64,000 nucleotides of DNA from Flavobacterium azooxidireducens. GTDB lineage: Bacteria > Bacteroidota > Bacteroidia > Flavobacteriales > Flavobacteriaceae. Under the pieces are notes generated by a model. That model ran no database searches. It was given only the letters and a program-made list of their open reading frames with translations, and had not been told where the DNA came from. This document shows, in pieces, positions 1 to 64,000 of this stretch. How positions within the stretch are numbered: the stretch's first letter is position 1; each line of letters starts with the position of its first letter. Made by a program: the position numbers and the translations under genes. The DNA lies in assembly GCF_023195775.1 (NCBI RefSeq), contig NZ_CP096205.1:1922001-1986000 (forward strand). The letters run 5' to 3'.

Positions 1-640
1 CAAAACTTGACTCGTTATAAACTAAATCGCCACTCATAACGTCTTTGGCAATTTTTCCAAAAATCAGCGGGACAACCATCAAAAAGGAAAAACGAGCCGC
101 TTTACTTTTGTCAACTCCTAATAAAACGGATGTTGAAATAGTTGCTCCTGAACGAGAAATTCCCGGAAGCATAGCAATTGCTTGAGCAATTCCAATAAAT
201 AAAGCGTTCTTAAAACTAACAGGTTTCAAAGTATTTTTGGCTTTGTCTGCAAAAAAAAGTAATAATGCCGTAACGATTAACATAAATCCAACAAAAACGA
301 CATTGCCGTCAAAAAGTTGCTCTAATTCTTTTTCAAATAATAATCCAACGATTACAGCAGGAATCATTGACAGAATAATTTTCAATGAAAACTGAAAAGA
401 TTCGTTCCATTTAAATTGAAATAGACCCGTAATAATTTCTACAATATCTTTTCTAAAAACCACAACTGTACTTAAAGCTGTGGCAAAGTGAACAATTACG
501 GTAAATAGTAATCCTTCTTCCGGCATTTTGTCTTCGCCTAAAATCGCTTTGGTAAGTTCTAAGTGTCCGCTGGAAGAAACGGGAAGAAACTCTGTTAAAC
601 CTTGAATAATTCCTAAAATAATAGCTTCTAAAATGCCCAT
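1..640 (-). CDS. uppP: undecaprenyl-diphosphatase UppP (BacA), partial at window edge
   Basis: This integral membrane enzyme hydrolyses undecaprenyl diphosphate to the monophosphate and so recycles the lipid carrier for peptidoglycan and glycan synthesis. I translated it from the ATG complement at 638-640; the gene runs off the left edge, leaving about 213 N-terminal residues. Family signatures are visible: EFLPVSSSGHLEL near residues 17-29 (the E-rich/SSSGH box) and PGISRSGATIS (the SRSG box) about two thirds along, between hydrophobic segments. It lies downstream of a DUF3098 gene and ftsX on the same strand, a common flavobacterial order, so it is probably part of that operon. The identification is firm; only the C-terminus is missing. 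Confidence 0.95.
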   Translation of the reverse strand, partial: MGILEAIILGIIQGLTEFLPVSSSGHLELTKAILGEDKMPEEGLLFTVIVHFATALSTVVVFRKDIVEIITGLFQFKWNESFQFSLKIILSMIPAVIVGLLFEKELEQLFDGNVVFVGFMLIVTALLLFFADKAKNTLKPVSFKNALFIGIAQAIAMLPGISRSGATISTSVLLGVDKSKAARFSFLMVVPLIFGKIAKDVMSGDLVYNESSF

Positions 641-659
641 TTTGGATTAGATAAAATAA

Positions 660-920
660 TTAATTAGTTGGATTTGATTGCTTTTTTGGATTTTTCATAA
701 TAGCATAAATCACCACGCCAAATCCAGCTAAAACAACTGTTGGTGCCAAACGAATTCTTCGGAAGTCAAAAATAGCTTCGCTAAAAACAGCTGGGTCATC
801 GCTACCGCCGCCACTCATTAAAATAAAACCTAAGACGATAATTCCAATTCCGATTAAAAGAATTTTATAATTCACTTTTTCAAAAAGGAATTCCTGTTTT
901 TGTTCGTTTTTACTGCTCAT
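660..920 (-). CDS. DUF3098 small membrane protein
   Basis: This 86-residue protein has two predicted transmembrane segments, at about residues 18-36 and 60-76. A short loop containing GGGSDDPAVF separates them, and the tail is charged and lysine-rich. It matches the DUF3098 family, which in Bacteroidota sits between ftsX and uppP exactly as here (15 bp after ftsX, 19 bp before uppP). No biochemical role is known to me. The position suggests a link to the cell envelope or division, but that is inference from context. Confidence 0.85.
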   Translation of the reverse strand: MSSKNEQKQEFLFEKVNYKILLIGIGIIVLGFILMSGGGSDDPAVFSEAIFDFRRIRLAPTVVLAGFGVVIYAIMKNPKKQSNPTN

Positions 921-935
921 TTTTTCAAATAAAAA

Positions 936-1811
936 TTAATATAAATCGTCTGTTCTAAGGTTTAAGAATTTTTGTGTGGCAAAGAAAGTGCTGAACCAAG
1001 AAATTAAAATTCCTAAAACTAAAACGCCTAATAAGACAGAACCTATCATTATTTGGTCTTCTAAAATACCAAGTTTTGGAAAATTAGAATCGATGTAAAA
1101 TAACACACCAATTATTGCAATGATTGCCAATAGAGCACCAATTATTCCCAATTTTATGCTTCGCATGATGAATGGTTTTCTAATGAACGATTTTGTTGCT
1201 CCCACCATTTGCATCGTTTTGATGATAAATCGATTGGAATATATTGATAAACGCATCGAGCTATTGATCAATAAAACTGCTATAAAAGCCAGAAATCCGG
1301 TCACGATTAACATCCAAAAAGTGATTTTTTTAATGTTATCATTCACTAAATCAACTAAATGTTTATCGTAAACGATATCAGAAATCATCTTATTTTCCTT
1401 GAATTCTTTTTCAATTTTTTTGATGCTATCCGCTTCAACATAATCTGCTTTTAGATGGATATCAAAGGAATTCTGCAACGGATTAAATCCTAAAAACTGC
1501 ATAAAATCCTCACCAATAATATCTTTATGTTTTGAAGCTGCCGTTTCTTTTGATACAAAAGTGTCAGTTTTTACATAAGCTGACGCTTTTAATTTTGCTT
1601 CAAAATTTTTAAGCACACTATCGTTTGCAGCATCTTTAAAATAGACCGACATTGGAATTTCTTCTTTAAAATCATCCGATAATTTTTTCGAATTAATCAC
1701 AAAAAACCCAAGAATTCCCAATAAAAAAAGTACTAAAAACACACTTAATACCACAGAAAAATAGGAAGAAATAAGTCGTCTTTTTTGATACTTTTCGTAA
1801 GATGATGCCAT
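936..1811 (-). CDS. ftsX: cell division protein FtsX
   Basis: FtsX is the permease-like partner of the FtsE ATPase. The complex sits at the divisome and activates peptidoglycan hydrolases across the membrane. The 291-residue protein has the FtsX plan: a cytoplasmic N-terminus, one TM helix at about 20-42, a periplasmic domain to about 160, then three TM helices (about 165-185, 220-240 and 258-278). The text IKTMQMVGATKSFIRKPF in the cytoplasmic loop is the typical FtsX signature. The ATG at 1811 gives normal family length. No ftsE is in the window; in this phylum the two genes are often apart. It heads the ftsX-DUF3098-uppP group. Confidence 0.93.
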   Translation of the reverse strand: MASSYEKYQKRRLISSYFSVVLSVFLVLFLLGILGFFVINSKKLSDDFKEEIPMSVYFKDAANDSVLKNFEAKLKASAYVKTDTFVSKETAASKHKDIIGEDFMQFLGFNPLQNSFDIHLKADYVEADSIKKIEKEFKENKMISDIVYDKHLVDLVNDNIKKITFWMLIVTGFLAFIAVLLINSSMRLSIYSNRFIIKTMQMVGATKSFIRKPFIMRSIKLGIIGALLAIIAIIGVLFYIDSNFPKLGILEDQIMIGSVLLGVLVLGILISWFSTFFATQKFLNLRTDDLY

Positions 1812-1879
1812 AGAAATTAATTTAAGCCGTAAAATTAAAAAAGAAATTGGTTAAACCACAGTTTATAACGTTGAAAGTT

Positions 1880-1908
1880 TTGAGTTTAGTACAATAAACG
1901 TAAATTTG
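1880..1908 (+). promoter_or_regulatory. candidate promoter of leuS
   Basis: TTG at 1880-1882 is followed after 18 nt by TAAATTTG at 1901-1908. This fits the Bacteroidota -33/-7 consensus TTG and TAnnTTTG. Transcription would start near 1914, giving a leader of about 45 nt made almost entirely of the CTCAG-word repeat. Confidence 0.6.
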
Positions 1909-1920
1909 CCGTTTAAAAAA

Positions 1921-1959
1921 CCTTAGCAACTCAGAAACTCAGTTCCTCAGCACCTTAGA
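1921..1959 (+). repeat. CTCAG-word leader repeat, copy 1
   Basis: The leader just before the leuS ATG consists of near-repeats of a pyrimidine-rich CTCAG/CTTAG word. Eighteen bases at 1935-1952 (AAACTCAGTTCCTCAGCA) recur exactly at 41348-41365, before another start codon. I infer a dispersed leader repeat family of unknown function. Confidence 0.6.
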
Positions 1960-1961
1960 AT

Positions 1962-4900
1962 ATGAAATACTTCCACGAAAAAATCGAAGCCAAATGGCAA
2001 GAATATTGGGCTAAAAACCAAACCTTTGCCGCACAAAATAATTCTGAAAAACCAAAATATTATGTGTTGGATATGTTTCCGTACCCATCCGGAGCAGGTT
2101 TACACGTAGGTCATCCGCTGGGATATATTGCTTCAGACATCGTGGCTCGTTATAAAAGACACAAAGGTTTTAATGTGTTGCATCCACAAGGATATGATTC
2201 ATTCGGACTTCCGGCGGAGCAATATGCCATTCAAACCGGGCAACATCCCGAAAAAACGACCAAAGAAAATATAGCTCGTTATCGTGAGCAATTAGATAAA
2301 ATCGGTTTTTCATTCGATTGGAGTAGAGAAGTTCGCACATCAAATCCGGATTATTACAAATGGACGCAGTGGATTTTTATTCAATTGTTTGATTCGTATT
2401 ATTGTAAACACTCCGATCAAGCATTTCCAATTTCAGAATTGGTAAAAGTGTTTGAAGCCGAAGGAAATGCCAATGTGGATATCGTTTGTGATGACAACAT
2501 AGAAATTTTTTCAGCAGCTGAATGGAATGCATTTTCATCTGAAAGACAACAAGAAATTTTATTAAAATATCGCTTAACGTATTTAGCCGAAACCGAAGTC
2601 AACTGGTGTCCCGCTCTAGGAACCGTTTTGGCGAACGACGAAATTGTCAATGGCGTTTCCGAACGTGGAGGTCATCCCGTCATCCGTAAAAAAATGACCC
2701 AATGGAGTATGCGAATTTCTGCGTATGCGGAACGTTTGTTACAAGGTTTAGAAACCATCGATTGGAGCGAAAGCATTAAAGAAAGTCAACGTAATTGGAT
2801 TGGAAAGAGTGTTGGGGCGATGGTTTCCTTTAAAATCCTCCCCCCAACCCCCTCCAGAGGAGGGGGAGGCGAGCCGGGATATATGACCGGAGACCCGCTT
2901 TTGTCAAAAGATTTGTTGCCTCACGCTGTAGAAATGAGAAGAGAACCCACTTTTGCAGAAGCTATGTTGTGGGAAGAATTGAGAAAAGAAAAGCTTGGTG
3001 TGAGATTCAGAAGACAGCACTTAGTCGGAAAATACATTGCCGATTTTGTTTGTTTAGAGAAAAAGTTAATAGTAGAAGTGGATGGTGAATATCACAACAT
3101 ACCAGAACAACAAGCTTTAGATGCAGAACGAACATTAGAACTCGAACAAAAGTATTTTTTCAAAGTAATTCGCTTTACAAACGATGAAGTAAAACACCAT
3201 ATCAGCATTGTTCTAAAAAAAATAAAAGAAACACTAGATTCAAGACAAAGTTACCGCCCAGTCTCCCCCTCCCTTGGAGGGGGTCGGGGGGAGGAAATTT
3301 CCGTCTTCACAACCCGCCCCGACACCATCTTCGGCGTAACCTTCATGACCCTCGCACCCGAGCACGAACTGGTTTCGCAAATCACAACTCCTGAACAAAA
3401 AGCAGCTGTAGATGCGTACGTAGAAGCAACATCAAAACGTTCCGAAAGAGAACGAATGGCCGATGTAAAAACCATTTCCGGTGTTTTCACAGGAGCGTAT
3501 GCCGAGCATCCGTTTACCAAAGAACCCATTCCGGTTTGGATAGGCGATTATGTGTTAGCCGGTTATGGAACCGGAGCTGTAATGGCTGTTCCGTGTGGAG
3601 ACGAACGCGATTATGCGTTTGCCAATTTCTTCAAAGGAAAAGAAGGAATGCCCGAAATTAAAAACATTTTCAACCAAGATATTTCCGAAGCCGCTTTTGC
3701 AGAAAAAAGTGGTTTTGAATTAGTCAATTCTGATTTTTTAAACGGTCTAGGTTACAAAGAAGCCACCAAAAAAGGCATTGAAGCTTTAGAACAAATTGGT
3801 CAAGGAAAAGGAAAAACCAATTACCGTTTGCGTGATGCGGTTTTCTCAAGACAACGTTATTGGGGCGAACCGTTTCCAGTTTACTACGTTAATGGTTTGC
3901 CGCAAATAATTGATGTTAAACATCTTCCAATCATTTTACCTGAAGTAGAGAAATATTTACCCACAGAAGACGGACAACCGCCGTTAGGAAATGCTACGCA
4001 CTGGGCTTGGGATGTGGAAAAGTTGCGAGTTACGAGTTGCGAGTTGATTGATAACAAAACCGTTTTTCCATTAGAATTGAACACGATGCCGGGTTGGGCA
4101 GGTTCTTCTTGGTATTGGATGCGTTATATGGATGCTCACAATGAAAACGAATTTGCAAGCCAAGATGCTTTGAACTATTGGGAAAACGTAGATTTATACA
4201 TTGGTGGTAGCGAACACGCCACCGGACATTTATTGTACTCCCGTTTTTGGAATAAATTTTTAAAAGACCGCGGCTTCATCACACCCGAGGAACCATTTAA
4301 AAAATTGATTAATCAAGGGATGATTTTAGGGATGAGTGCTCTAGTGAAAAAAATAACAGAGGTTTTGATTGATTGTCCAAAAATTGGATTACATCATGTC
4401 TTTAAATTGGCTAGACCAGTTTGTCTTTCTGATGATTATTATGAAGTTGAATCAGAAACTGATTATAATTTGCGAAAATTATATATTAACTCAATTGATG
4501 ATGAAAAGGTAAAAGAAGTTTTGAGTGGAATAGAAATAAACGAAATTGAAATTAAAATATATAATTCATTTCAATTACATGTAGATGTTAATTACATTAA
4601 CTCTTCAGATGAGTTATTAATAGAAGAATTTGAAAAATCAGCTATTTATAATTCTAATTTTGAAAACACAACATTTTTTAAAATAAATGAAAGGTTTAAA
4701 GTCTCTCGAGAAGTCGAAAAAATGTCCAAATCCAAATACAACGTAGTCAACCCCGACGATATTTGCAACCAATACGGAGCCGACACCTTACGTTTATACG
4801 AAATGTTCCTCGGTCCATTAGAACAAGCAAAACCTTGGAATACAGCCGGAATTACCGGAGTTTCAGGCTTCCTGAAAAAATTATGGCGTTTGTATTTTGA

Positions 4901-5399
4901 CGATAATGGTTTGATTGTCACTAATGATGAACCAACCGCAGAAATGTACAAATCATTACACAAAACCATCAAAAAAGTAACAGAAGACATTGAGAATTTC
5001 TCGTTCAATACTTCCGTTTCACAATTTATGATTTGTGTGAACGAATTGGCTCAGTTAAAATGCAATCACCGAAAAATTTTAGAACCGTTAGCTATTTTGG
5101 TTTCACCGTATGCTCCGCACATTGCCGAAGAATTATGGAGTCAATTGGGTCACGAAGGTTCGGTTTCAACCGTAGCATTTCCAATTTTTGAAGAGAAATA
5201 TTTAATAGAATCCGAAAAAGAATATCCGGTTTCTTTTAATGGGAAAATGCGATTCACAATCAAATTACCATTGGATTTAACCGCTGCTCAAATTGAAGAA
5301 ATTGTGATGGCAGACGAACGCACCCAAGCTCAATTGCAAGGAAGAACGCCAAATAAAGTGATTATTGTTCCCGGGAAAATTATCAACTTAGTGGGATAA
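1962..5399 (+). CDS. leuS: leucyl-tRNA synthetase with in-frame DUF559 insert
   Basis: It charges tRNA-Leu and edits mischarged products. The class I signatures are HVGH (about residues 49-52) and EKMSKSKYN (about 918-926). The editing threonine-rich motif FTTRPDTIFG begins near residue 449. At 1145 residues it is about 200 longer than usual flavobacterial LeuS. Two segments explain the excess. Residues about 292-445 are a DUF559 nuclease domain flanked by hairpin-forming inverted repeats. The leucyl-specific region before KMSKS (about 793-913) carries some 50 extra AT-rich residues. The catalytic core, editing core, anticodon-binding domain and C-terminus all read normally without stops, so the enzyme is probably functional. 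It is followed by a clear terminator at 5416-5458. The start ATG at 1962 gives the usual MKYFHEKIEAKWQEYW N-terminus. Confidence 0.95.
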   Translation: MKYFHEKIEAKWQEYWAKNQTFAAQNNSEKPKYYVLDMFPYPSGAGLHVGHPLGYIASDIVARYKRHKGFNVLHPQGYDSFGLPAEQYAIQTGQHPEKTTKENIARYREQLDKIGFSFDWSREVRTSNPDYYKWTQWIFIQLFDSYYCKHSDQAFPISELVKVFEAEGNANVDIVCDDNIEIFSAAEWNAFSSERQQEILLKYRLTYLAETEVNWCPALGTVLANDEIVNGVSERGGHPVIRKKMTQWSMRISAYAERLLQGLETIDWSESIKESQRNWIGKSVGAMVSFKILPPTPSRGGGGEPGYMTGDPLLSKDLLPHAVEMRREPTFAEAMLWEELRKEKLGVRFRRQHLVGKYIADFVCLEKKLIVEVDGEYHNIPEQQALDAERTLELEQKYFFKVIRFTNDEVKHHISIVLKKIKETLDSRQSYRPVSPSLGGGRGEEISVFTTRPDTIFGVTFMTLAPEHELVSQITTPEQKAAVDAYVEATSKRSERERMADVKTISGVFTGAYAEHPFTKEPIPVWIGDYVLAGYGTGAVMAVPCGDERDYAFANFFKGKEGMPEIKNIFNQDISEAAFAEKSGFELVNSDFLNGLGYKEATKKGIEALEQIGQGKGKTNYRLRDAVFSRQRYWGEPFPVYYVNGLPQIIDVKHLPIILPEVEKYLPTEDGQPPLGNATHWAWDVEKLRVTSCELIDNKTVFPLELNTMPGWAGSSWYWMRYMDAHNENEFASQDALNYWENVDLYIGGSEHATGHLLYSRFWNKFLKDRGFITPEEPFKKLINQGMILGMSALVKKITEVLIDCPKIGLHHVFKLARPVCLSDDYYEVESETDYNLRKLYINSIDDEKVKEVLSGIEINEIEIKIYNSFQLHVDVNYINSSDELLIEEFEKSAIYNSNFENTTFFKINERFKVSREVEKMSKSKYNVVNPDDICNQYGADTLRLYEMFLGPLEQAKPWNTAGITGVSGFLKKLWRLYFDDNGLIVTNDEPTAEMYKSLHKTIKKVTEDIENFSFNTSVSQFMICVNELAQLKCNHRKILEPLAILVSPYAPHIAEELWSQLGHEGSVSTVAFPIFEEKYLIESEKEYPVSFNGKMRFTIKLPLDLTAAQIEEIVMADERTQAQLQGRTPNKVIIVPGKIINLVG
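2837..2869 (+). repeat. left hairpin inverted repeat of the DUF559 element
   Basis: A C-rich then G-rich palindrome with the core CCCCCTCC-AGA-GGAGGGGG. It is the reverse complement of the repeat at 3263-3294, apart from about three mismatches. Confidence 0.85.
3263..3294 (+). repeat. right hairpin inverted repeat of the DUF559 element
   Basis: The palindrome CCCCCTCC-CTT-GGAGGGGG is followed by the tail GTCGGGGGGAGG. The same architecture, with core CCCTCTCC-TTT-GGAGAGGG and tail GTCGGGGTGAGG, occurs at 40805-40837, so this is a dispersed REP-like family. Confidence 0.85.
4020..4046 (-). repeat. CGCAAC-word repeat fragment within leuS
   Basis: Read on the minus strand this is CAACTCGCAACTCGTAACTC followed by GCAACTT, a tandem of CGCAACT-type words. 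Fifteen bases (CGTAACTCGCAACTT, complement of 4020-4034) match the intergenic copy at 18758-18772 exactly. In leuS it encodes KLRVTSCEL where relatives carry variable sequence of similar length. Confidence 0.45.
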
Positions 5400-5415
5400 T
5401 TTTATAAAAAGATTT

Positions 5416-5458
5416 AGCCACGGATTTGCAAATTCAATTGTGAATCCGTGGCTTTTTT
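5416..5458 (+). terminator. leuS terminator
   Basis: The perfect 11-bp arms AGCCACGGATT (5416-5426) and AATCCGTGGCT (5443-5453) are followed by a run of T. This is a classic intrinsic terminator just after the leuS stop. Confidence 0.85.
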
Positions 5459-5543
5459 CATCAACAAGTGTTAAACAATACCTAAAGCCATTTTTTTGGC
5501 AGATTTTTTGATTTCATAAAATTAATTCAAATACTTACTGCTT

Positions 5544-6179
5544 ATGAAATCACGAATACTACTCTTTGTACTGTTTTTCGCATCTTTTTTGTTTGCTCAA
5601 GAAGAAGAAATGTTAGAAACACAAGTCTTGCCAAATGAAATTGTTTTTGATTTTTCGGGTTTTTACACACCCATTTTGAACACTAATTTCATTGGTTTTT
5701 CAATGGATATTCGATATTATATTCGAGAAAATTGGGCAAGCGGTATCAATGTAAGCTATGCTTCCAGAAAAACAAATACCGATTTTCGATACGATGTGCT
5801 AAGTCCAGCCGTTCAATACAGCGAAATAAGTTGGCTCAACCAATTTGATTTATTGAAGAAAGAAAAATTTAGAATCGGTCTGCAATTGAGCAACGGTTTA
5901 GCAATGGCTACGTTGGTTGATCGCGACATTGTAGAAGAATTTTGGGATGAATACGGCGTTAACGAATCCGCCAAACGCATCGAAACCAATTATTTCTACA
6001 TTCTTCAACCCGGCATAGAAGCTTCCGTTAGAGTGTATGACAATAAGCGTTTTCCGGATGTTTACCTCACCGCCGAAGCAAAATACCGCCAAGCAATGGG
6101 AGCACCAAAATTTGCCACCACAAGTGATTTTTCTAGTTATCATTTCGGACTCGGAGTTTCGCTGATTGGTTTTCTCTAA
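5544..6179 (+). CDS. outer-membrane beta-barrel protein (porin-like), hypothetical
   Basis: The 211-residue protein begins with a signal peptide (MKSRILLFVLFFASFLFAQ, cleavage after about residue 19). The rest alternates short amphipathic strands with aromatic residues, for example SMDIRYYIRENWASGINVSY, and ends with YHFGLGVSLIGFL. That ending resembles the C-terminal strand of small outer-membrane beta-barrels. It probably sits in the outer membrane as an 8-10 stranded barrel. I do not recognise a named family and no substrate can be inferred. It stands alone between leuS and the zinc peptidase gene, with about 140 bp of its own upstream sequence. Confidence 0.75.
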   Translation: MKSRILLFVLFFASFLFAQEEEMLETQVLPNEIVFDFSGFYTPILNTNFIGFSMDIRYYIRENWASGINVSYASRKTNTDFRYDVLSPAVQYSEISWLNQFDLLKKEKFRIGLQLSNGLAMATLVDRDIVEEFWDEYGVNESAKRIETNYFYILQPGIEASVRVYDNKRFPDVYLTAEAKYRQAMGAPKFATTSDFSSYHFGLGVSLIGFL

Positions 6180-6232
6180 ATAAATTCAAGCAAATAACTG
6201 CCAAATTTTCAGTAAAAATAATTTACACAAAT

Positions 6233-6258
6233 TTGGCTTGCAATTTGCTATATATTTG
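6233..6258 (+). promoter_or_regulatory. candidate promoter of the zinc peptidase gene
   Basis: TTG at 6233-6235 and TATATTTG at 6251-6258 are separated by 15 nt, close to the Bacteroidota consensus. The start codon follows about 30 nt later. Confidence 0.5.
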
Positions 6259-6288
6259 TAACTTTATATTTTTAAAATAAGAAAAAAA

Positions 6289-6984
6289 ATGATAGGATAT
6301 TATATTATACTTGGAGCAATTGCTTTAGTAAGTTGGTTAGTAAGTCGTCAACTAAAGAAAAAATTTGAATTTTATTCAAAAGTTCAATTGCGTAACGGAA
6401 TGAGCGGAGCAGAAATCGCTCAACGAATGCTCGAAGACCACGGGATTTATGACGTAAAAGTCATCTCAACTCCCGGTCGTTTAACCGATCACTACAACCC
6501 AACTGACAAAACAGTAAACTTGAGTGAAGCTGTTTACAACCAACGAAACGCCGCTGCTGCAGCTGTTGCCGCTCACGAAGTTGGTCACGCCGTGCAACAC
6601 GCAACCGCCTACGAATGGTTGACGTTACGTTCCAAATTAGTACCTGTAGTGAGTGTTTCCTCCGGAATGTCGCAATGGTTAGTAATCGGTGGTTTAATTT
6701 TAGGAGCCGCTTCCGGAAGTGCAATCGGATTTTACGTAGCCATCGCCGGTTTAGTGATGATGGCGTTAGCTACCACATTCAGTTTCATTACTTTACCTGT
6801 GGAATACGATGCGAGTAACAGAGCATTAGCTTGGTTAAAGAAAGCAAATATGGTCGGTCAACAAGAATATGAAGGAGCTCAAGATGCCTTAAAATGGGCT
6901 GCCAGAACCTATTTAGTTGCTGCAATTGGTGCCTTAGCATCCTTATTATATTGGGCTCTCCAAGTATTTGGTTCCAGAGACTAG
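6289..6984 (+). CDS. membrane zinc metallopeptidase, YugP family
   Basis: This 231-residue protein belongs to the neutral zinc metallopeptidase 2 family (Bacillus YugP-like, PF04298). The zincin motif HEVGH lies at residues 96-100 in AAHEVGHAVQHA, and a third ligand is expected in the downstream EYDASNRAL region (about 166-174). TM helices are predicted at about 2-20, 122-145 and 147-170, with another near the C-terminus. It is therefore a membrane-embedded protease of unknown substrate, possibly in envelope protein quality control. It is monocistronic, with its own promoter-like site and a strong terminator at 7007-7037. Confidence 0.9.
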   Translation: MIGYYIILGAIALVSWLVSRQLKKKFEFYSKVQLRNGMSGAEIAQRMLEDHGIYDVKVISTPGRLTDHYNPTDKTVNLSEAVYNQRNAAAAAVAAHEVGHAVQHATAYEWLTLRSKLVPVVSVSSGMSQWLVIGGLILGAASGSAIGFYVAIAGLVMMALATTFSFITLPVEYDASNRALAWLKKANMVGQQEYEGAQDALKWAARTYLVAAIGALASLLYWALQVFGSRD

Positions 6985-7006
6985 TTCAAAAAAATAAAAT
7001 TACCAA

Positions 7007-7037
7007 AATCCGTTACCATCGTAGCGGATTTTTTTTT
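7007..7037 (+). terminator. terminator of the zinc peptidase gene
   Basis: The stem AATCCGTTAC-CATC-GTAGCGGATT is followed by nine T residues, 22 bp after the stop codon. Confidence 0.85.
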
Positions 7038-7040
7038 GGA

Positions 7041-7160
7041 AGCGAATGGCTCGGGCTTTTTCAGGAAACCATATTCCCGCTTTCCGTTGCAATTTTTTGT
7101 TCACGAGCAAAGCTCGCCAACAAAAAGATTTCCACTGCAATCGGGGCTAGAAGGGAATGG
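7041..7160. repeat. large dispersed GC-rich hairpin repeat
   Basis: This gap element contains nested inverted repeats. The outer arms are ATTCCC (7073-7078) and GGGAAT (7153-7158). Middle arms TTTTTGTT and AACAAAAA follow, and the centre is CGAGC-AAA-GCTCG (7104-7116). Text such as CCCGCTTTCCGTTGCAAT and CCACTGCAATCGGGGCTAG is, as I recall, repeated across flavobacterial genomes, often after genes. It has no coding potential that I can support. The rest of the gap to 7290 holds CATTCCGTAGGAATC, a short palindrome around 7193-7207. Confidence 0.6.
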
Positions 7161-7290
7161 TAATCAGTTGACAGTTTTCAACACAATCTTGTCATTCCGT
7201 AGGAATCTCAACCTTATTTTTCATAAGTTTTTTATTTCCGATCATTTTAAGTAAACAAGAACTTCGTGCCTTACTTACTTCGCGGCAAAA

Positions 7291-7321
7291 ACCCGCAACC
7301 CGCAACCTTCCAACCCGCAAC
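7291..7321 (+). repeat. CGCAAC-word intergenic repeat, copy 1
   Basis: A 31-nt run of ACCCGCAAC-type words. It matches 18755-18785 with only three substitutions. Both copies touch the 3' end of a minus-strand gene. Confidence 0.7.
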
Positions 7322-7323
7322 CC

Positions 7324-7794
7324 CTACAACTGTATCTGCCGCTCAATCTGCTGTTCCAACGAAATAAACGTCTCTGTTCTCGAAACACCATCTATCGGTT
7401 GAATTTTTTTATTAAGCAGTTGCATCAAATGTTCGTTATCTCTACAAATTATTTTAACCAAAATACTCCAGTTTCCTGTCGTATAATGACATTCCAACAC
7501 TTCCGGAATTTTTTTCAATTCTCGCACAGCATCCGAATTACTCGACGCTTTATCCAAATAAATGCCAACAAAAGCCATCGTTTTATACCCTAACACCTTA
7601 TTATTAATCACAAATTTAGAACCCGAAATCACACCGGCTTCTTCCAGTTTTCGCAACCGCTGATGAATGGCAGCACCGGAAATTCCTATTTTATTTGCAA
7701 TTTGTAAAATGGGTTTTCGAGCATCTTCCATCAAATCACGAAGAATTTCTTTATCAATACCGTCAATTTCTATTTCAAGCGAATTGATTTTCAT
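7324..7794 (-). CDS. Lrp/AsnC family transcriptional regulator
   Basis: The protein has 156 residues: an N-terminal winged-helix DNA-binding domain (about 8-62; IDKEILRDLMEDARKPILQI, then ISGAAIHQRLRKLEEAGVI) and a C-terminal RAM effector domain (about 70-148). Lrp-family proteins form octamers or dimers that respond to amino acids. The next minus-strand gene at 8586-9956 encodes a saccharopine dehydrogenase-like enzyme, so lysine or related amino acids are plausible effectors; this is inferred from proximity only. The ATG at 7794 gives standard family length. No clear TAnnTTTG site was seen immediately upstream. Confidence 0.93.
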   Translation of the reverse strand: MKINSLEIEIDGIDKEILRDLMEDARKPILQIANKIGISGAAIHQRLRKLEEAGVISGSKFVINNKVLGYKTMAFVGIYLDKASSNSDAVRELKKIPEVLECHYTTGNWSILVKIICRDNEHLMQLLNKKIQPIDGVSRTETFISLEQQIERQIQL

Positions 7795-7979
7795 ACTTAT
7801 AAATTTTAATTAAAAATATAAAATTACTTTCTAAAATACTAAAAAATCAATTTTAAAGTTACATTATTATAAAATTTACTTTTTCAAAGAATTTGAGATT
7901 GAAAAATCTATTAGGATTCTTAAACTAAAAAAATTAAATTTGTTAATCAACTAAATCAATCTTACCAAACAAACATCAC

Positions 7980-8585
7980 ATGAAAAAATATATTCATTCA
8001 CTGCTCTTTTTATTCGTAATTACATTTTCATTTGCTCAGGATTCCATTCAAAATGGCGGACAAGCTTCGATGAACGGAACATTGGATAAACAATTTGATT
8101 ATGTCGTTCAAAAATCAAATAATTTTCAGGAGTATAAAGTTGTAAAAAGAGATTTTCTAACGATTTTAAAACGAAATAGTATTGATTCCGTTAACCGATT
8201 CAAAACTGAATTAGCCGATTTAAAACAAGAATTTGCATCACATTCTGCAACTGTTCAGCAATTAAAAGATACATTAAAAACAACACAGGCTGAACTTGAT
8301 AAACTTAAAATAGCTCAGGATAATGTTTCGTTTCTTGGGGCTCCAATCAGCAAAACGAACTATAATTTGATTATGTGGGGAATTATTTCGGTTTTACTTC
8401 TAATTTTATTGGTGTTTTTGTTTCAATTTAAAGGAGCAAAATCAACAGCCAACGAAGCAAAAAATAATCTGGAAAAACTGGAAGAAGTTTACGAAGATTA
8501 CAAACGAAAAGCCCTCGAAAAAGAGCAAAGATTAGGTCGTCAACTGCAAGATGAAATCAATAAACAAAATAAATCTTCCAAATAA
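7980..8585 (+). CDS. membrane-anchored coiled-coil protein, unknown function
   Basis: The 201-residue protein starts with a signal peptide (MKKYIHSLLFLFVITFSFAQ). A long charged coiled coil follows (about 50-110, heptads of L and K/E). One TM helix is predicted at about 126-148 (NLIMWGIISVLLLILLVFLF), then a second charged helix to the end. The topology would place the N-terminal coil in the periplasm and the KEQRLGRQLQDEI tail in the cytoplasm. I recognise similar flavobacterial proteins but no established function. The tail ends one base before the convergent saccharopine dehydrogenase-like gene. Confidence 0.8.
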   Translation: MKKYIHSLLFLFVITFSFAQDSIQNGGQASMNGTLDKQFDYVVQKSNNFQEYKVVKRDFLTILKRNSIDSVNRFKTELADLKQEFASHSATVQQLKDTLKTTQAELDKLKIAQDNVSFLGAPISKTNYNLIMWGIISVLLLILLVFLFQFKGAKSTANEAKNNLEKLEEVYEDYKRKALEKEQRLGRQLQDEINKQNKSSK

Positions 8586-9956
8586 TTAACTGCCAACATT
8601 ATTTGGGTTATAACCCATATACGGCACTTCTTTATCTGTAAAAATCACGCCAAATGACTCTAATTCTTTCAAAATTGGTTCATAAACTTCTTTTTTAATT
8701 GGTAATTGCACTCCTGGAGTAGTGATGTTTCCATTCAAAATTTGTAGCGTAGCAATGGCAACCGGAAGTCCGACTGTCTTCGCCATAGCAGTATACGTTT
8801 GATCATCGCCTAAACAAACCATGGTGCTGTCTATTTGTTTTTTCTTTCCGTCTAATTCAAATCCAAATTTGTGGTACATCACAATCATGTCTTTGTCTTC
8901 GGGTTGAAGGGCCCATTTTTCGGCCAAAATATGCTCTAAATATTGAGCTGGGGTTGCGTTTTTAATGCCGGCTTTTTTGTCTCCGTCAAATAAATCGAGT
9001 TCCACAAACTTATCCCAAATCACATCATCTTGATCAATTTTGAGATAATGGCGTAACTTCAATTCTACTGAATCCGTAGGATGATAAGCTAAAAACGAGT
9101 TAGTAAAATCACGGTAACTCATGTTTTCCGAATTTTCCATCGGATAACCGTCATCGGTCATTCCTAATTGAACCAACATATCCCACGCTTTTGAATAACC
9201 CACTCGTCGTAATGTTCCGCGATACATGGTTAAGATATTATCTAAACCATAAATGCTTCTGTATTTTAACGAATCGCGGTTGGCATAACCTTCAAAACGT
9301 CCGTAACCTTCGACTTCTAAAAATTCGGTTCTGCGAAATAATTTATTGTAAGGAATGTATTTGTACTTTCCTTCCTGAATGAATTTTGAAACACCGCCTT
9401 GTCCTGCTAAAACCACATTTCTCGGATTCCAAGAAAATTTATAATTCCACAAATTAGTATCGCTTTCAGGAGCTACTAATCCGCCACAAAACGACTCAAA
9501 TTGAATCATTTTTCCACCTTTTTCTCTAATTTCATCAATGATTTTCATTGCACTCATATGATCAATTCCGGGATCAAGGCCAATTTCATTCATAAAAATT
9601 AATCCTTTTTCTTTCGCTTGACTGTCTAATTCTTGCATTTTGGGACTGATGTACGAAGCCGTCACCATATGTTTGTTGAAAGTAAGACAATCTTCGGCAA
9701 TTTCAATATGCAAATGAGCCGGAAGCATCGAAATCACAATATCAGCTTTTTGAATTTCTTTTTGACGATTCTCCACATTCGAAATATCCAGCAAAATTGG
9801 AGTTGCGTTGGGATGATTATTGGTTTTTTTCTTTGCCAATTCTAAAGATAAATCAGCTATCGTAAGGTGCAAATCTTCCGCAATCGCTTTATTTAACAAA
9901 TACTTTATCAACGAAGAAGCAGATCGTCCGGCACCAATAATCAATATATTTCTCAT
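8586..9956 (-). CDS. saccharopine dehydrogenase-like NAD(P) oxidoreductase
   Basis: The 456-residue protein has an N-terminal Rossmann fold with ILIIGAGRSASSLIKYL (residues 4-20) and a saccharopine dehydrogenase C-terminal domain (EIGLDPGIDHMSAMKIID at about 122-139). Enzymes of this group cleave or form saccharopine or carboxyspermidine-type adducts. In this phylum the likely role is lysine degradation to alpha-aminoadipate semialdehyde and glutamate. Its own candidate promoter lies at 9980-10010. A glutaryl-CoA dehydrogenase-like gene at 46010-47188 could act further down the same pathway. The substrate is not provable from sequence. Confidence 0.87.
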   Translation of the reverse strand: MRNILIIGAGRSASSLIKYLLNKAIAEDLHLTIADLSLELAKKKTNNHPNATPILLDISNVENRQKEIQKADIVISMLPAHLHIEIAEDCLTFNKHMVTASYISPKMQELDSQAKEKGLIFMNEIGLDPGIDHMSAMKIIDEIREKGGKMIQFESFCGGLVAPESDTNLWNYKFSWNPRNVVLAGQGGVSKFIQEGKYKYIPYNKLFRRTEFLEVEGYGRFEGYANRDSLKYRSIYGLDNILTMYRGTLRRVGYSKAWDMLVQLGMTDDGYPMENSENMSYRDFTNSFLAYHPTDSVELKLRHYLKIDQDDVIWDKFVELDLFDGDKKAGIKNATPAQYLEHILAEKWALQPEDKDMIVMYHKFGFELDGKKKQIDSTMVCLGDDQTYTAMAKTVGLPVAIATLQILNGNITTPGVQLPIKKEVYEPILKELESFGVIFTDKEVPYMGYNPNNVGS

Positions 9957-9979
9957 ATCATTTTTGTGTAAAAATCACA

Positions 9980-10010
9980 CAAATGTAGTTAGATGTTATA
10001 TTCCTAACAA
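9980..10010 (-). promoter_or_regulatory. candidate promoter of the saccharopine dehydrogenase-like gene
   Basis: On the minus strand, TTG (10010-10008) is followed after 20 nt by TACATTTG (9987-9980), an excellent match to the Bacteroidota promoter. The start codon is 23 nt further on. Confidence 0.6.
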
Positions 10011-10077
10011 ATTTTACAATGTTAATTCCATTTGAGGTTGAAAAATAATTCCGTAATTTTGATTATTATAATATGAA

Positions 10078-10464
10078 ATGAATAGAAAAATCATACTAGT
10101 TGCTGCTATCTTAGGAGTAATTGCAATCATTTTAGGAGCATTTGGAGCTCACGCGTTAAAAGAAGTTTTAAACGAAAATCAATTAGTCAGTTTTGAAACC
10201 GGTGTTCGCTACCAATTTTATCACGCACTATTTTTATTGTTTTTAGGAACAACAATTTTATTGTCAGATAAAATAAAAAAAATTATTTTAACGTTGGTGT
10301 TAGTAGGGGTTTTGTTTTTTTCCGGTTCCATCTATTTATTGGCAACAAATGACTTAACTTCTATTGATTTTAAGTTTTTAGGGCCAATTACGCCAATTGG
10401 AGGATTGCTATTAATAGGAGCATGGATAGCTCTGTTTTTGAACATTCTTAAACAAAAGGGATAA
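10078..10464 (+). CDS. DUF423 membrane protein
   Basis: The 128-residue protein has four predicted TM helices and the family signature GAFGAHALKEVL near residues 21-32, followed by FETGVRYQFYHALFLLFLG. This is the DUF423 (YwdK-like) family, widespread in bacteria, with no settled function. The start at 10078 is favoured because an earlier ATG at 10073 reads into a stop after two codons. It precedes pckA by 78 bp, but a promoter-like site lies between, so co-transcription is uncertain. Confidence 0.88.
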   Translation: MNRKIILVAAILGVIAIILGAFGAHALKEVLNENQLVSFETGVRYQFYHALFLLFLGTTILLSDKIKKIILTLVLVGVLFFSGSIYLLATNDLTSIDFKFLGPITPIGGLLLIGAWIALFLNILKQKG

Positions 10465-10483
10465 ATTTTCAACAAATTATCAA

Positions 10484-10509
10484 TTGTAAAGATTTAATTT
10501 TTACTTTTG
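10484..10509 (+). promoter_or_regulatory. candidate promoter of pckA
   Basis: TTG at 10484-10486 and TACTTTTG at 10502-10509 are spaced 15 nt apart. They lie 34 nt before the pckA start. Confidence 0.5.
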
Positions 10510-10542
10510 CCAAATATTTAAACACAACTTAAAGGTAAATTT

Positions 10543-12168
10543 ATGGAAACATACGCTCAATTTACGAAATCGATTTCGTTAGAAAAGTACGGAATCAATA
10601 ATGTCAAAGAAATTGTTTATAATCCTTCGTTTGAATTTCTTTATGAAGAAGAACTAAGTTCAAAGTTAGAAGGATACGAAAAAGGACAATTGTCAGAATT
10701 AGGAGCGGTAAATGTAATGACGGGAGAATTTACCGGAAGATCGCCAAAAGACAAATATATTGTAGAAGATGAGGTGACGAGAGATACCATTTGGTGGAAC
10801 TCTCCAAAAGCACCAAATGACAACAAACCTATTTCTCAAGTTACTTGGAATGCTTTAAAGGAAACAACAGTTAATCAACTTTCAGGAAAAAGATTATTTG
10901 TGGTTGACGCATTTTGTGGTGCAAACGAAAATACTCGTTTAAAAGTTCGATTCATAATGGAAGTGGCTTGGCAAGCACATTTCGTCAAAAATATGTTCAT
11001 CCGTCCAACGGAACAAGAATTAGAAAATTTTGGTGAACCTGATTTTATTGTGATGAATGGTTCTAAAACATCTTTCAAAAATTATGAAGAACACGGATTA
11101 AATTCTGAAGTATATGTTGCTTTTAATTTAACCGAAAAAGTTCAAATCATCGGCGGAACTTGGTATGGTGGAGAAATGAAAAAAGGACTTTTCTCGATGA
11201 TGAATTACTATTTGCCTTTACAAGGAATTGCTTCGATGCATTGTTCTGCTAACAAAGGTAAAGATGGTGATGTAGCAGTTTTCTTTGGTTTATCAGGAAC
11301 AGGAAAAACAACTTTATCAACTGATCCAAAACGTGAATTAATTGGAGACGATGAGCACGGTTGGGATGACGAAGGTGTTTTTAATTTTGAGGGTGGATGT
11401 TATGCAAAAACCATCGATTTGAGTAAAGAAAACGAACCGGATATTTATGGAGCCATCAAAAAAGATGCTTTATTAGAAAACGTAACGTTGGATGCAAACG
11501 GAAAAATCGATTTTAAAGATGGTTCTGTGACGCAAAATACGCGAGTTTCTTATCCTATTAATCACATTCAAAATATTGTAAAACCGGTTTCAAAAGCGGG
11601 TCACGCAACTAAAGTTATTTTCCTAACAGCAGATGCTTTTGGTGTGATGCCTCCGGTTTCTAAATTGACTCCAGAACAAACAAAATATTATTTCCTTTCC
11701 GGATTTACAGCAAAATTAGCCGGAACTGAAAGAGGTGTAACTGAACCGCAACCGACTTTTTCAGCTTGTTTCGGAAAAGCATTTTTATCACTTCATCCAA
11801 CCAAATACGGACAAGAATTGGTGAAGAAAATGGAACAACACGAAGCTACTGCTTATATGGTTAATACAGGTTGGAACGGAACTGGAAAGCGAATTTCGAT
11901 TAAAGATACAAGAGCCATTATCGATGCTATTTTAGACGGTTCTATCGAAAAAGCAGAAACCAAATTAATTCCGATTTTTAATTTTGAAGTACCAACAGCT
12001 TTGCATGATGTAAATCCGTCTATTCTAGATCCAAGAGATACATATGCTAATGCAGAAGATTGGACAGCAAAAGCGTCTAATTTGGCCGATTTGTTTATTA
12101 AAAACTTTGTACAATACACAGACAATGAAGAAGGACGCAACTTAGTGAAGTCCGGACCTCAATTATAA
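10543..12168 (+). CDS. pckA: phosphoenolpyruvate carboxykinase (ATP)
   Basis: It interconverts oxaloacetate plus ATP with phosphoenolpyruvate plus CO2 in the cytosol, the first committed step of gluconeogenesis. The 541-residue length is normal. The kinase P-loop [12 protein letters not shown] lies near residues 249-260, followed by the metal-binding [23 protein letters not shown] segment, and the substrate motif [10 protein letters not shown] lies near 64-73. These identify the ATP-dependent class. It is monocistronic, with an upstream promoter-like site and a strong terminator (12191-12223). Confidence 0.97.
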
Positions 12169-12190
12169 TTTTACACTAACTAACCAAACG

Positions 12191-12223
12191 AAAAGAGTCC
12201 CGCAATTTTGTGGGACTCTTTTT
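12191..12223 (+). terminator. pckA terminator
   Basis: The stem AAAAGAGTCCC / GGGACTCTTTT with loop GCAATTTTGT ends in T residues. It could serve both strands weakly. Confidence 0.85.
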
Positions 12224-12243
12224 AATTTATATGAAATTGAGGA

Positions 12244-12993
12244 TTATTTATCCTTATTCGTCTTTGCAATATATTTTTCTAATGCCATTGTCATCGATGG
12301 AGCTTCCGGAGACGGAGCCATAATATCTACACGCAAACCGTGCTCTATTGCTTCTTTTTGAGTTGTACTACCAAAAACCGCAATTCTCGTTTCATTTTGT
12401 TTAAAGTCAGGGAAGTTTTTAAACAATGATTTTATTCCGGTTGGGCTAAAAAAGGCCAAAACATCATAGTAAACATCGGCTAAATCAGTCAAGTCGCTCA
12501 TTACAGTTCTGTAAAAAACACCTTGAGTCCAATTTACTTTTAATCCATCTAATGTTTGAGGAATGTCAAAATTCAATTGATCGGATGCTGGCAATAAAAA
12601 TTTTTCTTCTTTGTATTTTTTAATCAAGGGAGACAATTCGACAAAATCTTTTTGACCAACATAAATTTTACGTTTTCTGTAGATAACATATTTTTGTAAA
12701 TAAAAAGCAACAGCTTCCGATTGACAAAAATATTTTAAATCTTCCGGCACTTTATATCGCATTTCTTCGGCAACCCTAAAAAAATGATCCACAGAGTTTC
12801 TACTGGTTAAGATGATGGCCGTGAAATTATGCAAGTCAATTTTTTGACTTCTAATATCTTTTACCGGAACACCTTCGACATGAATAAAGGGTCTGAAATC
12901 GATTTTTACTTTATGCTTTTGAATAAGCTCAAAGTAGGGAGAATTTTCTACTTTTGGTTCTGGTTGTGACACCAAAATTGTTTTCACTTTCAT
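12244..12993 (-). CDS. hemD: uroporphyrinogen-III synthase (HemD-like)
   Basis: The 249-residue protein matches the HemD fold: two Rossmann-like halves with an N-terminal KTILVSQPEP strand, AIILTSRNSVDHFFRV near 64-79, and VLAFFSPTGIKSLFKNFPDF near 178-197. It closes and rearranges hydroxymethylbilane to uroporphyrinogen III in tetrapyrrole synthesis. HemD proteins are poorly conserved and these motifs are the usual recognition points. It follows the DUF4271 gene by 19 bp on the same strand, an arrangement common in Flavobacteriia. No other hem gene is in the window. Confidence 0.82.
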   Translation of the reverse strand: MKVKTILVSQPEPKVENSPYFELIQKHKVKIDFRPFIHVEGVPVKDIRSQKIDLHNFTAIILTSRNSVDHFFRVAEEMRYKVPEDLKYFCQSEAVAFYLQKYVIYRKRKIYVGQKDFVELSPLIKKYKEEKFLLPASDQLNFDIPQTLDGLKVNWTQGVFYRTVMSDLTDLADVYYDVLAFFSPTGIKSLFKNFPDFKQNETRIAVFGSTTQKEAIEHGLRVDIMAPSPEAPSMTMALEKYIAKTNKDK

Positions 12994-13012
12994 ATCGAAT
13001 TTTGTTGTAAAA

Positions 13013-13675
13013 CTAACGTCTTGTAAACCAATAATACATAAAATAGTAGGGAGCTATTTCAAGGGCACAAAGATACAAAATAAAATAAAACATCTTACGA
13101 ATTAGTAAACTTTGATAAGATTTTAATGAAATAAGATAAGTTAATGCATTTACTGTCAATATAATCAACAGAATTCCGTAAATAATTAGCTTTGAAGAAA
13201 CATCGTTATAATACAAAATTATATTAACCGGAAGAATTAGTAACCCAATAAACGTGCGGTAACTTACTTTTTGAAGGTTAAATTGCTCCATAAAATCTTC
13301 AATTTTAAAGGAGGTAGCAATGATTTTTTCAACAAGGTATTTAGAAAGTACAAAAACACCAAGCAGCGTAATAATTTGGATGTATTTTATACCATCGGTT
13401 TTAGAAGCTAATCCGAAATAATTCAGCAAAATAAGAATAAAAAAAGCAAACGAAATCAATTGCACAAAAAATAAACTGATTGTAAACCAGCTCATCATAT
13501 GCGAAGGATCTTTGTAGATTTTAAGGTATTTATCAGTAACAAACAATTTTAGAAATTCATTAAAACGGGCTTCAAAAAAAGTTTTAGTCACCGCAATCAA
13601 TGCAAAGCTCAAGACAAACAAAACGGTTGCCCAATCTTTACTATCTACTATCCGATTTTCTAAAATGTAGTCCAT
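13013..13675 (-). CDS. DUF4271 membrane protein
   Basis: The 220-residue protein has about six predicted TM helices; the N-terminal hydrophilic stretch DYILENRIVDSKDW precedes the first. It belongs to the DUF4271 family found in Bacteroidota next to hemD and divergent from a polyprenol-phosphate mannosyltransferase gene, as here. No function is established. A shared operon with hemD is likely because only 19 bp separate them. Confidence 0.85.
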   Translation of the reverse strand: MDYILENRIVDSKDWATVLFVLSFALIAVTKTFFEARFNEFLKLFVTDKYLKIYKDPSHMMSWFTISLFFVQLISFAFFILILLNYFGLASKTDGIKYIQIITLLGVFVLSKYLVEKIIATSFKIEDFMEQFNLQKVSYRTFIGLLILPVNIILYYNDVSSKLIIYGILLIILTVNALTYLISLKSYQSLLIRKMFYFILYLCALEIAPYYFMYYWFTRR

Positions 13676-13755
13676 AATTCGTTTGTAAAATTACTATTTT
13701 TTTATTTCAATCACTTTATTATAATTTTATTATGAATCAACGTTCATAAAAAGTT

Positions 13756-13763
13756 TACTTTTG
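13756..13763 (+). promoter_or_regulatory. candidate -7 element for the mannosyltransferase-dihydroorotase operon
   Basis: TACTTTTG lies 20 nt before the start codon at 13784. No good TTG partner was found at the expected distance. Confidence 0.4.
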
Positions 13764-13783
13764 CTTAGAAATTTTGTCTTTTT

Positions 13784-14509
13784 ATGAGTAACGGTTTAGT
13801 AGTCATTCCAACCTACAACGAAATTGAAAATGTTGAAAGTATCATTAGGGCAGTTTTCGCTCTCGAAAAGCCTTTTCACATATTGATTGTGGATGATAAT
13901 TCACCCGATAAAACCTATGAAAAAGTAGAGTCCTTACAAAAAGAATTTCCTTCGCAACTTTTTTTGAAAGTTAGAAAAAAGAAATCCGGATTGGGAACGG
14001 CTTATGTGCATGGATTCAAATGGGCGTTGCAAAACAACTACGATTTTATTTTTGAGATGGATGCCGATTTTTCTCATAATCCGCAAGATTTGAATAAATT
14101 ATATGAAGCTTGTCAAGCCGGAGAAGCCGATATGGCAATTGGTTCTCGATATGTTCGGGGAGTGAATGTGGTCAATTGGCCATTAAGCAGGGTATTACTT
14201 TCTTATTTTGCTTCGGTTTATGTAAAAATAATTACCGGAATGAAAATTCATGACGCTACTGCAGGTTTCATTTGTTACCGCAGAGAAGTGCTTGAAAAAA
14301 TAAATCTCGACAAAATTAAATTTGTGGGTTATGCATTTCAAATCGAAATGAAATACAGAACTTACTGCAAAGGTTTTAAAATTAAAGAAGTTCCTATTAT
14401 CTTTACAGACCGAACAAAAGGACAATCCAAAATGAGCAATTCTATCATTAAAGAAGCTGTTTTTGGAGTGATTTCGTTACGCATAAAAAAACTATTTAAT
14501 CGATTATAA
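13784..14509 (+). CDS. polyprenol monophosphomannose synthase (GT2)
   Basis: The 241-residue enzyme is a family 2 glycosyltransferase. VVIPTYNEIENVESII lies at the N-terminus, followed by ILIVDDNSPDKT and the metal-binding FEMDADFSHNP (DAD of the DxD box, near 95). The short form without a C-terminal membrane anchor matches dolichol/polyprenol phosphate mannosyltransferases, which charge polyprenyl phosphate with mannose at the inner membrane. In flavobacteria the product may feed protein O-glycosylation; that step is inference. It is followed by dihydroorotase 11 bp later in an operon. Confidence 0.9.
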   Translation: MSNGLVVIPTYNEIENVESIIRAVFALEKPFHILIVDDNSPDKTYEKVESLQKEFPSQLFLKVRKKKSGLGTAYVHGFKWALQNNYDFIFEMDADFSHNPQDLNKLYEACQAGEADMAIGSRYVRGVNVVNWPLSRVLLSYFASVYVKIITGMKIHDATAGFICYRREVLEKINLDKIKFVGYAFQIEMKYRTYCKGFKIKEVPIIFTDRTKGQSKMSNSIIKEAVFGVISLRIKKLFNRL

Positions 14510-14520
14510 TCGAAAAGAAA

Positions 14521-15858
14521 ATGAAAAGGATCTTAATAAAAAACGCCAAAATTGTTAACGAAGGAAAGATATTTGAAGGTGATTTACTCATTGAAAATCA
14601 GCTAATTGTTGAGATTGAAGATAGTATTAGTGCCAAACCAGATTATAAAGTAATTGATGCCGAAGGAAATTTTTTAATTCCCGGAGCCATTGATGATCAA
14701 GTGCATTTTCGTGAACCAGGGTTGACGCACAAAGGCGATATTGCTTCAGAGTCAAGAGCTGCTGTAGCGGGCGGAATTACATCGTTTATAGAACAACCAA
14801 ACACAGTTCCGAATGCCGTGACGCAGGAATTGTTAGAGCAAAAATACCAAATTGCAGCCGAAACATCTCATGCCAATTATTCGTTTATGATGGGCGGAAC
14901 CAATGATAATTTGGAAGAAGTTTTAAAAACAAATCCCAGAAATGTAGCCGGAATCAAATTGTTTTTAGGCTCATCAACCGGAAATATGTTGGTGGATAAC
15001 GAAGAAGTGTTAGAAAAAATATTTTCATCAACCAAAATGCTGATTGCTGTTCATTGCGAAGATGAAGCGACCATTCAAAGCAATTTAGCTTTATACAAAG
15101 AAAAATACGGTGACGATGTTCCTGTAAAATTTCATCATTTAATCAGAAGTGAAGAAGCGTGTTATCTTTCTTCATCCAAAGCCATTGCTTTAGCCAAAAA
15201 AACCGGTGCAAGATTACATGTTTTTCATCTTTCCACAGCAAAGGAAATGGAATTGTTTACCAATAAAATTCCGATTGAAGACAAACAAATCACCGCAGAA
15301 GTGTGCATTCATCATTTGTGGTTCACTAATGCCGATTACGACACGAAAGGAAATTTAATCAAATGGAATCCGGCTGTAAAAACCGAAGCAGACCGAGCAG
15401 CACTTTGGCAAGCACTTTTAGACGACCGAATTGATGTGATTGCCACCGATCATGCTCCACATACGTTAGAAGAAAAAAAACAATCTTATTTGCAAGCTCC
15501 TTCCGGCGGACCACTAGTACAGCATGCTGTTGTGGCGATGTTTGAAGCCTATCATCAAGGGAAAATTTCTGTTGAGAAAATAGTAGAAAAAATGGCTCAT
15601 AATCCGGCTAAAATTTTTAAAATTGAAAACAGAGGATTCATTAAAGTTGGTTTTTATGCCGATTTGGTTTTGATAAATCCTGCTATGCCTTGGAACGTGA
15701 AAAAAGAAAATATTCTTTATAAATGTGGATGGTCACCTTTGGAAGGAACTAATTTTAAATCGCGAATTACACACACATTTGTGAATGGTGAATTGGTTTA
15801 TCAGAATTCAAAAGTAAATGATACCAAAGCCGGAATGCGATTACTCTTTAACCGATAA
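14521..15858 (+). CDS. pyrC: dihydroorotase (class I-like)
   Basis: It cyclises carbamoyl aspartate to dihydroorotate in pyrimidine synthesis. The 445-residue amidohydrolase has GIKLFLGSSTG (the carboxylated lysine), IAVHCEDEAT, LHVFHLSTAKE and ATDHAPHT, the expected metal and catalytic residues. One point is unusual: the first metal motif, usually HxH, reads DDQVHFREPG, so the first His is Gln. I recall this as typical of the Bacteroidota form. It lies between the mannosyltransferase gene and a DUF4296 gene that starts on the next base after its stop. Confidence 0.9.
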   Translation: MKRILIKNAKIVNEGKIFEGDLLIENQLIVEIEDSISAKPDYKVIDAEGNFLIPGAIDDQVHFREPGLTHKGDIASESRAAVAGGITSFIEQPNTVPNAVTQELLEQKYQIAAETSHANYSFMMGGTNDNLEEVLKTNPRNVAGIKLFLGSSTGNMLVDNEEVLEKIFSSTKMLIAVHCEDEATIQSNLALYKEKYGDDVPVKFHHLIRSEEACYLSSSKAIALAKKTGARLHVFHLSTAKEMELFTNKIPIEDKQITAEVCIHHLWFTNADYDTKGNLIKWNPAVKTEADRAALWQALLDDRIDVIATDHAPHTLEEKKQSYLQAPSGGPLVQHAVVAMFEAYHQGKISVEKIVEKMAHNPAKIFKIENRGFIKVGFYADLVLINPAMPWNVKKENILYKCGWSPLEGTNFKSRITHTFVNGELVYQNSKVNDTKAGMRLLFNR

Positions 15859-16305
15859 ATGATGAAATTTAAATTTCTTATATTGTTTTTTTCAATACTG
15901 TTTCTTTCTTGTAATGATGATGGAGTAAAAAAACCATCAAAACTTATTGAGGAAGAAAAAATGGTCGATATTCTTTATGATATTAGTATTTTAGATGCTA
16001 TAAGGTCAAGTAATCCTGGTGTTTTGGAAGATAACAATATCGATTCACGTACCTATATTTACAAAAAATATGCAATCGACAGTTTGCAATTTGTTGAGAA
16101 TACAGCATATTATGCTTCTAATTTAAAAAAGTATAAAAAGATGTATGAAACAATAGAAAATAGAATTGAAGAAAATAAAAAAGTAGCAGATAGCCTCTTG
16201 AAAATTGAACAAGAAAAAGAATCTAAAAATCCAAAAACTAAAGATTCATTGAAAACTAAAAAATCTATCGAAGAAATTAAAGCTAATTTAAGAAAGCTGA
16301 ACTAA
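15859..16305 (+). CDS. DUF4296 lipoprotein
   Basis: The 148-residue protein has a lipoprotein signal (MMKFKFLILFFSILFLSCND, Cys near residue 18). The DUF4296 region follows (KLIEEEKMVDILYDISILDA and YKKYAIDSLQFVENTAYYAS), then a lysine/glutamate-rich coiled C-terminus. The family is confined to Bacteroidota and has no known role. The gene starts immediately after the pyrC stop, so translational coupling is likely. Its last 23 bp overlap the convergent epimerase gene. Confidence 0.87.
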   Translation: MMKFKFLILFFSILFLSCNDDGVKKPSKLIEEEKMVDILYDISILDAIRSSNPGVLEDNNIDSRTYIYKKYAIDSLQFVENTAYYASNLKKYKKMYETIENRIEENKKVADSLLKIEQEKESKNPKTKDSLKTKKSIEEIKANLRKLN

Positions 16306-17281
16306 CTTTTTTTACAACTTCTTTTATTGGCTGAAATTCAAAATTCAATTGTAACTTAATTTTTTCATTAGAATACAAAACAGTTGTATGTAACGATTTG
16401 GCGGTTGCTCTTGAAAATCTTCTTTTTTGAAAAAACAATGTTGAAAAAAACCAATCTAATCGCCAGACAATAGATGTCATCCAAGGTTTTGCATACATAG
16501 AAGGTTTTTTAATGTTTATACCTTCTGCAATCCAAAAAATCAAATCCTTAAAAACAATATTTTCGCCTATTAAGGTAAATCGTTCTCCTGAAATATCACT
16601 TTTCATAAGTTGACACATTACAGAAACAACATCCTCTACGGCTACAAATCCGCTTGAACCTTTGGTGTAAAACGGAATTCCTTTCTTCACTTTCATAAAA
16701 ATTTCACCACTACCAGAATCCCAAAAACCAGCTCCTAAAATAACTCCCGGATTCACAATCACACAATGTAAACCTTCTTGTTCTGCTCGCCAGATTTCCA
16801 TTTCGGCACCAAATTTTGAAAGAGCATAATCGCTATGCGGTTTTTCAGGATTCCATTCGGTTTCTTCGGTAATCACGGTTTCACTTTCCTTTAAATCGCC
16901 CAAAGCGGCAATGGAACTCACGTAGCAGAATTTTTTCACACCAAAAGCCAATGCAAAATTCACCATGTTGGCTGTTCCTTCGATGTTAATTTTACGAAGA
17001 TTTTCTTCCTCCACACCATCAAACGAAATTAGAGCAGCACAATGGTAGACAAATTCTATATTTTCAAACGCTTTTTCGAGCGAAGGAATATCGTTTACAT
17101 TTCCTGAAACCCATTCGATTTTATGAAATAAATTGCTGTAATTGAGTGATTTGAAAAGATTTTTAGTTTTTTGAATACTGTTTTCTGAACGAAATAAAGC
17201 CCGAACTTTTTCGCCATTTTGAAGTAAATGAAGTAATAAATGTGCACCCACTAAGCCGGTTCCGCCTGTAACTAAATTCAT
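16283..17281 (-). CDS. NAD-dependent epimerase/dehydratase family protein
   Basis: The 332-residue extended short-chain dehydrogenase has MNLVTGGTGLVGAHLLLHLL (TGGxGxxG NAD motif, residues 5-13). It also has the active-site pattern YVSSIAALG near 119-127 and YALSKFGAE (YxxxK, about 151-159). It resembles the 3-beta-hydroxysteroid dehydrogenase/dihydroflavonol reductase branch, so the substrate could be a sugar nucleotide or a lipid-like carbonyl. The 3' end overlaps the DUF4296 gene by 23 bp in convergent orientation. A promoter-like TATCTTTG lies only 5 nt before the ATG, suggesting a leaderless transcript. Confidence 0.88.
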   Translation of the reverse strand: MNLVTGGTGLVGAHLLLHLLQNGEKVRALFRSENSIQKTKNLFKSLNYSNLFHKIEWVSGNVNDIPSLEKAFENIEFVYHCAALISFDGVEEENLRKINIEGTANMVNFALAFGVKKFCYVSSIAALGDLKESETVITEETEWNPEKPHSDYALSKFGAEMEIWRAEQEGLHCVIVNPGVILGAGFWDSGSGEIFMKVKKGIPFYTKGSSGFVAVEDVVSVMCQLMKSDISGERFTLIGENIVFKDLIFWIAEGINIKKPSMYAKPWMTSIVWRLDWFFSTLFFQKRRFSRATAKSLHTTVLYSNEKIKLQLNFEFQPIKEVVKKVSSAFLN

Positions 17282-17286
17282 AAAAA

Positions 17287-17318
17287 CAAAGATAAATGTT
17301 TCTGTTCTACATTTTCAA
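17287..17318 (-). promoter_or_regulatory. candidate promoter of the epimerase gene, probably leaderless
   Basis: On the minus strand TTG (17318-17316) and TATCTTTG (17294-17287) are 21 nt apart. The start codon A is at 17281, so transcription would begin at or next to it. Confidence 0.55.
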
Positions 17319-17334
17319 ATTATCGAATTAAAAC

Positions 17335-17342
17335 TATCTTTG
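17335..17342 (+). promoter_or_regulatory. candidate -7 element of tyrS
   Basis: TATCTTTG lies about 105 nt before the tyrS start. It is back-to-back with the divergent epimerase promoter. Confidence 0.45.
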
Positions 17343-17446
17343 CCAAAATTATTTGTTAATGAAATCGCCACTAAAAGAGGTTTGAATAAACACCGATAAA
17401 AATAAGCGATTCCATGTGACCTTTAAAAAATAAATAAAATCCACAC

Positions 17447-18754
17447 ATGAAAAATTTAGTAGAAGAATTACGTTGGAGAGGATTGTTTCACGACATGATG
17501 CCGGGAACAGAAGAGCAATTGCTAAAAGAATCTACGACTGCCTATATCGGATTTGACCCTACAGCCGACTCATTACACATTGGAAGCATGGTGCAAATCA
17601 TCTTGTTGGTTCACCTTAAAAATTTTGGTCATCAACCTATCGCTTTGGTGGGTGGAGCTACCGGAATGATTGGCGATCCGTCCGGAAAATCGGATGAAAG
17701 AAATTTGTTGGACGAAGCGACTTTGAACAAAAATGTAGAAGGAATTAAAGGTGTTTTATCTCGATTTTTAGATTTCAATTCAACTGACTCTAATGCTCCA
17801 ATTATGGTGAATAATTATGATTGGATGAAAGATTTTTCATTTATTGATTTTGCTCGTGATGTGGGTAAACGAATCACAGTGAATTATATGATGTCGAAAG
17901 ATTCTGTGAAAAAAAGATTTTCAGGTGATGGGGAAGGGATGTCGTTTACGGAGTTCACTTACCAATTAATTCAAGGTTACGATTTTTATCATTTATATAA
18001 AAACTACAACTGTTTACTTCAAATGGGTGGTTCCGATCAGTGGGGAAATATCACCACAGGAACGGAATTAGTGCGACGATTAAACGTCAACACCGAAGAT
18101 GAAGGAGCAAAAGCATTTGCGTTAACAACTCCATTAATCACTAAAGCCGATGGTTCAAAATTTGGAAAATCGGAAGGTGGAAATGTTTGGTTAACAGCGG
18201 ATAAAACGTCGCCGTATAAATTCTACCAATTTTGGTTTAATTCTACCGATGCTGATGCGGAAAAATACATCAAAATCTTTACGTTTTTAGACAAAGAAAC
18301 AATAGAAGATTTAATTGAAAAACATCAGCAAGAACCGCATTTACGTTTGTTACAAAAGAAATTAGCCGAAGAAATTACGGTTTTTGTGCATTCAAGAGAA
18401 GAATATGAAAAAGCAGTAAAAGCATCAAATATTTTGTTTGGAAATTCAACATCAGAAGATTTGAAACAATTGGATTCGCAAACATTTTTAGATGTTTTTG
18501 ACGGAATTACACAAGCAGAAATTTTAAAAGTAGACTTAGAAAACGGAATCGGTATAATTGATGCATTATCAGCAAAATCGGGTTTTTTACCTTCCAATAG
18601 CGAAGCCAGAAGAGCGTTAAAAGAAAATTCTATTTCGGTGAATCGTGAAAAAGTAACAGAAGATTTTTCACTTTCAACGAGTGATTTAATCAACAATGAA
18701 TTTGTGTTATTGCAACGAGGAAAGAAAACATATTTTATTTTGCGAGCAGTTTAA
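17447..18754 (+). CDS. tyrS: tyrosyl-tRNA synthetase
   Basis: It attaches tyrosine to tRNA-Tyr. The 435-residue class Ic enzyme has YIGFDPTADSLHIGS (HIGH-type HIGS, residues 44-47) and GSKFGKSEGG (KMSKS-type KFGKS, about 238-242). The tyrosine-binding QMGGSDQWGNI lies in between, and a C-terminal S4-like RNA-binding domain covers about 365-435 (LPSNSEARRALKENSISVN). The leader is about 105 nt long and holds an 8-codon frame at 17359-17385 without tyrosine codons, so I do not call it an attenuator. The stop is followed directly by the CGCAAC-word repeat. Confidence 0.97.
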   Translation: MKNLVEELRWRGLFHDMMPGTEEQLLKESTTAYIGFDPTADSLHIGSMVQIILLVHLKNFGHQPIALVGGATGMIGDPSGKSDERNLLDEATLNKNVEGIKGVLSRFLDFNSTDSNAPIMVNNYDWMKDFSFIDFARDVGKRITVNYMMSKDSVKKRFSGDGEGMSFTEFTYQLIQGYDFYHLYKNYNCLLQMGGSDQWGNITTGTELVRRLNVNTEDEGAKAFALTTPLITKADGSKFGKSEGGNVWLTADKTSPYKFYQFWFNSTDADAEKYIKIFTFLDKETIEDLIEKHQQEPHLRLLQKKLAEEITVFVHSREEYEKAVKASNILFGNSTSEDLKQLDSQTFLDVFDGITQAEILKVDLENGIGIIDALSAKSGFLPSNSEARRALKENSISVNREKVTEDFSLSTSDLINNEFVLLQRGKKTYFILRAV

Positions 18755-18785
18755 ACCCGTAACTCGCAACTTTCCAACCCGCAAC
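18755..18785 (+). repeat. CGCAAC-word intergenic repeat, copy 2
   Basis: It fills the 33-bp gap between the convergent tyrS and LuxE-like genes and matches 7291-7321 in 28 of 31 positions. Confidence 0.7.
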
Positions 18786-18787
18786 GG

Positions 18788-19768
18788 TTAAACAACCATC
18801 AAATTACACCCCCGAATATCACTATTATCAAAACGTCCCAACACTTCAAACGAATGGTTGGGATATTTTTTGCCCAAATCTTGTGTAGCGATAAAGGAAC
18901 AGGAATTGACATTAGCTAAATCAATCACATTGATTCCGCCGGTTTTTCCATAATCAACATACGTTAACGCATCTTCCGTGTCACGAATGAGAATAGACAT
19001 CCAAGGCGGACATTCAAAAATGCCATTTCCTAGCGAATAGGCTTGCGATAATAATTCGGTCATACCATATTCGGAATGAATGGTTGGAACGCCAAAACCA
19101 TTACATAAAATAGAATGCAATTCTTCACGGATGATTTCTTTTCGTTTGCCTTTCATTCCGCCGGTTTCCATGATAATTGTGTTTTTCAATTGAAAGGTTT
19201 GTTTTTCAACCAAATCTAACAAAGCATATGTTACACCAATTAAAAGAACATTCTGGCCGGAAGAATCCAATTCGATAAGTTTCTGAATTAATTCATCATA
19301 ATTATTCAAATAAAAACCGCTTTCAGGGTGATTTGAGCCTTCAATCAAATCATTTACCATATAAATCAATGATGAACCATCACGTTCTAAATAGGAGGGA
19401 AGCAAAGCTAAAACAACATAATCTTCAATGTTTCCATAAAGTTGTGAAAATGCTTTTCGAAAACTTTGTTCGTAAAAAGTTACATCAGTTACCAGATGCT
19501 TACTTGTCAAGGTTCCGGTTGTTCCGCTGCTAGTAAATGTTTCTTGAATTTGATCTTTCGAACTCAGAATTTCATGACTTTTGAAAAACTGAATTGGCAG
19601 AAACGGGATTTCTTCTATCGATTTTACGTTGGATTTGTCTTTTTTCAACAACGAACAAAAATCCTGATAAACCAAATTGTTGTCATATTGATGCCGAAAA
19701 ACTTTGAGCGTGATTTTCTCAAATTCTTTGTGGCTGCTGATGGAAAATATGTCGGGATAAGAATTCAT
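18788..19768 (-). CDS. LuxE-like acyl-protein synthetase family protein
   Basis: The 326-residue protein resembles the acyl-protein synthetase LuxE family (PF04443), a branch of the adenylate-forming superfamily. The phosphate-binding loop TFTSSGTTGTLTSKH lies near 77-91, and IIMETGGMKGKRKEI and IHSEYGMTELLSQAY lie downstream (about 193-250). Such proteins activate an acyl group with ATP. There are no luxCD genes here, so bioluminescence is not implied and the substrate is unknown. A link to surface polysaccharide or lipid acylation is possible. It has its own promoter-like site 5 nt upstream. Confidence 0.85.
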   Translation of the reverse strand: MNSYPDIFSISSHKEFEKITLKVFRHQYDNNLVYQDFCSLLKKDKSNVKSIEEIPFLPIQFFKSHEILSSKDQIQETFTSSGTTGTLTSKHLVTDVTFYEQSFRKAFSQLYGNIEDYVVLALLPSYLERDGSSLIYMVNDLIEGSNHPESGFYLNNYDELIQKLIELDSSGQNVLLIGVTYALLDLVEKQTFQLKNTIIMETGGMKGKRKEIIREELHSILCNGFGVPTIHSEYGMTELLSQAYSLGNGIFECPPWMSILIRDTEDALTYVDYGKTGGINVIDLANVNSCSFIATQDLGKKYPNHSFEVLGRFDNSDIRGCNLMVV

Positions 19769-19773
19769 TGGTG

Positions 19774-19800
19774 CAAAAATAGCAATAAAAAAAGCACCAA
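19774..19800 (-). promoter_or_regulatory. candidate promoter of the LuxE-like gene, probably leaderless
   Basis: Minus-strand TTG (19800-19798), 16 nt, then TATTTTTG (19781-19774) ends 5 nt before the ATG at 19768. Confidence 0.45.
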
Positions 19801-19817
19801 CTTTCGTTGATGCTTTT
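19788..19817 (-). terminator. terminator of the T9SS protein gene at 19838
   Basis: AAAAGCACCAAC and GTTGATGCTTTT form a stem with one mismatch. On the minus strand it ends in T residues (the A run at 19787-19793). Confidence 0.7.
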
Positions 19818-19837
19818 AAAATTTATGTAAAGAAAAA

Positions 19838-20638
19838 TTAGTTAATTACTAACTTTCTTGAAGCCGTTTTTCCTTCTTCGGTAATTTTAACGATATAAAC
19901 ACCTGCGTTTAAGTTAGAAACATTGATAGCTTCGTTAGAAGTTACTTTGTTTGCAACTTGTTTTCCTAGGATGTCATAAATTTGTATAGTTCTTTCAGCA
20001 TTTGCTTGAGTAGAAATGTACAAAGTTCCGTTAGTTACTGGATTTGGATATACTTTCAAACCTTCGATTGAATTTTTGTTTACAGATAAATTAGTTCCAA
20101 AAGCAACATTATCTATAAATACGCTACCGCCTGATGCATCATTAGATTCTTGAAATACTCTAAAGTCTAATCTCATAATTGTAGCTGCTGCAGGAGCAAC
20201 ACCTGTAACAGTAACTTGTTGCCAACCAGTTGTGTTTTCGTTATATGTTGAAGGTTGAAATTCAGGAACTTGTTGATTATTTGGTAGTGCTGCAGTATCT
20301 GATCTAAAAGACGCCCAATGTCTAAATCTAGCATTGTTGTCTTGATCATAATACCAATAAGTAAGTGTATAGTTTGTGCCTGGAGTAACTGCGAAATCAG
20401 TAAATCCAACTCTATTATTGCCAGTTCCGTTTGGAGCTACAAGTCTCACAGAACTTTGACCTTCGTGTACGATAGTTGTTTCTTGAGAAACAGATCCACC
20501 ATTATTACCAAGCGTAATCAACCATCCATCTGGAGTACCCTCTGTCCAAGATTCAAAACCTCCATTAGTAATTACATTTTGGGCAAAAGAAAACCCACTA
20601 ATTAACAAAATTAAAGATAAAGTGTAAAGTTTTTTCAT
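19838..20638 (-). CDS. secreted protein with carbohydrate-binding-like domain and T9SS type A sorting domain
   Basis: The 266-residue protein starts best at the ATG 20636-20638, directly before the signal peptide MKKLYTLSLILLISGFSFAQ; the frame stays open upstream without a sensible signal. A jelly-roll-like domain (about 20-185) follows, starting NVITNGGFESWTEGTPDGW, a CBM4/9-type opening. The last ~75 residues form a T9SS sorting domain (YPNPVTNGTLYIS, then IYDILGKQVA, ending TASRKLVIN). It should be exported by Sec, secreted by T9SS and attached to the cell surface. The ligand is unknown. Confidence 0.88.
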   Translation of the reverse strand: MKKLYTLSLILLISGFSFAQNVITNGGFESWTEGTPDGWLITLGNNGGSVSQETTIVHEGQSSVRLVAPNGTGNNRVGFTDFAVTPGTNYTLTYWYYDQDNNARFRHWASFRSDTAALPNNQQVPEFQPSTYNENTTGWQQVTVTGVAPAAATIMRLDFRVFQESNDASGGSVFIDNVAFGTNLSVNKNSIEGLKVYPNPVTNGTLYISTQANAERTIQIYDILGKQVANKVTSNEAINVSNLNAGVYIVKITEEGKTASRKLVIN

Positions 20639-20748
20639 TTTATAAATGTTTAGATAAAAATTATACTGCAAAGATAAGTACATTTTTTCTGAGTAGGAAA
20701 AAAAGTATGTAAAAGAATCATTAAATTATAAAAAAAGTGAAAATGTAA

Positions 20749-21090
20749 CTACTTGATAATCAATTTTCGGGTAGCAGTAGCTTCACCTTCTTTGATTTTT
20801 ATCATATAAATACCCGGAGAAAGCGAAGAAACATTTAATTCTTTGGTATTAATTGTACTTTGAAGCACAACTTTTCCAAGAATATCAAAAATGGTTACTT
20901 CTTTGGCTAATGATGATTTTGAGGTGATGTACACTTTTCCGTTACTCACCGGATTAGGGTAAAAGCTAAGCCCCTCAATGGTAGTTTCCTGAGTTTTGTT
21001 GGGTTGCTGTGGCTTGTTTTCCTGAGCAGAAACTGTCAGTGAAACAAGAAAAACCGCTAAAAGAATGGTATAAAAGTAATTTTTTTTCAT
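20749..21090 (-). CDS. minimal T9SS sorting-domain protein without cargo
   Basis: Only 113 residues: a signal peptide (about 1-22, ending VSA), a short polar linker (QENKPQQPNKTQETTIEG) and a complete T9SS type A sorting domain (SFYPNPVSNGKVYI, IFDILGKVVL, ending ATATRKLIIK). Nothing resembling a functional cargo domain is present. It follows the beta-helix lipoprotein and TonB receptor genes on the same strand and may be co-expressed with them. It could be a degraded cargo gene or a real small surface protein; the intact signal and sorting domain favour the latter. Confidence 0.85.
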   Translation of the reverse strand: MKKNYFYTILLAVFLVSLTVSAQENKPQQPNKTQETTIEGLSFYPNPVSNGKVYITSKSSLAKEVTIFDILGKVVLQSTINTKELNVSSLSPGIYMIKIKEGEATATRKLIIK

Positions 21091-21145
21091 CTTTCCGATT
21101 TGGTTTGGTAAATGTATAAAAAATATTTCAAATAGTGTACCAAAA

Positions 21146-21175
21146 AAATCCCTCTTTGTTTAAAAAGAGGGATTT
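21146..21175 (-). terminator. terminator of the beta-helix lipoprotein gene
   Basis: AAATCCCTCTTT (21146-21157) pairs with AAAGAGGGATTT (21164-21175). The A run on its left becomes the T tract on the minus strand. Confidence 0.85.
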
Positions 21176-21198
21176 AGTATGTTTTATTTTGAAAAGTA

Positions 21199-22350
21199 TT
21201 ATAGTCCTACTGTCCAACCTTGAGCCCAAGTAGGGGTGGCAGTTCCATTTCCAGCTCCAGTTGCTGAAGCATTTTCAGTGTAAATGGATTCAATATTTAC
21301 AGTTCCGCCTTCAGTATCTCTACCTTTCGTTTTAGTTGGAACGTTATCAAATTTTACATTTGAAGCTTTTAAAGTTCCGTCTAAAACATATCCTGTTCCT
21401 TCCGTATGTTGAACATCAAAACCTATTAAGAAGTTACTTAATACTAAATCATTAAAAGTACCTTTTGTACCAACTCTTAATTTTAAAGCTTGCGACTCAG
21501 TTCCTTGATCACCTAAACCAATTAAAGTCATTTTGTTTACTATAGGGTTAGATATTGGAGATGCTAAGTGGTTAGAAGAGTTGTTGTCAGCTTCAATACC
21601 TCTATTTCCTCTGCCTAAACCTAATTTACCAAACCAAAATTCATTTGTTCCGTTCCAACCTTCTGTCCAGTCAAATTGATCATCTTCATTAGAAGTAGAA
21701 ACTAAATATTTAGTGTTAACTGTTCCGCCAAAAAATTCAAAACCATCATCTGCACCTTCATGAACTTGAACATATTCTACAGTGGTTTGATTTCCCACTC
21801 CAAACAAAGAAAGTCCGTTAAATTCTTTTTCACTGTTGTAAGCAAAACCAGAATACTCAATTCTTAAATAGCGGATAGAACCTGAATTATCATTAGCAAC
21901 TGTTCCACCATAAGTTAATTCAGAAACCTCAGCAGATGCTGTTAAACCTTTATTGATTGGGGCTTTACCACAAATAACTAATCCTCCCCATTGACCTGGA
22001 GCTTTTGTAGCTTTGTCACTTGTCATTACAACTGGGTTTGAAGATGTTCCATTTACAAATATTTTTCCACCTTGAGCAACTACGATATAGGATGTTCCAA
22101 TAGTTCCTTCAATTCTGGTTCCTGCTGGAATAGTTAAAGTTGCACCATCATTAATAACAAGTTTTCCAGTTAATTTGTAAACTGTTCCTGAATTTAAAAC
22201 AACTTCACCATCGTTTATATCGCCTTTGAAATCACTTGCGTTTAGAACAAATGTAGATGAAGGTCCGTTGTTGTCATCGTCATTAGAACAGGAAGTAAAT
22301 GCAAAAGAAGAAATCAATGCAACTCCTAAGATTTTAAATAAATTTTTCAT
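21199..22350 (-). CDS. surface lipoprotein with right-handed beta-helix-like domain
   Basis: The 383-residue protein has a lipoprotein signal MKNLFKILGVALISSFAFTS followed by Cys21 and an acidic SNDDDN, which resembles a surface lipoprotein export signal. The body has repeating strand patterns (LVINDGATLTIPAGTRIEGT, VVAQGGKIFVNGTSSNPVVM, LRIEYSGFAYN). These are typical of parallel beta-helix proteins found beside TonB-dependent receptors in Bacteroidota. Its partner is probably the receptor at 22556-25288, 205 bp upstream on the same strand with a terminator between. Function unknown; an exposed binding protein is plausible. Confidence 0.8.
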   Translation of the reverse strand: MKNLFKILGVALISSFAFTSCSNDDDNNGPSSTFVLNASDFKGDINDGEVVLNSGTVYKLTGKLVINDGATLTIPAGTRIEGTIGTSYIVVAQGGKIFVNGTSSNPVVMTSDKATKAPGQWGGLVICGKAPINKGLTASAEVSELTYGGTVANDNSGSIRYLRIEYSGFAYNSEKEFNGLSLFGVGNQTTVEYVQVHEGADDGFEFFGGTVNTKYLVSTSNEDDQFDWTEGWNGTNEFWFGKLGLGRGNRGIEADNNSSNHLASPISNPIVNKMTLIGLGDQGTESQALKLRVGTKGTFNDLVLSNFLIGFDVQHTEGTGYVLDGTLKASNVKFDNVPTKTKGRDTEGGTVNIESIYTENASATGAGNGTATPTWAQGWTVGL

Positions 22351-22511
22351 TTGTGTTGTATTTTATTGTTGATTAATATTTGATGCAAAATTGAAGAAAC
22401 TTTTTTTTAGAGAGGTTAAGCTAGTGTGAATGTTTGGTTATGATACGTTGTTGTTTTTGTAAACAAAAGGTTAATTCAATTAACACGGTATTATTACTTT
22501 ATAGAAACAAA

Positions 22512-22535
22512 AAGCCTCAAAATAATTTGAGGCTT
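22512..22535 (-). terminator. terminator of the TonB-dependent receptor gene
   Basis: AAGCCTCAAA and TTTGAGGCTT form a perfect 10-bp stem. The A run to the left gives the T tract for minus-strand transcripts. Partial read-through would permit expression of the lipoprotein gene. Confidence 0.85.
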
Positions 22536-22555
22536 GATTTATATTTCTTTTCTTT

Positions 22556-25288
22556 TTAGAATTGATAATTAATACCTAAACTAAAATTCACTCCTTTTTT
22601 ATATGACAAAACAGTTATGTCTTGATTACTATTTTCCTGAGTTCTTTCAACTGTTGGATCAAGAATGTTTCTAACAGTTAAGTTTAGTCCTAAATGTTTG
22701 TTTAATTTTGTTTTAACAATAAAATCTAAAGTTCCAACGGCTTTGTCAACAAGGTTTCCTTTTGTTTCTGTACCTAAAGCATAAAGACGATCTGAAAAAT
22801 AGGAATAGGATAGGGTTGACATAATGCTTGCTTCGTTTTTCCATTCTTTAAAAAATGAAATATCACCATTTAATAATAAATCAGAAGCCCCTGTAAAACT
22901 ATCTTCTGTATTGGTTAAGTTGATGTTATAATTAGTTTCTTTTCTAACTTTTTCAGAATCTAGTTCTTGATTGGTTTGCATATAAGATGCGTTGAATCCG
23001 GCTGTTAATTTGTTTTGATTATCGGCACCAAATTCATAAATGTTTTTTCTAATTTCAAATTCAACACCAAAAACATGACCTGTATCACCAGTGTTTAGAA
23101 ATGAAATATCATTGGTTGACGATGCTAATGTTATTTCATTAATAGGGTTTAATATATATTTACCAAAAGCGGTTAATGAAATGACTTCTTCTTTTTTCGG
23201 AAAAAACTCCCATTTAAAATCAACATTATAATCTTCTGAAGGATACAAATCTGGATTACCAACTTTTACTTCTGTTACATCTTCATATACAAATAATGCT
23301 CTTTCTTTAAACTGAGGTAAAGTGTATGTTTTGCTTGCTCCAAATCGAAGGTTATTGCGTTCGTTTAATTCGTATTTTAAAATTAAACTTGGTAAAAATT
23401 CGTTTCTTTCAAATGAGTTTTTATTACCTTCATTATCAAGTTGGGTTTTCCATGAAACTTTTTGATAAACTTGTTCCATTCTAACTCCTAAAACCGATGT
23501 TAATTTTGAAGTAAGTTTATATTCTGCTTGGCCAAAAAAGGCATGAATGTTTTGTTCACCATCGTAAACTTGTGGATTTAAGTCACCACTAAAAGTTTCA
23601 ACGGTAAATAAACTATTACTAAAATTAGTTTGATTAAAAAATGAATCTAAATTATTTGGATCAACCACTGTTGTCGATTGATTGTTTGCAATTTTAAAGT
23701 TAAATTGAGTTGCTTCAAAATCACGGTTTTTGAATCGACCGTTATATCCAATTGTTAGCTTTCCTCTGAAATTATCTTCACTGTCTTTTTTAAATTTATA
23801 ATCTGAAGAAATATTAGCCGCTAACTCATCCTCAGTTAAATTTTGATAATAGCGGTGATTATCTGATGTTGTGTTGATTGCAAAGACATAGCCATTCTGA
23901 TTTTCGTTAAAAAAAAGAGTGTTTTGTGTTCTGTCAGGCATTTCGCTTGTAATTCTGTTGAATGAACCGCCCCAGTTAAATTCAATTCTATCAGTCAATT
24001 TGTGTGAACCTAATAATTGATTAACCATCAATTGATTTTGATTGTATGTTCCTCTTTGTATTAAACCGTTATCATTTTCAGCAATATCACGAATAAATCC
24101 ATAATATTCATCTTTCACTTGAGAAGAAGTATTTACAAACAGAAAATTATAATTGATTTTGTGATTCGGATTTAATTTATAACCCGCATTAAACATACCT
24201 GTTGTGTTAGTATTATAGGAGTACGTTTTTTGGTCAAATGATTTAATTTTCGCACCTTGAGCACTCACACTTTGATTAATACCTTCGCGGTAAGTAAATC
24301 CATTATCAAAAGATGCAGTAGCAAAAAGGCTCAATTTGCTTTCTTCGCCAATTGAAAATGATCTACCTGCTTTTAATACAAAATTTGAACCAATTGGATT
24401 TGCACTTTCTGGGTTTAAACTATTTTCAAAAGTAAAAGCATTCAACGGATTTGCAGGAATTTCAGCATTTGTAAAACCAAATTTATTTTGTCCTTGTTGT
24501 AAGTTGAAAACATCTTGTTCTACAGCATTTGTATTCACGGATGATCCTATTTCTAGCTGTAAAAACTTCTGACCTCTAAAATCTTTAGAAACAATGTCTA
24601 CATTTCCTCCTGCAAAATCTCCATACATTCTGCTGTTGTAAACTTTATCAATTGATATAAATTCAACAATATCAGTTGAAAATAAATTTAAACCTATATT
24701 TTTCTTTTCCGGATCATTTGAAGGAATTGGCAAACCATTCATAGATGTTGAATTATAACGATCTCCTAAACCTCTAACGAATATATTGCCCGAACCCTCT
24801 TGTTTTGTAATCCCAGTGGTTTTAGTTACAGCACCAGCAACATCACTAACTCCTTTTCTAGAAAGTTCCTGTGCACCAATGCTTTGCTTAATTTCAACGG
24901 CTTTCTGCTGTTCTAAAAGTAGAGCACTTTCTTTTTCGCGGCTTACTGTAGTTTGCACTACAACATCTTGAAGCATCATTCCGCCTCCTGCTGTCAAAGC
25001 TCTATTTACAGTAACTGTTTGATTTTCTTTGATGGTTACAGGAACTTCAATCGTTTCATAACCCAAAAAACTAAGCTGTACTATGTGATTTCCCGGTTCA
25101 ACACTCAATGCATATTTTCCATTCTCATCAGTTGTTGTTCCAATAGTTGTTCCTTTAATCTGAACATTCGCAAAAGGTAGTGGCTCATTGTTCATGTCTT
25201 TGTCTGTTAAAGTACCCGAAACAGTGCCTTTTTGTGCAAATAGGGATGAACCGATTAAAAGAAATAATAATAAAAATTTAAGTTTCAT
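22556..25288 (-). CDS. TonB-dependent outer-membrane receptor with carboxypeptidase-like N-domain
   Basis: The 910-residue protein has a signal peptide (MKLKFLLLFLLIGSSLFAQ) and a CarboxypepD_reg-like domain (about 22-95, GTVSGTLTDKDMNNEPLPFA). A plug domain follows (about 115-230, including GSGNIFVRGLGDRYNSTSMN), then a long beta-barrel ending in SLGINYQF with a terminal Phe. It imports a ligand through the outer membrane using TonB energy. SusD is absent, so it is not a classical glycan utilisation pair. It is divergent from the response regulator/sensor pair at 25469, which could control it; many flavobacterial PhoBR-like pairs have such neighbours. The substrate is unknown. Confidence 0.9.
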   Translation of the reverse strand: MKLKFLLLFLLIGSSLFAQKGTVSGTLTDKDMNNEPLPFANVQIKGTTIGTTTDENGKYALSVEPGNHIVQLSFLGYETIEVPVTIKENQTVTVNRALTAGGGMMLQDVVVQTTVSREKESALLLEQQKAVEIKQSIGAQELSRKGVSDVAGAVTKTTGITKQEGSGNIFVRGLGDRYNSTSMNGLPIPSNDPEKKNIGLNLFSTDIVEFISIDKVYNSRMYGDFAGGNVDIVSKDFRGQKFLQLEIGSSVNTNAVEQDVFNLQQGQNKFGFTNAEIPANPLNAFTFENSLNPESANPIGSNFVLKAGRSFSIGEESKLSLFATASFDNGFTYREGINQSVSAQGAKIKSFDQKTYSYNTNTTGMFNAGYKLNPNHKINYNFLFVNTSSQVKDEYYGFIRDIAENDNGLIQRGTYNQNQLMVNQLLGSHKLTDRIEFNWGGSFNRITSEMPDRTQNTLFFNENQNGYVFAINTTSDNHRYYQNLTEDELAANISSDYKFKKDSEDNFRGKLTIGYNGRFKNRDFEATQFNFKIANNQSTTVVDPNNLDSFFNQTNFSNSLFTVETFSGDLNPQVYDGEQNIHAFFGQAEYKLTSKLTSVLGVRMEQVYQKVSWKTQLDNEGNKNSFERNEFLPSLILKYELNERNNLRFGASKTYTLPQFKERALFVYEDVTEVKVGNPDLYPSEDYNVDFKWEFFPKKEEVISLTAFGKYILNPINEITLASSTNDISFLNTGDTGHVFGVEFEIRKNIYEFGADNQNKLTAGFNASYMQTNQELDSEKVRKETNYNINLTNTEDSFTGASDLLLNGDISFFKEWKNEASIMSTLSYSYFSDRLYALGTETKGNLVDKAVGTLDFIVKTKLNKHLGLNLTVRNILDPTVERTQENSNQDITVLSYKKGVNFSLGINYQF

Positions 25289-25468
25289 TATGTGTTGTTT
25301 AATTTTTGTGCAAAATAACGGCTACCTTGTAAAGTTGATGTTACCCACTTGTTACGATTTTGTTTCAATTGAGTTACCAAAACGTTAACAGATTAAATTA
25401 CCGTTAACAACGTAAATCATTTTGTATTATCTTTACCTTTACATCGCAAAACGCACACTATTTTGGAT

Positions 25469-26152
25469 ATGAAAAAAAAGGAAATAAAGATCTTATTAGT
25501 TGATGATGAACAAGATATACTCGAAATTGTAGGGTATAACTTAGCTCAAGAAGGCTATCAGATTGTTACTGCTGTGAACGGAAAAGAAGCTGTTCAAAAA
25601 GCAAAAAAGGAATTACCACACCTAATTATCATGGATGTGATGATGCCGGAAATGGATGGCATGGAAGCCTGTGAGCACATCCGCAAGATTCCCGAATTAA
25701 GCAATGTTATTGTCGCATTTTTAACTGCAAGAAGTGAAGATTACTCACAAGTAGCCGGTTTTGAAGCCGGAGCCGATGATTATATCGCCAAACCAATCAA
25801 ACCAAAAGTATTGGTAAGTAAAGTGAAAGCACTTCTACGTCGTTTGAAAGAAGATGAAGCCAAAAGTGATGTCTTAAATGTTGGAAACATTGAAGTAAAC
25901 AGAGAAGAATACAAAATTATTCAAGGCGGTAAAGAAATTGTATTGCCAAGAAAAGAATTTGAATTATTCTATTTATTAGCTTCTAAACCCGGAAAAGTAT
26001 TCAAAAGAGAAGAAATTTTAGATAAAGTTTGGGGTAACGAAGTAGTTGTTGGCGGAAGAACCATCGACGTACACATTAGAAAATTAAGAGAAAAAATTGG
26101 CGACGATCTTTTTAAAACCATCAAAGGTGTTGGTTACAAACTGGAAGTATAA
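25469..26152 (+). CDS. OmpR/PhoB-family response regulator
   Basis: The 227-residue protein has a receiver domain (about 4-120: ILLVDDEQDILEIVGYNL, phospho-acceptor Asp in LIIMDVMMPEMDG near 52) and a C-terminal winged helix (about 130-225, ending GRTIDVHIRKLREKIG and KGVGYKLEV). The ATG at 25469 is preferred over a TTG six bases upstream. The sensor kinase follows after 69 bp. The sequence looks PhoB-like, but PhoB cannot be proved without phosphate-regulon genes nearby. The divergent TonB receptor is the obvious candidate target. Confidence 0.93.
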   Translation: MKKKEIKILLVDDEQDILEIVGYNLAQEGYQIVTAVNGKEAVQKAKKELPHLIIMDVMMPEMDGMEACEHIRKIPELSNVIVAFLTARSEDYSQVAGFEAGADDYIAKPIKPKVLVSKVKALLRRLKEDEAKSDVLNVGNIEVNREEYKIIQGGKEIVLPRKEFELFYLLASKPGKVFKREEILDKVWGNEVVVGGRTIDVHIRKLREKIGDDLFKTIKGVGYKLEV

Positions 26153-26221
26153 TTCAATTTCTTCTTTTGTTGAAAATAGTTTACTTTTGAGAGCATATTA
26201 ACCAAATGAAAACTGTTTTTA

Positions 26222-27265
26222 ATGGCTATTAGTTTTAAAAAAACATACAAATTTGCTATAAAATCGGCACTTTATGTTTCCCTGTTTTCCATTGGGTTTT
26301 TAGTGTTGACGACTTATTTTTTTTATGAAATAAATTGGCTGTTCATTACTGTTTTCGGACTTTCCATCTACCTTTTTTCCTTTTTTGTAATTCAGTATCG
26401 AGTGGAACGTTTCATTTACCGTAGGGTAAAAAAAATCTACGATGATGTATCGTTATTAGATTCTACTACGTTTAGAAGTCAGCCAATCACCACAGACATG
26501 GCTACTTTAACGAAAGAAGTGAAAAAATTCGCTACCGATAAAAAACTCGAAATTGAAACCCTGAAAGTCCGCGAAGAATACCGAAGAGAATTTTTAGGAA
26601 ATGTTTCGCACGAATTAAAAACACCACTATTTACAGTTCAAGGTTACGTTGCTACACTTTTGGATGGAGCCATGAATGATAAAACCCTTCGAAAAAAATA
26701 CCTTGAAAGAGCCGAAAAAGGAGTGGAGCGATTAATCTATATCGTAAAAGATTTAGACATGATTACAAAACTGGAAACGGGTGATTTAAATCTTGAATAT
26801 TCTATTTTTGATGTCGTAGAATTGGTGAAAAATGTCTTCGAATTACTCGAAATGCGAGCTTCCAAAAAACATATCACATTAACTTTTGATACAAAGTATT
26901 CCAACCCGATTTATGTGCGAGCCGATCAGGAAAAAATCCAACAAGTAGTTACCAATTTGGTTATGAATTCCATCAAATACGGAAGAGAAGGCGGAACAAC
27001 CGAAGTGAGCATCGAAAATTTAGTAAAAAACAGAATCATCGTCCGAATTACTGATAACGGCGAAGGAATTCAAAAACAACACATTCCAAGACTGTTTGAA
27101 CGTTTTTACAGAGTCGATAAAAGTGGAGCTCGTTCCGAAGGTGGTTCCGGTTTAGGATTAGCTATTGTGAAACATATCATCGAAGGTCACAACGAAAAAA
27201 TCTACGTAGAAAGTCAGTTTGGAGTGGGTTCAGAATTTTCATTTACGCTCGAAAAGCAGAAATAA
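26222..27265 (+). CDS. membrane sensor histidine kinase
   Basis: The 347-residue protein has two N-terminal TM helices (about 14-34 and 37-58) with almost no periplasmic loop. A linker follows, then HisKA with the phospho-acceptor His in GNVSHELKTPLFTVQGYV (about 128-145). The HATPase has N-box VTNLVMNSIKYG, G1 ITDNGEGIQ and G2 SGLGLAIVKHII. The lack of a sensory loop suggests it senses in the membrane or through a partner, as in PhoR-type kinases. It pairs with the preceding regulator and overlaps the convergent glycosyltransferase gene by 27 bp. Confidence 0.93.
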   Translation: MAISFKKTYKFAIKSALYVSLFSIGFLVLTTYFFYEINWLFITVFGLSIYLFSFFVIQYRVERFIYRRVKKIYDDVSLLDSTTFRSQPITTDMATLTKEVKKFATDKKLEIETLKVREEYRREFLGNVSHELKTPLFTVQGYVATLLDGAMNDKTLRKKYLERAEKGVERLIYIVKDLDMITKLETGDLNLEYSIFDVVELVKNVFELLEMRASKKHITLTFDTKYSNPIYVRADQEKIQQVVTNLVMNSIKYGREGGTTEVSIENLVKNRIIVRITDNGEGIQKQHIPRLFERFYRVDKSGARSEGGSGLGLAIVKHIIEGHNEKIYVESQFGVGSEFSFTLEKQK

Positions 27266-28303
27266 ATTCTTCCAATTCAAATCGTTTTTAAAACTTTGTA
27301 ATCCCTTATATAAATCCACGTCATATAAATTTTCGATTACAAATTTTTCCTGTTTTGCAAACGGAACAACACCGTCTTTTTTATATTTCTTAGCCAAATA
27401 TTCTTGCTCAAATTGTCCTGGAGTTGGTATAAAAAAAGCTTTTTTACCCAATTTTGCCAAATCCATAACCGTTGTGTAACCCGAACGACAAAGCACTAAT
27501 TCACTTTCGTTAAACGTTTGTTCAAGTTGTCCGGAAGTCATAAAATTATAAAAAGTAACATGGTCAATTTGTTCCGATTTTTGTTCTGGTTCAATGATGC
27601 CACGAACAAAAACAACATCGCCAACATAGCGTTTGATTTCTTCTTTCAAATGCATTTCCAACATCGATCGTTGCGGTTCCGGTCCGGAAAGAATCACCAT
27701 TAAATCATATTTTTTTGGCAATTCTTTTTTGTTCAAACGGCTTAACGGACCAATGTAATTGATTTTAAAATGCGGATTTTTTAAATGCCCTAATTTTCCT
27801 GTCAGGTTCGGAATTTCTGCCACATCCGGCACCCAACATTCTTCATATTTTTTAATTATATATTGGTGCAATTTACTGGTAATCCAACTGGTATTTCCGG
27901 TTAAAACATTCAATTGATGGGTGATAAAAACAGATGGCACTTTCTTAGAATAAATCCCTAATCGATTATCGGAAATGATGCCTGAAAGATCGTATTCTTT
28001 CACCCACTTTTTCACCAATTTTCTTTCCATATAAATGGCTTCCATCATTTTTGGACTGTTTTTAATCAGTTTCCACTTAAAAAAAGCTCCATTTTTGGCA
28101 TATTCTATTTGATAGGAAGGTAATTCCAAAAAAATTAATTCAGGAAATTCTTTCTGTAAAATGTGCAAAGCAACACCATCGGAAGCGATAACGGGTTCAA
28201 AATTGTTTTCCAACAAAGCTTCGATAATAGGAATGCATCGTGTGGCGTGTCCCAAGCCCCAATTTAATGGAGCAACGAGAATTTTTGGTTTGGCAGTTTC
28301 CAA
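27239..28303 (-). CDS. glycosyltransferase, UDP-glucuronosyl/MurG-like
   Basis: The 354-residue protein has a GT-B fold: KILVAPLNWGLGHATRCIPI at the N-terminus (nucleotide-sugar transferases related to MurG and MGT) and LVLCRSGYTTVMDLAKLGKKAFFIPTPGQ trimmed around 266-294 as the donor-binding segment. The first codon appears to be TTG at 28303, because upstream frames close quickly and the fold begins at residue 7. The acceptor is not predictable. It is convergent with, and overlaps, the histidine kinase gene by 27 bp. Confidence 0.85.
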   Translation of the reverse strand: METAKPKILVAPLNWGLGHATRCIPIIEALLENNFEPVIASDGVALHILQKEFPELIFLELPSYQIEYAKNGAFFKWKLIKNSPKMMEAIYMERKLVKKWVKEYDLSGIISDNRLGIYSKKVPSVFITHQLNVLTGNTSWITSKLHQYIIKKYEECWVPDVAEIPNLTGKLGHLKNPHFKINYIGPLSRLNKKELPKKYDLMVILSGPEPQRSMLEMHLKEEIKRYVGDVVFVRGIIEPEQKSEQIDHVTFYNFMTSGQLEQTFNESELVLCRSGYTTVMDLAKLGKKAFFIPTPGQFEQEYLAKKYKKDGVVPFAKQEKFVIENLYDVDLYKGLQSFKNDLNWKNLFLLFERK

Positions 28304-28389
28304 GTCTTAATAACTCATTTAATAACTGTAAAGGTAGTACTAATTTTGATTGGGTATATTTCCCTAATTTTACCAAAAAATTAAATTAA

Positions 28390-29064
28390 GTGGGAAGTAA
28401 GAATAAATTAAAGCGTTTTAAAGAGAATGAAACGTTTCAAAATGTAATAGAACCAACCCGAGAAGAAGTCGTTTCAGGCGATTTTGAATGGAAAGGAAAT
28501 TGGAATAAAAACTTTTTTAAAAATGATAACCCAATTGTTTTAGAATTAGGATGTGGAAAAGGAGAATATTCCGTTGGATTAGCAGAACGTTATCCGGATA
28601 AAAATTTTATCGGAATCGACATCAAAGGAGCACGATTTTGGAGAGGAGCAAAAACAGCTGTAGAAACCGGATTGAATAACGTTGGTTTTCTTCGCACACA
28701 AATTGAATTAATCGAATATTGCTTTGCCGAAAATGAAGTGGATGAAATTTGGATTACATTTCCCGATCCGCAAATCAAATACAAAAGAACAAAACACAGA
28801 ATGACGAATACCGAATTTTTACAACGCTATAAAAAAGTACTCAAAAAAGACGGAATTGTTCATTTGAAAACGGATAGCGAATTCATGCACGGCTACACAC
28901 TCGGTCTATTGCACGGTGAAGGTCATGAAGTGATGTATGCCAACCATAATGTGTACCGAAATGAAGGTTCACCCGAAGTGGTGACAGCCATTCAAACATT
29001 TTATGAAAAACAATATTTAGAAATTAATAAAGCAATCACATATATTCAATTTAAAATAAAGTAA
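28390..29064 (+). CDS. trmB: tRNA (guanine-N7-)-methyltransferase
   Basis: It methylates G46 in the variable loop of tRNAs. The 224-residue protein has the SAM-binding VLELGCGKGEYSVGLAERYP (about 50-69), FIGIDIKGARFWRGAKTA, and the TrmB motif EIWITFPDPQIKYKRTKHR (about 119-137). The start is GTG at 28390, giving the usual short basic N-terminus GSKNKLKRFKENETF. A LysE-type exporter gene follows after 10 bp, so they are probably co-transcribed with the alkyltransferase-like gene. Confidence 0.95.
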   Translation: MGSKNKLKRFKENETFQNVIEPTREEVVSGDFEWKGNWNKNFFKNDNPIVLELGCGKGEYSVGLAERYPDKNFIGIDIKGARFWRGAKTAVETGLNNVGFLRTQIELIEYCFAENEVDEIWITFPDPQIKYKRTKHRMTNTEFLQRYKKVLKKDGIVHLKTDSEFMHGYTLGLLHGEGHEVMYANHNVYRNEGSPEVVTAIQTFYEKQYLEINKAITYIQFKIK

Positions 29065-29074
29065 AACGCCATAA

Positions 29075-29707
29075 ATGAACCTCACCCTTCCTATCATCCT
29101 CGGGCTTTCGGCCGCAGCTATCGGAACAACTCCTCCAGGATTGCTCAACATGACTGCCGCAAAAGTGAGTATGCGAGACGGTAGAAATCGTGCGTTATGG
29201 TTTGCGTTTGGAGCTTCGATAATTGTTTTTTTTCAAACGTTACTAGCGGTTTTGTTTTCTCGGTTTATTGATAGAAGAGCCGATATTAGTGCCGTTTTAC
29301 AAGAAATTGGATTAGTGATTTTTACAGTTTTAACGGTTTATTTTTTATGGATAGCAAAAAAACCTAAAACCAAGAAAAAGAAAGAAGAAATTAAAATGCG
29401 AAGCAAATCCAGTCGTTTCTTTTTAGGAATGTTGTTGTCTTCGCTCAATTTATTTCCAATTCCATATTATGTTTTTGTGAGTATTACATTGGGTTCGTAT
29501 GGTTATTTTAATTTTGATACGTTCTTTATTTATTCTTTTTCGGCAGCTTCAGCCATTGCTGCTTTTTTAGTGTTTTTTGGGTATATTTCTTTTTTTAAGG
29601 GAAAAGAAAAAAAGGATTCTTTCTTATCCAGAAACATCAATTATGTCATTGGTTCCATAACCGGACTAGTAGCATTGTTTACCCTTTTCAAAATTGTTTA
29701 TAGGTAA
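29075..29707 (+). CDS. LysE family transporter
   Basis: The 210-residue inner-membrane protein has about six TM helices and the LysE/RhtB opening GLSAAAIGTTPPGLLNMTAAKVSMRDG, here split around residues 9-35. The family exports amino acids or related small molecules. A positively charged loop (KKPKTKKKKEEIKMRSKSS) separates the halves, as usual. It lies between trmB and the alkyltransferase-like gene with gaps of about 10 bp, indicating an operon. The substrate is unknown. Confidence 0.85.
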   Translation: MNLTLPIILGLSAAAIGTTPPGLLNMTAAKVSMRDGRNRALWFAFGASIIVFFQTLLAVLFSRFIDRRADISAVLQEIGLVIFTVLTVYFLWIAKKPKTKKKKEEIKMRSKSSRFFLGMLLSSLNLFPIPYYVFVSITLGSYGYFNFDTFFIYSFSAASAIAAFLVFFGYISFFKGKEKKDSFLSRNINYVIGSITGLVALFTLFKIVYR

Positions 29708-29718
29708 TACTTTGAAAG

Positions 29719-30045
29719 ATGGAAGAAAATTTCTTTGAAAGAGTGTATGCCATCGCCAGACAAATTCCACACGGAAAAGTTACTTCGTATGGAGCAATTG
29801 CCAAAGCTTTAGGAACGGCTCGTTCTGCCAGAATGGTGGGTTGGGCGATGAATGCTTCGCACAATAGGGAAGACGTTCCCGCACATCGAGTTGTGAACCG
29901 AAAAGGAATGCTATCAGGAAAACATCACTTTCAAGGAACAAATTTAATGCAGCAACTGTTAGAAAGCGAAGGTGTTGAAGTAATTGATAATCAAATTGTT
30001 GATTTTGAGAAGGTTTTTTGGGAGCCGAAGGTTAGTGATTTGTAA
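29719..30045 (+). CDS. alkyltransferase-like (ATL) DNA repair protein
   Basis: The 108-residue protein has only the DNA-binding domain of O6-alkylguanine alkyltransferases: VYAIARQIPHGKVTSYGAIAK, here residues 9-29, then ARMVGWAMN, then the active-site region DVPAHRVVNRKG (about 50-61). The catalytic Cys of PCHRV is Ala. ATL proteins bind alkylated bases without repairing them and recruit nucleotide excision repair. Third gene of the trmB-lysE-atl group. Confidence 0.92.
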   Translation: MEENFFERVYAIARQIPHGKVTSYGAIAKALGTARSARMVGWAMNASHNREDVPAHRVVNRKGMLSGKHHFQGTNLMQQLLESEGVEVIDNQIVDFEKVFWEPKVSDL

Positions 30046-30087
30046 TTATTTCCTAATTATTCAAAAATTTACAAATAATCACAAATC

Positions 30088-31416
30088 TCACTCCAACAAA
30101 CAAATAATAAAACGCGTTCTTTTTTCATCCATTTGATAATTCAAATAACCGCCGTGAGCTTCAATAATATTTTTTGATAAGGTCAAGCCAATGCCGGCTC
30201 CTTCTTTTCGAGTGGTGAAAAAAGGCAGAAAAATTTTATCTTCAATTTCTGCATCAATACCAATTCCTGAATCGGAAATAGAAATAAATAATCGTTTATT
30301 CTTTTGTTCAGCCGAAATTTCAATGATTTTTTCGTCTTTTCCTTCTAATGCATACAAACTATTGGTTAATAAATTAATCAAAACTTGCTCCATTTGAAGT
30401 GAATCAACCATAATCCATCTATTGAAAGAAATGTTATTTTTAAGAATAATATTTTCCTTTTTAAACAATGGATTCATCAATTGAAGTGCGTTGTTCATCA
30501 ACTGATTTAACTCTGTTTTTTCCTTTTTAGGCGATGGAAGCATTGCAATTTTTCGATAGCTTTCCACAAAATTTTGCAAATGATTGCTGCGGTGAATCAT
30601 TGTAGAAACACTTTCTTTAATGTCGTCTAAATCATCTTTTGAAAGCGAATCTTGTTGCATTAACTCATTCAAATTCTGCGTAAGCGAACGAATGGGCGTA
30701 ATCGAATTCATCAATTCGTGCGAGATGACTTTCATCAAATTAATCCAAGCTTCTTTTTCTTTTTTCTCAACTACTTTCTGAATGGAATCCAACAAAACAA
30801 TGTAATATTCCTGATCGTAAGCTTTTGTTTTTGAAGCTTGAAGCATAAACGTTTGTGCGTCTTCTTTGTTCACTCTAATTTGCAAAGACGTTTTCAATTC
30901 TTCAAAATTTCGTTCTTCAATAATTTCGCAAAGCGAAGGCAATTGATTTTTTAAATACATCCATTTTGACATTTTCGGAACCATAAAATGACTCGAAAAA
31001 TAGTCGTTCATCAAAAAAATATTCCAGTCTTCTTCTGATTTTTGAAGAATTAAAACGCCGGTTTCAATGTTGTTTAAAATGGATCGATAAACCAAATCTT
31101 TCGAAACTTGCTCGTTTTGATTTTGTTTCAATGAATCATATAATCGAAACAAATTTTTGTAATTATCATACGATTTATGTTTAGAAAAATCCGCCGAAAA
31201 ATCATTGTTTAAAATCGCTGCAATGGTTTTATCATAAAATAAAAACGTATTTCGAAGAAAGGAAAAAAACTCAATTCCCATTAACAAAAAAACCAAAAAG
31301 CCAAAAATTGCTGAATAAACTAAGGAGTTATACAACAACAAAAAGCTACCGATAAATACTAAAAGCAATAGTAATAATCGGATAAAAAGTTGATGATATA
31401 GTTTTAAATTTTTCAA
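30088..31416 (-). CDS. sensor histidine kinase of an NtrB/NtrC-type pair
   Basis: The 442-residue protein has two TM helices near the N-terminus (about 12-30 and 33-50) and a PAS-like region. The HisKA has its His in KVISHELMNSITPIRSLTQN (about 237-256), and HATPase motifs are INLLTNSLYALEG, ISDSGIGID and GIGLTLSKNIIEAHGG. It lies 12 bp downstream of the sigma-54 activator gene on the same strand. This pair probably controls the divergent export operon at 32924-38631. The signal is unknown. Confidence 0.92.
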   Translation of the reverse strand: MKNLKLYHQLFIRLLLLLLVFIGSFLLLYNSLVYSAIFGFLVFLLMGIEFFSFLRNTFLFYDKTIAAILNNDFSADFSKHKSYDNYKNLFRLYDSLKQNQNEQVSKDLVYRSILNNIETGVLILQKSEEDWNIFLMNDYFSSHFMVPKMSKWMYLKNQLPSLCEIIEERNFEELKTSLQIRVNKEDAQTFMLQASKTKAYDQEYYIVLLDSIQKVVEKKEKEAWINLMKVISHELMNSITPIRSLTQNLNELMQQDSLSKDDLDDIKESVSTMIHRSNHLQNFVESYRKIAMLPSPKKEKTELNQLMNNALQLMNPLFKKENIILKNNISFNRWIMVDSLQMEQVLINLLTNSLYALEGKDEKIIEISAEQKNKRLFISISDSGIGIDAEIEDKIFLPFFTTRKEGAGIGLTLSKNIIEAHGGYLNYQMDEKRTRFIICLLE

Positions 31417-31428
31417 ACCTATTTTTGA

Positions 31429-32781
31429 TTAATCGGTTGAACCTAAATTGTATTTTTCCATTCTTCGGTACAAAGCTGCTCGTGATAGTCCAAGTTCTTC
31501 TGCCGATTTGCTAATGTTGAAATTGTTTTTATGCAACACTTTTTCAATGGAAATTTTTTCAATGTCGGACAAAGGCATTTCTTCCATTTCAAAGGTTGAA
31601 AAGCTTATTATATCCAAATCTAAATCAGCACTTTTGATGGTATTATTTTCACACAAAATTACAGCACGTTCGATGCGGTTTTCCATCTCGCGAATGTTTC
31701 CTTTCCAAGCGTGTTTCTGAATTTGTTCCAACGCTTTTTCATCAAAAACAATTTCCTCTCGCTCATATTTTTCAGTAATTTTTTCTAATAAAAAAGTTGC
31801 CAACGGAACAATATCTTCTTTTCGTTCGTGAAGCGAAGGAAGTTTAATTTCCATCGTATTGATGCGATAATACAAATCTTCTCTGAAATTTTTTTCGGTA
31901 ACTTCCTTTCTCAAATCAAGATTTGTCGCCGTAACAATTCTTATATTCAACGGCCTAGCCTTGGATTCACCCACTCGTGTAACCGATTTATTTTGAATTA
32001 CTTGCAATAGTTTAGTTTGCAAATGCAACGGAACGTTACCAATTTCATCCAAAAAAATCGTACCGTTTTGAGCCGATTCAAATCGTCCGGGTGTATCGTT
32101 TTTAGCATCGGTAAAAGCTCCTTTGGCATAACCAAACAATTCACTTTCAAAAATACTTTCACTCAACGAACCCAAATCAACGTGCACAAATGGTTCTTTT
32201 TTTCGGTTGGATTGTTGATGAATATAATGTGCTAAAACGAATTTTCCCGTTCCGTTTTCGCCTAAAATCAACACATTTGCATCGGTTTTAGCTACTTTAA
32301 CCGCTAAAGAATATGCTTTTTGAATAGCGGTCGATTTTCCGATGAAAAAAGAATCTAACTTTTCTGAGTTTATAATTTTCTTTCTAACTTTCCGACTTTC
32401 TTCAACAGCAAATTTCACAACCGAAACCAATTTTTCATTGTCCCACGGTTTTAGAATATAATCAAAAGCTCCTAATTTCAATCCTTCAACGGCGGTTTCC
32501 ACTTTTCCAAAAGCCGTCATTAGAATCACAGTCGTTTTTGGTGAAAGCGTTTTGATTTCTTTTAATAGATAAATTCCTTCTCTTCCGTCTTCAAAACCAA
32601 TACGGTAATTCATATCGAGCAAAACGACGTCAATCTCATTATCAGCTAGAAGTTCAACTACTTTTTTCGGATTATTGATCGTAAAAATGGTTTCAAAATG
32701 TTTCTTCAAAACCATTTTACAAGCAAAAAGAATGTCTTCTTGATCGTCAATGATTAAAATGTTGGCATTTGTTTTTTTCAT
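31429..32781 (-). CDS. sigma-54-dependent response regulator (NtrC family)
   Basis: The 450-residue protein has a receiver (about 5-125; ILIIDDQEDILFACKMVL, Asp in VVLLDMNYRIG). An AAA+ activator domain spans about 150-380 (Walker A GENGTGKF; ELFGYAKGAFTDAKND; Walker B GTIFLDEIGNVPL). The Fis-type helix-turn-helix lies at about 415-450 (ISKSAEELGLSRAALYRRM). The sigma-54 contact loop is GAFTDA rather than GAFTGA. The start at 32781 is chosen because the receiver begins at once and the longer upstream frame would cover the operator sites. It probably binds 32786-32822 and activates the export operon. Confidence 0.93.
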   Translation of the reverse strand: MKKTNANILIIDDQEDILFACKMVLKKHFETIFTINNPKKVVELLADNEIDVVLLDMNYRIGFEDGREGIYLLKEIKTLSPKTTVILMTAFGKVETAVEGLKLGAFDYILKPWDNEKLVSVVKFAVEESRKVRKKIINSEKLDSFFIGKSTAIQKAYSLAVKVAKTDANVLILGENGTGKFVLAHYIHQQSNRKKEPFVHVDLGSLSESIFESELFGYAKGAFTDAKNDTPGRFESAQNGTIFLDEIGNVPLHLQTKLLQVIQNKSVTRVGESKARPLNIRIVTATNLDLRKEVTEKNFREDLYYRINTMEIKLPSLHERKEDIVPLATFLLEKITEKYEREEIVFDEKALEQIQKHAWKGNIREMENRIERAVILCENNTIKSADLDLDIISFSTFEMEEMPLSDIEKISIEKVLHKNNFNISKSAEELGLSRAALYRRMEKYNLGSTD

Positions 32782-32785
32782 AAGC

Positions 32786-32822
32786 TGTTCAATTGTGAAC
32801 AATCTGTGTCCGAAAATGAACA
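32786..32822. promoter_or_regulatory. tandem operator (UAS) for the NtrC-type regulator
   Basis: TGTTCA-ATTG-TGAACA (32786-32801) is a perfect inverted repeat. TGTCCG-AAAA-TGAACA (32807-32822) is a degenerate copy starting exactly 21 bp later, two helical turns. The first copy begins 5 nt upstream of the regulator's own start codon, so binding could also repress that gene. Confidence 0.6.
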
Positions 32823-32883
32823 CTCGATTTTTTGTTGATTTTGAGATGAGTTAAAAATCAATGCGTTACAAAACTTTAATTTT

Positions 32884-32898
32884 TGGCACAAAATTGAT
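32884..32898 (+). promoter_or_regulatory. sigma-54-like promoter of the export operon
   Basis: TGGCAC (32884-32889) is followed by AAAA and TTGAT. This resembles the -24/-12 consensus TGGCAC-N5-TTGC but with the spacing one base short and A in place of C. It lies about 26 nt before the start codon at 32924 and about 60 bp after the operator pair, the right geometry for an NtrC-type activator. Confidence 0.45.
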
Positions 32899-32923
32899 AT
32901 AAACCATTACAAATAAATGTAGT

Positions 32924-34168
32924 ATGGACACCATCGTTCCTCGTAAAAATAGAAAAAATAAATACATACTGATCGCTTCCGTAGTTTTTTTGCTATTGAC
33001 TGTTTTGGTTGTAATGAGTATGACCAAAAAAAGAAGTTTGGATGTTTCTTCTTCGGAAGTTTCCATTAAATCGGTAATGGTTGAAAATTTTGAAGATTAT
33101 ATTGTTTTTCAGGCGAAAGTTGAACCTTTAAATTCGATGCTGATTAATGTAATTGAAGGTGGTTCCACTCAGGAAATTTTTGTTGAAAACGGAGATTTTG
33201 TCGAAAAAGGTCAGCCTTTAGCACGATTGTACAACCCAAATACCGAATTAAGTTTTATGAATCAGGAAACGGCGATGATTGAACAAATCAATAATTTGAA
33301 TAAAGCCAAACTTGATTTACGAACACAAGAATTAAATTTAGCAAAAGATTTAATTTCGATTGAACACGATTATTTTGACGCCAAAAATTTATATGACTTG
33401 AATCAGAAATTATACAAACAAGAAATTCTTTCCAAGAATGAATGGGAAACTACGCAGGAAAATTTCAGGTATCAAACCGAACGAAAAAATATCATTCAAC
33501 AAAGTGTTCAAAAGGAGAAAAAAGACAATCAAATTTTAATCGCACAAATCAATCAATCGCAAGGAATTATGCAAAAAAGTTTGCAAATTTTACGTGAAAA
33601 TAAAAAGAATTTTTTAGTGGTGGCAACCTTGGCAGGAAGACTTTCATCGTTTGAACCCGTCTTGGGGAAAAATTATTCAGCCGGAGAAACCATCGGTAAA
33701 ATTGATGTGATGAAAGGCTATAAATTAATGGCTGATGTGGATGAATTTTATTTGGAAAAAGTGTCTGAAGGTCAAAAAGCAAACATCGAATACAAAGAGA
33801 AAATGATTTCAGTTATCGTTTCCAAAGTAATTCCGGAAGTAAAAAATGGTCGTTTTCAAGTAGAATTACAATTTGAAAACAACAAAGAACTCGATTTGCG
33901 TCAGGGATTAAGCTTTGGAGTACGACTTTTATTATCCGAAAAAACAAAATCAACCGTCATTCCAAAAGGAAGTTTTTATCAGGAAACCGCCGGAAAATGG
34001 ATTTTTGTTGTCAATGGTGATAAAGCAGAACGCAGAGAAATTAAGTTAGGAAGAGAAAATCCTTTGTATTATGAAGTGCTTTCCGGATTGAAAGTTGGAG
34101 AAAAAGTAATAACTTCCGGTTATAAAGATTATGTCGAAGTAGAAGTTTTAAATTTAAATAAAAATTAA
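32924..34168 (+). CDS. membrane fusion/periplasmic adaptor protein (HlyD/MacA-like)
   Basis: The 414-residue protein has one N-terminal TM helix (about 13-31), a biotinyl-lipoyl-like half-motif (IVFQAKVEPLNSMLINVIEGGS), and a long coiled-coil hairpin (about 110-215). The second lipoyl half, barrel and C-terminal membrane-proximal domain (TVIPKGSFYQETAGKWIFVV) follow. It should bridge an inner-membrane ABC permease and an outer-membrane TolC channel, both encoded downstream. First gene of the export operon; the spacings that follow are 14, 11 and -8 bp. Confidence 0.9.
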   Translation: MDTIVPRKNRKNKYILIASVVFLLLTVLVVMSMTKKRSLDVSSSEVSIKSVMVENFEDYIVFQAKVEPLNSMLINVIEGGSTQEIFVENGDFVEKGQPLARLYNPNTELSFMNQETAMIEQINNLNKAKLDLRTQELNLAKDLISIEHDYFDAKNLYDLNQKLYKQEILSKNEWETTQENFRYQTERKNIIQQSVQKEKKDNQILIAQINQSQGIMQKSLQILRENKKNFLVVATLAGRLSSFEPVLGKNYSAGETIGKIDVMKGYKLMADVDEFYLEKVSEGQKANIEYKEKMISVIVSKVIPEVKNGRFQVELQFENNKELDLRQGLSFGVRLLLSEKTKSTVIPKGSFYQETAGKWIFVVNGDKAERREIKLGRENPLYYEVLSGLKVGEKVITSGYKDYVEVEVLNLNKN

Positions 34169-34182
34169 TCATCAATCAAAAA

Positions 34183-34896
34183 ATGAACAATATGATCACA
34201 ATCAAAAAAATATCCAAAATTTTCCGAACCGAAGAAGTAGAAACCAAAGCATTAAACGAAATTGATTTGGTTGTCAATCAAGGCGAATTCATCACCATCA
34301 TGGGAGCATCCGGTTGCGGGAAATCAACTTTGCTCAATATTGTGGGCTTGTTAGACAGTGCTTCGGGAGGAAGTTATCAATTGTTGAATCAGGAAATGAA
34401 TGGTTTATCCGAATCTGAAAAATCAAAAATCAGAAAACAAAATATCGGATTTATTTTTCAAAATTTCAACTTGATTGATGAACTTTCCGTGTTTGACAAT
34501 ATCGAATTACCACTTATTTATAACAATGTTCCAACTTCAGAAAGAAAGAAAAAAGTAGAAGCAATTGCCGAACGTTTGGCGATTTCACATCGTTTAAAAC
34601 ATTTTCCACAACAACTTTCCGGTGGTCAACAACAAAGAGTGGCTGTGGCAAGAGCTTTAATAAATGATCCAAAAATCATTTTGGCCGATGAACCTACAGG
34701 AAATTTAGATAGTAAAAATGGTAATGAAGTGATGGAATTGTTAACCGATTTACACGCCAACGGAGCCACAATTTTAATGGTGACGCATTCTGATTATGAC
34801 GCTTCTTTTTCACAAAAAACCATTTATATGAAAGACGGAATGGTGATTTCTGAAAAACAAAACAGTAGAAATGTTGATGTTTTGGTAACCAATTAA
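34183..34896 (+). CDS. ABC transporter ATPase (MacB/LolD type)
   Basis: The 237-residue ATPase has Walker A GASGCGKST (about 44-52), the Q-loop IFQNFNLIDELSVFDNIELP, signature LSGGQQQRVAVARAL and Walker B IILADEPTGNLD. It energises the FtsX-type permease encoded next. An ATG nine bases downstream (34192) is an alternative start. The MacB-type set (adaptor, ATPase, permease, TolC) usually exports peptides, lipids or antibiotics from the periplasm. Confidence 0.94.
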   Translation: MNNMITIKKISKIFRTEEVETKALNEIDLVVNQGEFITIMGASGCGKSTLLNIVGLLDSASGGSYQLLNQEMNGLSESEKSKIRKQNIGFIFQNFNLIDELSVFDNIELPLIYNNVPTSERKKKVEAIAERLAISHRLKHFPQQLSGGQQQRVAVARALINDPKIILADEPTGNLDSKNGNEVMELLTDLHANGATILMVTHSDYDASFSQKTIYMKDGMVISEKQNSRNVDVLVTN

Positions 34897-34907
34897 ATAG
34901 CGAACTT

Positions 34908-37337
34908 ATGATTAATAATTGGATCAAGATATTTTTATATCAACTCAAAAAGAATAAACTTTTCACTATTCTCAACACATTAGGTTTGAGTTTAGGAATC
35001 GCAGGATTGATTTTTGCCATTTTGTATTGGAATGATGAGCAAAGTTATAATGCTTGGAATCCCGAAAAGGGAAAAGTGATGCACGTGGTGAGTTATGTTT
35101 CTGTTGATACGTATTGGTCAACTTCGGTTGCGTCTTTAGAACCATATCTTCAAAAATCATTTCCCGAATTGGATGCGTATTGTTATTTAAATCAATGGTA
35201 TTACAATGAAATAATTCAGTATAAAAACAAGAAAGAGATAGTTCCGATTATCGACGCTCAAAAAACTTTTTTTAAATTTTTCCCTTTTGAATTTATTAAA
35301 GGAAATGCTCAAAATCCTCTTCCGGACAAAAATAGCATTGCAATATCCAATCAAACAGCTGAAAAACTATTTGGAAATGAAGAGCCAATTGGGAAAGAAG
35401 TGACTTATTCCGGTCGAACATTAGTGGTTCGTGGTGTTTATAAAATTTCGGGAAAATCATCGTTAGAACCAGAAGCAGTAACCAATTTGATAGATAGTAA
35501 ATTAGAAGAAGACAAAGACCAATGGGGTAATTTTACGTATGGATTACTACTTAAATTGAAAAACCCTTCTGATTCAGAAAAGGTTTCATTTAAATTAAAA
35601 AAATTAATGAGTGAAAACCGGGAGTTAAAATGGGCAAAAGAACAAGGAATTACCTTAGATGAATGGAAAAAGCAAGGCGGATTTCAAACACAAATTCTTT
35701 TAGAACCATTAGAAAATGCTCGTCTTCACAGCAAAGTAGATGGGTATGCCGAAGGACAAGGAAATTATCAGTTTTTGATGATTATGGTAGGTTTGTCGGT
35801 TTTAATTTTAATTCTTTCGATTGTTAATTATATCAATTTGGCTACAGCCAACGCCATTCAAAGAGCCAAAGAAGTGGGTGTAAGAAAGATTTTAGGAGCA
35901 TCTAAAAGTAACATTGTAAAACAATTTATTTTTGAAACGGTATTAATTACAACTTTCTCCATTTTACTAGCTTTAGTCATTGTAGAATTATCATTGCCGT
36001 ATTACAACGAATTTTTAGGTAAAACTTTACTCATTCACGGAAGCCAATTTTACATTCAATTGATATTAATTTTTCTAATCGTAATCATCGTAGCCGGAAT
36101 TTTTCCTTCTGTTTACGTGTCCAATTTTGAAACGCTGAAAGTGCTAAAAGGCAATTTTGGCAGAAGTAAAAGTGGCGTTTGGTTACGAAATGCAATGCTC
36201 ATTCTTCAATTCGGAATCGCATCGTTTTTCATCATCGGGTCTTACATTGTTTACCAACAAGTAATTTATTTGCAAAACAAAGAATTGGGTTTCAAAGGCG
36301 AACAAATCATTCAAATTGATTACCGAAATCCATATGATTATACACAAGAAGGCGTGCGTGAAAAATTATTGTCAAGGTATCTAACCATCAAACAAGAGTT
36401 GTCTAAAATAAATGGAGTTAAACAAGTGGCAACCGGGTCATTTTCTTTTGGAAGCGGAGCAAGTTCATCGTCAAGTTTCAGCTATAACGATGTTACAATT
36501 CAAGGTCAAAATATGGGTATGGATTTCGGCATGCTCGATATGATGAATATTAAAATAAAAAAAGGAAGAGGTCTTTCAGAAAAATATGCATCCGATTCAA
36601 TTTCATCCATTTTAATTAATGAAACAGCTGAAAAAATGATGAATGAAAAAGATGTTTTAGGGAAAGAAATCAATTGGAATGGAAAAAAACTTAAAATAGT
36701 TGGTGTGGTGGCAGACTTTCATCTCAACGGACCACATAACGAAATTCCGCCAATGGCCTTCTTTCATTTAAAAACCATTGATTGGATGATTTTTAATGTC
36801 AATAAAATATATGTAAAAGTAAATCCGGAAGATATAGAAATGGTAAAAGCCGATATCGAAAAGTTTTGGACTAAAAAGGTTGATGGCGATTATCCGTTTA
36901 CGTATGATTTTGTAGATAAACATTTTGCAAGAACGTATGAAACGTATGTTAAACAAAAAAACCTTTTCTCTTTGCTTAATGTCATCGTGATTTTGATTGC
37001 GTTGTTCGGATTATTCTCCTTAGCATCCTATTCCATCCAACGTAGAATGAAAGAAATAGCAATCAGGAAAACGTTGGGTGCAGAAACGAAAACATTACTA
37101 AAAGATTTATCGAAACAATACATCGTTTTTTGCCTTATCGGATTTTTATTGGCTCTCTTTCCGGTTTATTTTTTACTCGGAAAATGGTTAGAAAATTTCG
37201 TTTACCGTATTGATATTACGCTAATGCCGTTTATCATTGGTTTCGTAATTCTATTGATTTTAACGCTGGTCGTAGTACTTTCCAAAGCTTACCAAGCTAC
37301 TAAAGTTGAGGTTTTAAATTACTTAAAATATGAATAA
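34908..37337 (+). CDS. FtsX-like ABC permease (MacB-type, duplicated core)
   Basis: The 809-residue permease has two MacB_PCD/FtsX units. The first has a TM at about 20-40, a periplasmic domain of about 230 residues and three TM helices (about 290-400). The second has a TM at about 435-455, a periplasmic region to about 680, and three TM helices at the end. The FtsX signatures AKEVGVRKILGASKSNIVKQF and MKEIAIRKTLGAETKTLLKD (here split near 325 and 710) identify it. It works with the ATPase and adaptor as a mechanotransmission exporter. It overlaps tolC by 8 bp. Confidence 0.92.
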   Translation: MINNWIKIFLYQLKKNKLFTILNTLGLSLGIAGLIFAILYWNDEQSYNAWNPEKGKVMHVVSYVSVDTYWSTSVASLEPYLQKSFPELDAYCYLNQWYYNEIIQYKNKKEIVPIIDAQKTFFKFFPFEFIKGNAQNPLPDKNSIAISNQTAEKLFGNEEPIGKEVTYSGRTLVVRGVYKISGKSSLEPEAVTNLIDSKLEEDKDQWGNFTYGLLLKLKNPSDSEKVSFKLKKLMSENRELKWAKEQGITLDEWKKQGGFQTQILLEPLENARLHSKVDGYAEGQGNYQFLMIMVGLSVLILILSIVNYINLATANAIQRAKEVGVRKILGASKSNIVKQFIFETVLITTFSILLALVIVELSLPYYNEFLGKTLLIHGSQFYIQLILIFLIVIIVAGIFPSVYVSNFETLKVLKGNFGRSKSGVWLRNAMLILQFGIASFFIIGSYIVYQQVIYLQNKELGFKGEQIIQIDYRNPYDYTQEGVREKLLSRYLTIKQELSKINGVKQVATGSFSFGSGASSSSSFSYNDVTIQGQNMGMDFGMLDMMNIKIKKGRGLSEKYASDSISSILINETAEKMMNEKDVLGKEINWNGKKLKIVGVVADFHLNGPHNEIPPMAFFHLKTIDWMIFNVNKIYVKVNPEDIEMVKADIEKFWTKKVDGDYPFTYDFVDKHFARTYETYVKQKNLFSLLNVIVILIALFGLFSLASYSIQRRMKEIAIRKTLGAETKTLLKDLSKQYIVFCLIGFLLALFPVYFLLGKWLENFVYRIDITLMPFIIGFVILLILTLVVVLSKAYQATKVEVLNYLKYE

Positions 37338-38631
37338 GAGGTTACTAATTGTGTTCTTATTTACTTCGAGCATTTTTGTGCGTGGCCAAGAAATTTCTTG
37401 GTCACTCCAAAAGTGTTTTGATGTGGCTTTGAATAACAATATCGACATAAAAATTCAGCAATTGGAGATTTTGCGTTCCAAGAAAAATTACACGCACCCG
37501 TTATTAGAAATGGTTCCTTCGGTTGGATTAACAGCCAATCATAGTTACAATTTCGGTTCTACTATTGATCCGAATACCAATGCTAGAGTGAGTTCTGACA
37601 TTCAATGGGATAACCTGAATTTGAATGCAAGTGTCAACCTACTCGATTTTTCTAACTTATCCACAGCTCGAAAAAATAAATTGGAAGTCGAACTAAGCAA
37701 AGCCGACAAAGAAGTCATTGAATACGAATATAAATTGCAACTACTCGAAAAATATTTTGAAGTTTTATACAGTCAAGAACAACTGAAAATTCTAAAAGAA
37801 CAGTTTAAAAATGCGGTTTATAATTTAGAAAGGATTCAAAAAGAAGTCGAAATCGGAAGCAAACCAAAAAGTGATTTGTACGATATGCAATTCAATTTTT
37901 CACAAGAAGAGAATGAAATTTTAATATCTGAACAATTGTATGAATACCAAAAAAAAGAACTTTTTCAGTTGATGAATGATAATGAAACAAATACTAAAAA
38001 TGTAATTTTAGAACCTTATTTTGTTACAAATTCAAATGAAAATAATATTGAAATAACCAACAATCCAAAACTGAATTTTGCCGAAATTAATTATAAAAGT
38101 TCCAAGAAAGAGGTAGGTGTTCTGCGAGGAGACAACCTTCCGACCTTATCAGCTTTTTATGGATTTTCAACGTTTTATTCTGCTCCGATAAACAGACCGG
38201 ATGTGGTAGTGGATGATTTTCAAACACAATTTGATAATAATAAATACCATCAAACGGGCCTGCAATTGCAAATACCCATTTTCACCGGATTCAAACATAA
38301 CCGAAGAATTGCAGCGGCAAAAATTCAAACAGAAAGAGCAAAGTGGCAAGCAGAACAAGAAAAAATTAAAATCAATCAACAAGTTGAATTAGAAAAAACC
38401 CAAAAGAATAACTACTTGCAACGCAATGAAAAACTCAAAAACTCACTCGACTTGGCAGAAAAAATGTTTACCACTTCGCAAGCAAAATTCTTAACCGGAA
38501 AAACAGATGCAGTTGTGTTTTCAACCATTAAAAATCAACGATTAAATGCCGAATACGAAGTTTTGAAGAATGATTTGTTGTTTCAATATACTTCTGTGAG
38601 AATCAATTTGCTTACTAAAAATCAGTTGTAA
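37330..38631 (+). CDS. TolC-family outer-membrane channel protein
   Basis: The 433-residue protein has a signal peptide (MNKRLLIVFLFTSSIFVRG) and two long alpha-helical hairpin repeats typical of outer-membrane efflux proteins (SLQKCFDVALNNNIDIKIQQ, here about 24-43, and PIFTGFKHNRRIAAAKIQ in the second half). It completes a tripartite export system with the three genes before it. The last 30 bases of the gene plus following DNA recur 110 bp downstream, coding INLLTKNQL again. Confidence 0.9.
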   Translation: MNKRLLIVFLFTSSIFVRGQEISWSLQKCFDVALNNNIDIKIQQLEILRSKKNYTHPLLEMVPSVGLTANHSYNFGSTIDPNTNARVSSDIQWDNLNLNASVNLLDFSNLSTARKNKLEVELSKADKEVIEYEYKLQLLEKYFEVLYSQEQLKILKEQFKNAVYNLERIQKEVEIGSKPKSDLYDMQFNFSQEENEILISEQLYEYQKKELFQLMNDNETNTKNVILEPYFVTNSNENNIEITNNPKLNFAEINYKSSKKEVGVLRGDNLPTLSAFYGFSTFYSAPINRPDVVVDDFQTQFDNNKYHQTGLQLQIPIFTGFKHNRRIAAAKIQTERAKWQAEQEKIKINQQVELEKTQKNNYLQRNEKLKNSLDLAEKMFTTSQAKFLTGKTDAVVFSTIKNQRLNAEYEVLKNDLLFQYTSVRINLLTKNQL

Positions 38632-38691
38632 TATTCTCTTCAGATAGTTAAACATAGCCCACGGTTTCAACCGTGGGATAATTATTTAATT
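38601..38691 (+). repeat. tolC-tail plus REP unit, copy 1
   Basis: It contains the tolC 3' end and the perfect palindrome CCCACGGTT-TC-AACCGTGGG (38658-38677), followed by ATAATTATTTAAT. The palindrome resembles REP sequences served by RAYT transposases in Bacteroidota, and it may also end transcription. Confidence 0.75.
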
Positions 38692-38710
38692 CATACAGCA
38701 ATATTGTAAA

Positions 38711-38801
38711 AATCAATCTACTTACTAAAAATCAGTTGTAATTTTTTATCAAATAGTCAAACATAGCCCACGGTTTCAACCGTGGGATGATTATTTAATC
38801 C
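38711..38801 (+). repeat. tolC-tail plus REP unit, copy 2
   Basis: About 85% identical to 38601-38691 with a 109-110 bp period. It still encodes INLLTKNQL-stop with a synonymous TTG-to-CTA change, then the same palindrome (38767-38786). It is a relic of a duplication or of a lost tolC paralogue. Confidence 0.75.
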
Positions 38802-38828
38802 AATAATAATAATAAATAATTTTATAAA

Positions 38829-38850
38829 ATACCAACAATTGGTATATTTG
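38829..38850 (+). promoter_or_regulatory. parDE promoter and palindromic operator
   Basis: ATACCAA-CAA-TTGGTAT (38829-38845) is a perfect 7-bp-arm palindrome whose right arm overlaps the -7 element TATATTTG (38843-38850). It lies 11 nt before the ParD start. This is the position expected for autorepression by an RHH antitoxin. Confidence 0.6.
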
Positions 38851-38861
38851 TAAAAAAAAGT

Positions 38862-39107
38862 ATGGCAAAAAACACTTCCATTTTGCTAGGAGAGCATTTT
38901 GAAAACTTCATCAACGAGCAAATAGCATCAGGAAAATATAGTTCCGTTAGCGAAGTTGTTCGAACAGCTTTGCGTTTTTTTGAACAAGAAGAAAACAAAA
39001 CTAAATCGCTCATCAATGAATTAAAAGTGGGCGAAAAAAGTAAAAAAATTAAAGATTTTGATAGAAACAAAAATCTTGAACAATTAAATGCTTCGTTTCA
39101 AAAATAA
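38862..39107 (+). CDS. ParD-like antitoxin (type II)
   Basis: The 81-residue protein has a ribbon-helix-helix N-terminus (MAKNTSILLGEHFENFINEQ, then GKYSSVSEVVRTALRFFEQ) and a charged C-terminal tail that would wrap the toxin. ParD proteins neutralise ParE and repress their own operon; the palindrome at 38829-38845 is the likely operator. The stop codon overlaps the ParE start by one base. Confidence 0.92.
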   Translation: MAKNTSILLGEHFENFINEQIASGKYSSVSEVVRTALRFFEQEENKTKSLINELKVGEKSKKIKDFDRNKNLEQLNASFQK

Positions 39108-39406
39108 TGTCCAATTATATAATTAGCGAAAAAGCATTAGAAGACATAAATGCAATTTGGGTTTACACTGCCCAAAACTGGTCAGTTGAGCAAGCTAACC
39201 GTTACTATAATTTAATCTTCGACGAAATTGAATTCATTTCCAATAATTTCGAAATGGCACAAGATTTCGGAAAGCTCAGAAAATCATACCGATATTCAAA
39301 AATTAAATCGCACTTGATTTTCTTCAAAAAAAATAAATTCAACGAAATTGAAGTCATTCGAGTTTTGCACGAAAGAATGGATATCGAAAATAGATTGAAC
39401 GATTAA
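39107..39406 (+). CDS. ParE-like toxin (RelE/ParE superfamily)
   Basis: The 99-residue protein has the ParE pattern: ISEKALEDINAIWVYTAQNWS at the N-terminus, a central RKSYRYSKIKSHLIFFKKN and the C-terminal IEVIRVLHERMDIENRL. Chromosomal ParE toxins poison gyrase; others act on the ribosome. The toxin frame is intact and overlaps the antitoxin, so the module may be active. It follows two REP units, a typical place for a small accessory insert. Confidence 0.92.
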   Translation: MSNYIISEKALEDINAIWVYTAQNWSVEQANRYYNLIFDEIEFISNNFEMAQDFGKLRKSYRYSKIKSHLIFFKKNKFNEIEVIRVLHERMDIENRLND

Positions 39407-39447
39407 ATCAAGAAATTTTAATTATTCTTTGACCTTTGCACAATCCC

Positions 39448-39495
39448 ACTGAAAACTACGACTGCGACTGCGACTGAAAAACTGCGACTGAACAC
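39448..39495 (+). repeat. ACTGCG-word repeat, copy 1
   Basis: A run of GACTGC/CTGCGA words separated by GAAAA. Twenty bases at 39461-39480 recur exactly at 57707-57726. No coding potential. It lies in the 241-bp gap between parE and mrp. Confidence 0.65.
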
Positions 39496-39632
39496 TGCGA
39501 CTGCTCATCTATCCCTCCATAAACATTTTCAATTCTTTAACTACTGTTTCTGCACTTTTCGTATTATCTTTGCAATCTAAATTCAGTATAAATAAAACTG
39601 ATTTTTTATTAACTCAAAATTGCCCAAAATTT

Positions 39633-39645
39633 GGGGTGAGGTAAA
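39633..39645 (+). repeat. REP-tail remnant before mrp
   Basis: GGGGTGAGGTAAA is identical to the tail of the REP at 40805-40840 and ends two bases before the mrp ATG, where its GAGG could act as a weak ribosome site. It may be chance. Confidence 0.35.
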
Positions 39646-39647
39646 TT

Positions 39648-40793
39648 ATGAAACTCGACAGAAAAGAAATACTCAAAGCCTTAGAAACCATTTCTGTGGC
39701 CGGCGAAGGAAAAAATATGGTTGAAAGCGGAGCAGTGCAAAACGTACTCACTTTTGGAGATGAAGTAGTGGTAGAATTAGTATTATCAACTCCCGCTTTA
39801 CACATCAAAAAAAGAGCAGAAGTTGACATCATCAAAACCATCCACGATTTGGTGTACGAAAAAGCCAAAGTAAAAGTCAACATCAAAGTAGAAGCTCCCG
39901 AAAAACCTGAAAACCCAAACCTAATCAAAGGAAAACCAATTCCGGGAATCAGCAACATTGTTGCCATTGCATCCGGAAAAGGTGGCGTTGGAAAATCTAC
40001 CGTAACAGCCAATTTAGCCGTAACGTTAGCCAAAATGGGTTTCAATGTAGGTGTTTTAGATGCGGATATTTACGGACCATCGATGCCAATTATGTTCGAC
40101 GTTGAACACGAAAAACCAATCTCAGTTGAGGTCGATGGAAAATCAAAAATGAAACCGGTAGAAAGTTACGAAGTAAAAATTCTTTCCATCGGATTTTTCA
40201 CAAAACCCGACCAAGCCGTCATTTGGCGTGGCCCGATGGCAGCCAAAGCCTTAAACCAAATGATTTTTGATGCCGATTGGGGTCAACTCGACTTCCTTCT
40301 CATCGATTTACCACCCGGAACAGGCGACATTCACCTTTCCATTATGCAATCTCTGCCCATCACAGGAGCTGTTGTCGTGAGCACGCCGCAAGCCGTCGCA
40401 TTAGCAGATGCTAAAAAAGGAGTTTCAATGTTTTTATCAGAATCCATCAGCGTTCCCGTGTTAGGAATCATCGAAAATATGGCTTATTTCACGCCGGAAG
40501 AACTACCAAACAACAAATACTATATCTTTGGTAAAGAAGGAGCAAAAAATTTAGCCGAAGATTTACAAGTGCCAATGTTGGGCGAAATTCCGTTAATTCA
40601 AAGCATTCGCGAAGCAGGAGACTACGGTCGTCCGGCCGCACTTCAAACCGCCACGCCGTTAGAAGCCGCTTTCGAAGAAATTGCCCGAAATGTTGTGCAG
40701 GAAGTAGTAAACAGAAACGAAAGTTTACCACCAACTGAAGCAATCAAAATAACCACAATGGCCGGATGTTCGGCTGTAAAAGGTAAAAAATAA
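39648..40793 (+). CDS. Mrp/NBP35-type iron-sulfur cluster carrier
   Basis: The 381-residue protein has an N-terminal MIP18/DUF59 domain (about 3-85), a ParA/MinD-like ATPase with the deviant P-loop IASGKGGVGKSTVTANLA (about 107-124), then LDADIYGPSMP, and the C-terminal text MAGCSAVKGKK. ApbC/Mrp proteins bind and hand over 4Fe-4S clusters to apoproteins in the cytosol. The partner nifU-like gene follows 127 bp downstream; the gap is filled by two REP units. Confidence 0.93.
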   Translation: MKLDRKEILKALETISVAGEGKNMVESGAVQNVLTFGDEVVVELVLSTPALHIKKRAEVDIIKTIHDLVYEKAKVKVNIKVEAPEKPENPNLIKGKPIPGISNIVAIASGKGGVGKSTVTANLAVTLAKMGFNVGVLDADIYGPSMPIMFDVEHEKPISVEVDGKSKMKPVESYEVKILSIGFFTKPDQAVIWRGPMAAKALNQMIFDADWGQLDFLLIDLPPGTGDIHLSIMQSLPITGAVVVSTPQAVALADAKKGVSMFLSESISVPVLGIIENMAYFTPEELPNNKYYIFGKEGAKNLAEDLQVPMLGEIPLIQSIREAGDYGRPAALQTATPLEAAFEEIARNVVQEVVNRNESLPPTEAIKITTMAGCSAVKGKK

Positions 40794-40804
40794 AAATCCG
40801 CTTT

Positions 40805-40837
40805 CCTCCCTCTCCTTTGGAGAGGGTCGGGGTGAGG
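40805..40837 (+). repeat. REP-like hairpin, solo copy 1
   Basis: The core CCCTCTCC-TTT-GGAGAGGG is followed by GTCGGGGTGAGG, so the outer CCTC and GAGG can pair. Same family as the inverted repeats bounding the DUF559 insert in leuS. Confidence 0.75.
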
Positions 40838-40859
40838 TAAAAAAATAAAAATCCGCTTT

Positions 40860-40906
40860 CCTCCCTCTCCTTTGGAGAGTCCCGAAACTAATCGGGAGGG
40901 AAGAGG
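40860..40906 (+). repeat. REP-like hairpin, solo copy 2 with nested palindrome
   Basis: It repeats CCTCCCTCTCCTTTGGAGAG from copy 1 after a 55-bp period, including the upstream AAAAATCCGCTTT. Its right side is replaced by the palindrome TCCCGA-AACTAA-TCGGGA and ends GGGAAGAGG. It lies 14 bp before the nifU-like start. Confidence 0.75.
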
Positions 40907-40920
40907 TAAAAAAAGAAATA

Positions 40921-41160
40921 ATGACAAACGAAGAAATTAGAGTAGAAATCGAAAAAGCACTAGACGAAATCCGTCCGTTCCTAAAATCAGATGGCGGCGA
41001 TATTTCACTCATCGATGTGCTCGACGACAAACACGTAAAAGTGCGACTCGAAGGAGCCTGCGTAGGCTGTAGCGTAAACCAAATGACGTTGAAAGCCGGT
41101 GTAGAAACGACCATCAAAAAATATGTGCCACAAATCGAAACAGTCGAAAACGTAGCTTAA
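40921..41160 (+). CDS. NifU-like iron-sulfur scaffold protein
   Basis: The 79-residue protein is the NifU C-terminal domain: IEKALDEIRPFLKSDGGDISL, here residues 6-26, and the cluster-binding CVGCSVNQMTLK (CxxC, about 47-58). It assembles or carries Fe-S clusters and probably works with the Mrp protein encoded upstream. The length equals the stand-alone domain. It is followed by a large GC-rich repeat rather than a simple terminator. Confidence 0.94.
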   Translation: MTNEEIRVEIEKALDEIRPFLKSDGGDISLIDVLDDKHVKVRLEGACVGCSVNQMTLKAGVETTIKKYVPQIETVENVA

Positions 41161-41167
41161 ATTTTTT

Positions 41168-41290
41168 TTGGGCGTGCCCCTCCGCAAGCTACGGGTCGGG
41201 CTATCCGCTGCAAGTCCTCGCCTCAACTCCGCAAGCTCCGTTGTGGCTGTGGGCTTTCCGCTACTATCCCTCACGCAAGCCGTGCTAACT
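41168..41290. repeat. large dispersed GC-rich repeat
   Basis: A GC-rich island in AT-rich surroundings with the text TTGGGCGTGCCCCTCCGCAA, then GGGTCGGGCTATCCGCTGCAA, here split, and GGGCTTTCCGCTACTATCCC near the right end. From memory, GGGCGT-CCCC and GGGCTTTCCGCTA blocks recur between genes in many Bacteroidota. No open frame is convincing. Partial self-complementarity (CCGCAAGC repeated; GGGCTAT/GGGCTTT) suggests a structured element. Confidence 0.55.
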
Positions 41291-41341
41291 GACAAATATC
41301 ATATCCAAAAGAAAAAAGAAAAACTATTTTCGCAAAGTAAA

Positions 41342-41379
41342 ACCTAAAAACTCAGTTCCTCAGCAACTCAGCAACTTAA
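41342..41379 (+). repeat. CTCAG-word leader repeat, copy 2
   Basis: CTCAG/CAACTCAG words fill the leader just before the ATG at 41384. Bases 41348-41365 are identical to 1935-1952 before leuS. Confidence 0.65.
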
Positions 41380-41383
41380 AAGA

Positions 41384-42442
41384 ATGATACAAACCGATAT
41401 ACTCATCATTGGAGCCGGCCCAACCGGACTTTTCGCCGTTTTCGAAGCAGGATTATTAAAATTAAAATGTCACCTTATTGATGCACTTCCGCAACCCGGA
41501 GGCCAATTAGCCGAATTATATCCCAAAAAACCAATCTACGATATTCCGGGTTATCCCGAAGTATTGGCAGGTGATTTGGTGACCAATTTGATGGAACAAA
41601 TTAAGCAGTTTCAACCCGGATTCACCTTGGGAGAAACCGCCGAAACCATCGAAAAACTGGAAGACGGAAGTTTTATTGTGACCACCAACAAAGGCACACA
41701 ACATCAAGCAAAAGCAATAGCAATTGCAGGAGGATTAGGAACATTCGAACCCAGAAAACCATTATTAAAAGACATCGAATTCTACGAACAAAACGATCGC
41801 GGAGTAGATTACTTCGTAAAAGATCCTGAAAAATACCGCGGAAAAAAAATCGTCATTTCCGGTGGTGGAGATTCGGCCTTAGATTGGAGTATTTTTCTAT
41901 CTGATGTGGCTTCAGAAGTAACACTAGTTCACCGAAGAAACGAATTCCGTGGAGCATTAGATTCCGTTGAAAAAGTACAAGAATTAAAAAATTCAGGAAA
42001 AATAAAATTGGTTACACCCGCAGAAGTCATTGGTTTCAAAGGATCCGAACGCATCGAATCAGTTGATATCGAAATCAACGGAGCACGCATGAATGTAGAA
42101 ACCGATTATTTTATCCCACTTTTTGGTTTAACACCAAAACTCGGAGCAATCGCCAACTGGGGATTAGAAATCGAAAAGAATGCTATCAAAGTTAATAACG
42201 CTTTAGATTATCAAACCAACATCGAAGGAATTTATGCCATTGGCGACGTAAACATCTATCCAGGAAAATTAAAACTAATTTTATGCGGATTCCACGAAGC
42301 CACCTTAATGTGTCAAAGTGTTTATAATCGACTAAATCCCGGAAAAAAATATGTATTGAAATACACCACCGTTTCCGGCGTTGATGGTTTTGACGGAACA
42401 CGAAAAGAAGCAGAAAAAGCAGTTGTAAAATCGATTGAATAA
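41384..42442 (+). CDS. FAD-dependent ferredoxin-NADP reductase (thioredoxin reductase-like)
   Basis: The 352-residue flavoprotein has ILIIGAGPTGLFAVFEAGLL (FAD-binding GxGxxG, about 5-24), KIVISGGGDSALDWSIFL (NAD(P)-binding, about 155-172) and GIYAIGDVNIYPGKLKLI (FAD-binding Asp, about 283-300). It lacks the CxxC redox pair of true thioredoxin reductase, so it belongs to the ferredoxin-NADP reductase group. A 2Fe-2S ferredoxin gene at 43119 is the likely partner, separated from it by a two-gene module. Confidence 0.9.
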   Translation: MIQTDILIIGAGPTGLFAVFEAGLLKLKCHLIDALPQPGGQLAELYPKKPIYDIPGYPEVLAGDLVTNLMEQIKQFQPGFTLGETAETIEKLEDGSFIVTTNKGTQHQAKAIAIAGGLGTFEPRKPLLKDIEFYEQNDRGVDYFVKDPEKYRGKKIVISGGGDSALDWSIFLSDVASEVTLVHRRNEFRGALDSVEKVQELKNSGKIKLVTPAEVIGFKGSERIESVDIEINGARMNVETDYFIPLFGLTPKLGAIANWGLEIEKNAIKVNNALDYQTNIEGIYAIGDVNIYPGKLKLILCGFHEATLMCQSVYNRLNPGKKYVLKYTTVSGVDGFDGTRKEAEKAVVKSIE

Positions 42443-42470
42443 ATTTTTATCTTTGTTTAAAAGAATTAAT

Positions 42471-42680
42471 ATGGATGATTACAAAATGAATAGAACAATT
42501 GCTTCAAAATCTTCTTTCAAAGAAGCAGATGATCATGTTACATTCTTTAAAGATAAATCTCCGGTTGAAAGATTAAATTATGCTTGTGATATAATTAACT
42601 CTATTTTTAATTCTGATCCACTTCAAAAAGTGGATAGAACAATCATTTCTACTCGAAAACATGCCAACAAATCTATTTAA
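42471..42680 (+). CDS. small protein upstream of a nucleotidyltransferase, possible antitoxin
   Basis: I place the start at 42471 (MDDYKMNRTIASKSSFKEA), giving 69 residues; a longer frame from 42435 would overlap the reductase gene. The sequence contains FKDKSPVERLNYACDIINSI and ends in a basic tail. Similar small proteins with an SPxERL motif occur directly before nucleotidyltransferase genes in Bacteroidota. The overlap of 20 bp with the next gene implies co-expression. An antitoxin or accessory role is inferred from gene order alone. Confidence 0.65.
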   Translation: MDDYKMNRTIASKSSFKEADDHVTFFKDKSPVERLNYACDIINSIFNSDPLQKVDRTIISTRKHANKSI

Positions 42681-43119
42681 TGCCGATTTTTTAGATTTTT
42701 TAGAACTTCTAGATAAACACGACGTTGATTTTCTATTGGTTGGAGGTTACGCAGTTATTTTACACGGCTATATCAGAAGTACTGGAGATTTAGACTTGTG
42801 GATTAACAAAACTTCAAAAAATTACAACAATTTAAAAAAAGCATACCTTGATTTTGGTGCTCCTATTTTTTCAAAAGAAGAATTTGAAAGCGATAAATTT
42901 GATGTGTGGAGTATGGGAAATGAACCAAGAAAAATTGAAATTCTTACCCATGTTGATGGTTTAGTTTTTGAAGAAAGTAAGAAAAACTGTAATTGGTTCG
43001 AGTTAGAAAAAATTAAAGTACCTTATATTGATTTTGACGATTTAATCAAAAATAAAAAAGCTACGGGACGATACAAGGATTTAGCAGACATAGAAGAGTT
43101 AAAGAAGAAAAAAGAATAA
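42661..43119 (+). CDS. minimal nucleotidyltransferase, possible toxin
   Basis: The 152-residue protein has FLLVGGYAVILHGYIRSTGD (about 23-42) followed by LDLWINKT. This is the GG...DxD core of DUF6036/AbiEii-like nucleotidyltransferases. Some members of this superfamily are toxins that add nucleotides to tRNA 3' ends. It overlaps the small upstream gene by 20 bp and the ferredoxin gene by one base. The base composition is more AT-rich than the flanking reductase and ferredoxin genes, suggesting insertion. Confidence 0.78.
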   Translation: MPTNLFNADFLDFLELLDKHDVDFLLVGGYAVILHGYIRSTGDLDLWINKTSKNYNNLKKAYLDFGAPIFSKEEFESDKFDVWSMGNEPRKIEILTHVDGLVFEESKKNCNWFELEKIKVPYIDFDDLIKNKKATGRYKDLADIEELKKKKE

Positions 43120-43457
43120 TGCAACAAGACATCACCATCAAAATCACCGACCGAAACGGAACCACACACGAAGTCCAAGCTCCAACCGATATGAACATGA
43201 ACATCATGGAATTGGTTCGTGCTTATGAACTAGCAGAAGAAGGAACTATCGGAGTTTGCGGAGGAATGGCAATGTGTGCTTCTTGTCAATGTTATGTGTT
43301 GAATGAAAACGAAGTTCCGCTACCGGAAAAATCACCTGACGAAGATGCGATGCTTTGGGAAGCCTATCACGTCAAAGAAAACAGCAGATTAGGTTGTCAA
43401 ATTCACATTACACCGGAAATTAACGGTTTGGAAGTTGAATTGGCTCCTGCACAATAA
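43119..43457 (+). CDS. 2Fe-2S ferredoxin (adrenodoxin type)
   Basis: The 112-residue protein has cluster ligands in IGVCGGMAMCASCQCYV (CxxxxxCxxC, about 44-60) and a fourth Cys in RLGCQIHIT (about 92-100), the pattern of adrenodoxin-type ferredoxins. It probably takes electrons from the reductase encoded at 41384-42442. The acceptor is unknown. The start overlaps the nucleotidyltransferase stop (TAATG). Confidence 0.93.
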   Translation: MQQDITIKITDRNGTTHEVQAPTDMNMNIMELVRAYELAEEGTIGVCGGMAMCASCQCYVLNENEVPLPEKSPDEDAMLWEAYHVKENSRLGCQIHITPEINGLEVELAPAQ

Positions 43458-44171
43458 TTATATTCCTAAAATGTTTCTTGCAATAGGAAGCAGTCTTTCT
43501 ACAAATCTAGAATAAGCCAATTCTGATGGATGCAAGTTATCGGATGCAACAAGATTAGTATTATTTAATCCTTCTCGAGTAATATCTGTGATATTTACAA
43601 ATTCAATTCCGAGTGATTCTGCATGGTCTTTAGCAAATAAATTATATTGATCTAATTGATTCGAAATATTCTGCGGATTTGAACTTCCTTGTCCGAAAGG
43701 TGTAAAAGCATAATCAGGAATTGAAACTACAATGACACGATTTTTATCTCCTTTTGCCAATGCAATTGCTGTTTGCAACAATTCTGGAAATTCAGTTTCA
43801 TATAATGAAAAAGGTCTGTTTTGGTATTGATTATTTACACCAATTAACAACGTTACTAAATCATATTCTGCTATTAAATTTTCGTTAGCGATACCATTTT
43901 TTAAGTTGGTAGTTGTCCAGCCTGTTTGAGCCACCACTTTCACTGAAATGTCATCTGCAGCGGGTAGATAATTTTTCAAACTATCTTTCAATTGTGCAGG
44001 AAATCTACATGTTGCACAAACACTTTGACCAATCGTATAACTATCGCCCAAAGCTAAATACTTGATATTTCTAGTAGTTGGAATGGGAATGTTTTGAGTA
44101 TTTTCATCATCATTAGAACATCCTAAAAATGATAAAAATAGAATCAAAAAAAGATAGATTCTCGTTTTCAT
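43458..44171 (-). CDS. SGNH/GDSL hydrolase lipoprotein
   Basis: The start is the ATG at 44169-44171, directly before the lipoprotein signal MKTRIYLFLILFLSFLGCSN (Cys18), giving 237 residues. The SGNH blocks are complete: YLALGDSYTIGQ (Ser nucleophile), GVNNQYQN (Asn) and SDNLHPSELAYS (Asp/His near the C-terminus). It is a secreted, lipid-anchored esterase or acyl hydrolase of unknown substrate. Its first four bases overlap the end of the metallophosphoesterase gene, so the two are translated as a pair. Confidence 0.9.
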   Translation of the reverse strand: MKTRIYLFLILFLSFLGCSNDDENTQNIPIPTTRNIKYLALGDSYTIGQSVCATCRFPAQLKDSLKNYLPAADDISVKVVAQTGWTTTNLKNGIANENLIAEYDLVTLLIGVNNQYQNRPFSLYETEFPELLQTAIALAKGDKNRVIVVSIPDYAFTPFGQGSSNPQNISNQLDQYNLFAKDHAESLGIEFVNITDITREGLNNTNLVASDNLHPSELAYSRFVERLLPIARNILGI

Positions 44172-45076
44172 ATTTCTTTTTTTTGATAAGCAGTTAATTC
44201 CACCGGACCTTCTAAACATTCACGAACAATTTGCAACGTTCCATCTGATTTGGTGTCAATAAACCATTTGATTAATGAAATAGTTCCTTCCACAATTTCG
44301 ATTCCGGTTATGCTTCTTGGGTGAACACAGCTTCCGTCATTAAAATAATTAATCGAATTGTCATTTGTATTAGGGAATCGCGGACGGTGCGTATGTCCGG
44401 TAATTGTAATCATGTTGTGATTGTCAATTATCCATTTTTTTATTCGTCGTTCGATTTTAATTAATTCAACATAATTTTTTGCCGGACTGGTCGGGTCTTT
44501 AATTCCCCAAACTTGAAGAGGCTTCCATAAAATCTGAGCCAAAAAACGATTGATTTTCCAACCAATATAATTCATAAAATCAGCTTGATGTCCGTGGGTT
44601 AAAAATAGCTTTTGACCGGTTTCAGAATTTTCTAATACTATAGCTTCATGGTATTCAATTCCCGGAAAAAGAGGTTCATCTTTTTCTGTTTTAGGATCAA
44701 AAAAAGTGCTCAGTTTTTTCTTAACCAAATCTTTATCACGGTAAACCATGTCGTGATTGCCATAAATCATGTGAAGTCTACTGGAATCGTGGAATTTTTT
44801 TAAAAGCAAATACACGTTTTTGTGTGCTTCAAAAATTTCTTTAAAAAATAAGTTTTCCCATAATTCATCTCCGTCGCCCAATTCGCAATAGCTAAAACCT
44901 TCAGTAAAATAATGGTTCATTGCATGAAAGTAGATGTTTCGATTGCTGGCAAAATCATCTGCAAAACTTGCATCTCCACGATGACAATCGCTAAAAAGAA
45001 TAAACTTTGACTTGTTATCAAACGGAATTCTTTTGGCATTTTCAAAAGCTCGTGTGAGGCGGGTTTGTGATGACAT
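44168..45076 (-). CDS. metallophosphoesterase (LpxH-like fold)
   Basis: The 302-residue enzyme has the calcineurin-like metal-binding blocks: FSDCHRGDASFAD (DxH), LGDGDELWENL (GD), YGNHDMVYRD (GNH), LTHGHQADF and ITGHTHRPRF (GHTH). It resembles UDP-2,3-diacylglucosamine pyrophosphatase-like proteins but is longer; the substrate is not certain. No signal peptide is present, so it is cytosolic. It lies upstream of the SGNH lipoprotein gene with a 4-bp overlap. Confidence 0.88.
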   Translation of the reverse strand: MSSQTRLTRAFENAKRIPFDNKSKFILFSDCHRGDASFADDFASNRNIYFHAMNHYFTEGFSYCELGDGDELWENLFFKEIFEAHKNVYLLLKKFHDSSRLHMIYGNHDMVYRDKDLVKKKLSTFFDPKTEKDEPLFPGIEYHEAIVLENSETGQKLFLTHGHQADFMNYIGWKINRFLAQILWKPLQVWGIKDPTSPAKNYVELIKIERRIKKWIIDNHNMITITGHTHRPRFPNTNDNSINYFNDGSCVHPRSITGIEIVEGTISLIKWFIDTKSDGTLQIVRECLEGPVELTAYQKKEI

Positions 45077-45113
45077 TTTTTTGAAATTAAATACTAAAGA
45101 TAGTAGAAATCAA

Positions 45114-45896
45114 TTAGTAGCAAACTTCTTTTTGTGAAATTTTTTCTTCAATTGCATCCCAAAGTCCAATTCGTTTATGTAAAGCTTGAATGGAAATTTC
45201 TTCCACCTCTTTCCATTTGGTTTCACTTTCTCCACATAATTCGTTTATCATAAGCATTGCCATCGGTCCGTGTTCATCGCCGTCCAACTCGATGTGTCTT
45301 TCAAAATAATAAATCAATTTTGATAAATCGGTTTCAGGGAAATTACTTTGAAAATTTTTTAAAATTGCTGTAAACATTTCCGGGATTAGATCTTCTCTTC
45401 CAAAAGTGAAAGCGGCGGCAATTTCATGTGGTTTACCTTGTTCGATAACACGAAATGTGAAATCGAGAAAATCTTTGATGTTTGGATGTAAATCACTTTT
45501 TCTGATAGAAACAAATATGTTTTGCGTTTGAATCACATTTTCTAAAAATGATTCAATATGTCTAGTTTCTGCACCACATGATTTCATAGCATCAATATAC
45601 ATTTCATAATGACTTTGTCTTTTTCCGTCAAGCGAAATATCGGTTTCTTCTGCCAAAACAATTTCATTAATAAGATAACGTGTTTCCGGATTCCCAACCG
45701 GTAGCCAAGGTGTTGATGTGCAAGTTAAAGTAGCTTGAAGAGCTTTCAAGAGCGACATAAAATCCCAAACGGCATAAATATGAGATTCTTGAAATTGTCT
45801 TAAATCATCAATGGTTTTTATTTTTTTGTATAAAGAATGATTAAGTAATTGTTCTTTTTGGGGTTTTATTTTTTCGTTTATGGTAGAAATATTCAT
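45114..45896 (-). CDS. DUF3050 protein, heme-oxygenase-like helical fold
   Basis: The 260-residue all-helical protein matches DUF3050. Conserved acidic and histidine positions occur in HIYAVWDFMSLLKALQ (about 38-53), EIVLAEETD (about 72-80), SHYEMY and YFERHIELDGDEHGPM (about 185-200). This spacing resembles heme-oxygenase-like diiron oxidases. Metal use is inferred from these residues and not from any known enzyme. It stands alone between the metallophosphoesterase gene and the acyl-CoA dehydrogenase terminator. Confidence 0.82.
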   Translation of the reverse strand: MNISTINEKIKPQKEQLLNHSLYKKIKTIDDLRQFQESHIYAVWDFMSLLKALQATLTCTSTPWLPVGNPETRYLINEIVLAEETDISLDGKRQSHYEMYIDAMKSCGAETRHIESFLENVIQTQNIFVSIRKSDLHPNIKDFLDFTFRVIEQGKPHEIAAAFTFGREDLIPEMFTAILKNFQSNFPETDLSKLIYYFERHIELDGDEHGPMAMLMINELCGESETKWKEVEEISIQALHKRIGLWDAIEEKISQKEVCY

Positions 45897-45954
45897 AGCT
45901 TTTTTTATTTATAAATACGAAATAGAATGGATGATAGTTTTACTTTACAAAGCT

Positions 45955-45985
45955 AAAAAAGCTTCCTCGAATGAAGAAGCTTTTT
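45955..45985 (-). terminator. terminator of the acyl-CoA dehydrogenase gene
   Basis: AAAAAGCTTC (45956-45965) pairs with GAAGCTTTTT (45976-45985). The A run supplies the minus-strand T tract. Confidence 0.8.
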
Positions 45986-46009
45986 GTATTGATTTTAATT
46001 ATTGTTTAC

Positions 46010-47188
46010 TTACTTGAATGCTTGCATACCAGTAATGTCTGCTCCGGTAATAAGTAAATGGATGTCGTGAGTGCCTTCATACGTAATCACAGATTCCAAA
46101 TTCATACTGTGTCGCATGATTGAATATTCACCTGTAATTCCCATTCCGCCAAGTATTTGACGGGCTTCTCTGGCAATGTTTATCGCCATATCTACGTTGT
46201 TTCTTTTAGCCATAGAAATTTGAGCAGTGGTTGCTTTTCCTTCATTACGCAAAACACCTAAACGCCAAGTTAGCAATTGAGCTTTGGTGATTTCGGTAAT
46301 CATTTCGGCTAATTTTTTCTGTTGTAATTGTGTTGCAGCAATGGGTTTATCAAACTGAATTCGTTCTTTTGCATAGCGTAAAGCCGTATCATAACAATCC
46401 ATAGCAGCACCGATTGCACCCCAAGCAATTCCGTAACGAGCAGAATCTAAACAACCAAGCGGAGCACCTAAACCTGATTTATTTGGCAATAAATTTTCCT
46501 TAGGAACCTTTACGTTATCAAAAATTAATTCACCAGTTGCAGATGCACGAAGTGACCATTTATTGTGTGTTTCAGGCGTTGTAAAACCTTCCATTCCACG
46601 TTCTACGATTAAGCCATGAATTCTTCCTTCTTCATTTTTAGCCCAAACAACAGCGATGTCTGCAAATGGAGCATTAGATATCCACATTTTGGCTCCATTT
46701 AACAAATAATGATCGCCTTTGTCTTTAAAATTAGTTGTCATTCCGCCTGGATTTGAGCCGTGGTCAGGTTCGGTTAAACCAAAACAACCCATCATTTCAC
46801 CGGTGGCTAATTTTGGTAAATATTTCATGCGTTGTTCTTCGTTTCCATATTTCCAAATTGGATACATAACTAAAGAAGACTGAACGGAAGATGTAGAACG
46901 AACACCGGAATCGCCTCTTTCAATTTCCTGCATGATTAATCCGTACGAGATTTGATCTAAGCCTGCACCGCCATATTCTTCCGGAATATAAGGTCCAAAA
47001 CCGCCAATTTCTCCTAAACCTTTAATAATTTGTTTTGGAAATTCAGCACGTTGAGCATAATCTTCAATTATCGGAGAAACTTCTCTTTTAACCCAAGCAC
47101 GTGCAGAATCACGCACTAATTTATGCTCATCCGTTAGCAAATCATCTAATAAATAATAATCAGGAGCTTGAAATAAGTCTGGTTTCAT
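46010..47188 (-). CDS. acyl-CoA dehydrogenase, glutaryl-CoA dehydrogenase-like
   Basis: The start is the ATG at 47186-47188 (MKPDLFQAPDYYLLDDLL), giving 392 residues, the size of glutaryl-CoA dehydrogenase. FAD-binding and substrate segments are present: CFGLTEPDHGSNPGGM, ICSW-like MWISNAP, and YEGTHDIHLLITG with the catalytic Glu. STSSVQSSLVMYPI near 95-108 is typical of the glutaryl branch. It would oxidatively decarboxylate glutaryl-CoA from lysine or tryptophan breakdown, consistent with the saccharopine dehydrogenase-like gene at 8586. Substrate assignment is inference. Confidence 0.88.
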   Translation of the reverse strand: MKPDLFQAPDYYLLDDLLTDEHKLVRDSARAWVKREVSPIIEDYAQRAEFPKQIIKGLGEIGGFGPYIPEEYGGAGLDQISYGLIMQEIERGDSGVRSTSSVQSSLVMYPIWKYGNEEQRMKYLPKLATGEMMGCFGLTEPDHGSNPGGMTTNFKDKGDHYLLNGAKMWISNAPFADIAVVWAKNEEGRIHGLIVERGMEGFTTPETHNKWSLRASATGELIFDNVKVPKENLLPNKSGLGAPLGCLDSARYGIAWGAIGAAMDCYDTALRYAKERIQFDKPIAATQLQQKKLAEMITEITKAQLLTWRLGVLRNEGKATTAQISMAKRNNVDMAINIAREARQILGGMGITGEYSIMRHSMNLESVITYEGTHDIHLLITGADITGMQAFK

Positions 47189-47209
47189 TTGTATCAATTT
47201 TAAGTTTGA

Positions 47210-47240
47210 CAAAAGTAAGTAAAGAAATGTAACAAATCAA
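47210..47240 (-). promoter_or_regulatory. candidate promoter of the glutaryl-CoA dehydrogenase-like gene
   Basis: Minus-strand TTG (47240-47238, or 47235-47233) is followed after 20 (or 15) nt by TACTTTTG (47217-47210). The start codon follows 21 nt later. Confidence 0.55.
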
Positions 47241-47476
47241 TTAACAATTGTTATAATTTTATATCATTAGTTATTGCTTTGAATAAGATTTAAAATGATT
47301 TGTTGCGTTGTCTACCTTATTATGTTGCTTAAATTTAATAATGTTTAGAGCTGTAGAAATAATACTACACTCAAATAACGTTTGTTCTACAAGCAATGTT
47401 TATTATTCTTATTACATTTGTTGATTGTATATGTGGTTAATAATCAGTTTGTAAAGCTTATTGTAGAGTGGTTTTA

Positions 47477-47484
47477 TAACTTTG
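47477..47484 (+). promoter_or_regulatory. candidate -7 element of the surface-protein operon, nearly leaderless
   Basis: TAACTTTG ends 3 nt before the ATG at 47488, so transcription would begin at or close to the start codon. TTG partners at 47461 (13 nt) or 47449 (25 nt) are not ideally spaced. Confidence 0.4.
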
Positions 47485-47487
47485 AAA

Positions 47488-50400
47488 ATGAAAAGTCTTA
47501 TATCTATATTGTTTTTTTTATTGACAAATTATTTTTGTCAATCAAATTCGCTTGTTTTAAATAGGTCGGAAGCACTTATGCCATTATCCGGAACATATTC
47601 AATCCCGGGAGATTATAACACAATTAGCGATGCTGCGATTGCATTAAATACATTTGGAATAAGTAGTTCTGTGGTTTTTAATGTGGCTGTAAATCATACT
47701 GAAATTGCTCCTGCAGGCATAAGTGCTTTGTTGCCAGGAGGAATCGTTTTTGGAAGTATTTCAGGAACAAGTTTTACAAATACAATTGTTTTTCAAAAAA
47801 GTGGAATAGGAACGAATCCTATAGTAATAGCTGGCGAAAATCATTTTGCCGGAGGGATAATGGATGCAGTCATAAAATTTATTGGTTCTGATTATATTAC
47901 TTTTGACGGAATTGATGTGTCTGAAAACCCACTCAATAGTAATGCCGTCATAGCCTCAAACAATATGACAGAGTTTGGATATGCTTTTTTTAAGGCTTCA
48001 AATACGGATGGTGCTAAAAATAACGTAATCAGAAATTGCACAATAAAATTAAATACTGGTTTATCAAATTATCAAAACACGTTTGGAGTTTATTCCTCCA
48101 CAATTACTACAGCGGTAAATGGTTTAACCCTAGCTAATACTACAAGTGTATTGGGTTCAAATTCAGACAATTCATTACAAAGTAATGTTATTGAAGGAGC
48201 AAACTCCGGAATAGTTGTAATTGGCTCTAATACGGCTGCTGCTATGGATTCTGGTTGGGTGATTGATGGAAATACAATTACCGATTTTGGTATTGGAAAT
48301 GGAGAAGCCAACTCTTTGTATCAAAAATTAGGCACAACTGCTCAAGGAATTTTAGTTAATCAAAGTTATAATTTTTCAGTTTCAAATAATAGTGTTACGA
48401 GTGTGAGCGGAACTTTGTTAACTCCAATTCCAATTGCCGGAATTGTATTTGGATGGTCCGGGTCAGTTGTTCAGCCATCTGGAACTTACATTAATGTGTG
48501 CCAAAACAATACTATTGCTATTACCAATAATCTTAATGAAAGCATGTATGGCGTTTGGTCTAGAATTGGCAACGCAACTTCTAATGTAACTATTTTTGGC
48601 AATACAATTTCATTAATCAATACAGCAACTAGTGTTTTGGTTTCAAAAGAAGCTAAAGGAATTTTTCAGCACATTGCTATTGGAGATTTAACAATTTCTA
48701 ATAACCAAGTTCAAATTAGTTATTTAAATACAAATCATTCCGATGTAATTCATTTTATTCAAGCCGATGTTGCTACGACAATAAAAAGAGAAATAATAGG
48801 AAATACGCTATCCACTCCAAGCGGACAAACTTTACGAACAAATGGGGCTGTTACAGGAATTTCACATCAAGGTGTCACATCAAACGAATTATCTATCAAT
48901 CAAAATTCGATTTCAATCAACAAAGGCAATGATAATACAGCTTCTGTTTTTTACGGAATTTATAGTGCATCAACTAGTGCGGCAATAAATTATTCTATTA
49001 CAGGAAACACTATCTTACTTCAAAATGATACTCCAACTTCAGGAAATACAATTGTTAGCGGAATATTTTGTAACGACGGCTTAAATACAATCGATAAAAC
49101 AATTTCAAATAACATAATCACTATTCAAACCAATAATATTGGAGGAACAACACATGGAATTTTATCTGGAAAAGTTAATCAAGCTACTATTTCAGAAAAT
49201 CAAATTATTATTAGTAATCATTGTGCAACAATTAATGGAATTTTACTAACAACCGGATCGGTTAGCAATCAGTTGAATGGAAACATAATTACTATTTCTC
49301 CGGTAAATATGCCAGGAGTATCAACAAATATTCGAGGGATTAATAATGCTGTTGGAATATTGAATACAAATTTAAACGAAATTACAGTAGCACCTTCATT
49401 TGATTCTGCAGCAAATGTTTTTGTAAATTTATTTGGAATTGATAATGTGGTTGCCAATTCATCCATTTCTAATAATACCAGAGTAACTTTATCTCCTGTG
49501 TTTAATATTGATGCAATTACAGGCAATATGGCTGTTATTAGAAATACAGCCTCAAATGTTGAAATAGCAATTAATCAATTGGTAGAATTAAATGCTGTTA
49601 ACAATTCTGGAAACATAACAGCAAGCGGGATTTTGAATAGCGGTGCAAATTCGTTAATTCAGAATAATGTAATGCTTTCTTTAGCAGCCACAACTCAAAC
49701 TACTGCCAACATAATTGGCATTGAAAGTGCGACTGCTGGTGCAGGCACACAAATTTTAGGTAATTCAAATGTGCTACTTTCGGTTAACTCGGCAACAAAT
49801 GTATCAGCAAGAGGAATTTCGGTAGTCAACGCTTTTGTTAAAAACAATTCTAATATCAGTATAAACGCAATTGCATCAACCACTAGTTCAACGTATGGAA
49901 TTAGTGGTACAGGTGAAATTGAAAATAATATAATAACCGTAACTGCAAATGCTCAAACGGGAATCACCGGAACAGCAGGAATTCTTTCAGGGTTGAACAC
50001 TTTGGTGAAGGATAATGAAATCACTACAAATTTTGTAACTGCGTCAGGAAATGCTTTGGCAATGGGAATTAATAGTACAAACGCAAATTCATCTATAGTT
50101 AACAACACTATTGATCACACAGTGGTTTCAAATGTTAGTGATGCTAGTGCAACTTGGCGTGGTGAAGTATATGGAATTAGAAGTTATGGTGAAAATACAA
50201 CTGTTGAAAATAATAAAATTATAAGAGTTTTTGGTTCAATGGGAAGAGGGACAACCTATTTTGAAGCTGCAGGAGTATTTTTGGATAGAGCAGAAAATCC
50301 AATTGTGTTAGGGAACACGATTAGTAATGTTTCCTGCAACGGAACTGCACGCGATAGGATTTATTTAAGCGGAATCTATGTAACAGGAAATTCTCATAAC

Positions 50401-53400
50401 GGACTCATTAAAAATAATAAAATTTTTAATATTTCATTCAATTGTTCTGTGACAGGAACAATTTTTATACCCCCATTTTTTAATGTTGATATTCCGGCAA
50501 ACACTAACGGAATTTGGGTCAGAATTGCCGATAATACAATCGCTTCAGATTACACCATTGTAAACAACCACATTTCAAAATTATACCATAATAATACATC
50601 GAAAATAGGTGGAATTTTTGGTTTGGCTTTATCTACCAAAGAGCTCAATTATAAAGTGTATCACAACACAATCTTAATTGGTGATAATGATACAATGGTC
50701 ACAAGTAACACCACTAGTCATTTTGGAGGTACAGCCGTTGGATTTGTTAATAGAGTAGGAAGTGGAAGTTTAGATTTAAGAAACAACATTTTATATGTCA
50801 ATATAATGCCAAGATTTTCCGGATATGTTTCTGCATTGGCCGCAGTTAAAAGTCATAATAACAATATCACAGAGTTGTCAACGAATCCAGGGCAATCAAC
50901 TGTAAGACCTGTAAACTATCATGCTGCTTCAAACAATAATTTGTTTTATGCTCCTTCAGTTCATGGAAGAAGATCCTATTTTTATTGTGAAGGAGATGGA
51001 TTAGGTACAGAATATAATCGTTTTAATATAGACCATAACACCACTGCAATAAATGATCCAAATATAAATATCAGCCCTTCTTTTTCAGGATGTACGAGCA
51101 AGTACAAAACTCTAATGGCAGGATCAGATTCCAATAGTTTTTATCAAAACGTAACACTTGTAGAAGGAACTGACAATCAAGAAGGTGTTTGGACACCTGT
51201 TGGCGAAACTTTTGCCGAGTTAGGAGCTCAACTCATTGACCCGATTTATGATTTAGATTTCAATAACGTAAGCCGTGGAAGTGCAATAGACATGGGAGCA
51301 GTTCAATTTAATGGAGAAACTACGCAAGCCCCTGAAATTGTTTATTCGCCTTTAACACTGTCTGGTTGCGGTTTAGTGCCAACATCACTAGTCTTAGAAA
51401 ATGTTCAAATAACAGATAATGCCGGAATATATGTTTCTGGAACTTTAATTCCTAGATTATATTATAGAATCAATTCTGGTGCATGGTCAAGTGTAGCGGG
51501 AACTTTAGTTTCAGGCGATGCAAATAATGGTTTTTGGAACTTCACTCTCACCGGATTATCCGCAGGGACATTGAGCTATTATGTCATTGCTCAAGACAAA
51601 TTGTCAAAAATTGGTGCCATTCCCGGAAGTGGTCTAGTAGCATGTAATGTAAATTCAATAACCACTCATCCAACCTCACCAAACACATTAACTTTAGGAG
51701 GAGCAGTTGCAACCTACGCATTAGGAAGCTGGAGTTCCACTCCAGATATTGGAAAAGCAGTTGTTATTGATGACGATTTAGTTATTTCTTCCAGCCTCGA
51801 TGCTTGCTCGGTTTTGGTAAAAGTAGGTAGAACTGTAACAGTCGCTTCGGAAATTTATCTAACCGTTTTAAATGAAGTTGTTGTGGAAACCGGAGCAAAC
51901 CTAATTTTTGATGATAAAGCAAGTTTGGTTCAAATTAACAATGTTGCAAATATTGGAGATATTGAATACAATCGAATTGCAAGTGTGAAAAAATTAGATT
52001 ACGTCTATTGGTCGTCTCCAGTTTTTGGTAATGGAGGAGTGAGCGGATTTAATATTAATAATCTTTCGGCCAACCCTACAGAAATTACCGGACCAAAATA
52101 CAAATGGAATACATTACAAAATAATAATAACGGAACTGGCGGAAACATCAGTCAAGGAATTTGGGTAAACGCAAATGCAAACTTGATGGAGTCAGGCAAA
52201 GGATACATCGTTCGGGCACCCAATTCATTTAGCGAAACAACAAATCAACCGTATCAAGCAACTTTTAGTGGTGTTCCTTTTAACGGAGATTTGAGTTATC
52301 CGATTTATCGAGGCGATTATACCGGAGTAGATTATACCGGATTGAATGGACAAACCATCACTAATTTAGATGATAATTTTAATTTGATAGGAAATCCATA
52401 TCCATCTGCTATTAGTGCGGCACGATTTATTTTTAGAAATACTCCTGCAAACGGTGGAAATGTTATTGGAGGAGTGAGAGTTTGGACACATGGAAACAGT
52501 CCATCAACATCTTATCAAGATCCTTTTTATGGTTCGTTTGCCTATAACTATACTTCAAACGATTATATAATTTATACTTTATTAGGCTCTACATGTTGTC
52601 CTGCCTTAGAAGATGATTTTATGATTGCAGCCGGACAAGGATTTTTTGTTCAAATGCAAGACGGAATAGCAGCGAGTGATTTTGCCTATTTTAATAATTC
52701 GATGCGAAGTAAAAATTATACAAATGCAAATTTTTACAGAACATCCAATCTTACAGAGTTTGTTGATTTTACATTTGAAAAACATCGAATATGGCTAGAT
52801 ATTTTAGATTCGAATTTATCATCAAATAGAACGCTTTTGGGCTATGCAGACGGAGCAACTTTTGGGTTAGATGATTTATTTGATGCAACAACCAAAGAAA
52901 TAGCGGCTCTTCAAATCTATTCCTTTGCAGAAGAAACTAAAACAACCACACAAGCCAGACCATTACCTTTTGATAGCAATGATGAGGTTTCAATAGGTGT
53001 AACTATTCCTGATCAAGGTCAATATACCATCGCTATTGCAGGAATAGATGGTTTGTTTGATTTCACTTCAATCTATTTAAAAGATATTTTCTTAAATTTA
53101 GTCCACGATTTAAAAGAAAGTCCGTATCATTTCCAAGCAGAAAAAGGTGTGATGAACAATCGATTTCAGATAGTTTATCAAAATTCTAATTTAAGTCAGC
53201 CCGATTTCAATGTTGGTTCGGTTACTGCATTTGTCAAAAACAATGAAATTCATATAAAATCATCCTTAGATGAAATAAATGAAATAACTTTATTTGACCT
53301 TACGGGAAGAAAAATTTATCAAAAGAAAATTATAACAAAAGAAACAATTATATCTGATCTAAATATTGCCAATCAAACAATTTTAATCCAACTGAAAATG

Positions 53401-53439
53401 TCAGATAATCAGTTAATAACTAAGAAAATTATATTTTAA
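47488..53439 (+). CDS. giant secreted beta-helix surface protein with T9SS sorting domain
   Basis: The 1983-residue protein starts at the ATG 47488 (a TTG six bases earlier is less likely) with the signal peptide MKSLISILFFLLTNYFCQS. Residues of about 30-1260 are a long series of N-rich beta-strand rungs (for example VIDGNTITDFGIGNGE, ISNNQVQISY, IQNNVMLSLA), a right-handed parallel beta-helix. Residues of about 1280-1900 contain Ig-like and YWSSPVFGNGG-type flavobacterial surface modules. The last ~75 residues are a T9SS type A sorting domain (EITLFDLTGRKIYQ, ending ITKKIIF). It is a likely cell-surface or adhesive protein; first gene of a three-gene operon. Confidence 0.87.
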   Translation: MKSLISILFFLLTNYFCQSNSLVLNRSEALMPLSGTYSIPGDYNTISDAAIALNTFGISSSVVFNVAVNHTEIAPAGISALLPGGIVFGSISGTSFTNTIVFQKSGIGTNPIVIAGENHFAGGIMDAVIKFIGSDYITFDGIDVSENPLNSNAVIASNNMTEFGYAFFKASNTDGAKNNVIRNCTIKLNTGLSNYQNTFGVYSSTITTAVNGLTLANTTSVLGSNSDNSLQSNVIEGANSGIVVIGSNTAAAMDSGWVIDGNTITDFGIGNGEANSLYQKLGTTAQGILVNQSYNFSVSNNSVTSVSGTLLTPIPIAGIVFGWSGSVVQPSGTYINVCQNNTIAITNNLNESMYGVWSRIGNATSNVTIFGNTISLINTATSVLVSKEAKGIFQHIAIGDLTISNNQVQISYLNTNHSDVIHFIQADVATTIKREIIGNTLSTPSGQTLRTNGAVTGISHQGVTSNELSINQNSISINKGNDNTASVFYGIYSASTSAAINYSITGNTILLQNDTPTSGNTIVSGIFCNDGLNTIDKTISNNIITIQTNNIGGTTHGILSGKVNQATISENQIIISNHCATINGILLTTGSVSNQLNGNIITISPVNMPGVSTNIRGINNAVGILNTNLNEITVAPSFDSAANVFVNLFGIDNVVANSSISNNTRVTLSPVFNIDAITGNMAVIRNTASNVEIAINQLVELNAVNNSGNITASGILNSGANSLIQNNVMLSLAATTQTTANIIGIESATAGAGTQILGNSNVLLSVNSATNVSARGISVVNAFVKNNSNISINAIASTTSSTYGISGTGEIENNIITVTANAQTGITGTAGILSGLNTLVKDNEITTNFVTASGNALAMGINSTNANSSIVNNTIDHTVVSNVSDASATWRGEVYGIRSYGENTTVENNKIIRVFGSMGRGTTYFEAAGVFLDRAENPIVLGNTISNVSCNGTARDRIYLSGIYVTGNSHNGLIKNNKIFNISFNCSVTGTIFIPPFFNVDIPANTNGIWVRIADNTIASDYTIVNNHISKLYHNNTSKIGGIFGLALSTKELNYKVYHNTILIGDNDTMVTSNTTSHFGGTAVGFVNRVGSGSLDLRNNILYVNIMPRFSGYVSALAAVKSHNNNITELSTNPGQSTVRPVNYHAASNNNLFYAPSVHGRRSYFYCEGDGLGTEYNRFNIDHNTTAINDPNINISPSFSGCTSKYKTLMAGSDSNSFYQNVTLVEGTDNQEGVWTPVGETFAELGAQLIDPIYDLDFNNVSRGSAIDMGAVQFNGETTQAPEIVYSPLTLSGCGLVPTSLVLENVQITDNAGIYVSGTLIPRLYYRINSGAWSSVAGTLVSGDANNGFWNFTLTGLSAGTLSYYVIAQDKLSKIGAIPGSGLVACNVNSITTHPTSPNTLTLGGAVATYALGSWSSTPDIGKAVVIDDDLVISSSLDACSVLVKVGRTVTVASEIYLTVLNEVVVETGANLIFDDKASLVQINNVANIGDIEYNRIASVKKLDYVYWSSPVFGNGGVSGFNINNLSANPTEITGPKYKWNTLQNNNNGTGGNISQGIWVNANANLMESGKGYIVRAPNSFSETTNQPYQATFSGVPFNGDLSYPIYRGDYTGVDYTGLNGQTITNLDDNFNLIGNPYPSAISAARFIFRNTPANGGNVIGGVRVWTHGNSPSTSYQDPFYGSFAYNYTSNDYIIYTLLGSTCCPALEDDFMIAAGQGFFVQMQDGIAASDFAYFNNSMRSKNYTNANFYRTSNLTEFVDFTFEKHRIWLDILDSNLSSNRTLLGYADGATFGLDDLFDATTKEIAALQIYSFAEETKTTTQARPLPFDSNDEVSIGVTIPDQGQYTIAIAGIDGLFDFTSIYLKDIFLNLVHDLKESPYHFQAEKGVMNNRFQIVYQNSNLSQPDFNVGSVTAFVKNNEIHIKSSLDEINEITLFDLTGRKIYQKKIITKETIISDLNIANQTILIQLKMSDNQLITKKIIF

Positions 53440-53449
53440 AAAAATAATT

Positions 53450-54703
53450 ATGAAAGTAAAAATTATACTTGTCGCCTTACTTTTTTCTGCAACAACTTTT
53501 TCACAAGTTAGTATAGGAAATGCACTTCCAAATCCATCTGCCAATTTAGATGTAACTTCAATTGATGTTGACGGAAATACGAGAGGATTATTAATCCCAC
53601 GTCTAAATCTATTAAACACAACAGACGCAAGTACCATTGACAATGGAAACGTCAATAGTTTACTTGTTTTTAACGAAGCTACTCAAGCCGATGTTACTCC
53701 CGGATTTTATTATTGGTATATTAATAAATGGGAAAGAATTTCAACCGGTGCAGGTTCAGGCACAGAAACAAATACAGATTTGTTTTTTGATCCGGTTACA
53801 GGTGAATTATACTATACAAATGAATTGGATAACAACGCACCAATTGACTTAAATTCATTAAAAATTGAACCGTGGCAAGTGGAAGGAACAATTGATAAAG
53901 CCTCTTTAAATACCCAAAACATCTATCAAATTGGCAATGTCGGAATTGGAACAAACGATATGTTAGATGGCGTTGCTTTAGATGTTAGAGGAGCTGTTCG
54001 AGCAGGAACCGGAAACACCGGAATTGTTGGGTTAAACTCTGCTACTTTTGGTACAAACAATACTGTTTCTGGACCAAATTCATCTGCAACAGGCGTAAAT
54101 AATGTTGTGTCAGGAAATATTTCCGGTGCAATTGGTCAAAATAATACTGTAAACACAGACAATGCAATGGCAATTGGAATTGGCAACGTTGTGAATGCCA
54201 GCAAAAGTTTTACCGTTGGAGAAGGAAATGTTGTAACAGGAAATCTTGCTTCAGCAATGGGAAGAGAAAACATTGCCGATGGTGAAATTGCCGTGGCATA
54301 CGGTTTAAACAATCAATCCATTGCCGATTACAGCTATACTTTGGGTGTAGGAAACATTGCTGGAGCCATGGGAAGCATGGTTTTTGGTAGATATAATGCA
54401 ATTATTGATGGTGATCCAAACAATTTTTCAGTTCCGTTAGATCCCTATTTTCAATTAGGAAATGGAAGCGGACCAACCAATAGAAGCAATATGATTACGA
54501 TTCTGAAAAATGGGAAAATTGGTTTCGGTAACATTTACACGCCACAAGCAACTATTCATGTTGTAAAAACGGGAGCCGATTTAACTCCTGCAATCATCGA
54601 AGGTTGTGAGGTTTATCCGGATAATGTTGCGGCTACAGCTGCCGGTGTTCCGGTAGGCGGACTTTACAGAACGGCAACAGGCGTACTAATGGTTCGTTTC
54701 TAA
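53450..54703 (+). CDS. secreted protein with YadA-like head repeats
   Basis: The 417-residue protein has a signal peptide (MKVKIILVALLFSATTFSQ) and a flavobacterial N-terminal module (GNTRGLLIPRLNLLNTTDA). About residues 195-320 hold a ladder of 14-residue repeats such as SSATGVNNVVSGNISGAIGQ followed by NNTVNTDNAMAIGIGN and SAMGRENIADGEIAVAYG. These match the left-handed beta-roll of trimeric autotransporter heads. There is no coiled stalk, no membrane anchor and no obvious T9SS domain; the C-terminus is PVGGLYRTATGVLMVRF. How it is retained is unclear. It lies 10 bp after the giant gene. Confidence 0.83.
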   Translation: MKVKIILVALLFSATTFSQVSIGNALPNPSANLDVTSIDVDGNTRGLLIPRLNLLNTTDASTIDNGNVNSLLVFNEATQADVTPGFYYWYINKWERISTGAGSGTETNTDLFFDPVTGELYYTNELDNNAPIDLNSLKIEPWQVEGTIDKASLNTQNIYQIGNVGIGTNDMLDGVALDVRGAVRAGTGNTGIVGLNSATFGTNNTVSGPNSSATGVNNVVSGNISGAIGQNNTVNTDNAMAIGIGNVVNASKSFTVGEGNVVTGNLASAMGRENIADGEIAVAYGLNNQSIADYSYTLGVGNIAGAMGSMVFGRYNAIIDGDPNNFSVPLDPYFQLGNGSGPTNRSNMITILKNGKIGFGNIYTPQATIHVVKTGADLTPAIIEGCEVYPDNVAATAAGVPVGGLYRTATGVLMVRF

Positions 54704-54756
54704 TATTATTCATTAAATTGAAATAGAATTTCAGTTTAAAAATTAAATCAAATAAG

Positions 54757-56007
54757 ATGATAAAAATAATTATAAAGTTATTGATCGTTTTTGTTTCAGC
54801 CACCGCAGGGTTATTGGCTCAAACAAAGCTTAATAATCAAGGGATTCTTTCTATTCAAGGAATCACAGGAACATTAGCAGCAATAGACAATAACGCTTCA
54901 GGTGAATTAATTAATGATGGAGACTTTTATGTTTACAATCATTTTAACAATGATGGTATAGTAACTTTTTCATCGGGATCATCCAATGGATTAACCAGAT
55001 TGAATGGTGTTTATGGTTTTCAGAATATTTCCGGCACCGTTCCCATGGATTTGTTTGATGTGGAGTTTAATAACAATTTGTTTCAACCTGCATTTCATTT
55101 GTCAAACCAAATTAATGTGTTTAACGAGTCAAATTTTTTACAAGGAATTGTAGACAATGATAACCATGGCGGTTTATTTGTTTTTGAAGACAATGCATTT
55201 CACATCAATACAGCAGATCAAAGTCATGTAGATGGTTATGTTCGCAAGAATGGAAATCAATTTTTTCAGTTTCCAATTGGAGACGGAGGTCAGTTTCGAT
55301 ATGCTTCTATTTCTGCTCCGCAATCTTCTACCGATGCTTTTACAGGAAAATATTTCTGGGAAAATTCAAATCCAATTTATCCACACGAAAATAGAACAAG
55401 TATTATCACATTGATTGATAATGCAGAATATTGGACTGTTGATAAAACAGCAGGAAACAGCAATATTTTTCTAACTCTTTCTTGGGATGAAGATACAACG
55501 CCAACAGAAATATATGCAGCTCCTTTGGAAGATATTCACATCGTTCGTTGGGATGTTGCCCAAAACAGATGGGTTGACGAAGGTGGTGTGGCCGATGCAA
55601 ATACAAAAGAAGTAACAACCATCATTGATCCGCTTACACAGTATGGTGTGTTTACATTAGCTCGCGTTCGGTCAGAAGATATTTTGCCTTGCGGCGGAAG
55701 AGGCGTGGTGATTTACAATGCTATTTCTGCAAATGACGACGGAAGAAATGATTACTTTATTATCGACGGAATTGAAGAATGCCCGCAAAACACAGTTGAA
55801 ATTTTTAATCGTTGGGGTGTAAAAGTTTATGAAACAACTTCATATAACACAAATGGTAATGTTTTTAATGGTTATTCTGATGGACGTGTAACGATTGCAA
55901 AAAATGAAAAATTACCTGACGGGACGTATTTTTATCACATCAATTTCTTTGATGAAAATGGTGGTATTCGAACCAAAAAAGCAGGTTATTTATATTTAAG
56001 CTTATAA
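54757..56007 (+). CDS. gliding-motility-associated C-terminal (CHU_C) secreted protein
   Basis: The 416-residue protein has a signal peptide (about 1-22, ending LLAQ), a beta-rich body with VRKNGNQFFQFPIGDGGQFR (here about 161-180), and a C-terminal CHU_C/type B T9SS domain (about 325-416: IYNAISANDDGRNDYFIIDG, EIFNRWGVKVYE, GTYFYHINFFDENGG, ending YLYLSL). Type B substrates usually need a SprF/PorP partner, but none is encoded here. Last gene of the surface operon, closed by the terminator at 56030-56070. Confidence 0.88.
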   Translation: MIKIIIKLLIVFVSATAGLLAQTKLNNQGILSIQGITGTLAAIDNNASGELINDGDFYVYNHFNNDGIVTFSSGSSNGLTRLNGVYGFQNISGTVPMDLFDVEFNNNLFQPAFHLSNQINVFNESNFLQGIVDNDNHGGLFVFEDNAFHINTADQSHVDGYVRKNGNQFFQFPIGDGGQFRYASISAPQSSTDAFTGKYFWENSNPIYPHENRTSIITLIDNAEYWTVDKTAGNSNIFLTLSWDEDTTPTEIYAAPLEDIHIVRWDVAQNRWVDEGGVADANTKEVTTIIDPLTQYGVFTLARVRSEDILPCGGRGVVIYNAISANDDGRNDYFIIDGIEECPQNTVEIFNRWGVKVYETTSYNTNGNVFNGYSDGRVTIAKNEKLPDGTYFYHINFFDENGGIRTKKAGYLYLSL

Positions 56008-56029
56008 TTTTTTTAGGTTGGTTTTTTTT

Positions 56030-56070
56030 AAACACTCAGCGTTAGAATTCTAACAAAGAGTGTTTTTTTT
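56030..56070 (+). terminator. terminator of the surface-protein operon
   Basis: The outer stem AAACACTC/GAGTGTTT encloses a second stem, GTTAG-AATT-CTAAC, and is followed by eight T residues. Confidence 0.85.
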
Positions 56071-56144
56071 GTCATTAACATGTTGTTAACCCTAAAGATT
56101 AAAGAAAACAACTATTTTTCCAATTGTTTTTAAAGCCATAAAAT

Positions 56145-56942
56145 ATGAAAGTGTTTTTTTTACTAGTTGTTTCATTATTTTCGTTTACATTACTAGCACA
56201 AAATAGTCAAGCAAGTGCTAACATAAAGGAAGCACAACAAAAAATTGTAGATGAATATGTACACAATTGTGCCAAAAAATATTCGTATTACCAAATGGCA
56301 GAACTGCAAGAATGTTTAGATGAAGGACTCAAAAAAGATCCAACGATTGCTTATTTATGGCAACAAAAAGCAATGCCGTTATTTAAGATTAAAAAGTATG
56401 AAGCAGGAATGGTTTTTTGTGACAAAGCAGTTGAAAATGATCCGCAACGATGGTTGTCATACAGAGCTTACATTAAATGTATTTTTGCAAAAACCTATCG
56501 TGAAGCCATCATCGATTTTGAAAAATGCAAAGAAATGCACGGCAATAGTTATGAAATGGATCATACCTACAATTTCTACATTGCCTTATCGCATCTGCAA
56601 TTGAATGAATTTGCTAAAGCGGAAGAAATTTTTAAAGCTGATATTGCAGAACAAATTGAACAAAAAGGAGAAGCTCACCACCTCGATTTGTTTTATTACG
56701 GAATAACCTTGTACGAACAAAAAAAATGGGAGCAAGCCATTGAAGAATTTGACAAAGCCATCTCGCAATATGAAAATTTTTCGGATGCAAAAGTTTACAA
56801 AGCTTTTTGTTTAGGACGAATTGGTCAGGAAAAAAGAGCCAATGATTTGATAGTAGAAGCTAAAACAGATGCCAAAAACGGCTACACAATTAATGAAGAT
56901 AATATGATTCATGAAGTGTATCCATATAAAGTGAAATGGTAA
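56145..56942 (+). CDS. secreted tetratricopeptide-repeat protein
   Basis: The 265-residue protein has a signal peptide (MKVFFLLVVSLFSFTLLAQ) and several TPR units: about 60-95 (AYLWQQKAMPLFKIKKYEAG), 96-130 and 195-230 (LFYYGITLYEQKKWEQAIEE then FDKAISQYENFSDAKVYKA). TPRs mediate protein contacts, here probably in the periplasm. No partner is evident; it follows the surface operon on the same strand but after a strong terminator. It is convergent with trmN6, whose stop directly adjoins its own. Confidence 0.85.
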   Translation: MKVFFLLVVSLFSFTLLAQNSQASANIKEAQQKIVDEYVHNCAKKYSYYQMAELQECLDEGLKKDPTIAYLWQQKAMPLFKIKKYEAGMVFCDKAVENDPQRWLSYRAYIKCIFAKTYREAIIDFEKCKEMHGNSYEMDHTYNFYIALSHLQLNEFAKAEEIFKADIAEQIEQKGEAHHLDLFYYGITLYEQKKWEQAIEEFDKAISQYENFSDAKVYKAFCLGRIGQEKRANDLIVEAKTDAKNGYTINEDNMIHEVYPYKVKW

Positions 56943-57650
56943 TTACATCTTTAAATAAAAATCTCTCGTAAGATTGATATAATCATCGGTGTATTCGTGA
57001 CGATTGATTTCGATCACCAATTCATCAGCAGTTAATGTGCTTAATTCATAACGTTTAAAAGCCAACAAACTTCGTTTAATTTCTGTGGTTGGAGTTCCTT
57101 TTACGCGAGTTACTTTTATAGGATAAAGTTCAGCTTCTGCACACAAATCGATAAATTTTTCTTCCTCTTTGTATGGAATAATAACGGTAAAAATTCCGTT
57201 TTCGGAGAGTAATAAATCAGCCGCTTCAATCAAATCTTCAAAAGGCATTGCTTCTTGAAATCGGGCTAAATCTCGTTGCGAATTTTCGGTTTTATAATCT
57301 TCGGAATAAAAAGGCGGATTGGAAATGATTAAATCATACTCATCTTCCGGTTCATCTACAAATTCATCCAAACCGGCGTGAAAACAAAACAGACGATCTC
57401 CCCAAGGCGAATTTTCAAAATTTTCTACGCATTGTTCGTAAGCATCTTCGTCAATTTCTAATGCATCAATTTGTTCGGCATTGCTACGTTGGGCAATCAT
57501 TAAGGATAAAATTCCTGTTCCTGCACCAATATCCAAAACAGAAAAAGGATTGTTTTCTAAGGGACACCAAGCTCCCAATAACACACTATCAGTGCCTACT
57601 TTCATAGCACATCGGTCTTGTTGAATAGAAAATTGTTTGAATTGAAACAC
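56943..57650 (-). CDS. trmN6: tRNA1(Val) (adenine37-N6)-methyltransferase
   Basis: The 235-residue class I SAM methyltransferase has VLDIGAGTGILSLMIAQRS (about 40-58) and the amino-methyltransferase motif LIISNPPFYSEDY (NPPF, about 108-120). The N-terminal QFKQFSIQQDRCAMKVGTDSV, here residues 3-23, is typical of YfiC/TrmN6, which methylates A37 of tRNA-Val. It follows rimM by 79 bp on the same strand, in a translation-related group with rpsP. The gap holds an ACTGCG-word repeat. Confidence 0.92.
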   Translation of the reverse strand: MFQFKQFSIQQDRCAMKVGTDSVLLGAWCPLENNPFSVLDIGAGTGILSLMIAQRSNAEQIDALEIDEDAYEQCVENFENSPWGDRLFCFHAGLDEFVDEPEDEYDLIISNPPFYSEDYKTENSQRDLARFQEAMPFEDLIEAADLLLSENGIFTVIIPYKEEEKFIDLCAEAELYPIKVTRVKGTPTTEIKRSLLAFKRYELSTLTADELVIEINRHEYTDDYINLTRDFYLKM

Positions 57651-57699
57651 GGTGATTAACGATTTTTGAATGAAGATTTTCGATCCCAGATTCCAGATT

Positions 57700-57726
57700 A
57701 CTGAAAACTGCGACTGCGACTGAAAA
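57700..57726 (+). repeat. ACTGCG-word repeat, copy 2
   Basis: ACTGAAAACTGCGACTGCGA followed by CTGAAAA. Twenty bases (57707-57726) are identical to 39461-39480. It lies between trmN6 and rimM. Confidence 0.65.
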
Positions 57727-57729
57727 TTT

Positions 57730-58254
57730 CTAAAGATACATCTCCACCAAACCTTCCGGCAAATTCATAACCACCTTCTTGTTATCGCGATCTATTTTAA
57801 TCAAAAACTGATCAATCATCGGAATAAGCATTTCAACATTACCATTCAGCACTTCAAAAAGAGGTTGAGCAGTTGTATCATTGATAGAAACAATTTTTCC
57901 CACCACTCCAAGTCGTTGGTCTTCTACTTCAAAACCAATCACTTCGTGATAATAAAATTGATTACCTTCTAATTTTGGTAAAAACGAAAGCGGAAGATAA
58001 AGTTCGCAACCCATAATAGCGTCAGCATCCTCTTCTGTCTCAACATCTTCAAATTTGACTCTCAGAAAGTCATTTTTATGTAGTGAACTATTTTCAATAA
58101 AAAATGGAACCAGATTTTTGTTTAATTCAACAAAAACTGATTCCATATTTTCATATAATTCAGGCTCATCTGTGTCTAAATAGACCAAAACTTCACCTTT
58201 AAAACTAAATTTTTTAGCGATTTTGCCAAGATAGAAACATTCTTCTTTTCGCAT
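57730..58254 (-). CDS. rimM: ribosome maturation factor RimM
   Basis: RimM binds S19 and assists maturation of the 30S subunit head. The 174-residue protein has the N-terminal domain (CFYLGKIAKKFSFKGEVLVY, about 6-25) and the PRC-barrel (FYYHEVIGFEVEDQRLGVVG, about 98-117, ending MIDQFLIKIDRDNKKVVMNLP, here split). It lies 12 bp downstream of rpsP, the common rpsP-rimM order. Confidence 0.95.
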   Translation of the reverse strand: MRKEECFYLGKIAKKFSFKGEVLVYLDTDEPELYENMESVFVELNKNLVPFFIENSSLHKNDFLRVKFEDVETEEDADAIMGCELYLPLSFLPKLEGNQFYYHEVIGFEVEDQRLGVVGKIVSINDTTAQPLFEVLNGNVEMLIPMIDQFLIKIDRDNKKVVMNLPEGLVEMYL

Positions 58255-58266
58255 TATCGCAAAATA

Positions 58267-58845
58267 TTAAGCTTCTTTTTCTTCGTTTGTTTCTTCAGCA
58301 GCAGGAGCTTCTTCAACAGCTACTTCAGTTGCAACTTCGCTAACTTCTTCTGTTACTTCTTCAGCAACCTCTTCAGTTACTTCAGCAGCTTTCAAAGCAT
58401 CAGCAGCAGCATTTGCACGTTTTTCATTTGCAACTTTTTCAGCTTTTAAAGCTTCAGCTCTAGCTTTTTCTTGTGCTTTAGTTAAACCTTCTTTTTTAGA
58501 AGTAACTTTGTTTGCTTTTTCATCAATCCAAGCTGCCAATTTAGCATCTGCTTGTTCTTGAGTTAAAGCACCTTTTCTAACTCCACCATCCAAGTGATGT
58601 TTCAATAACGCACCTTTATAAGAAAGGATAGCTCTTGCAGTATCAGTTGGTTGTGCACCATTGTGTAACCATTGAACAGCACTGTCCAAGTTTAAATCAA
58701 TTGTTGCAGGGTTAGTGTTTGGGTTGTAAGTTCCGATTTTGTCTAAGAATTTACCATCTCTTTTGGCTCTTGCATCAGCAGCCACAATCCAGAAAAAAGG
58801 CTTTCCTTTTTTACCGTGTCTTTGTAATCTAATTTTTACTGGCAT
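58267..58845 (-). CDS. rpsP: 30S ribosomal protein S16, long form
   Basis: The 192-residue protein has a standard S16 core in its first ~80 residues (MPVKIRLQRHGKKGKPFFWI, then VAADARAKRDGKFLDKIGTY). After it comes a lysine/alanine then glutamate/valine-rich extension of about 100 residues (KAEKVANEKRANAAADAL, EEVAEEVTEEVSEVATE). Such tails are usual in Bacteroidota S16 but absent in E. coli. The first gene of rpsP-rimM-trmN6; expression should be high. Confidence 0.96.
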   Translation of the reverse strand: MPVKIRLQRHGKKGKPFFWIVAADARAKRDGKFLDKIGTYNPNTNPATIDLNLDSAVQWLHNGAQPTDTARAILSYKGALLKHHLDGGVRKGALTQEQADAKLAAWIDEKANKVTSKKEGLTKAQEKARAEALKAEKVANEKRANAAADALKAAEVTEEVAEEVTEEVSEVATEVAVEEAPAAEETNEEKEA

Positions 58846-59014
58846 AATCGTATGATTAAATTTTGAGGTTCTCGACCTCTGTTAATTAAGGGTGCAAATA
58901 TATAAAAGTTTTTTGGATTAGAAATCAATGATTTAAAATTTATTTAAATTGTTTGATTCTTTGTGTTTTGAACGTTTTTAACAAAAAAGTATATCGTTTA
59001 TTCGGTAGAAAAGC

Positions 59015-59022
59015 TATTTTTG
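59015..59022 (+). promoter_or_regulatory. candidate -7 element of the DUF6252-like lipoprotein gene
   Basis: TATTTTTG lies 28 nt before the start codon at 59051. No clear TTG partner. Confidence 0.35.
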
Positions 59023-59050
59023 TACTTTAGAAATAATCACAACCAACACA

Positions 59051-59548
59051 ATGAAAAAATATTTTTCTCTTTTAGCTCTTGCTTTTTTATTCATTTCCTG
59101 CGAAGAAGATGTGGTTTTTAATTCACCTTCTGTGCAAGGAAGGTTAGAAAATTCATTTTGGAGAGCAATTGATTCCGATGCTGTTTTGCAACCAAACGGT
59201 GGTTTAGTAATCACCGCAAAAGCTCGTTTGCAAACAATGACTTTAAGAATTCCGTCTAGAAATGTGGGAACGTATGTTTTGGGTCAAAACCAATCACGAG
59301 TTGCAACTTTTGTATTTGATTATGATGATAGTGAATTGTTTTACAGCACCGGTGTGACTACGGAAGAAGAATATCAAGGAGATGGAGAAATAAAAATTAC
59401 CGAATTTGATGCAGCAAACGGAACTGTTTCCGGCTCATTTAGATTTAATGCTGTGAACATGGCAAACAATCCGTTAGGAGGAGAAATATTAAATTTCAAT
59501 CAAGGCGTTTTCTATAAAGTGCCTGTAACCGGAATCGAAGAAGATTAA
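59051..59548 (+). CDS. hypothetical lipoprotein (DUF6252-like)
   Basis: The 165-residue protein has a lipoprotein signal (MKKYFSLLALAFLFISC, Cys17 followed by EED). The compact beta-rich body includes VQGRLENSFWRAIDSDAV, GGLVITAKARLQTMTLRIPS and GTVSGSFRFNAVNMAN. It resembles the DUF6252 family of small Bacteroidota lipoproteins. The role is unknown. It is monocistronic, with a strong terminator downstream. Confidence 0.8.
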   Translation: MKKYFSLLALAFLFISCEEDVVFNSPSVQGRLENSFWRAIDSDAVLQPNGGLVITAKARLQTMTLRIPSRNVGTYVLGQNQSRVATFVFDYDDSELFYSTGVTTEEEYQGDGEIKITEFDAANGTVSGSFRFNAVNMANNPLGGEILNFNQGVFYKVPVTGIEED

Positions 59549-59566
59549 TAAGAAATAACAACTCAA

Positions 59567-59601
59567 AAAAGCCATTTCAAATTCAAATTGAAATGGCTTT
59601 T
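59567..59601 (+). terminator. terminator of the DUF6252-like lipoprotein gene
   Basis: AAAAGCCATTTCAA and TTGAAATGGCTTTT form a perfect 14-bp stem, followed by T residues. Confidence 0.88.
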
Positions 59602-59650
59602 TTATTTATTTTCAACAATTTATGAAATAAAGTTTGCTTTTTAAGATGGT

Positions 59651-59675
59651 TTGCCATTTTAATAGTTTACCTTTG
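59651..59675 (+). promoter_or_regulatory. candidate promoter of the RNA-binding protein gene
   Basis: TTG (59651-59653), 14 nt, then TACCTTTG (59668-59675), 22 nt before the ATG at 59697. Confidence 0.5.
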
Positions 59676-59696
59676 TTTCAAATAATATTATTTTTT

Positions 59697-60071
59697 ATGA
59701 ACATTTTTGTAGGAAGCCTTCCTTGGAGTATTGAGGAAGCAGATTTAAGAGAGTCTTTCGAGGCTTATGGAGCAGTAGACTCTGTAAAAGTAATTACTGA
59801 TAAATTTACCGGAAAAAGTAAAGGTTTTGGTTTTGTTGAAATGCCTAATGACGAAGAAGGTCAAAAAGCTATCGACGAACTAAACGGAGCTACCGTTCAA
59901 GGTCGTGCTATTGTGGTAAACAAATCAGAACCAAAACCGGAAGGCGAAAAAAGAAGCTTTAACAACAACCGTTCAGGCGGTGGTGGTTACGGTGGTGGTG
60001 GAAACAGTCGTGGTGGCGGTGGCTACAGCGGTGGTGGAAACAGTCGCGGTGGTGGAGGAGGAAGATACTAG
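59697..60071 (+). CDS. glycine-rich RNA-binding protein (single RRM)
   Basis: The start is the ATG at 59697 (MNIFVGSLPWSIEEADLRES), giving 124 residues; the frame is open 21 codons further upstream but lacks homology and covers the promoter. One RRM spans about 2-80 with RNP2 IFVGSL and RNP1 KSKGFGFVEM. A C-terminal tail of about 35 residues is built of GGGG and NSRGG repeats. These proteins, resembling plant GRPs, are abundant in Bacteroidota and are thought to act as RNA chaperones, often cold-related. The terminator at 60095 ends the gene. Confidence 0.93.
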   Translation: MNIFVGSLPWSIEEADLRESFEAYGAVDSVKVITDKFTGKSKGFGFVEMPNDEEGQKAIDELNGATVQGRAIVVNKSEPKPEGEKRSFNNNRSGGGGYGGGGNSRGGGGYSGGGNSRGGGGGRY

Positions 60072-60094
60072 TATTTTTTCTTTATAACATCAAC

Positions 60095-60126
60095 AAAACC
60101 ATTCTGAGCAATCAGGATGGTTTTTT
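60095..60126 (+). terminator. terminator of the RNA-binding protein gene
   Basis: AAAACCATTCTGA and TCAGGATGGTTTT pair with one mismatch around a GCAA-type loop and end in T residues. Confidence 0.85.
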
Positions 60127-60145
60127 GTTTTGTTGATAACTAAAG

Positions 60146-60176
60146 TTGACATTCTCTTCCTTAAAATGTATTTTTG
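60146..60176 (+). promoter_or_regulatory. candidate promoter of dnaE
   Basis: TTG (60146-60148) and TATTTTTG (60169-60176) are 20 nt apart, an excellent fit. The leader of about 58 nt contains TCACT/AATCAC words (60208-60235). Confidence 0.6.
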
Positions 60177-60207
60177 AAAATAGAATTGTCAATTGGTTTT
60201 TCCGCTA

Positions 60208-60235
60208 ATTACGAATCACTTTTCACTAATCACTC
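60208..60235 (+). repeat. TCACT-word leader repeat before dnaE
   Basis: ATTACGAATCACTTTTCACT followed by AATCACTC is built from near-repeats of AATCACT. Like the CTCAG-word repeats, it lies immediately before a start codon. No second copy was found in this window. Confidence 0.4.
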
Positions 60236-60239
60236 TCGC

Positions 60240-63200
60240 ATGTTTTTAATCTTCGATACCGAAACCACCGGCTTGCCCAAACGATGGGATGCACCACTAA
60301 CCGATACCGACAACTGGCCTCGTTGCATTCAAATTGCTTGGCAATTGCATGACGAAATGGGAAATTTGGTCGAACATCAGGATTATCTTGTGCAGCCGGA
60401 CGGATTTAATATTCCGTATGATGCCGAACGAATTCACGGAATTTCAACCGAATTGGCTCAACAAGACGGAATTCCTTTAAATGAAGTACTCGAAAAATTC
60501 AACATCGCTTTAAGCAAAGCCAAATTCATTGTTGGTCAAAATGTTGGATTTGATGTGAATATTATGGGATGTGAATTTCATCGGATGAATGTAAATTCTC
60601 CACTGACTTCTAAACCGGTTTTAGATACATGTACCGAAGTAACAGCCAATCTGTTGAAACTTCCCGGCGGAAGAGGAGGGAAATTCAAATTACCTACATT
60701 GACTGAATTACATCAATACCTTTTTGGCGTTCCTTTTTCAGAAGCTCACAATGCAACTGCCGACGTTGAGGCAACAACACGATGTTTTCTCGAATTAATC
60801 AAAAGAGAAATTTTCACCAAAGAAGAACTCGATGTTCCTGCCGATTATTTCAAAAATTTTAATGAACAAAATCCGAAAGAGATTCAACTTATCGGATTAA
60901 AACATATTAATTTGAAAGAAGCTTCCGAAGCCATTCGGAAACAATTTCAAAAAGAACAACCTAAAGAACTCCCTAAAAAAGAGTTAGTTGAAAACCAAAA
61001 AACGTTAGTTGATGTTGATTTTGTGCATTTGCATAATCATTCACAATTTTCCGTTTTACAATCGACAATTTCCGTTGCTGACTTGGTAAAAGCAGCAGTA
61101 AAGAATAAAATGCCTGCAGTCGCAATGACAGACATCGGAAATATGATGGGAGCTTTTCATTTTGTACGCGATGTTTTATACCATAATAAATCTGCCGAAG
61201 CTAAAAACAAAGCAGCAATTGAAGCCGGAGAAAATCCCACAGAAACAATTATCAAACCCATTGTAGGTTGCGAATTTTTTGTCTGCGATAATCACAAAGA
61301 TAAAACCCGAAAAGACAATGGCTATCAAGTGGTTTTTCTGGCTAAGAATAAAAAAGGCTATCACAATTTAGCCAAAATGTCATCCATTGGATATACTGAC
61401 GGATTTTATTATGTTCCCCGAATTGACAAAGAAGTTATTCAAAAATATAAAGAAGATTTGATTGTTTTATCGGGAAGTTTGTCTGGCGAAATTCCGAATA
61501 AACTTTTAAATATTGGCGAAAATCAAGCCGAAGAAGCCTTGCTCTGGTGGAAAAATGAATTTGGTGATGATTTGTACATCGAATTGATGCGACACAATCA
61601 AGAAGATGAAAACAGAGTGAATACATCGTTGATTTCATTAGCCAAAAAGCATGACGTAAAAATGGTGGCTACGAACAACGTTTTTTATGTAGATAAAGAA
61701 AATGCCAATGCTCACGACATTTTACTTTGTGTTCGCGATGGTGAAAAACAAGCCACACCGATAGGAAGAGGTCGCGGTTATCGTTACGGCTTACCCAATC
61801 AGGAATATTATTTCAAGTCGGGTGACGAGATGAAAAAACTCTTTGCCGATTTACCCGAAGCTATTTTAAACATCAATGAAGTAGTTGATAAAATAGAAAT
61901 TTTCGACCTAGCTCGTGGCGTTTTGCTTCCTAAGTTTGACATTCCTGAAGAATTTTTAGTTCCCGAAGATGAAGAAGATGGAGGAAAAAGAGGTGAAAAT
62001 TTATTTTTAAGACATCTTACCTACGAGGGTGCAAAAAAACGATACGAAATAATCACTCCGGAAATTGAAGAACGTCTTGATTTTGAATTAAAAACAATTG
62101 AAAACACCGGTTACCCCGGTTACTTTTTGATTGTACAAGATTTTATCAGAGCCGCTCGTGAAATGGATGTTTCGGTTGGACCCGGTCGTGGTTCGGCTGC
62201 CGGTTCAGTGGTGGCGTATTGTTTATGGATTACGAACATTGACCCATTAGAATACGATTTGCTTTTTGAGCGTTTCCTGAATCCTGACAGGGTTTCGATG
62301 CCCGATATTGATATCGATTTTGATGATGAAGGTCGTGGTCGCGTGATGCAATATGTGATTGATAAATACGGTTCAAATCAGGTGGCTCAAATTATTACCT
62401 ATGGTAAAATGGCTACTAAATCCTCGTTGAGAGATACCGCTCGTGTGCTCGATTTACCACTTTTTGAAGCGGATAAATTAGCCAAATTAATTCCGGGAAT
62501 GATGCCTGGAAAATGGAGTTTAGCCCGATTTTTATCCGATTCAATCGAAGAAGTAAAAAAAGCCGTCCGTTCTGATGAATTTGATAACATAAAAGAATTA
62601 ATTGCGATTGCCAATCAAGGTGAATTAGCCGGAGAAACCATTCAACAAGCAAAAGTATTGGAAGGTTCGTTGCGAAATACCGGAATTCACGCGTGCGGAG
62701 TGATCATTACGCCAAGTGACATTACAAATTTCGTTCCAGTAGCAACCGCAAAAGATTCGGATTTATATGTCACTCAATTTGACAACTCGGTGGTAGAAAG
62801 TGCCGGTTTGTTGAAGATGGACTTTTTAGGATTAAAAACCCTTACGTTAATAAAAGATACAGTTAAATTAATTAAATATCGAACCGGAAAAGAACTCGAT
62901 CCGGATGCTTTTCCAATTGATGATGTTAAAACCTATGAGTTATTTCAACGTGGTGAAACAGTTGGAATTTTCCAATATGAATCGGTTGGAATGCAAAAAT
63001 ACCTTCGTGATTTAAAACCAACTGTTTTTGGTGATTTAATTGCGATGAATGCCTTGTATCGTCCTGGACCATTAGAATATATTCCGTCTTTCGTTCGCAG
63101 AAAAAATGGCGAAGAAGCGATAGAATATGATTTAGAAGCCAACGAAGAATTTTTGAAAGAAACCTATGGAATCACAGTTTACCAAGAGCAGGTAATGTTA

Positions 63201-64000
63201 CTTTCGCAAAAATTAGCCGGTTTCTCTAAAGGTGATGCCGACGTACTTCGTAAAGCGATGGGTAAAAAGCAAAAAGATGTTTTGGATAAAATGAAATCCA
63301 AGTTCATTGATCAGGCTGTTGAAAAAGGTCATGATGCTAAAAAGTTGGATAAAATTTGGACAGATTGGGAAGCTTTTGCGAGTTATGCCTTCAACAAATC
63401 GCATTCCACTTGCTATGCTTGGATTGGTTATCAAACGGCTTATCTTAAGGCTCATTATCCTGCAGAATATATGGCAGCGGTGCTTTCTAACAACATGAAC
63501 GATATCAAACAGGTTTCGTTTTTTATGGAAGAATGCAAGCGAATGGGTATGAAAGTATTGAGTCCCGATGTGAATGAATCGTTTTATAAATTCACCGTAA
63601 ATGATGATGGTGCGATTCGTTTTGGAATGGGGGCAATCAAAGGAGTTGGAGCCGGTGCGGTAGAAACCATCGTGCAAAACCGATTGAAAGACGGAAAATA
63701 TAAATCCATTTTTGACTTAGCAAAACGTATTGATTTGCGTGCAGCGAACAAAAAAGCCTTTGAAAATTTAGCTTTAGCCGGTGGTTTTGATGGTTTTTCG
63801 GCTACGCATCGTGCACAATATTTTCATCACGATGGCGATAATATCACGTTTTTAGAAAAAGCCATTCGTTACGGAGCAAAATTTCAGGAAAATGAAAATT
63901 CTGCTCAAGTGAGTTTGTTTGGTGAAGCAAGCGATGTTCAAATTGCAGAGCCACTAGTTCCGCCTTGCGATGAATGGAGTACGATGGAAAAATTAGCTAA
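60240..64000 (+). CDS. dnaE: DNA polymerase III alpha subunit with fused N-terminal exonuclease, partial
   Basis: The frame opens at the ATG 60240 and runs off the right edge after about 1253 codons. Residues 1-175 are a DnaQ-like 3'-5' exonuclease (LIFDTETTGLP with the first two acidic ligands; NVGFDVNIM; HNATADVEAT). The DnaE body follows: a PHP domain from about 262 (HLHNHSQFSVL) and a polymerase palm with catalytic PDIDIDFDDEGRG near 688-700. SVGPGRGSAAGSVVAYCLWI-type text lies before it and ALYRPGPLEYIPSFVRR, here split, after. It replicates the chromosome. The fusion, usual in Flavobacteriia, supplies proofreading in cis. Confidence 0.96.
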   Translation, partial: MFLIFDTETTGLPKRWDAPLTDTDNWPRCIQIAWQLHDEMGNLVEHQDYLVQPDGFNIPYDAERIHGISTELAQQDGIPLNEVLEKFNIALSKAKFIVGQNVGFDVNIMGCEFHRMNVNSPLTSKPVLDTCTEVTANLLKLPGGRGGKFKLPTLTELHQYLFGVPFSEAHNATADVEATTRCFLELIKREIFTKEELDVPADYFKNFNEQNPKEIQLIGLKHINLKEASEAIRKQFQKEQPKELPKKELVENQKTLVDVDFVHLHNHSQFSVLQSTISVADLVKAAVKNKMPAVAMTDIGNMMGAFHFVRDVLYHNKSAEAKNKAAIEAGENPTETIIKPIVGCEFFVCDNHKDKTRKDNGYQVVFLAKNKKGYHNLAKMSSIGYTDGFYYVPRIDKEVIQKYKEDLIVLSGSLSGEIPNKLLNIGENQAEEALLWWKNEFGDDLYIELMRHNQEDENRVNTSLISLAKKHDVKMVATNNVFYVDKENANAHDILLCVRDGEKQATPIGRGRGYRYGLPNQEYYFKSGDEMKKLFADLPEAILNINEVVDKIEIFDLARGVLLPKFDIPEEFLVPEDEEDGGKRGENLFLRHLTYEGAKKRYEIITPEIEERLDFELKTIENTGYPGYFLIVQDFIRAAREMDVSVGPGRGSAAGSVVAYCLWITNIDPLEYDLLFERFLNPDRVSMPDIDIDFDDEGRGRVMQYVIDKYGSNQVAQIITYGKMATKSSLRDTARVLDLPLFEADKLAKLIPGMMPGKWSLARFLSDSIEEVKKAVRSDEFDNIKELIAIANQGELAGETIQQAKVLEGSLRNTGIHACGVIITPSDITNFVPVATAKDSDLYVTQFDNSVVESAGLLKMDFLGLKTLTLIKDTVKLIKYRTGKELDPDAFPIDDVKTYELFQRGETVGIFQYESVGMQKYLRDLKPTVFGDLIAMNALYRPGPLEYIPSFVRRKNGEEAIEYDLEANEEFLKETYGITVYQEQVMLLSQKLAGFSKGDADVLRKAMGKKQKDVLDKMKSKFIDQAVEKGHDAKKLDKIWTDWEAFASYAFNKSHSTCYAWIGYQTAYLKAHYPAEYMAAVLSNNMNDIKQVSFFMEECKRMGMKVLSPDVNESFYKFTVNDDGAIRFGMGAIKGVGAGAVETIVQNRLKDGKYKSIFDLAKRIDLRAANKKAFENLALAGGFDGFSATHRAQYFHHDGDNITFLEKAIRYGAKFQENENSAQVSLFGEASDVQIAEPLVPPCDEWSTMEKLA

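Follow-up and report, generated by a model that had tools for sequence, protein, structure and literature searches.

A DUF559 nuclease domain between inverted hairpin units in Flavobacterium leuS: a probable copy of a widespread, REP/RAYT-like mobile element

The leuS gene of Flavobacterium azooxidireducens carries in frame a predicted nuclease domain enclosed by inverted hairpins, which raises the question of what this insert is and how it came to lie inside an essential enzyme. The gene is part of a 64,000-nucleotide stretch (contig NZ_CP096205.1, positions 1,922,001 to 1,986,000), here called the window and numbered from its first letter. The features of the locus are as follows.

1962..5399, + strand: leuS host gene, 1145 aa including the insert, unbroken frame
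2837..3294, + strand: entire inserted element, 458 nt, ends as set by the initial annotation; relatives have empty sites
2922..3236, + strand: DUF559 domain, predicted nuclease, LeuS residues 321-425, with conserved E333, D361, E372, D374 and H378
2836..2877, + strand: left unit, with outer C-rich tail 2837-2847, stem 2848-2855 / 2859-2866 and inner AGGCGAG
3254..3295, - strand: right unit, inverted copy of the left, stem 3276-3283 / 3265-3272

The initial annotation had described an in-frame DUF559 domain between inverted hairpin units, and this was confirmed, with units of about 42 nt in the unbroken frame 1962-5399. The fusion scored 896.7 bits against the bacterial LeuS equivalog (cut-off 548.4), its sequence outside the DUF559 part matched LeuS domains in a Pfam search, and a LeuS-specific stretch had a single match in the window genome. 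DUF559 (PF04480) matched residues 321-425 with an E-value of 3.5e-30 and 104.5 bits (cut-off 20.6); MTES_1575, matched weakly, was the one other Pfam family in the insert. The genome contains one DUF559 match. The fusion had also been proposed to remain unspliced, and indeed no protein-splicing (Hint) domain was among the Pfam matches of the window LeuS (E up to 0.001) or of 17 host frames (E up to 1e-5). A PADLOC search gave zero defence-system families for the window DUF559 domain and two weak families for a stand-alone DUF559 gene (L052). Chance or an assembly artefact has a negligible probability. The genome is one contig of 3.82 Mb and 99.98% complete, the insert region matched 285 proteins, the 120 matches listed came from several sources and many independent contigs, and we found nothing in support of an artefact.

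The left and right arms (2836-2877 / 3254-3295) form an inverted repeat of 42 nt with 83% complementarity and a score of 26.6, while none of 100 shuffles scored above 11.9. Both arms are predicted to fold into a hairpin with an 8-bp stem and a 3-nt loop, and the folding energies are ordinary for the composition of the units (z -0.57 and -0.27). From outside to inside, both units contain a C-rich tail (CCTCCCCCC), the hairpin, and then an inner AG.C. stretch. The hairpin itself consists of CCCCCTCC, a 3-nt loop, and GGAGGGGG or a near variant. No known RNA family matched the unit above threshold (18 bits vs. 37), and a literature search with the unit sequence returned papers that, by their titles, look unrelated.

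AAAT stands at 2833-2836 and at 3295-3298, and the element plus one AAAT (458 + 4 = 462 nt) is exactly 154 codons, as the initial annotation had it. Its suggestion that AAAT is a target duplication did not hold. Among 31 rows with placeable ends, which include at least one gene twice (L055/L254), the window element was the sole case of an exact 4-bp direct repeat, and the matching of 4-bp flank positions, the one length compared, was 0.94 for own flanks versus 0.96 for swapped flanks. Target-site duplication, a feature of DDE insertion sequences, is thus not seen for this element (1/31). Nor would excision of the 154 codons restore the usual LeuS as had been expected, because the insert replaces native loop residues: the empty leuS sites of relatives retain a short loop, for example SFHVNNHDAKIDVFTTRP. 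The loop placement of the insert is read from sequence alignment, since the structure model of the LeuS fusion was poor (pLDDT 61.6, pTM 0.34).

Empty sites were found in leuS, RecG and the RecB-like helicase. In 23 of 24 same-genus relatives the LeuS frames are 939-1051 aa long; the remaining one (G016) has a LeuS of 1386 aa with two DUF559 inserts. The printed junctions of 27 other leuS loci, representing 26 genomes (L095 and L119 are one gene), contain no DUF559. An empty site was printed for 25 of 30 RecG loci (EQRSKLWKKNxIPPH or near variants) and for 11 of 30 RecB-like helicase loci, the remaining loci of both genes being either missed by the search expression or filled (L130). In the LeuS, RecG, RecB-like helicase and metH comparisons, the insert occupies the place of a few native loop residues. 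One leuS locus (L120) has both element ends without the DUF559 domain and looks like a remnant, and another locus (L152) looks like a scar. Several DUF559-free leuS loops carry very different in-frame repeats, such as VIASEAKQS or VIANEVKQS palindromes (L101 and L107) and KVESQKS repeats (L104-L106).

The insert is common and its hosts are diverse. A DUF559 match was found in 105 of 199 Flavobacterium genomes and in 222 of 395 Bacteroidota genomes. We fetched 74 Flavobacterium domains, largely for their long frames, so that the following counts are not frequencies: 21 were at LeuS site 1 and one at LeuS site 2, 18 at MetH site A and 7 at site B, 10 in a RecB-like helicase, 5 in RecG, and 12 in other places, mostly stand-alone. 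LeuS sites 3 and 4, as well as two sites in MetRS, come from proteins among the 120 matches listed, which makes four sites in LeuS, two in MetRS and at least two in MetH. A second draw comprised 80 named loci, the best matches to an insert-rich alignment, and at least two of its genes were already in the first set (L254 as L055, L307 as L024). In this draw 59 domains lie inside a larger host frame and 21 are stand-alone. The Pfam partners of DUF559 are class I synthetases, DegT aminotransferase, NAD-dependent epimerase, methylmalonyl-CoA mutase with MeaB, UDP-GlcNAc 2-epimerase, aldehyde dehydrogenase with MaoC, a double ABC protein, MetH, MetRS, RecG and a UvrD-type helicase. In fusions with guanylate kinase and IspF/YgbB, the DUF559 domain is N-terminal. 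We read two of the class I synthetase hosts as IleRS (L241, L280) and one as ValRS (L270), and motifs, our sole criterion here, suggest HsdR-like hosts as well. DUF559 is the sole Pfam domain of one 356-aa frame (L262), it lies at another place in the MetH of L295, and some LeuS and MetH proteins have two DUF559 inserts each. Judged by alignment, the insert recurs in frame in loop-like stretches of many unrelated proteins. The initial annotation had expected other core genes with such inserts, and MetH, RecG, MetRS and others provide them.

What the domain does is predicted from its solved relatives, which were found by both the domain model and the family profile. DUF559 is taken as a predicted PD-(D/E)XK nuclease, and the predicted model of the domain (mean pLDDT 80.6) has a Vsr-like fold by Foldseek. 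The solved relatives are 3hrl, a gonococcal endonuclease-like protein (profile E 3.2e-29, Foldseek 3.1e-7), and 3r3p, the catalytic domain of the homing endonuclease I-Bth0305I (profile E 2e-6, Foldseek 9.4e-5), with Vsr itself (1vsr) more distant. E333, D361, E372, D374 and H378 (window LeuS numbering) are kept in at least 97% of 105 inserts. The dN/dS ratio was 0.03-0.12 in 14 of 15 pairs, of which one was saturated and two more had dS over 1.5; these values indicate purifying selection on the DUF559 frame as far as sequence comparison can tell.

Such conservation might mean that a synthetase, methionine synthase or helicase gained a nuclease with a function for the cell, and that the fusion is inherited with the gene. 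Site-bound clades and the many housekeeping hosts would fit this, as would L080/L081, which have lost the catalytic His and still show a dN/dS of 0.12. The constraint on these two may, however, reflect the need of the host to fold. A host-useful fusion is very unlikely given the frequent empty sites, the sharing of the insert by unrelated host families, the conflict between host and insert trees described below, and the variety at a single LeuS site, where more than one DUF559 lineage is found and where other genomes have unrelated in-frame repeats.

The hairpin units are tied to DUF559 genes. The initial annotation had anticipated DUF559 frames elsewhere flanked by such repeats. Inverted repeats scoring above 50 shuffles were found at 67 of 79 DUF559 loci; when 296 random places within these loci were tested likewise, 16 passed (Fisher p about 9e-46). 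The 79 are from the second draw of 80, one locus being dropped for too little flank. By frame length, 48 of 60 frames over 250 aa and all 19 shorter ones passed. In the first set, 54 of 74 passed a 100-shuffle repeat test. The two outcomes that the initial annotation had held against its own reading, absence of empty sites and absence of a repeat association, were both looked at and neither occurred. The mean unit match score was 25.0 within an element versus 11.6 between elements, the former value being raised by choice because the units were picked for a match score of at least 17. Stems of at least 7 bp occur in 90 of 166 units compared to 0.6% of shuffles, and 38 distinct stems of at least 5 bp were found among these units, selected for the same match score of at least 17.

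The units are also dispersed. The hairpin core occurs 29 times in the window genome in the forward reading, including the two copies in leuS. In the printed flanks of 22 loci, the CCCCTCC-type loci outside leuS mostly share the leuS outer tail. The window contains one further related unit, between a gene that we take to be Mrp/ApbC-like and the next frame.

40805..40837, - strand: solo related unit of the CCTCTCC type, intergenic; an altered second copy follows at about 40860-40907

Across Flavobacterium, the median number of hairpin cores was 5 in 78 DUF559-bearing genomes and 0 in the other 121, where bearing is defined by our threshold of a match under 1e-20 and 27 of the other 121 have weaker matches only. 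Five or more copies occur in 41 of the 78 and in 5 of the 121, and the core is absent from 17 of the 78. A backwards control pattern gave 0 among the matches listed. Gene-less two-unit miniatures, in frame, were present in 2 of 12 DUF559-less metH site-B loops (L028, L049), a site where other genomes have the full element, and in both cases site A of the same gene is occupied by a complete copy. For DUF559 loci outside Bacteroidota, the repeat test was passed by 5 of 12 fetched from 38 plasmid records, with gene ends guessed for records without annotation. The five are from Azospirillum lipoferum, Deinococcus, Picosynechococcus, Qipengyuania and Sinorhizobium meliloti. The earlier picture of a nuclease unit was narrower than what was found: the repeat is a dispersed unit with gene-less miniatures.

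Dispersed palindromic units could be moved by another enzyme, for example a Y1 transposase of the IS200/RAYT type, with DUF559 as a passenger. Y1_Tnp (PF01797) is present in 144 of the 199 Flavobacterium genomes, and among the 78 DUF559-bearing genomes the median unit number is 7 with Y1 (n=59) and 1 without (n=19). Yet Y1 presence by itself barely predicts units (p 0.07), whereas DUF559 predicts them within both Y1-positive (p 6e-15) and Y1-negative genomes (p 0.002); all three p-values are optimistic because the genomes are related. RAYT as the sole mover was thus a weak candidate in this comparison of 199 genomes. DUF559 takes 315 of the 458 nt of the window element, which leaves no room for a transposase gene. 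The state of the nuclease also bears on the flanking repeats: 54 of 70 copies with intact catalytic positions passed the repeat test compared to 0 of 4 with changed positions (L080, L081, L082, L083), although these failures represent about two events because three of the four share one clade. Among the 16 intact copies that failed are the five from RecG, none of which passed, and five from one LeuS clade. Taken together, movement by another enzyme with DUF559 as passenger is quite unlikely, at about one chance in ten.

Mobility was judged from occupancy and from the histories of host and insert. Occupancy differs between metH genes that are 87-89% identical in the DNA that separates the two sites (L034/L046, L026/L027, L030/L045). 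For 45 LeuS site-1 proteins, chosen from 95 usable ones solely for the diversity of their hosts, the 105-column DUF559 alignment was 580 log-likelihood units worse on the host LeuS tree. The test is harsh because host blocks, too, reject the host tree, two of equal length being 142 and 108 units worse. The remaining 25 of the 120 listed proteins had been left out because they were short or double or did not match the LeuS site-1 expressions. When 4 discordant proteins were added, the values were 796 units for DUF559 and 122-229 for five host blocks. In these alignments the insert fits the host tree far worse than the host blocks do. For the pair P0030/P0084 the hosts are 92.6% identical and the DUF559 domains 58.1%, and for P0056/P0058 the hosts are 64.3% and the domains 84.8% identical. 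The mobile-element reading of the initial annotation gains support from these comparisons.

The DUF559 clades nevertheless track the insertion site. A tree of 119 domains, built by a quick method with 42 of 113 forks open, had 15 site-label changes against a least possible number of 11 and a shuffled mean of 62. LeuS site 1 accounts for 7 label changes, 2 of them forced by strongly supported branches, and was probably reached more than once. The MetH site-A inserts L024/L025 fall inside a site-B clade (SH-aLRT 98, inner fork 88). Because the clades follow the sites, jumps to new sites seem rare, and the pattern is partly explained by inheritance with loss; most moves, if these are moves at all, would be to the same site. 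One close pair, L034/L046, has a nearly identical element (dS 0.033): identity is 96-100% inside it, 86-96% out to about 460 nt and 77-83% at 550-730 nt, but 93-94% once more at 820-910 nt upstream. This suggests a conversion tract, although not cleanly. The other eight of nine close pairs gave no clear identity gradient around the element.

A plain homing endonuclease would account for several of these features: DUF559 would cut the empty loop allele, repair would copy the element, and the hairpins would be tolerated linkers or barriers. Empty alleles and the conflict of host and insert trees, both found here, are features of homing elements, and the site-bound clades, the kinship with I-Bth0305I and the partly conversion-like pair agree with them. 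The units, however, are also found singly and in pairs without a gene, resemble their partner within an element, and flank 19 of 19 stand-alone frames tested, where a homing enzyme would not need them. Plain homing is therefore unlikely, with odds of about one in eight.

The element can be compared with known systems on each of these points. The units resemble those of REP/RAYT systems (REPtrons, REPINs) in being small and palindromic, dispersed singly and as inverted pairs, and in lacking a visible target duplication. Inverted units flank an enzyme gene and their number tracks that gene. The flanked gene, the dispersed units and the REPIN-like gene-less pairs of REP architecture were all found. 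Where REP/RAYT systems have an HUH Y1 tyrosine transposase, this element has a Vsr-like nuclease, whose gene is often in frame within other genes. The available part of PMC3733652 distinguishes GTAG and CGTC REPs, the CGTC class being without a dedicated transposase there, and reports REPs inside genes, including DNA repair genes. A link to CGTC-tagged REPs was considered. CGTCAT or its complement lies near 4 of the 12 non-Bacteroidota DUF559 loci, and we claim no link because no tagged palindrome was seen near the 12. According to the accessible portion of PMC6006769, a mostly Bacteroidetes Y1 subclass is flanked by atypical structures, and neither DUF559 nor Vsr is named in its main text.

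In-frame palindromes in protein genes, apparently tolerated, are also known from Rickettsia and Wolbachia palindromic elements and intragenic REPs (PMC3733652 and PMC4224334, in the parts available), with inserts in Wolbachia addA, addB and priA described in the latter. As presented in those parts, these have no gene and consist of REP dimers or groups that add 20 to 30 residues, whereas the element described here carries a whole conserved enzyme domain, of which the gene-less pair is a miniature. With Vsr-like homing endonucleases (I-Bth0305I, 3r3p), the element shares the fold, a detectable kinship and site-bound lineages. Unlike 3r3p, a listed mobile intron protein, it has hairpin units at its flanks, and no intron or intein was found. 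Like inteins with homing endonucleases, it places a nuclease in frame within a conserved enzyme and has empty alleles; unlike them, it matched no splicing domain and a few native loop residues are missing at the insert. The window domain belongs to the same family as the stand-alone NCBIfam PRK09767 and Caulobacter VsrA. In the available text of PMC12907096, this Caulobacter DUF559 protein is responsible for a DNA damage response that occurs when cells lack a cytosine methyltransferase and is taken as a mismatch-repair enzyme, and that text mentions neither repeats nor mobility. Among papers naming DUF559, judged by title and start of abstract and with preprints and most subscription journals outside the scope, none was on repeats or mobility.

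The element is thus neither a REP system nor a homing element, because it has the REP architecture without its enzyme and the homing kinship without intron or intein. It would work like a REP/RAYT element with homing habits. Our preferred reading, to which we assign a probability of about 0.72, is that the leuS insert is a copy of a widespread element, DUF559 between inverted units, which likely behaves like REP/RAYT with a nuclease in place of the RAYT and persists as an unspliced domain of its host. At the level of sequence, its recurrence at unrelated in-frame sites, the dispersed single units, the miniatures, the empty sites and the mixed lineages per site are documented; that the nuclease drives the movement is what we infer.

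Under this preferred reading, the nuclease, made as part of LeuS, would recognize hairpin units of its own kind when they are single-stranded or extruded, and would cut or nick at these units, perhaps also at the empty loop. Repair or replication could then copy the element or the unit pair, usually into the corresponding loop of the gene in another cell (homing) and seldom into a new one. Since lineages keep to their sites, either the enzyme or homologous flanks may also guide the element to this loop in other cells. In an essential gene, an insertion would survive only where the loop tolerates it and the reading frame is preserved. In-frame loops of well-translated essential genes may be favored because they supply expression free, and the element would be hard to lose because only rare in-frame deletions could remove it harmlessly. 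A broader proposal, to which we give a little less than even odds, is that DUF559 proteins are the missing mobilizers of C-rich palindromes (CCTCTCC-loop-GGAGAGG, the GGGGTGAGG tail and their kin), a second kind of REP with its own enzyme. The Bacteroidota branch would then be a parasitic unspliced domain that hops or homes among the surface loops of core enzymes.

A translated, unspliced mobile part of essential enzymes would represent a lifestyle different from that of introns, inteins and insertion sequences, and from that of palindromic inserts without a gene. DUF559, whose function is unknown, gains a testable role and is offered as the enzyme for a class of palindromic repeats. This would explain the odd extra domain that is annotated so often in the synthetases, methionine synthases and helicases of Bacteroidota. 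The insertion sites also map stretches of LeuRS, MetH, RecG and other proteins that accept an insert of 150 residues, information of use to protein engineers and structural biologists.

Besides the DUF559 element, the window holds further repeat features.

4020-4045, second in-frame repeat of leuS, GAGTTACGAGTTGCGAGTT, translated as KLRVTSCELIDN
40797-40916, two solo CCTCTCC units in tandem, flanked by an Mrp/ApbC-like gene and the frame that follows it

The GAGTTACGAGTTGCGAGTT repeat gave 2 matches at ≤3 mismatches, compared to 0.01 expected from shuffled sequences. It is a different, unrelated kind of repeat, tolerated elsewhere in the LeuS protein. The second CCTCTCC unit of the tandem pair is altered.

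Two loci of other genomes are likely remnants of lost elements. The leuS locus L120 has both ends but no DUF559, and the RecB-like gene at L152 carries a short scar. At four other loci (L078, L079, L244 and L297), the bases just beyond the defined ends are sometimes mutual, or nearly mutual, reverse complements (for example, TTCAGG and CCTGAA). This suggests that the true units may be longer than defined or that the targets may be palindromic.

A LeuS with a DUF559 insert was also found at L300 on a contig titled Candidatus Paceibacterota; this host lies outside Bacteroidota, provided that the contig is not misbinned. In Sphingomonas parapaucimobilis (L220, 1468-1878), a DUF559 gene is placed with sufB on one side and sufC on the other, and no inverted repeat was detectable around it. 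In the Foldseek search with the model of the window DUF559 domain, ranks 7-24 include Toxoplasma and Tetrahymena proteins of the mitochondrial ribosome, which share a similar fold at weak E-values.

The empty LeuS loop of relatives (L101, L107, L104-L106 and L109-L113) is a hot spot which holds several unrelated in-frame repeats, one kind being a GTCATTGCGAGC..GCAATC palindrome. In MetH, ACAACC-rich in-frame repeats occupy the B loop, an insertion site that carries the full DUF559 element in other genomes, at L033, L035, L036, L053 and L060. Because these repeats occur in several genomes with the nuclease absent from this site, the MetH B loop seems to be generally tolerant of repeats.
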